IMG/VR virus record: IMGVR_UViG_3300036398_003815
Span: 1-22,169 of that record
Source of the DNA: a virus
Direction: 5' to 3' (one strand)
DNA length: 22,169 nt
Shown here piece by piece: positions 1 through 22,169 of the stretch. Position 1 is the stretch's first letter, and every line of letters starts with the position of its first letter. Both the position numbers and the translations under genes were made by a program. Under the pieces are notes generated by a model. The model saw only the letters and a list, made by a program, of their open reading frames with translations, searched no databases and was not told where the DNA came from.

Positions 1-234
1 GGGTTTATTTACCTGTCCCTGACCCAAGGTATCAATGAGATCCATAACCTCTTGACTGCCCTCATAAAAACCCGCGCTCTTAATGAACACTGGCGACAGA
101 TCAAAACCTTGTGCCACAGGACTACTGCTCCGCTTCGGACGAACCCGTTTGGAGATAAACTTAAGCCCCTTTTGCATATGGGGCATAGCCCAAGTTTTGC
201 TCCACTCACGCGAATCCTGATCTGTCCAATCCAT
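1..234 (-). CDS. Partial phage protein downstream of portal (cut by window edge)
   Basis: The minus strand is open from an ATG at 234-232 to the left edge (78 codons, no stop), beginning MDWTDQDSREWSKTWAMPHM. It follows the portal gene in the same direction after a 57-base gap, so it probably belongs to the head-assembly block. The visible part is hydrophilic and mixed-charge, with a basic stretch around residues 25-35 (SKRVRPKRSS) and no signal peptide or membrane segment. I do not recognise the family. A small connector, scaffold or minor structural protein is possible from position alone. This frame is preferred over a 66-codon ORF in another frame because it uses an ATG at the end of a real gap and stays open to the window edge. 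No clear Shine-Dalgarno sequence is seen. Confidence 0.6.
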   Translation of the reverse strand, partial: MDWTDQDSREWSKTWAMPHMQKGLKFISKRVRPKRSSSPVAQGFDLSPVFIKSAGFYEGSQEVMDLIDTLGQGQVNKP

Positions 235-272
235 TAATAAAGTCTAACTATACGCAGATTCTAACTTTGTCT

Positions 273-278
273 AGTATA
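273..278 (-). promoter_or_regulatory. TATACT motif upstream of left-edge gene
   Basis: On the minus strand this reads TTTATACTAGAC, 38 bases before the ATG at 234. It resembles a sigma70-type -10 box, but I see no convincing -35 box. The same core occurs in the three other longer gaps of the structural block. The gap also holds two direct copies of TCTAACT (243-249 and 260-266). Confidence 0.3.
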
Positions 279-291
279 AATATATTAAAAA

Positions 292-2571
292 TTAAGCTGT
301 TTGTGCAGCCATCGGTGGTCGGCCTGCGGGTCTGGCGGTTTTCTCAAGAATAGAACTGCGGGTTTTAAGATCATTGAGAGCCATTTGCTGACGAATAGTC
401 TCCATCTTCTGCTGATGGGTTTCTTGGTTCATCATTCGCTTCTCTTGCATCTCAGCCAGCTTAAGTTGCGCTTTTTGCATTTCCATCTCCATCTTTGGAT
501 CAATCTGTCCCTGCGGCTGTTGTCCAGCTTGCATAGCCTGTTCTTGTGCTTGGCTCTGTTGGGCCATCATGCGGTTAATCACCTGTTGTTCAAGCTCATC
601 GATATAAGCTGTGAGGTTTTGGAGTTGGCGCTTGAGTTCGCGCACTTCCTGTGCCCGATAGCTGTTATTGGAGAATAGGACAAGGTGTTCGGTCACATGG
701 TCTGCGGCGGGACGAAGGATTTGCATCGCCTGCTCATCAGCCATTTGCTGTTGGCGGTGGGCCTCAATGATCTCGGCAATCATCGGGATATGGGCCTCAA
801 TATGCACAGCATGATTCTGGCTATCGTGAACCATCTGAGGAATGCCCTGACGGAGGTTGCCGTTTTCCAGATTAGCGATGTCAAAGTCCACCACACGGCG
901 CGGGCCTTTGTCGGAAACGAAGAGGTTGACCTTCTGCCAACCCACTCCAGAGATACCAGCAATAACGGAACGCAGGGTGTTTTCCTTGCCCTTCTCGTCC
1001 ATCAGGGAATAAAGCTCCATGAGTTGCTTGCTTGCCATTTCGGTCATTACGGGGCTTCCATCACCCATGGCGCGGAACGCCGTAACCTTGAGGAATTGGC
1101 GCATACGCTCAATAGAAACCCCTCGACGCGCACAACGTCTGCGGAATTCAAGAGCAAGTTGCCCACCTTTGTCATTAGCTGTAAGGAGAGGATTGACGGC
1201 CCTACGGTATTGTTCGGTCAGAAGCTTGTTGTAAGGAGTGTAGAAAAGTTCCAGTGCGGCGGCGTTGAGCGTAGACTCTTGGCGGGCCTGCTGGACAACC
1301 TCTGTCGCAGAACGGGCTTGGCCGTCTGGAGTGGCCTGACGAGAACGATAGCTGCCCGTGTTGTTCTGCAACACTTGGCTCATAAGATTGTAGACTGGAA
1401 GACCCTGAGTGGCAATCGAAGGAGGTTGAAGTTGGATCGGGGTCAGCCCACTAGGGATGAACGTATAAGGCCCAACCTCAATATATTGAAAGTCTTGGAT
1501 AGCTTCGGCGTCACCTTGCAACTGGATGAGTCCAGAGGTGATGGCGGCTTGGGCTGACTGACAGAGAACCCTGTTAGAGATCTGGATCTGATTGTAGATC
1601 TTCTGCTTGAGTCCGCGAATCGTGTGGAATGTTCCTTGTCCGACTCCGTAGGTAAAGATGACGAAGCATTGGTTCACGCTTCCGTAGCGGGAATACCGCT
1701 CATAGAGGAAGTCCGAAGAATCGCGGGAACCAATAAGTTGAGTAAACTTGCCATCGAATTCGCGGTTGTAGCCGTAGATTAGCTGGGCGCGGTGGTAGGC
1801 CGACTCCCCAGCATAGAGGTCGTTCTCTTTGATTTCGCGCTCAAAATCTTCCCAATGGGCGGTGTAGTTCTTCCACTGATCCCGTTTGGTCGAAGCTTTC
1901 CAGATGGCTTGTTTTACGGCATTGAGATTCCAGCCCAGTTCTTTTGCGGCCTTGGGGTTGCGGATGTATCGATAAAGCTCACTCACGCTCATAGAGCGTT
2001 GGACGATGGCCACTTCAATAGACTCATCTGATACCTTGGTATCGCGGGCTACCTTAAAGTCTTTAAGTCCGCATGGCTCCCAGAAGATGGAGCGTTCGTC
2101 GGGCCACATGGCAACCCCAACCCCATCACCGACAAACTCGCGGGAAAGAAGCTGCATGTTGTAGGCATGGTCGCTCCACTCCTTTAGCATCCAGTCAAAC
2201 TCCTCAGAGATGATCTCGGAGTCCTCGTTGGAGTCTCCCTGATAGGATTCCATGATGACGTTGGCGATGCGCGGCACCCCATTCTGAAGTTCGATATACG
2301 GAGCCAAGGCGGCTTCCATGATGGCATTGGCTTCCCCAAAGTTGGCATTGACCACATGGGTCAGCCCCTTACTCTTTAGTTCTTCGGCATCATATGGGGC
2401 TTCGCCGTTGACTAGGGCTTGTGCCCGCGCCCGAAGATACGCCGCATCCTCATCTTGTTCGATATACTTGTTAGCGATGGCCACAAGGCTATCAGATGAT
2501 TTGATGCGTTTTTTCGGGGGACTACCACTCTCTGGTAGATTTTCCAGTTCTGCGTTGCCTTGAGATGCCAT
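292..2571 (-). CDS. Phage portal protein (head-to-tail connector), P22-like size
   Basis: This 759-residue soluble protein has the length and pattern of a large podovirus portal, the dodecameric ring at the capsid vertex through which DNA is packaged and ejected. Residues about 40-130 are helical and acidic, with a typical portal N-terminal region (AYLRARAQALVNGEAPYDAE, then NANFGEANAIMEAALAPY). The middle contains mixed strands and helices (about 150-560). From about residue 600 it becomes a Gln/Met/Glu-rich helical tail with heptad-like spacing (e.g. ELKRQLQNLTAYIDELEQQV), ending in a flexible Ala/Pro/Gly tail. A long coiled-coil C-terminus resembles the helical barrel of P22-type portals. 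The large terminase lies about 11 kb upstream on the same strand, an unusual separation. The start ATG is preceded by AT-rich sequence without a Shine-Dalgarno. The family call rests on remembered pattern and context, not on a search. Confidence 0.75.
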   Translation of the reverse strand: MASQGNAELENLPESGSPPKKRIKSSDSLVAIANKYIEQDEDAAYLRARAQALVNGEAPYDAEELKSKGLTHVVNANFGEANAIMEAALAPYIELQNGVPRIANVIMESYQGDSNEDSEIISEEFDWMLKEWSDHAYNMQLLSREFVGDGVGVAMWPDERSIFWEPCGLKDFKVARDTKVSDESIEVAIVQRSMSVSELYRYIRNPKAAKELGWNLNAVKQAIWKASTKRDQWKNYTAHWEDFEREIKENDLYAGESAYHRAQLIYGYNREFDGKFTQLIGSRDSSDFLYERYSRYGSVNQCFVIFTYGVGQGTFHTIRGLKQKIYNQIQISNRVLCQSAQAAITSGLIQLQGDAEAIQDFQYIEVGPYTFIPSGLTPIQLQPPSIATQGLPVYNLMSQVLQNNTGSYRSRQATPDGQARSATEVVQQARQESTLNAAALELFYTPYNKLLTEQYRRAVNPLLTANDKGGQLALEFRRRCARRGVSIERMRQFLKVTAFRAMGDGSPVMTEMASKQLMELYSLMDEKGKENTLRSVIAGISGVGWQKVNLFVSDKGPRRVVDFDIANLENGNLRQGIPQMVHDSQNHAVHIEAHIPMIAEIIEAHRQQQMADEQAMQILRPAADHVTEHLVLFSNNSYRAQEVRELKRQLQNLTAYIDELEQQVINRMMAQQSQAQEQAMQAGQQPQGQIDPKMEMEMQKAQLKLAEMQEKRMMNQETHQQKMETIRQQMALNDLKTRSSILEKTARPAGRPPMAAQTA

Positions 2572-2574
2572 TAA

Positions 2575-2580
2575 AGTATA
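2575..2580 (-). promoter_or_regulatory. TATACT motif directly before portal start
   Basis: The minus-strand sequence TTATACTTTAATGG places TATACT only 3 bases before the portal ATG. That is too close for a normal -10 box serving this start codon, so it may be a translation-initiation context or a promoter for a leaderless or internally started message. Upstream, ACTTAAA occurs twice as direct repeats within the 42-base gap. Confidence 0.25.
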
Positions 2581-2613
2581 AGTTTAAGTTGATTGTTAAT
2601 TTAAGTCAATTGG

Positions 2614-3447
2614 TTAGTCGATTACATCTATAAATGCGCCATATACCGAAAAATATGCAGTATTAGCGTTTGTATTGGTAGTAAACAACCCGACATCAAA
2701 AGCAGAAAGGTTTTGACCAGCATTATTGGTTGGGCCCCCCAAAATGGTGGCATTGGTATTGTTGGTTGGCGCTGCGGAATTCAGACCAACATAAAGTTTA
2801 ACTTCTCCATTGGTTTTATTTTGTTCAACACCAATCCAAAATCTTTGATCTTCTGTCCCAATATTAACCCAAGATCCGTTTGTATTGGTTGTTCCATTGT
2901 GTGCAATTAATCTAACCTGATTGGTTGATCCCCCAGATTTGGACAATTCAAAGCCAACTGCCCTACTTGTTGGATATTCTGCAATATTTGTTGCAGACGG
3001 CCAATTATTTCCTAAAACGGCTCGCACTGTTCCATGACTTGGAACAGCCTCAAATCTTACCCAAATAAAATGACCATCAACTCCAAATAAAGTTCCAGCC
3101 CCAGCAGCACCTCTTGAGTTTACATCGCGAGCTAAACGGATTGCTGTTTTTCCAGATGCATTTGTTCCAGAAATTTCTGTTGCTATAATTGAATTTGAAA
3201 TATCCAAAATTCCATTTAAGTTTTGCGTTGATAGATTTACAAGTGATGGAACAGTTCTATTAAAAATGCGATCATTAAAATAAGAAGTTGACGTTATAAC
3301 GCTGTTGATTGAGTTGGAATTAGCCGTCCAAAAGTTTGTTGGTTTTTGGGTTGCGCCATTAGTATCCACCATTACGGCGCGAAGATTAGTTTGAGCATTA
3401 GCCGCAAATCCCGAAAAAAGAAACAATAATGCAATAATATATTTCAT
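2614..3447 (-). CDS. Tail-cassette protein with signal peptide, lectin-like beta fold possible
   Basis: This 277-residue protein starts with a clear Sec signal (MKYIIALLFLFSGFAANA, probable cleavage before Gln19). It continues with a module ending in PTNFW (about 20-40) that is shared with the 570-residue fibre at 11130-12842. The remainder is Asn/Thr/Ser-rich and beta-predicted. Residues about 120-277 contain alternating hydrophobic strands (GHFIWVRFEAV, RAVGFELSKSGG, FWIGVEQNKTNGEVKLYVG) that resemble a LamG/concanavalin-like sandwich; this is a guess from pattern. It sits between the tailspike and the portal, 4 bases after the spike stop, so it is probably a virion adhesion or accessory protein. 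An N-terminal export signal is unexpected for a cytoplasmically assembled tail protein. Base composition is AT-rich like the spike body. There is no Shine-Dalgarno; the start follows an A/T-rich tract. Confidence 0.6.
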   Translation of the reverse strand: MKYIIALLFLFSGFAANAQTNLRAVMVDTNGATQKPTNFWTANSNSINSVITSTSYFNDRIFNRTVPSLVNLSTQNLNGILDISNSIIATEISGTNASGKTAIRLARDVNSRGAAGAGTLFGVDGHFIWVRFEAVPSHGTVRAVLGNNWPSATNIAEYPTSRAVGFELSKSGGSTNQVRLIAHNGTTNTNGSWVNIGTEDQRFWIGVEQNKTNGEVKLYVGLNSAAPTNNTNATILGGPTNNAGQNLSAFDVGLFTTNTNANTAYFSVYGAFIDVID

Positions 3448-3451
3448 AATT

Positions 3452-6400
3452 TTAATATGCCGCTATTGGTTCCCATGCTCCGTTTGCTCGCACATAAAGA
3501 GTTGTAGATGCATCTCCATCTGTTCTCATATAAATTGATCCATTTGGCGCGGATAAGGATGGGGCGCTTGATCCAGAAATAACAGAGGAAACCCCAACTC
3601 CTAAAGTTTTATTTACATGCAAATCATTTGCCTTATCAAGTGAAAGCTCTGTGGCAACTGACAAAACAGTTGCATAATCCTGAAGCCGAATAAATGTTCC
3701 AGCGGCTGTTCCAGATTGAGTCAGCGTTATTCCAGTCACATCAAATCTTCCAGAACCAGTGTTAGAAACAATTCTTTGTCCGTCCAAACTTGGATTGCTA
3801 TTTGTTCCAGTAATGTAAACAGACTGGCCATTTGCTGGATCTTCTCCAACAAAACTCCATGCATCGTGGGTAATTGTCACATCCGAATTTTTTTGAGAAA
3901 TAGATGTAATATTGATTGGCTTGATCGGGCTTCTTAAAGACGAAATAAATTGTCCAGTGTTGCCGCTTGAAGTAATTGTGATTCCAGCAATTTTAAATGT
4001 GTTTTGTGTTGTCGCAATGATTTGTCTATTACCATTGATAGATGGTGTGCTATTGGAATCTGAAATAAACACATATTCTCCAGACCGAAGACCATGATTA
4101 TTTGATGTTACCAGAGCGTCCGTTCCATCTGCCACAATTGAAGTAATTGCAGAATAACTTGTCGGATTTGTTAGCGGCCCACGGCCATCACCGCTGACCA
4201 CAGAACACTGAATTGCCGTATTTGTATCAAAGAATGTGTAATCATTCACATATACATCAACACAATTAATTAACCCCTCTTTTAAAATTCTAATTTTAGT
4301 AATTGGTAAATTTCTGTCTGTTTGCAGAACAGAAATATTAACTTCAGAATCTTCGTTTTTTGTCGCCACAAAAAACATTAATGATCCTATATTATAAATT
4401 GCAGATATTCCGCGATTTAAATAAACCAATGAATCCAGTGTATTAAGACGCACCCATCCATTGCGAGCGGGTCGAAAATCAACTTTTAATTGTTTCCATC
4501 CAGTTGCTGCGCCATATGTCGGCTTTAAACAATCAATCCCCTCATGTGAGCCAAACAAATACGAATTATCATTTTGCGAGAATATGAAATGATCATAGTT
4601 TAGCGAGCGATTGTCTGTTATTTCAATATTACACGGCTTTATTGAATTTTGAATTACCAAAGGATAACTTGCCCTTCTTTTTTCTGGCTTTAAATAAGAG
4701 TGGAAAAAATTGTTTTTGATTGATGCGAATCTTCCTCCTATTGATGTCGGCCTTAACGGTTTTTCAGAAACAATAGTGTTGTTTTCAAACTTCAAATAAT
4801 CATGCCAAAGCTCGCCAATGGCACCATTATTTATTCCCATATTTTCATAAATAAACACATTGTTTGAAACAATCGTCGGGCCAACTCTTGCAGTTCCATT
4901 TTTTAAAGCAAGAGATGAATCACAATTCACAAAACAACAATTTGTAACAGTTGTTGAAATTGAACTCCATATTGCTGGAGACGGACGATTGTTCATTAAA
5001 TTTGCCGTAGCCAAAGCGCCAGACCCGTTACCACCAGAAAAACTAATTACTGGAGGGCTGGAAAAATAACCAATAGATGCATTATTAAAATAATTAGAAT
5101 TTGTTATCGTTACACTGGTTATTTGTCCATTTGAAATGGTTGCTGTTGCCGTGACTCCATCATTTGGCGTAATGACAACTGATGGTGCTTCGGTGTATCC
5201 CGTTCCACCAACATCTACTGTTATATCTCTTAATTTATAAGTTCCATTTTGACGCACAACATTATTCCCCTCAAATCGACAATTGTTGAAATGAACTTGA
5301 TGTAAATTTGCAAGAGCATGATCCGTTAAAACATAATTTGAAGAAAGCAAATTGACAGAAGACCCCACAGAAGGATTTCCATTTTGATAGTATTTTACAA
5401 TTGGCATTAAATCATCACTCAATCTTTTTAATGTAATAGATGCCCCAATTCCAAAAGGAGATGTATTAGAAATCCACTCAAAAATACCAGCACCAGCCCA
5501 TATTCCATTACCAGTATTGGAATTAGAAAAAGGATGTAATATAAAACGAGATCCAATTTTAGGTGTAAAATTATTATTAACTGGATTATTTCCAACATTC
5601 AAAACTATATTTTGACCAACGTCTGGCCAATTTATGGTGTTTGTAAATGCACCAAGAGCGAATCTTGGGCCATAGGCAAAGATGCCCTCAATGGAACAAT
5701 TTTTTACGGTGCAATTTTCCCATCGTGTCGAAACACCGTTGCCCTGATTAAATCCATCCCTCAAATAATTAACATCGTTAGGAATAAATCCATTTGAAGC
5801 CATGTCAATGTAACATCCGCTGAATAAGGCCTCATTAATCCACTGATCCATAAGCATGCAAACACCAGCACTTTGATCTATCCCAAGGCCAGTTCTATTT
5901 GAACCATATGGATAGAGCCATTGACAATTATCAAAAATTAATTGCCGAAGCTTTTTGCTGCTATTATCGCCATAAAACCATGAGCCATTAATAAACTGTG
6001 TATTGTTTATAAAACGAACATTATAAAAACCAAGCTTATTGGAAATATTTGAAGAAACAGCAAAAGCCCCGAATCCAATTTCATATAGAGTCCAAACTGG
6101 ATTTTCTGTTATTTTTTCTGGCCCCCTCTCAATTGTTATTGAATCAAATTCAATAATATCAAATTCTGATGCCAAATAAATAATCTGACCAATATTTGAA
6201 TAAGCCGTCGAAGAATTTGTGTAAAGCTTTGCCCCGTTTCCGTTGATTAGTAACCTCAACGAAGATGTTCCTCCAGTAATTCTTAAATGATGGCGCGTAA
6301 TGTATCCAGTATCTGGATTCATTGTATTTGCCACATTGTTATTAAAAGTGCTTGTTAAATTGTAAGTTTTTGGCTCAAACTCAATAACCGCACCTCCCAA

Positions 6401-6679
6401 GGCTATTGCTCTGTTAATCGCATTCTGAATTGCCGCCGTATCATCGGTGACGCCGTCACCCACAGCCCCGAAATCCGCCACTCTAACCACTTCTGAGAAT
6501 CGGCTAGAAAGCGTCCTAGCCGTGGCTCCAGCAGACCCCGAATGGGCCAAAACGCTACCAGTTCCCGCTGTAGCTGCTGGTAAGGCTCCGACAATACGGC
6601 TATCATCTCCTTCCGCATAGGTGCCTGCGGTGGTGCCAGCTACTACTGGTAATGGGTAATATGCAGAGAGGGAGGCCAT
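3452..6679 (-). CDS. Tailspike with pectate-lyase-like right-handed beta-helix
   Basis: A 1075-residue receptor-binding protein. Residues 1-65 form an Ala/Gly/Thr-rich anchor of the kind found in phage fibres. Residues 67-81 carry the hallmark VADFGAVGDGVTDDT of Pectate_lyase_3-type beta-helices, followed by helix TAAIQNAINRA, which caps the solenoid. Long N/I/V/F-rich rungs follow. A small inserted domain at about 485-560 carries the GGTGYTEAPSVVIT motif seen in other spike proteins. Two related segments of about 75 residues lie near 845-920 and 925-1000, each with a 'V-I-G-x-NSxPS-hydrophobic-x-G-x-R-I' core. A C-terminal segment ends SIYMRTDGDASTTLYVR then NGAWEPIAAY. Such spikes bind and often degrade or deacetylate surface polysaccharide. 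I cannot identify catalytic residues or the substrate. The first part of the gene is markedly richer in GC than the remainder. Confidence 0.88.
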   Translation of the reverse strand: MASLSAYYPLPVVAGTTAGTYAEGDDSRIVGALPAATAGTGSVLAHSGSAGATARTLSSRFSEVVRVADFGAVGDGVTDDTAAIQNAINRAIALGGAVIEFEPKTYNLTSTFNNNVANTMNPDTGYITRHHLRITGGTSSLRLLINGNGAKLYTNSSTAYSNIGQIIYLASEFDIIEFDSITIERGPEKITENPVWTLYEIGFGAFAVSSNISNKLGFYNVRFINNTQFINGSWFYGDNSSKKLRQLIFDNCQWLYPYGSNRTGLGIDQSAGVCMLMDQWINEALFSGCYIDMASNGFIPNDVNYLRDGFNQGNGVSTRWENCTVKNCSIEGIFAYGPRFALGAFTNTINWPDVGQNIVLNVGNNPVNNNFTPKIGSRFILHPFSNSNTGNGIWAGAGIFEWISNTSPFGIGASITLKRLSDDLMPIVKYYQNGNPSVGSSVNLLSSNYVLTDHALANLHQVHFNNCRFEGNNVVRQNGTYKLRDITVDVGGTGYTEAPSVVITPNDGVTATATISNGQITSVTITNSNYFNNASIGYFSSPPVISFSGGNGSGALATANLMNNRPSPAIWSSISTTVTNCCFVNCDSSLALKNGTARVGPTIVSNNVFIYENMGINNGAIGELWHDYLKFENNTIVSEKPLRPTSIGGRFASIKNNFFHSYLKPEKRRASYPLVIQNSIKPCNIEITDNRSLNYDHFIFSQNDNSYLFGSHEGIDCLKPTYGAATGWKQLKVDFRPARNGWVRLNTLDSLVYLNRGISAIYNIGSLMFFVATKNEDSEVNISVLQTDRNLPITKIRILKEGLINCVDVYVNDYTFFDTNTAIQCSVVSGDGRGPLTNPTSYSAITSIVADGTDALVTSNNHGLRSGEYVFISDSNSTPSINGNRQIIATTQNTFKIAGITITSSGNTGQFISSLRSPIKPINITSISQKNSDVTITHDAWSFVGEDPANGQSVYITGTNSNPSLDGQRIVSNTGSGRFDVTGITLTQSGTAAGTFIRLQDYATVLSVATELSLDKANDLHVNKTLGVGVSSVISGSSAPSLSAPNGSIYMRTDGDASTTLYVRANGAWEPIAAY
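6420..6679 (-). other. GC-richer anchor-coding segment of tailspike gene (mosaic boundary near 6420)
   Basis: The 260 bases encoding the spike N-terminus (residues 1 to about 87) are visibly GC-rich, while the sequence immediately downstream in the gene is AT-rich for about 3 kb. The junction falls inside the conserved DDTAAIQNAINRA segment. This fits recombination that swapped the receptor-binding part while keeping the virion-attachment part. The boundary was judged by eye. Confidence 0.55.
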
Positions 6680-6688
6680 TGACTATTT

Positions 6689-6694
6689 AGTATA
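6689..6694 (-). promoter_or_regulatory. TATACT motif upstream of tailspike
   Basis: The minus strand reads GATATACTAAATAGTCAATGG, with TATACT 9 bases before the spike ATG. If it acts as a -10 box the transcript would be almost leaderless. The 41-base gap also holds a purine-poor stretch and no obvious Shine-Dalgarno near the start. Confidence 0.3.
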
Positions 6695-6720
6695 TCTGGA
6701 TTCGGGGTTGGAGGCGACTA

Positions 6721-7263
6721 TTATGTTTCGGGGTTCGGGCTGGCAAGATCCCCCACAGCCTCGGCGCTGGCCTCTTCAAACGATGCCGCAGGACTTCCAA
6801 AGCTGGCCGCAGGCGCGGGCGCTGGATTCATGGCCCAGCCCAGCATGACCCCTTCCAGCCACTGCTTCGCGGCGGTCATCTTCGGGCCGAGGGGCTTGCC
6901 TGCTTGAGCAAGGGCCATGCGAAGCTCTTGCAGGGCGGCGATCTGGTAGGCGCTGAAATATTGCGAGACGATTTGCTCTGCGGTGAAAGTCTCAACATAC
7001 GGAGTCGGCGGCGGCGGAATCACATAACCCTCATCCACAGGCAGCGCGGATTCGATGGCGGCTTTGACCGTGGCTTCGTCCAGCGCATCCAGTTCGGGGC
7101 CGTCAGTCGCCCACAAGGTCAACCTCGTCGGCCAGCCATGCTCAACTACTTCGATCTTGCCCGCCTCGTCGCGGGTTAGCTGGTAGCTGAGTCCGTGCCA
7201 TGTTTTGCCGTCGATCTGTCGCGGCTGGTCGAGGAGAACTGTGTAGATGGTTTCGGTGTTCAT
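6721..7263 (-). CDS. Hypothetical tail-cassette protein (180 aa)
   Basis: This 180-residue protein lies between the 1167-residue fibre, whose TAA stop is one base upstream, and the tailspike. Residues 1-65 look like a small beta domain (YTVLLDQPRQIDGKTWHGL, then EVVEHGWPTRLTLWATDG). A proline linker follows (VIPPPPTPY, about 81-89), then a helical region (AEQIVSQYFSAYQIAALQEL, about 94-138) and a low-complexity Ala/Pro/Ser/Glu tail. It is GC-richer than the spike downstream. I do not recognise the family. Position among fibre genes would allow a baseplate, fibre-adaptor or fibre-assembly role, but nothing in the sequence proves one. Confidence 0.6.
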   Translation of the reverse strand: MNTETIYTVLLDQPRQIDGKTWHGLSYQLTRDEAGKIEVVEHGWPTRLTLWATDGPELDALDEATVKAAIESALPVDEGYVIPPPPTPYVETFTAEQIVSQYFSAYQIAALQELRMALAQAGKPLGPKMTAAKQWLEGVMLGWAMNPAPAPAASFGSPAASFEEASAEAVGDLASPNPET

Positions 7264-7264
7264 A

Positions 7265-10200
7265 TTAAACTACACGATAAATGGCGGTTGCTGCCCATTG
7301 GACAGTTTCACTGGCCGCGCCCGTGACTTCAAGTTGCAGCGCCTCGTTGGTATCGTCGGCAGTCAGCGTGAATGACCACGTTGGCGAGCCTTCGCTTTGA
7401 TCTGTGCCAATAGTTTGAACTGCGCCGATTAAGGAAGTGCCATTGCTTCCGTTGCGGCGTATTCCAAGGAAACGGCGAGCGACCAGCCATTTGTCGGCGG
7501 TGTCGGAGCGACGAGCAACTAGCAAAACATCAACGGCAAGCGCAGTATTGGCAGCGATAGTAAAACGGTTAGTCGCTTCTCCCGCGATATTCAGAATTGT
7601 GGCAGTAGCGTTAGTTGTGCTGCCAGACCAAAAAACTGAGTTGAATGGCTGCGTGAAAAAGCCAAAGCGCAAGTTGCCAGTTGCGTGAATGGCCGTTGCT
7701 CCAAAAGCGGAAGCGGTGGCAATAACACCGAGCGCAATTCCGCTCTGGGCGCTGGCAGTGCTAAGAACTCCGATATTAATGGAATTTTGACCAGTAGCCC
7801 CTGAGCCTCCTACTCCAATAGATACTGCGCTACCTCCGCTTGCTGGTGAGTTTCCAATAGAAATTGCGCTTGAGTTTGTTGCGGAAGCGGCATTCCCAAT
7901 GGCAATAGTGTTGTCACCAGTTGTTGTTACCGCGCCAAGTCCGATCGCAATAGAATTATTAGCTGCTGCTCGCGCATTGGTTCCAATGGAAATCGAGTCC
8001 GTATTTGCCGCAACTTGGTTTGCCGCGCTGCGCGAGCCCTGTATATTGATGGCGCGTGTGCCGAGGCCCGTGGTAGTCGGAGCGAGGCCGACATAAAACG
8101 AACCAGTCGGGCGCGAGAGTGGGTTGGCATATTCCAAACGTGCAGCGGTGTCGTTCCACTTAATGAAAGGGTCAGCCGAGTCGATGGTGTTTCCGTCCAC
8201 GCCCGCCAAGTCGGAGCCGCTGACGGAAAGGACTTGTGAGGCGGTGGAGGCTATGGCGGATATGCCTGCCGCGACAGTCTGCCAAGACCCATCACCCCGC
8301 AAAAAGTTCGACGCACTTGGCGTCCCGCTGCCCATTCGCGCCACAGCAAGTGTGCCGCTGCTGATGTTTGAGGCGTTGGTGGTGTCGGTCGTGGCCGAGG
8401 CGGCGAGTCCGAGAGTTGTGCGCTGTGCCGCTGCGTCTGCGTCATCGAGCAAGGCTTTGCCCGCTGTCGTGATGTCGCCGCCGAGCTTGGATGTTCCGAC
8501 TACGCCCGAATCAATCGTCCATGTCGCGCCCGATGCGCTGACCGTGATGTCGCCTTTGTCGCCATCGGTGATGCCCGATCCCGTTGCCGACAACTCCCCC
8601 GCCGAAAGGCTCAAGCCCGATCCGATTTGGATTTCCTCGATGGAGCCTGTGCTGGCGCTCGTCCTTCCGAGGATGCGGGCGGTGGCTTGGGTTAGGCCGC
8701 TGGCGGTAATGGAGCCAGAGGCGGCTGCGCCTGTTACGTCTGCGACAACGTGGGTGTGATTGCCTGCGGCGACCTGTGTGCTGCCTGTGCCGACAGGGAG
8801 GCGGGCAACGTCGAGGGTGCCGCTGGTTACTTTGTCTGCGCCGTGGGCATCAACGGGGACGATGGCCCAAAAACTACCGCCAGTTTGCCATCTAAAAGTA
8901 AACGAGCGACCTTCGTTATCTTTCGTTCCAAGGTCTGCAAGCGTTGATCCTCCTGCGCTTGTCTTTACAAGAATGCGACCGTTGGCAATGTTTCCAGAGC
9001 GAATCAACTGAAACAAATCTGCATCTTGGTTGCCCGTGGTTGGCAGGAGGACTTCGGTGTCGGTGCTTAGTGTTGTCGAAATCGTTATGCGGCGGGCGCG
9101 GCCAGTTGCCAAAGTTGTAGGTGACGCCGAAATTGCTTCTTCAAAGACCGACCATTGAAATATGGCCCCAATATCACTCGGAGCCAGCGCATCGGTGCCG
9201 CCTGTGGCGTGGGATGCTTTGTGCGCGAGGGTGCTGCTTGGTGTCCTCGCATCCGAAAGCCGCGCATCATCCCCAGCGCAAAAGCTCCCTGCCGTGTTGG
9301 AAAATGAACCCGCCTCGATGACGCCGTTTGTGCCTGTTTTTAAGGGGAGGTTGGCGGTGGTGCCGACTTTTCCGTCGTTGGTTAGGTTGCCGTGGGTGTG
9401 GGAAATAGGTGTTCTTGCGTCACTTAGGCGGGCATCATTACCCTGACAGGCAGTTCCAGAGGTGGTTCCGTAGCTGACCGTGAGTGTTCTGTTGGCTGTA
9501 AGATCTCCCCCACCTGTAAGCCCAGTCCCAGCACTAATTGATCGGCTTGTTGGTACACCTCCGATATTAGTAAGTGCTGTTGCGGGGTTGGACACATCAC
9601 TGAGATTATTAACCTCTAAAAGCGCACCTTGCGCCGTCAAAAGCCCGCCCACATTAATTGTCCAAGCTGTAAATGGCCCGCCACTACCTTCTACGGTATC
9701 GACATTAACTACCAGTGTTGTTCCAGAATAGCTAGTAACAAAAGCATGCATATGACGGGCTGCATCGTATACAATAGTAACGTCCTGTGTAGGGGTGTAG
9801 CTGAGTCCTGATTGGACGGTGAACGTCTTAGATCCAGTGGTTAGTGAATGGGAGGTTGTGGAAGTTGTGAGATAGCGGTCTCCGCGATTTGCCAGTGTAA
9901 ATGCCGTAGTAGCAATCTGGGTGGTATCAGTTCCAGCAGCAGCAGTCGGTGCTGTCGGTGTTCCTGTGAGCGCGGGGGAATCTAGGTTTGCTTTAAGGTT
10001 TAGCGCGGTCTGGGTTGCGGTGCTAATGGGTTTCGCGGAATCACTTGTGTTATCGACATTACCGAGTCCAACATCAGACTTTGTGGCGGAAGCTCCGACA
10101 GTAGCCCGCCCCTTCGCATCAACGGTGACTTTGGTGTAGGTTCCCGCGCTGACCCCAGTAGTTGTTAGTGTGGGATTCGGATAGGTTCCTGTGAGATCTC

Positions 10201-10768
10201 CTCCTGCGGGGCCACTAGGTGCTGTGGAGATGGTTCCCCATTCGGGGGCGGTGGCTCCGCTATTTACTTTTAGGACTTGTCCTGCGGTTCCGATAGGAAG
10301 CCTCTCGTTAACTAGTGGGCCGCGATAGAGGGTGTCACCTTGATTGGTAAGGATAGATTCTCCTCCACCTCCAGAAGTGCCATAGCGAGGAAGGATCTGC
10401 CATCCACGGGTTGCCCCCGTATAGATCATCGTGAAGTAGGCTCCTTCGACGTTGCAGACTAGATTTTCTTCCAGACTTTCGATTCTTTGTCCGTTTCGGG
10501 CGATGGTCAGAGGATTGGTGTCAAAGGTCTCCGAGTAGTCGAAGATATCGATAGAATCTCCTGCGCTTGGATTGGCGGGAAGAGTAAGTGTAAAAGTTCC
10601 GCCAGTGGTATCGGCGGCGATGTTTTGTGAATTGCTAAGTGTTTGCGGACTAGAGACTACCGTGTAGTTAATGTTGGCTTGCGGGCCAGTCGGCCCAGCG
10701 GGGCCGCGCTCCACCACCTCAATAATCTCAATCTCCCTCTCTGTAATCTCAATGACCTCTTGGCTCAT
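7265..10768 (-). CDS. Large tail fibre with phage tail repeats and YadA-head-like region
   Basis: A 1167-residue multi-domain fibre. The N-terminus is charged ([20 protein letters not shown]) and runs into a short collagen-like GPAGPTGP. A beta domain at about 35-130 follows. At about 190-300 are classic fibre motifs: [32 protein letters not shown] and [15 protein letters not shown]. Two copies of a 'C[13 protein letters not shown]' element lie near 445-520. Around 910-1030 repeats such as [20 protein letters not shown] and [10 protein letters not shown] match the YadA/trimeric-autotransporter head pattern, a left-handed trimeric beta-roll. The C-terminal 130 residues are beta-rich, possibly a tip domain. 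Trimeric assembly and receptor contact are inferred from the families. The start overlaps the previous stop in ATGA and has a strong AGGAG, unlike most neighbours. Confidence 0.85.
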
Positions 10769-11133
10769 CGGGCGATCTCCTGATAGACTTTAGCTTTACC
10801 TGTGGCGAATGCGATATAGGTATAGCCGAGGTAGAGTTCGATTTCGTAGACGTTGTCGCCTGCTGTGAGGTTTGCGGCCTGTGTGGCGGTGATTTCGATT
10901 TCAATTGTACCTGCGCTCCCTCCGAGCGTAATCCCGCTTCCAGAGGTCAATGTAAGCAAAGTAGCACTATCCTTGGCACACTCCCGAATCACCATGTTGG
11001 CCCCGTAGCCCGAAAGATTAACTGGAACGTTGGACTTGCCCTTACAGGACTTGGTTAGATAACGAAACTTCGCCGTCCAAGTTTTTCCTTGGACGATTTC
11101 GATATCCCTCTCAAGTCTCCAGTAGTTGGTCAT
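10765..11133 (-). CDS. Small beta-rich tail-associated protein B (paralogue of 13168-13530)
   Basis: A 122-residue protein with alternating beta strands: [55 protein letters not shown]. It aligns by eye with protein A at 13168-13530 along its whole length: 'DI-x3-QG-x-T...', 'PV-x-L-x-G-x3-M-IR', 'G-x-I-x-[IL]-x-I-[ST]A', 'VY-[DE]-[IL]-ELY-x-G' and a final E-x2-R. Similar small proteins, with a 'QG-T ... G-x-A-x-M-I-R' pattern, are common beside phage fibre genes; their role is unsettled, perhaps an adaptor or baseplate component. Both ends overlap the neighbouring genes by ATGA, so it is translationally coupled to the 570-residue fibre before it and the 1167-residue fibre after it. Confidence 0.65.
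10777..10781 (-). promoter_or_regulatory. Shine-Dalgarno AGGAG for the 1167-aa fibre
   Basis: On the minus strand AGGAGATCGCCCGATG gives a canonical Shine-Dalgarno with 8-base spacing inside the end of the upstream gene. It fixes the fibre start. It stands out because many other starts in the structural block lack such a site. Confidence 0.7.
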
Positions 11134-12842
11134 TGAAATAACGGAATACGAAATGTGGCATTCGTGCCATTAGTTTTTACAGTAACTCCCATCCAGTGGA
11201 CAGCGGTATTAAATCCAATTCCATTGACGTTTGCGGTATTAGTGGGTGCGGCGTTTGTAACAAACACTGCTGCTTGGAAATTGGCATTGTTGGTGTTGGT
11301 GAGGGCTGGGAGTGGGAGGCCGAGGTTGGTGCGGGTAGTTGTAGCGATTCCAGAATGACCGAAAGTAATTTCTGAAGGATTAATATTTATTGTATTACTA
11401 GACGAGCCTACCTCAAATTCTTCTACAGCAAAAACTCCACCAAAAGATACACTGTTGCTTCCGCCCAACCCCAAATTGGTTCTGCTTTCCGCTGCATTAG
11501 CTGCTGCATTGGTTCCAGAAAAGAAGATAGGCTCAACGTAAGAGATGTTATCGGCCAACCTCCATGCTCCACTGCGATACATCAACAGAACGGTCTCATC
11601 AAGCTGATTGAGCGTAATAAGATTAGTTGCTGCGCCCAATTGCCTAATAGCTGTCACTGCGTTGGTTGTCTGGGCAAGATGGGCAATAGTTGCTCTATCT
11701 CCTTCAAATGTTGTTGCGGGGTTGGTGGGTAATGTCACCGTATTGGTAACTCCAGATACCGAAGGAGAAAGACTGAACAGAAATAGATTGCGGCTGTTTG
11801 TTGCGGCATTTGTGGATGTTCCAGTAACATTTGTCTGGTATTGGACAGTTGTGGATATCGGGGCCACTGCCCAGAAGTTGGTTGGGCTCACCACCTCTCC
11901 GTTGGTGTTGACCAAAACTGGATTGGTATTAGACCCAAAAAGCGAGGCTTGGAATGTTGAAGAATTTGTATTTGTAAGGCCAGACCAAGGTAGGCCGATA
12001 TTAGTCCTAAATGATGCGGCATTTGTAATAACAGACTGCAATGTAATACCGCCTCCCGCCGTGACCGTAATATTTTGAGAAGTAATGCCAGCAATTGTAA
12101 GAGTATTGGTTGTTCCTATTTCTAAGGCATTGCGAAATCCAACTGCGTTTGTATTAGTTAGCCCGCTCCAAGGAAGGCCGAGACTATTTCTACTTTGTGA
12201 TGCATAAATTGCTGCATTTGTTCCTTCAAAAGAAAATGCCTCGTAAAATGTAATAGAATCTCCAGCAACTATCCTTAATTCTTGTCCTGAATAAATTTCG
12301 GAAAATAAATCATCATCAGTTGTTTTAAATGTACCAAGTCCAATGGCATTACGGAAATTCGCAACATTAGTGTTGGTGAGCCATGTTGCTCCAAGCCCGA
12401 TGGCATTACGGAAATTTGTGGCATCTGTGTTAGTAAGAGCAGACCAGCCCAATCCAAGGTTAGTTCTTGCTGTTGCGGCGTTGGTGGCTCCTGTTCCGCC
12501 AGAAGCAATCGAAAGAGTTCCAGAAATATTGGTTAATGTAGTTGACGGAATGTTGGATGCTGGAATAACACCAACAATATTTGTAGATTTGATATTTGTC
12601 AGGTCTCCTCCATTAGAAGTAGAAAGATTTGAAAGGGCCGCACTGGATGGTTGGAATGCAGATGCGGGATTGGTAGCGGAGGTTCCCAATCCTAGTCCTG
12701 TGCGAGCATTTGAAGCATCGGCACTCCAAAAATTAGTCGGCTGGACTACAGCATTGTTAGTTCCAACAAGAACATTGCGAGTTTGCCCGAAGCCCGAAAC
12801 AACCAAGGCTCCACCAACAATAAGTGAGAAGATAATTTTCAT
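11130..12842 (-). CDS. Repeat-rich tail fibre with N-terminal signal sequence
   Basis: A 570-residue protein with a Sec-like N-terminus (MKIIFSLIVGGALVVSGFG, cleavage plausible near residue 19-20). A PTNFW module follows (about 21-39); another copy of that motif lies near 306-321. The body contains at least five copies of a repeat of form 'R-[TN]-[NS]-[LI]-GL-[GP]-WS-[AG]-LTNTN-x3-F', near residues 127, 217, 279, 454 and 502. One is preceded by the fibre motif SGTLSIASGGTGATNAATA. The terminal segment (TNGTNATFRIPLF) is beta-like. Asn and Thr are very abundant. I associate the TNLGL/LTNTN repeats with Verrucomicrobiota genomes and their phages. The gene begins one base after the stop of the 107-residue protein and overlaps the next by ATGA. 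Adhesion fibre is the best call; the export signal is puzzling. Confidence 0.7.
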   Translation of the reverse strand: MKIIFSLIVGGALVVSGFGQTRNVLVGTNNAVVQPTNFWSADASNARTGLGLGTSATNPASAFQPSSAALSNLSTSNGGDLTNIKSTNIVGVIPASNIPSTTLTNISGTLSIASGGTGATNAATARTNLGLGWSALTNTDATNFRNAIGLGATWLTNTNVANFRNAIGLGTFKTTDDDLFSEIYSGQELRIVAGDSITFYEAFSFEGTNAAIYASQSRNSLGLPWSGLTNTNAVGFRNALEIGTTNTLTIAGITSQNITVTAGGGITLQSVITNAASFRTNIGLPWSGLTNTNSSTFQASLFGSNTNPVLVNTNGEVVSPTNFWAVAPISTTVQYQTNVTGTSTNAATNSRNLFLFSLSPSVSGVTNTVTLPTNPATTFEGDRATIAHLAQTTNAVTAIRQLGAATNLITLNQLDETVLLMYRSGAWRLADNISYVEPIFFSGTNAAANAAESRTNLGLGGSNSVSFGGVFAVEEFEVGSSSNTININPSEITFGHSGIATTTRTNLGLPLPALTNTNNANFQAAVFVTNAAPTNTANVNGIGFNTAVHWMGVTVKTNGTNATFRIPLFQ

Positions 12843-12843
12843 T

Positions 12844-13167
12844 TTACATTAGTCGCTTCCAAACTCTTTTAGTTCCAGTTTGGCTATCATAGTCGTTGGG
12901 TCGAACTACGAAAGGAAGATTTTGAGCATCTGTCCCTGAAGACAACTGATAAATAGCAGGGATTCCGTCAATAACCAAAAAGATAACAATTCCAACGGCA
13001 TAGGTTCCGCTAACTGTATTAAGACTATCCAGATTTGTTGATCCGCCGCCATCTAATCCCGTAATCGAAGGCTCAACACGAAGGATGTTTACGCTAGGAG
13101 TTTGGATCGGGGTCGAGGACACGCCGATAACGCTAGAAGACGGAATGGGAATACAGATCTTGCTCAT
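12844..13167 (-). CDS. Small tail-associated hypothetical protein (107 aa)
   Basis: This 107-residue protein starts immediately after the stop of protein A (TAA then ATG, no gap). A Ser/Thr/Pro-rich N-terminus (IPIPSSSVIGVSSTPIQTPS) leads to a small beta region with a hydrophobic hairpin (YAVGIVIFLVIDGIPAIYQL, about 56-75). It ends with VVRPNDYDSQTGTKRVWKRL, a 'RP-DYD...VW' ending that I have seen in short phage fibre-associated proteins. It probably belongs to the fibre cassette. The hydrophobic stretch is interrupted by polar residues, so a membrane segment is unlikely. Function unknown. Confidence 0.55.
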   Translation of the reverse strand: MSKICIPIPSSSVIGVSSTPIQTPSVNILRVEPSITGLDGGGSTNLDSLNTVSGTYAVGIVIFLVIDGIPAIYQLSSGTDAQNLPFVVRPNDYDSQTGTKRVWKRLM

Positions 13168-13530
13168 TTATCGTGTAACCTCTGGTGAAATGATAACATT
13201 GCCTTGCAGGATTCTGGTTGTGACGGCCCCGTTATAAAGCTCAAGGTCATATACGGCTTTATCACAGACCGAGAGCGATGCCGTGTCAGATGCCGAAATA
13301 AAGAGCTTAATAGATCCTGTAGTTTCATTCAAGACGATTCTACCATTAGTTGTAGACAATTCAAGAATTAGTGCCTTGGATTCTGGCTTTGACCGAATGT
13401 GCATCTTGGCCGTAAATCCCGTAAGATCGACGGGAGCCGAGGGTTCCCCAGTCTCATAGAATAAAGTCTGATTGAAAGTAGCACCCTGAAAAACGCAGAT
13501 GTCCGCTTCCGCAATCGGTAGTTGAGCCAT
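13168..13530 (-). CDS. Small beta-rich tail-associated protein A (paralogue of 10765-11133)
   Basis: A 120-residue beta-rich protein taken from the ATG at 13530 (MAQLPIAEADICVFQGATF); a longer version begins with TTG at 13539. Core features shared with protein B are DI-x3-QG-x-T, PVDLTGFTAKMHIR, GSIKLFISASDTASL and AVYDLELYNG, followed by a short tail. It is the first gene after the large terminase stop (16 bases away) and precedes the 107-residue protein and the 570-residue fibre. Two such proteins, each near the start of a fibre group, suggest a duplicated adaptor-plus-fibre arrangement. No signal peptide or catalytic motif is seen. Confidence 0.62.
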   Translation of the reverse strand: MAQLPIAEADICVFQGATFNQTLFYETGEPSAPVDLTGFTAKMHIRSKPESKALILELSTTNGRIVLNETTGSIKLFISASDTASLSVCDKAVYDLELYNGAVTTRILQGNVIISPEVTR

Positions 13531-13546
13531 AAATGGCAAATAGAAT

Positions 13547-15388
13547 CTACCAATTCTTCTTTATAGTCAAGGCTTGTTTGAGTTTTTTAAACGTCTCTTT
13601 GTTGAGCCGTTTCTTTTCCTCAATCGCCTCACTGCCCGCCATGGCTCCAAATACCTTACGAGCAACAAACAATCCTACAGCAAATGAGTCAAACAAGTCG
13701 GGGGATTTGCCGATGCGTTTTTTCATATCGGTCTTGGACTCAATAATAATCTTCCGAGTCCTTCGTACATACTTTCTCTGAGTCATCTCCCATGCCAGAT
13801 CTGGGGTGATTCCCTTGAGTTGCTCACATTCTAGGAAGTAGCGGGCGGCAAAGCAGAGTTCAGAAGCCATATTGTGGAACAATTCCTTGCCTACTTGGGG
13901 TTTCCCCGTGACTTCGTTTCTCATGGCGTATTGGGCGCTGACAGGAAGATCGGATGCTGCTCCTGCAAAACTCACTGCATGCCAGCCCTTTAGAAGTTCT
14001 CTTTCTCCGATTGACCAGAAAATACCACCAGCCGAAGCATCTACCCCCATCCATTGATTCGGGATTCCTAATTTGAGAGAGAGGTCGTGGATCTGCTGGA
14101 TCATCTCGTATTGGAAGTCTTCTTGAGATCCTGCCCTTCTATTGAGGACATACTGTTTTTCAACAGCTATCGCCCATTTGCCGCTAATCAACTTGCCATA
14201 CTTAAGGTGGGTAAACACGAATCTATCACCACCTTCGGTATAACTAGGGTCAATTCCTGCAATATCTTTCGGGGTTCCGTCCCAGATCGGTTTATCTAAT
14301 GCCCCATGGCGAGCGAGCAGGATGTCCGAGACAATCGTGGAATCGTCGGCGTCAGCAGGAGGCCAGAAGCCCCTGAACTTTCTCCAATACTGTGGGTTGA
14401 GTTCTCCTAGTTCCTTTCGGGCTAGAGCCACATCATTGGGTTTGGGAAGAAACGGATAGCGCAACCCCTTTCCAGCATCAAAGGACTGTTGGTTGGGGTT
14501 GTCGTTCTCTGAATCAAACCTGATACATACCCCCTCAATACCAGCCACCCGTATCTTCCAGTTCGGGGTTTGCTCGTCCACACTCATCCATCCTTTGATG
14601 GGTTCGCAGAACTTTCCATGGGGGTCGAAGATTGATGACGGGTTTCCCGCGCCAACGATATAGAGTTCCTGTGCGCCCTTGAATCCCCAGACCGCCTCGT
14701 TAATTACGGAAGCCGAACAATCTTGTAACTCATCGATAATCAACACAATACGGCGATTCTTCTTACCCTGTAGTCGTTTTTGGGCGTCATCTTTGTATTC
14801 GTCACCCGCCGCTAGAAGCATAATAGACGAGGCATCACTAACTCCTGTTTCGGGATCGATCACGGCCCCCTCTTCGTCTGAGAGCTTGATGATATCCATG
14901 GACTCAATGAGCCTGCCAGAGGCCAGCCCCATGTTTCGGGCTTCACGATACATCTTGACCAGTGCCGCCCAGATACGCTGTTTGGCGTCAATCTTGGACG
15001 TAGAGACAACAATTGTCATCGTATTGATGGGGTCGCAGAACCAATTGACCAGCGCAAACGCCGCCATCCCGTAGGATTTGCCAGAGTCTGTTCCGCCAGC
15101 GAGACCTGTCACGCTTCGGACGAATCGATTGCCCGTAGCCTCATCTACCTCGTAAATTTGGTTGCAGAATGCTTGTGCGCTGAGTTCTGCCCACCTGTGC
15201 CACTGGAATGTGGGCCATATAGCAGAGACAATATTACGATAATGGCGAGCCTTTCCGAGTCCTCCCTCTTCGGGAGTAAGTCCCTGCAAGAAGGCATCCA
15301 TCTCGATGCGGATTGGCGTAATCGCCTGTCCGTCTTTGGGTAACCACAACCTCCCGTATTTCTCTATCCCTTGATCAACTGTTGCCAT
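13547..15388 (-). CDS. terL: Terminase large subunit (packaging ATPase-nuclease)
   Basis: This 613-residue protein has the two-domain layout of large terminases, which power DNA packaging into the prohead and cut the concatemer. ATPase: Walker-A-like GGTDSGKS at 98-105, Walker B RIVLIIDE at about 213-220 with the catalytic Glu, and a motif-III-like VGAGNPSS at about 245-252. Nuclease: acidic residues in AGIDPSY (Asp380), WMGVDASAGG (Asp450) and KSPDLFDSF (Asp564/Asp567), matching the RNase H-like metal site. It is divergent from the probable small subunit with only 28 bases between start codons, and it heads a long minus-strand structural block. The portal is not adjacent. The start ATG has an A/T-rich upstream and no Shine-Dalgarno. 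Confidence 0.93.
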   Translation of the reverse strand: MATVDQGIEKYGRLWLPKDGQAITPIRIEMDAFLQGLTPEEGGLGKARHYRNIVSAIWPTFQWHRWAELSAQAFCNQIYEVDEATGNRFVRSVTGLAGGTDSGKSYGMAAFALVNWFCDPINTMTIVVSTSKIDAKQRIWAALVKMYREARNMGLASGRLIESMDIIKLSDEEGAVIDPETGVSDASSIMLLAAGDEYKDDAQKRLQGKKNRRIVLIIDELQDCSASVINEAVWGFKGAQELYIVGAGNPSSIFDPHGKFCEPIKGWMSVDEQTPNWKIRVAGIEGVCIRFDSENDNPNQQSFDAGKGLRYPFLPKPNDVALARKELGELNPQYWRKFRGFWPPADADDSTIVSDILLARHGALDKPIWDGTPKDIAGIDPSYTEGGDRFVFTHLKYGKLISGKWAIAVEKQYVLNRRAGSQEDFQYEMIQQIHDLSLKLGIPNQWMGVDASAGGIFWSIGERELLKGWHAVSFAGAASDLPVSAQYAMRNEVTGKPQVGKELFHNMASELCFAARYFLECEQLKGITPDLAWEMTQRKYVRRTRKIIIESKTDMKKRIGKSPDLFDSFAVGLFVARKVFGAMAGSEAIEEKKRLNKETFKKLKQALTIKKNW

Positions 15389-15398
15389 TTATGAAATT

Positions 15399-15404
15399 TA
15401 TACT
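15399..15404 (+). promoter_or_regulatory. TATACT motif in the divergent terminase gap
   Basis: The 28-base gap between terL and the small terminase contains ATTTATACTAAACTAATC, with TATACT 12 bases before the plus-strand ATG; its reverse strand reads AGTATAAAT before terL. One site could serve both directions. A TTGATC lies 22 bases upstream on the plus strand, wider than a normal sigma70 spacer. If it is a -10 box the leader would be only a few bases long. Confidence 0.35.
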
Positions 15405-15416
15405 AAACTAATCTGG

Positions 15417-16187
15417 ATGGAGAAAAAGCGCAAGAGCGGAGAGCGGGATTGGGACGCGCCCGAAAACCGTATTAGAAAACAGAATGCATTTCGGCTCTAT
15501 GCTGCTGGTAGGGATTTGCCAGAGGTAATGAAGGCTTTGGAAACTAAGCACAAGCCCACTCTTGAAAAGATGATCTATAGCGAGAAATGGGATGAATACG
15601 CTAAGATTTGGCAGGAAAATCCCGAAACAGAAAACCTCTACCCTTGGGATAAGGAACGTCCAGTGGCCTTGGTTGCACCTCCCGCCAGAATGGAGGAGAT
15701 GGATAAAAAACGCAGGCTTGAGTGTATTAAGGGATTCTCCATGTATTGTTCGGGGCGTAGCCTACGGGATATTGCCGAGGAACTAAAGGTAAGCGAATCC
15801 ACTGTTTGCTTGTGGCGGGATACCCAGCGTTGGATTCAATGCCGCGAACGTTTGGTCAACGAGCAATCTCCTGCCCCTTGGGAAGATGACGGAGTTCCTT
15901 CTGTTATGTCGGAAATCACGGCATCGCTGGAAACCATGAAGAAATCGATTAAATTTTTGACTGGAAAGGTTCTGGTGAAGGCTGCGGATGCCGCGCAAGA
16001 TTTAGACGGCATGGAAGCTCTTGGCATGATGAGGAATATCAAGCAGTTGGCAGAAGCTGCTGCCATCAACTTTTCTGAAGGCAACAATCAACAGAATGCA
16101 ATTCAGATCAATATTGCTACCAAGCTGGAATCCATGAAGATTCCCGAAAACAACACTTATGAAGCGGAGTTAGTTGTCAATGAATGA
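15417..16187 (+). CDS. terS: Probable terminase small subunit, duplicated HTH region
   Basis: A 256-residue protein divergent from the large terminase, which is the main reason for the call. Residues 106-148 contain a helix-turn-helix of the type in phage DNA-packaging recognition subunits: YCSGRSLRDIAEELKVSEST, then VCLWRDTQRW. Residues 24-66 look like a diverged copy: AFRLYAAGRDLPEVMKALE...TLEKMIYSEKWDEYAKIW, with the same spacing of 'Y-x-x-GR-x-L' and a tryptophan before the end. A region at about 160-230 is helical (SEITASLETMKKSIKFL, AAQDLDGMEALGMMRNIKQL) and may drive oligomer formation. Small terminases bind the packaging site and load the large subunit. Alternative: a transcription regulator. 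The next gene overlaps its end by 8 bases. Confidence 0.65.
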   Translation: MEKKRKSGERDWDAPENRIRKQNAFRLYAAGRDLPEVMKALETKHKPTLEKMIYSEKWDEYAKIWQENPETENLYPWDKERPVALVAPPARMEEMDKKRRLECIKGFSMYCSGRSLRDIAEELKVSESTVCLWRDTQRWIQCRERLVNEQSPAPWEDDGVPSVMSEITASLETMKKSIKFLTGKVLVKAADAAQDLDGMEALGMMRNIKQLAEAAAINFSEGNNQQNAIQINIATKLESMKIPENNTYEAELVVNE

Positions 16188-16782
16188 GGTGCCCAAATTT
16201 TGCTACGAGAGAAAATCAAGCGTTCCCCCACAGGGATGGTGGGTGAATTGTCCAATTGTAAACGAGCCTGTTCGTGGAGGCGATTGGCATGACATGGTTG
16301 CGAATTGCGAGAAGCTTTTGATCTCCAAAGGCATTACACCGCCCGTGGATCTTGTGTCACAAATAGAACACAATCTTTGTGAGAGAATGGCTGGAAACGA
16401 AAACTGTGTGCCATGTACCCAAGAAAAACAAACTTTGGGGTTTTCTCAAATTGTCCGCTGGGTTAAGGCAATGTATCACTTTGCCAAAGACAACAAGTTC
16501 CAACTAGTCGATCAAGAGGAGGCGGAGCGCAGGGCCAAGATTTGCGCGGCCTGTCCTCACCAAATTGCCACTTCTGGCTGTTGGGGATGTAAGGGTATTG
16601 CTGGAATGCTACCTCATATTGCGGGAGCAAAAACAACATCTTATGACCAGCAGCTTAAAGCCTGTGGAATTTGTGGATGCTACAATGCGGTCTCAGTCCA
16701 TCTTCCAGTCGATTCACAGGGTGGAGAAGGCTTGAACTTCCCAGCCTTTTGCTGGAAGGCTACGCCACCTCAAATCGGGTAA
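16180..16782 (+). CDS. Cysteine-rich zinc-binding phage protein
   Basis: A 200-residue protein taken from the ATG at 16180, which overlaps the end of the small terminase; an in-frame TTG at 16174 is also possible, and a GGAG lies just upstream. The C-terminal half has paired cysteines: C122-x2-C125, C134-x2-C137, then ACGICGC (C162, C165, C167) and C191. This looks like one or two zinc ribbons, with the 'LKACGICGC' motif common in small phage zinc-ribbon proteins. The N-terminal half also has scattered Cys (C8, C24, C43, C67, C76, C79). No catalytic domain is recognised. It is co-transcribed with the probable small terminase and ends convergently on the helicase gene with a 23-base overlap. 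DNA binding or a packaging accessory role is only a guess. Confidence 0.65.
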   Translation: MNEVPKFCYERKSSVPPQGWWVNCPIVNEPVRGGDWHDMVANCEKLLISKGITPPVDLVSQIEHNLCERMAGNENCVPCTQEKQTLGFSQIVRWVKAMYHFAKDNKFQLVDQEEAERRAKICAACPHQIATSGCWGCKGIAGMLPHIAGAKTTSYDQQLKACGICGCYNAVSVHLPVDSQGGEGLNFPAFCWKATPPQIG

Positions 16783-18064
16783 TCGCCTTATTGAAGCTCA
16801 TGTTGGCCACGCCTGTCGGGCCGTCCCGATGCTTGCCGACAATAAACTCCATGGTAGGATTCTGCTCATGGTCTTGAGCATCTTCGCTGTGAAGCATGAT
16901 GACAATGTCTGAGTCTTGTTCGATGGCTCCAGATCCTTTAAGGTCTGAAAGGCTTGGGCGTCCTCCACGCTTGTCTGGGTCGCGATTGAGTTGAGCCAGT
17001 ACCAGAACAGGAACCTTGAGGGTCTTGGCCAGATCCTTAATACCGCCGCTAATCTCTTCCACCTCGCACACACGGTTGTCTTTTCCGCGCTTGCTATCTC
17101 CCTTGACCAACTGGAGATAGTCAATGATAATGAGGTCTAGCGGAGTGCGTTGGTGGGCACGGCGGGCTACCGCCTTGAGATATCCAATAGATTTAGCAGA
17201 GCTATCATCGCAAATAATTTCGGATGCTTGGATTTCCTGCACGGCCCGTCCGAGAGATTGCTTCTGATGCGGGGTCACCCGACCAGAGAGAATGTCAGCA
17301 GCACCCACACGCGCCCGCGAGCGGATCATGCGCTCCATGAGGGCAACGCTTGTCATCTCCAAAGAGAAGATCAAGACCCGCTTCTTTTGGTTAAGTGCCA
17401 CGTTTTCGGCAATTTGAAGGGCGCTGGCCGTCTTGCCAACTGCTGGTCTTGCGGCCAAGACAACCATGTCTCCGCCGCGCAAGCCAAACATAAGAAGGTC
17501 ATCCAATGGAGTGATGCCAGTGCGAATGCCGATACAGGGTTTTCCAGCAATCGTGGATTCTATGTTCTGGGCAGCACGATCCAAGGCATTGTTAATAGAA
17601 AGCTTGCTGCCATCATCCATCTCGTAGTCAGCCCGCATTACGGTGGTCTCTGACCAGTTCTTGAGTTCTTCGATCTTTAATTCGCGGTCTCTGGCCTTGT
17701 GAACCATGTCATTGGCCAAGTATTCCAACGACCTTCTGTAGCGGGCCTCTTCCAGTTTGGGATAATAACGCTTCCAGTTGTTGTGGGCTACACACGAAGT
17801 TGCAACTTCTGTAATCTTTTGTTCACCTCCGACGATATCATATTCGTTGGCAGCTTCGATCTCTCCTTTGACATTGATGATGTCTGCCTGCATCCCTTTG
17901 GCAATACAGCGCATGACCGCCCGAAAGATGATTTTGTTCTCCTGAAGATAGAAATGATCTTCCTTTATGGATAAAAGGATCTCACGTTGATCCTCTGACG
18001 GAGCATGGCAGAGGCAGGAAAGGATGGCGGTTTCGGCGGATGGTTCAAAGATGACTTCTTGCAT
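16760..18064 (-). CDS. dnaB: Replicative DNA helicase, DnaB family
   Basis: A 434-residue protein with full DnaB architecture. The N-terminal helical domain is about 1-110 (EPSAETAILSCLC; QENKIIFRAVMRC), then a linker, then the RecA-like domain from about 175. Walker A is AARPAVGKT at 204-212, the FSLEM motif at 233-237, Walker B LIIIDYLQLV at 311-320, LAQLNR at 356-361, and the conserved GRPSLSDLKGSGAIEQDSD at 368-386. As a hexamer it would unwind the phage replication fork and could replace the host helicase. It is slightly shorter than bacterial DnaB but keeps every core motif. It is last in the minus-strand run, 8 bases after the glycosyltransferase-like gene. The winged-helix initiator-like protein at 21541 is its likely partner. 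Confidence 0.95.
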   Translation of the reverse strand: MQEVIFEPSAETAILSCLCHAPSEDQREILLSIKEDHFYLQENKIIFRAVMRCIAKGMQADIINVKGEIEAANEYDIVGGEQKITEVATSCVAHNNWKRYYPKLEEARYRRSLEYLANDMVHKARDRELKIEELKNWSETTVMRADYEMDDGSKLSINNALDRAAQNIESTIAGKPCIGIRTGITPLDDLLMFGLRGGDMVVLAARPAVGKTASALQIAENVALNQKKRVLIFSLEMTSVALMERMIRSRARVGAADILSGRVTPHQKQSLGRAVQEIQASEIICDDSSAKSIGYLKAVARRAHQRTPLDLIIIDYLQLVKGDSKRGKDNRVCEVEEISGGIKDLAKTLKVPVLVLAQLNRDPDKRGGRPSLSDLKGSGAIEQDSDIVIMLHSEDAQDHEQNPTMEFIVGKHRDGPTGVANMSFNKAITRFEVA

Positions 18065-18072
18065 AGGAAGCG

Positions 18073-19056
18073 TTAGACAGCCTCTTGGGCCTTTCGTTCA
18101 CGCTTTCTTTGCAAAATTTCCATCATAGATTGCCTGCGGCGTTCGCGCTCTGCTTCCGAGATTACCCGCTTTTTCTTGGCTTTTTTGGGCGGTTTACGCA
18201 CCACTTTTGAGGCTTTATCGCAAACTGTCCCCACTTGTGTATCATTTTTGACGCTTTGCTCTAATCCCGTGGAATCTGATGGCATTGGAAACCCCTCTTG
18301 TGCCATCTTATGTAGCGATCCGTCCTTACACCCGTGGATGACCACTGCTTGGCTGGAGATAACTCTGTCGGGGCAAGTAACACCCTGAACAGCTTGGGCT
18401 TCGGGGTCTTCGGCAAAGAACACAATCTTCCCATCCCTCCATTGGTAGTTAACGCTTTTCCAGTAGGTTCGGATGAGCGGCGTGTCGCGGCCAATCTCCA
18501 TAAAGTTCCATCGGCAACGAACATCCCAAGGCTCTGGAACATTTCCCGATTCCCTATAGGCCAAATTGTAGGTTGATAGAGATTGGGCCGAAGGGCAGAA
18601 GTCCAAGAAATTAGGAGGGTAGACCGCGCTTCCAACGATCATCTTGTAGATGTTCTTTCCGTTGGACGCCATACCGCCTTCGTAGAGATGGCCAAGGATA
18701 CCAACCTGTTTGTGGTATTCGGCGTCGAGATCGTCAGCCCATCCTTCTTTCATGGGAACGCAGTCTGGCTCCCAGAAGTAGAAGGGAGCGTTGGTTGAAT
18801 ACATGGCAGCAGCCACATCGGCAAACATCTGATTCGGGCCAAGAGGCCAACCATCAAATCCGTCTTGGGCGAACAATTGGTCAACTTCAGGAAAACTCTT
18901 CTTTAGTTCATGGATGATATCAGAAGCTCCAAATGTATCCTTCGTACAGCATAGGGTCGCTTTATGTCGCATGTTGATGCCAAAAGCCGTAATCGCTTTG
19001 GCCGACTCCATGGCTAATTCGGCGTCCCCGTTGTGATAAGCAAAAGCAATATTCAC
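18073..19056 (-). CDS. Glycosyltransferase-like protein with basic C-terminal tail
   Basis: A 327-residue soluble protein. The N-terminus begins with a beta strand and loop typical of GT-A nucleotide-sugar enzymes (NIAFAYHNGD). Next come GWPLGPNQMF (69-78) and FYFWEPDCVPMKEGWADDL (about 92-110), where EPD occupies the place of the usual DxD metal motif. A conserved-looking aromatic segment at about 205-225 (IRTYWKSVNYQWRDGKIVFF) follows, and the VVIHGCKDGSLH segment resembles the 'H-G-C/K' end of such phage proteins. The last 45 residues are strongly basic and helical (KPPKKAKKKRV, RKRERKAQ), possibly a nucleic-acid contact. It may glycosylate DNA, a virion protein or a host glycan; the acceptor cannot be told. 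The start is GTG overlapping the upstream stop as GTGA; the fold begins at once, so no later start fits. Confidence 0.6.
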   Translation of the reverse strand: MNIAFAYHNGDAELAMESAKAITAFGINMRHKATLCCTKDTFGASDIIHELKKSFPEVDQLFAQDGFDGWPLGPNQMFADVAAAMYSTNAPFYFWEPDCVPMKEGWADDLDAEYHKQVGILGHLYEGGMASNGKNIYKMIVGSAVYPPNFLDFCPSAQSLSTYNLAYRESGNVPEPWDVRCRWNFMEIGRDTPLIRTYWKSVNYQWRDGKIVFFAEDPEAQAVQGVTCPDRVISSQAVVIHGCKDGSLHKMAQEGFPMPSDSTGLEQSVKNDTQVGTVCDKASKVVRKPPKKAKKKRVISEAERERRRQSMMEILQRKRERKAQEAV

Positions 19057-19241
19057 TGTGCGTCAAAGTTGAGCGGCCAAGTCGGGTGGACGGGATCTTC
19101 CAAGCGAATGCGAACGTTGTTGTATCCTTGGCCTGTCAGCCTTTCAGACTCAAGGGTTGCTTCTTCCTTGCTTAGTCCAGAGGCATGAAGCTCCACAACT
19201 TTATCCCCATAGCACACCATGAATGTTTTGTCTTTAGTCAT
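19053..19241 (-). CDS. Small hypothetical protein (62 aa)
   Basis: A 62-residue protein with a beta-beta-alpha-beta look: FMVCYGDKVVELHASG, then SKEEATLESERLTGQGYNNV, then VRIRLED. A 'KEEA...L...GY-x-x-VRI' pattern is common in small phage proteins of unknown role. It starts at an ATGA overlap with the lysine-rich end of the 75-residue protein and ends overlapping the GTG start of the glycosyltransferase-like gene, so it is part of a coupled run. Confidence 0.55.
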   Translation of the reverse strand: MTKDKTFMVCYGDKVVELHASGLSKEEATLESERLTGQGYNNVRIRLEDPVHPTWPLNFDAQ

Positions 19242-19465
19242 TTTTTCTTTTTCTTGGTTTCTGTTTGATTGAGGTATTTGGTAAACTGTTCAGCGCAATC
19301 TCTGGCCATCTCGATTTCTGATTCTGGGTCGAAGAAGTAACCGCCACGTTCAGTGTGGAGTGCTTCCATCGGCATGGGCCTCCCCCTACGAAATCTTGGG
19401 CCGACAACGAATGGAGAAACGGAGTCCTCATTGATAACGGTTAATACTACTTTGAATCGGGCCAT
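19238..19465 (-). CDS. Small hypothetical protein with polylysine end (75 aa)
   Basis: Taken from the ATG at 19465 (MARFKVVLTVINEDSVSPF), which is preceded by GGAG at short spacing; an in-frame TTG at 19474 would add three residues. The protein has an N-terminal strand, a middle 'FFDPESEIEMARDCAEQFTKY' helix and a C-terminal run of five lysines encoded by AAG AAA AAG AAA AAA just before the stop. The A-rich end overlaps the next start codon. It overlaps the end of the preceding small gene by 19 bases. Function unknown. Confidence 0.5.
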   Translation of the reverse strand: MARFKVVLTVINEDSVSPFVVGPRFRRGRPMPMEALHTERGGYFFDPESEIEMARDCAEQFTKYLNQTETKKKKK

Positions 19466-19635
19466 GGACTCCAATACTTAATCACACGTTCAAGGATATG
19501 TCCAATCCCGCTCCATCCATGGTGGGGGTGGTAGTGGCAGGCCCACTTTAAAGGAGGGTTTGACTCGTCGTTTTTGATGAGGTAGATTCCCTCTGCATCG
19601 GGCTTTGTATTATTGTAATCGTTCCAAGTGATCAT
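19447..19635 (-). CDS. Small protein resembling the DUF551 type (62 aa)
   Basis: Taken from the ATG at 19635 (MITWNDYNNTKPDAEGIYLI). A longer ORF exists upstream, but it would run antisense into the HNH gene. The layout is 'W-x-D-Y...KP...G-x-YL', then a Trp/His-rich middle (WACHYHPHHGW), then IKYWSPWPD. The pattern resembles the short phage DUF551 proteins that end in 'V-x-[HY]-W-x-P-x-P'. That similarity is by eye. Role unknown. Its start is 7 bases from the divergent start of the HNH gene. Confidence 0.5.
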   Translation of the reverse strand: MITWNDYNNTKPDAEGIYLIKNDESNPPLKWACHYHPHHGWSGIGHILERVIKYWSPWPDSK

Positions 19636-19642
19636 AGTAGGT

Positions 19643-20029
19643 ATGACAAGAAAAACTCCACTTCGTTCAAAAACCCCACTTAAGCGCAGCGGAAGGTTGC
19701 GGAGCGCATCCCCCAAACGCCAGCGTGAATACAACGAGTATACAAAGGTAAAAAAAGCCTACTTGGCACTGCATCCCGTATGCGAGAAATGTAAGAAGGC
19801 GAAGAGTCAAGATATCCATCATAAGGCGGGCAGGGTTGGTCGCTATCTTTGTGACTACAGTCTTTTTGCCGCGCTTTGCCGATTGTGCCATGATTGGTGC
19901 CACGCTAACGGGCGGGAAGCCCGCAAGCAAGGTTGGATTATTGATACAGTTCATGTTCCTCAGTATCTAGCGGAAGAGCCTTCAGAAGCTCAATCTCATA
20001 GCCAAAGTCAGGCTCATACTCCCGAATAA
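19643..20029 (+). CDS. HNH endonuclease-like protein
   Basis: A 128-residue protein taken from the ATG at 19643; an in-frame GTG at 19628 is less likely because it would run into the divergent gene. The N-terminus is very basic (TRKTPLRSKTPLKRSGRLR). The HNH core runs from about 45 to 95: C47-x2-C50, then QDIHHKAGR (57-63), then C79-x2-C82, then HDWCHANGREARKQG. The paired cysteines form the structural zinc of ββα-metal nucleases, and DIHH supplies the catalytic histidine. Such phage enzymes may nick DNA, act in packaging or behave as homing nucleases. It is the only plus-strand gene within a minus-strand run, and its hydrophilic tail (SEAQSHSQSQAHTPE) overlaps the end of the lipoprotein gene by 92 bases. 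Confidence 0.82.
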   Translation: MTRKTPLRSKTPLKRSGRLRSASPKRQREYNEYTKVKKAYLALHPVCEKCKKAKSQDIHHKAGRVGRYLCDYSLFAALCRLCHDWCHANGREARKQGWIIDTVHVPQYLAEEPSEAQSHSQSQAHTPE

Positions 20030-20228
20030 TCGGATTCCAGACCCTCCCCTTGGGGGCTGTCCAGTTGCGGAAGGCGTCAACAGCATTGACCCAACTAGTC
20101 TCTAATGGCGCGTTCCACTCATGCTCTGGTGGGAAGTTCCAAGGATAGGGTCGGGGTGGATAAGAAACACAACCACTTGTAATAAGTAGTGCAATTACTA
20201 TCCCTGCTCTTTGAAATCGTAAAACCAT
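19938..20228 (-). CDS. Small lipoprotein, possible outer-membrane spanin
   Basis: A 96-residue protein with a lipoprotein signal: basic MVLRFQR, hydrophobic AGIVIALLIT, then lipobox TSGC with Cys20. The mature part starts proline-rich (SYPPRPYPWNFPPEHEW) and continues acidic. The start is supported by a strong AGGAGG directly upstream inside the preceding gene, giving a 31-base overlap. A small Pro-rich lipoprotein next to an exported coiled-coil protein could be the o-spanin half of a lysis pair, but no endolysin or holin is seen here, so this is tentative. Its 3' end overlaps the oppositely oriented HNH gene. Confidence 0.6.
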   Translation of the reverse strand: MVLRFQRAGIVIALLITSGCVSYPPRPYPWNFPPEHEWNAPLETSWVNAVDAFRNWTAPKGRVWNPIIREYEPDFGYEIELLKALPLDTEEHELYQ

Positions 20229-20845
20229 AGCTCCTCCTCGCTTTCGCTAACCCAGCGGCTTCCTGTGCTTTCGCAGCTAAATTCTTGGCTAAATACCTTC
20301 CAGTCGGGCTTTTGGGGAAACTTCTTGGCAATGAACGATCCCCCGTCCATCCACAGCACACGATTGTTGGGCTGGATAAAGTATTGCCCATCGCCCGCAA
20401 ACACATGTCCGCACTTATGCCCAGCCGCCATCTCGCCGTAGCCACTGGTATAGTGGGGGCCGAAACACCAGTCCAGCGTAAACATATACTTCCCCTTTTC
20501 AAAGGTTTTGTTCTTCAACATGATGTTTGCTGCACGGTTTTTGCAATAATCGTACATTGTAACGCTACAATAGTAGCTCATGGAGTCCCAGAGTTGTATC
20601 CAGTCCAACGGGTAAGATGTGCCTCCAGTCTCATCAGTATGGAGGTAATGGATCGGGACACGGGCATGCTGGCTTCCGTATTCGGTCATCACACTAAACA
20701 ACCCACACCGCTGGGGGATCGAGGTGAAGGCAAATACCTCGACTAGCTGTCTCTCCCTGCTGACGCAGGGTTCCAAATCGTAGAAGAACCCCTCATCCAC
20801 GAAGGCAAAGAATGTGGGGATATTGACGTTGAGATAGTTGCTCAT
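20198..20845 (-). CDS. Hypothetical phage protein rich in Cys and aromatics (215 aa)
   Basis: A 215-residue protein with no signal peptide or membrane segment. It is rich in Tyr, Phe and Trp and has about nine cysteines (e.g. EPCVSRE, QRCGLFS, YYCSVTMYDYCKNR, LDWCFGPH, HKCGHVF, FSCESTG). The repeated 'F-V-D-E-G-FFYDLEPC' and 'GDGQYFIQPNNRVLWMDGGSF' strands suggest a mixed beta protein. I do not recognise a family. It is coupled by ATGA to the exported coiled-coil gene before it and overlaps the lipoprotein gene after it, so it sits inside an apparently envelope-directed group while itself lacking an export signal. Confidence 0.6.
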   Translation of the reverse strand: MSNYLNVNIPTFFAFVDEGFFYDLEPCVSRERQLVEVFAFTSIPQRCGLFSVMTEYGSQHARVPIHYLHTDETGGTSYPLDWIQLWDSMSYYCSVTMYDYCKNRAANIMLKNKTFEKGKYMFTLDWCFGPHYTSGYGEMAAGHKCGHVFAGDGQYFIQPNNRVLWMDGGSFIAKKFPQKPDWKVFSQEFSCESTGSRWVSESEEELWFYDFKEQG

Positions 20846-21120
20846 TGGTCGGCAATTTTACGCAGGAGTCTTGTCTGTTCGCGCAACTCCGAAAGTTGGC
20901 GGCTGGCCGTAATCTCCGCATCCAATCGTGCGTTTGACTCCGCCAACTCCGCATTAATACGGCGAAGAGTCGAAAGATAGGTATCTTCCTTTGGCTTAAT
21001 ATCCACAGACCCATTAATGACTTGTATCCGCCCCGAATCCAAATCATAGACCGTCCCGTTGAACGATCCATCTTGTGCCTGAACGCTAGTGACCAATACT
21101 AGTAGTAGTAGTTTTTTCAT
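20842..21120 (-). CDS. Exported coiled-coil protein, possible spanin-like partner
   Basis: A 92-residue protein from the ATG at 21120, beginning with a typical signal peptide (MKKLLLLVLVTSVQA, cleavage before Gln16). A short beta segment (NGTVYDLDSGRIQVINGSV) precedes an alanine/leucine/arginine heptad-like helix (about 48-92; LSTLRRINAELAESNARL, ELREQTRLLRKIAD). The reading frame stays open upstream to an ATG at 21300, which would add 60 residues and turn the hydrophobic stretch into an internal anchor. I prefer 21120 because the signal-peptide layout is textbook. A periplasmic or membrane coiled-coil protein beside a small lipoprotein fits a spanin-like pair, without proof. Confidence 0.6.
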   Translation of the reverse strand: MKKLLLLVLVTSVQAQDGSFNGTVYDLDSGRIQVINGSVDIKPKEDTYLSTLRRINAELAESNARLDAEITASRQLSELREQTRLLRKIADQ

Positions 21121-21191
21121 AAAGAAATTGGAAGCGGGGTGGCGCAACTTCATTGGCCCCCCAGCCTTTGAAGCCTTTGCATTTTCATGCC

Positions 21192-21226
21192 GAGTCTCCC
21201 CGCCTCCAAAAATTGGGAGAGGACTC
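21192..21226. repeat. Inverted repeat, 9 pairs with bulge
   Basis: GAGTCTCCC (21192-21200) pairs with GGGAGA...CTC (21215-21220 and 21224-21226) with a three-base bulge and a 14-base loop. It lies inside the open upstream extension of the exported coiled-coil gene and may be a leader structure on the minus-strand transcript. Confidence 0.45.
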
Positions 21227-21301
21227 AGGTCGCTCAACCCCGCATTCGCAGTGTTGCCCTCAATGATCCTCTCCGAAGTATTCATAGATACATAGACCAT
21301 A

Positions 21302-21314
21302 GCCCCTTCGGGGC
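21302..21314. repeat. Perfect short hairpin GCCCC-TTC-GGGGC
   Basis: A five-pair GC stem with a three-base loop. On the plus strand a run of seven T follows only after eight bases, so it is a poor intrinsic terminator. On the minus strand the 3' arm contains AAGGGG just before the ATG at 21300, so it could hide a ribosome site for the longer version of the ORF. Confidence 0.4.
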
Positions 21315-21370
21315 GTTCAATGTTTTTTTGAGCGTTTTTGAACTTGCCATGTCTGACCCTTTGTGAGAAG

Positions 21371-21389
21371 TTACATCAGTCTGATGTGA
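21371..21389. repeat. Palindrome TTACATCA-GTC-TGATGTGA
   Basis: Eight positions pair (six perfect around the GTC centre, plus two outer pairs, one a wobble in RNA). Its 3' arm overlaps the first bases of the A arm of the large structure beginning at 21387, so the two cannot form together. It may be an operator-like site or a third alternative fold. Confidence 0.45.
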
Positions 21390-21538
21390 GAACCCAGACG
21401 ATTCAATATGAACACTACTCTAACAATAAATATTAATCTGCCATTCAAGTGGCGGGGTGAGGGAGCATCTAGCAGTGTTCATTGTCGGGTTCTCAATCAT
21501 CCCACGCCCCGTCATTTGAGTGGCAATTTTATTTATTG
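21387..21538 (+). ncRNA. Interleaved long inverted repeats: candidate RNA switch/pseudoknot leader of replication gene
   Basis: Repeat A: 21387-21395 (TGAGAACCC) pairs with 21487-21495; 21397-21399 with 21484-21486; 21408-21416 (ATGAACACT) with 21474-21482. Repeat B: 21424-21432 (CAATAAATA) pairs with 21530-21538; 21435-21437 with 21526-21528; and 21439-21464 with 21500-21525, where 25 of 26 positions pair (21 Watson-Crick, 4 G-U, one A-A). Order is A-B-A'-B', so the loop of stem B contains the partner of stem A. Stem B ends two bases before the ATG of the replication protein, where no Shine-Dalgarno is seen. The 7-base link between A and B is too short to span a full 37-pair stem, so the two stems should compete. 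Function as an RNA is inferred. Confidence 0.6.
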
Positions 21539-21540
21539 CT

Positions 21541-22059
21541 ATGAGCAAACATCAAACCATCTATAGAGTAATTAACCCAGTCGGGTTCTTTCAGACGCCA
21601 AACGAACTACCGCGAGATCCGCGCATGTCTTTCGGGGCAAAGGGGGTAATGTCCCTTGTCTTGAGTAATTGTGATGAGTGGGAGGTAACCCGCGACTACC
21701 TGTTGCGCCACACCAACGAGCCTGCCAACAGAGTAAAGAAGTATATGAAGGAACTGGAATCCTTTGGCTATGCTCACCACAAGATTGAAAGCTTCGGGCG
21801 GGGAACCTTCCGCAACATCTGGACGTTCTACACTGTTCCGCTTCCCGCCGATAAGAGAAGCAACAAGACCAACTGGCGCGGAGTTATCGATCTCAAGGTT
21901 TTGGAAGATCGAAATATCGACGATCGAAAACCTTCAGATCACCAGAATACCATTCCTAAGAATACAATTAATAAGAATACTATCTATGATACCGAAAGTA
22001 TTGTATCAGGTTATGGGGATGAGGAAGGGTATCAGGGAGAAATTCGGGGATTGTGGTAA
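21541..22059 (+). CDS. Winged-helix replication initiator/replisome-organiser-like protein
   Basis: A 172-residue protein taken from the ATG at 21541 (MSKHQTIYRVINPVGFFQTP); an in-frame GTG at 21520 would lie inside the stem B sequence and is less likely. Residues 15-95 match the N-terminal winged helix of phage replisome-organiser/DnaD-like proteins: F-x-Q-T-P-NELPRDPRMSFGAKGVMSL, then WEVTRDYLLRHTNEPANRVK, then YMKELESFGYAHHKIES, then a wing with GTFRNIWTFYTV. The C-terminal part is charged and Asn-rich (ENRNIDD-like, IPKNTINKNTI) with no clear fold. Such proteins bind the phage origin and help load the helicase; a DnaB-type helicase is encoded about 3.5 kb away. The leader upstream carries the long inverted repeats, suggesting translational or origin-linked control. 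Alternative: a plain transcription regulator. Confidence 0.65.
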   Translation: MSKHQTIYRVINPVGFFQTPNELPRDPRMSFGAKGVMSLVLSNCDEWEVTRDYLLRHTNEPANRVKKYMKELESFGYAHHKIESFGRGTFRNIWTFYTVPLPADKRSNKTNWRGVIDLKVLEDRNIDDRKPSDHQNTIPKNTINKNTIYDTESIVSGYGDEEGYQGEIRGLW

Positions 22060-22063
22060 TCGG

Positions 22064-22132
22064 ATGAAATCCCGAAATAATCCAGTTACTGACCGAACCG
22101 ATAAGCCGCGCAGCGCAAGGGTTCCGCGATGA
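22064..22132 (+). CDS. Tiny ORF (22 codons) coupled to next gene
   Basis: A 22-codon ORF beginning MKSRNNPVTDRTDKPRSARV starts four bases after the replication-protein stop. Its TGA overlaps the next ATG as ATGA. It is basic and has no recognisable domain. It could be a translated coupling peptide or chance. There is weak G-rich sequence upstream but no clear ribosome site. Confidence 0.25.
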   Translation: MKSRNNPVTDRTDKPRSARVPR

Positions 22133-22169
22133 TAACGCAATCTCAATACCAAGCCTACCTTACAACTCC
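22129..22169 (+). CDS. Partial CDS at right edge
   Basis: An open frame starts at the ATG at 22129 (MITQSQYQAYLTT) and runs off the window. The ATGA overlap with the 22-codon ORF and the same direction as the replication gene make it a probable start of the next gene. Only 13 full codons are visible, so nothing can be said of its function. Confidence 0.4.
   Translation, partial: MITQSQYQAYLTT

Follow-up and report, generated by a model that had tools for sequence, protein, structure and literature searches.

Control of initiator synthesis by RNA is classic for plasmids and, to our knowledge, has been little described for tailed DNA phages. In plasmid initiator leaders, a short loop pairing activates translation. 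The initiator leaders of ColIb-P9 (repY/repZ), IncB and IncL/M are cited in PMC10286972 and PMC10724649, the former of which states that in I-complex plasmids translation of a leader peptide is required for initiator expression. PMC6733600 describes the maturation-gene leader of MS2 as a folding timer (citing van Meerten et al., 2001), and the hok and aapA3 mRNAs as having metastable co-transcriptional hairpins that keep the toxin start closed or guide closed folding.

Here we analyze a leader preceding a replication-initiator gene in the window, that is, the whole stretch of DNA studied, a 22,169-base IMG/VR virus record of a tailed phage. A preliminary description, made from the sequence alone, had noted two interleaved inverted repeats, A and B, and interpreted them as alternative RNA structures. 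The interlocked element at 21387–21538 on the plus strand (order A-B-A′-B′, RNA of ~155 bases) is confirmed, and the present analysis adds an overlapping 52-codon ORF, three versions of stem A, and a different cassette found in the same slot of most related phages.

Like the I-complex-type plasmid leaders, the locus has a replication-initiator gene preceded by RNA structure and by an overlapping candidate leader ORF, its pairings are interleaved (pseudoknot order), and a closed helix is predicted over the initiator start; the sequestration of this start by a stable helix is seen here purely as computed opening costs. Unlike in the plasmids, the host replicon is a tailed phage, the ORF is a candidate, no Shine-Dalgarno sequence is involved, no antisense RNA has been found, and stem A, itself a long helix, is predicted to exclude B. 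With the MS2 leader, the locus shares a transient fold, predicted here, in which the start is accessible until a stable fold shuts it, and the order characteristic of a kinetic timer, the open fold first and the closed one later, is obtained in minimum-energy folds of transcript prefixes; however, here the RNA would be a transcript of a DNA phage with two long helices in the A-B-A′-B′ order, and the MS2 structure is a cloverleaf. In hok and aapA3, an early metastable hairpin is also replaced by a stable long-distance fold, as predicted here, but at our locus the first fold leaves the start open, and the gene encodes an initiator, not a toxin. Finally, riboswitches and attenuators (Rfam families) also feature mutually exclusive helices before a gene, whereas in our case there is no family match, no ligand-binding core is recognized, the helices share no bases, and exclusion would be due to topology. 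The element would act in the manner of plasmid initiator leaders or of the timer in MS2; by the tests made, we do not file it as a member of either.

Genomic Context

The window encodes a terminase, a DnaB helicase and other phage genes, and is thus a virus record rather than a plasmid replicon; it is probably a fragment, and contigs of ~70 kb occur among its relatives. Searches against isolated phages produced no match at the DNA level and none for the terminase. The gene behind the leader (21541–22059, plus strand) encodes a 172-aa protein of the replication-initiation or helicase-loader type, as judged by PHROG matches, the best one being to PHROG 4707 (replication initiation, E 1.4e-14), with PHROG 186 (DnaD-like helicase loaders, E 2.6e-9) also matched. 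In related phages this gene is the first one in a rightward operon with an HNH gene. Its start was set at ATG 21541, and GTG 21520 was rejected, because two related contigs, L095 and L100, have GCG at the latter position. Relatives of the protein in isolated phages all have less than 60% identity (26–36% among the matches listed), and no copies of the gene were found in bacterial or archaeal genomes. The C-terminal peptide IVSGYGDEEEYQGEIRGLW (21994–22056; also considered in L005, L010, and L014) is near-identical across gene types that are ~50% identical overall; it may serve as a tail that binds a partner, or it may mark a recombination boundary. Most genes of the phage lack Shine-Dalgarno sequences, and AU-rich stretches precede most starts; the L006 sequence was set aside in the accompanying survey of starts.

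A guessed promoter at 21342–21372 (plus strand; TTGCCA, then TGTGA adjoining GAAGTT), suggested by its position and partial conservation of the stretch, would place the RNA start at about 21379, just 5′ of stem A; a consensus promoter scan did not call this candidate. A palindrome at about 21371–21389, considered as an operator, is not conserved and was rejected.

Upstream of the leader, a hairpin, AGCCCCTTCGGGGC, followed by GTTCAATGTTTTTTT (21301–21332), is situated between divergent genes. It is retained with both types of the downstream cassette described below (L066 and others), and in L066 it has a compensatory change, CCGC/GCGG. The divergent gene at 20842–21300 (minus strand) has a signal-peptide-like start MKKLLLLVLVTSVQAQ near 21120, and the ATG listed for it, at 21300, probably lies upstream of the true start; a later start would lengthen the non-coding divergent region. 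The next gene (20198–20845, minus strand) encodes a 215-aa protein matching PHROG 3704 ("ferredoxin"), while its homologs in cyanophages and Pelagibacter phages (33–39% identity) are annotated as PurM or phosphoribosylaminoimidazole synthetase, and these conflicting names suggest an unclear annotation.

Structure of the Leader

The 5′ strand of stem A (21387–21416, plus strand) consists of a lower helix (21387–21395 and 21397–21401), a 7-nt AU-rich bulge (21402–21408), and an upper helix (21409–21416), while the 3′ strand (21474–21495), located within the loop of hairpin B, contains the upper (21474–21481) and lower (21482–21495) helices. As defined by the fold of 21385–21496, pair counts and co-varying versions, the stem has 22 pairs, that is, a 9-bp lower helix, a 1-nt bulge, 5 bp, the 7-nt bulge, and 8 bp, with two further weaker pairs in the window's own sequence. 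The preliminary description had placed stem A at the same coordinates, which stand, and had counted 21 pairs, which we correct to 22. In longer folds, a second copy resembling the 3′ strand of A (21580–21592, inside the initiator gene) pairs with the 5′ strand; this copy is a product of VGFF codons, is absent from the other gene type, and was discarded.

Stem B comprises 37 pairs between 21424–21464 and 21500–21538 (plus strand). Its 5′ strand sits in the loop of hairpin A and contains a small local hairpin at about 21437–21456, whereas the 3′ strand includes the AU-rich stretch that precedes the initiator ATG. Stem B has a loop of ~35 nt, and its core contains four G-U pairs (21444–21520, 21449–21515, 21452–21512, and 21458–21506) and one mismatch, A-A at 21460/21504. 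Folding reproduced what had been reported for this stem, namely its coordinates, the number of pairs, the four wobbles and the mismatch in the core, as well as its end at 21538, two bases before ATG 21541.

In the comparison with shuffled sequences, proposed in the preliminary description, no shuffle folds as well as the whole element, A, or B. The stretch 21380–21545 has the MFE of –60.6, compared to –37.6 ± 3.6 for shuffles (z –6.4, 0/200), and the z-scores are –9.4 for B alone and –4.9 for the prefix holding A (0/200 in both cases). The minus strand of the same stretch yields a weaker signal (z –3.1, 2/200), and the plus strand folded as single-stranded DNA has z –4.9.

Only 7 bases separate the 5′ strands of A (ending at 21416) and B (starting at 21424), as had been noted previously, and 4 bases separate the 3′ strands. 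Such linkers are too short for an A-B-A′-B′ pseudoknot of this size, and hence complete A and complete B should not coexist, while B might be compatible with the lower half of A. The linker geometry thus supports the initial suggestion that A and B are alternative states.

Conservation and Covariation

Protein and DNA searches identified 15 other IMG/VR contigs carrying the element, two of them cut off by the contig end, and seven distinct leader types were compared. A covariance model of B, applied to 50 sources, had one match per phage, found only before genes of the initiator family, and the element always adjoins such a gene directly. In the most diverged homolog, L107, whose leader is 65% identical, both helices are kept, with stem A composed of a 9-bp base, an interior break, 5–6 bp, a 7-nt AU-rich bulge, and a 9-bp top, and in this leader, as in the window, no shuffle equalled either fold.

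The upper helix of A occurs in three versions, TGAACACT/AGTGTTCA, TGAAACAAG/CTTGTTTCA, and AGTGCAAGC/GCTTGCATT. Paired with their own partners, they have energies of –11.9, –11.9 to –14.8, and –13.4 kcal/mol, respectively, while crossed partners pair more weakly, at –0.9 to –9.3 kcal/mol. A count by alignment column gives six pairs of A in which both sides are changed and a proportion of 95.5% pairing cells, which exceeds all 500 shuffles (0/500 as good) and all slid versions. As the sequences are related and fall into approximately three version families of A, independent covariation events are few. Compensatory change in related phages, on which the preliminary description had made its proposal depend, is thus found in A.

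Stem B varies in another manner. Twenty-four of its 37 pairs are invariant across homologs, one pair is changed on both sides (A-U to G-C, 21443–21521), and three are mismatched in some homologs. Ten pairs vary on one side only, and all ten do so via G-U on the plus strand and none via A-C, the combination that reads as G-U on the minus strand; the chance of ten out of ten is ~0.001 if both kinds are equally likely and the ten are treated as independent. This bias points to the plus-strand RNA as the active molecule, and, together with the compensatory change in A, supports selection on RNA, which had been proposed based on the wobbles.

The leader of L010 is 99% identical to that of the window, while the first 300 bases of the gene are only 57% identical; on the contrary, in L004 the gene is 95–99% identical and 11% of leader sites are changed, almost all of them within or next to upper A. 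The leader thus behaves as a separate module that is exchanged among gene types, and in the latter case a single recombination tract could have carried both strands of A. Moreover, L080 has a homologous initiator gene whose leader lacks such a fold (z –0.8), and hence the switch is optional rather than essential.

In most related phages, comprising at least 22 contigs, the slot between the conserved upstream hairpin and the HNH gene is filled by an alternative cassette of ~620–760 bases without a convincing ORF, which replaces both the switch and the initiator. It is exemplified by L024 (891–1490, minus strand of the locus), with the same slot occupied in L016, L019, L020, L026, L028, L043, L046, L048, L057, L064, L066, L070, L084, and L085. 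The cassette contains near-invariant stretches and hairpins of variable size, has compensatory changes in 10 of 114 predicted pairs and no match in Rfam, and may thus represent a large structured RNA. Past the slot, the HNH gene encodes 176 aa when preceded by the switch and initiator (L003, 6589–7119) and ~96 aa when preceded by the ORF-poor cassette (L024-type loci).

Discussion

We assign a probability of about one half to the reading that the 5′ leader of the initiator mRNA is a cis-acting two-state RNA switch, open in state A and closed in state B. Such a switch appears undescribed, and it would probably control phage DNA replication. The growing transcript would first yield the 5′ strands of A and B and the 3′ strand of A, allowing hairpin A to form, and upon the arrival of the 3′ strand of B, the far more stable 37-bp helix B would become the best fold. 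Minimum-energy folds, as distinct from kinetics, of growing prefixes starting at the guessed position 21379 agree with the earlier suggestion that A can form first during transcription: A is the best fold from ~100–120 to ~140 nt, and B wins from ~145 nt in the window and ~150 nt in L107. The energy of the leader with the 3′ strand of B unpaired is –42.4 kcal/mol, changing to approximately –62 kcal/mol for the transcript up to the ATG and –67.8 kcal/mol with 40 more bases.

Opening of 31 bases around the initiator AUG is computed to cost ~17 kcal/mol when B is possible and 8–9 kcal/mol when its 5′ strand is blocked, in line with the proposed clamping of the start by B, and the median cost for 14 other genes of the phage is 7.2 kcal/mol. 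The same contrast is seen in L004 and L107, with 8–10 kcal/mol in the blocked state. With Shine-Dalgarno sequences missing from most genes of the phage, the main factor should be how far the AUG region is single-stranded, and these costs, together with the scarcity of Shine-Dalgarno sequences, favor a switch acting on translation. However, the DnaB start of the same phage costs 19.8 kcal/mol to open without any such design. In state A, the AU-rich, Shine-Dalgarno-free initiator start would be about as open as those of other phage genes, and in state B it would be locked at the base of B. State A might allow for a limited burst of initiator from young transcripts, as a folding timer similar to that of the MS2 leader, or might be held by some factor, while state B would shut the synthesis down, limiting the initiator dose. 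On the other hand, B exceeds A in stability by some 20 kcal/mol, so A may not last long enough to matter.

An unlikely but live rival, or extension, of the switch is coupling to a leader ORF, as in plasmid rep leaders, with ribosomes on the 52-codon candidate ORF MNTTLTININLPFKWRGEGASSSVHCRVLNHPTPRHLSGNFIYCYEQTSNHL (21408–21566, plus strand) unwinding B and opening the initiator start. This ORF is uninterrupted in all homologs, begins at one and the same structural position (where the 7-nt bulge has its edge), and extends 26 nt into the initiator gene; a ribosome placed in the 5′ strand of B makes the model lose B and gain A; and leader-peptide coupling is known for plasmid initiators (PMC10286972). 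If the ORF were translated, the arrangement would resemble the leader-peptide control of I-complex plasmid initiators. But the coding signal is weak, with 22 of 39 residues kept between the window and L107 against the mean of 18.3 under a null that keeps B pairing (P ~0.05, or ~0.03 when the lack of stops is included), and changes are distributed evenly over codon positions. Moreover, the ORF has no Shine-Dalgarno sequence, its likely start in L107 is GTG, and no relatives were found in Pfam, PHROGs, phages, or bacterial and archaeal genomes. Some of the sequence conservation could nevertheless be due to this overlapping ORF. A 14-codon GTG ORF at 21476, behind the Shine-Dalgarno-like GAGGGAG, was dismissed, being lost in L004 and L107 as judged by eye. 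As A would hide the start codon of the 52-codon ORF, each of the two states would expose one of the start codons and cover the other. We consider rather improbable the combined reading of a two-state RNA switch in which two long helices without shared bases exclude each other by pseudoknot topology alone, the starts of the leader ORF and the initiator gene are exposed in opposite states, and the diversified versions of stem A define specificity or immunity in the control of phage replication.

Compared to the two-state switch, readings as a terminator, a DNA origin or a known riboswitch are weaker. For transcription attenuation, B with a U-rich stretch would be an intrinsic terminator and A, by excluding B, an antiterminator; the GC-rich part of B is indeed followed by AATTTTATTTATT (AATTTTTTTTGTTGTT in L107) and the two stems are mutually exclusive, but the U-tract score is ordinary (equally high scores occur at 13–14% of positions in the window, and at 6% for L107), the loop measures ~35 nt, and a terminator scan made no call there. 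AU-rich stretches before most starts of the phage explain the U's behind B, and we regard attenuation as quite improbable. As to riboswitches, Rfam 15 had no match at the gathering score, and permissive thresholds produced chance-level matches on the other strand (E 3.8 and 6.7), in agreement with the preliminary description, which did not recognize the element as a known riboswitch class.

The leader might also be a target of an antisense or other trans-acting RNA, with the versions of A serving as specificity types, as in plasmid copy control. The three upper-A versions do assort independently of the initiator gene type, and there is a weak promoter match on the minus strand (21555–21526), but one such match is fewer than the 1.7 expected by chance and the minus strand has no pairing constraint of its own, making this highly improbable. 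The likelihood that the repeats act as DNA, be it as a structured origin of replication or as a pair of sites bound by protein close to the initiator gene, is slighter still. Such a role would fit the adjacency to this gene, the folding of the plus strand as single-stranded DNA, and inverted repeats that change in step, possibly as two sites of one binding protein. It is at odds with the exclusive use of plus-strand G-U in the one-sided changes of B, with the decoupling of leader and initiator sequences (99 vs. 57% identity for L010, and the reverse for upper A), and with the homologous gene of L080 that has no element. A search for iterons in 20900–22169 found short two-copy families only, and the structured origin, offered initially as an alternative, gains no support.

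If true, the two-state switch, conserved in several versions among phages with mostly Shine-Dalgarno-free gene starts, would provide a compact model, directly open to testing, in which the folding order of a young RNA sets the dose of a replication protein.
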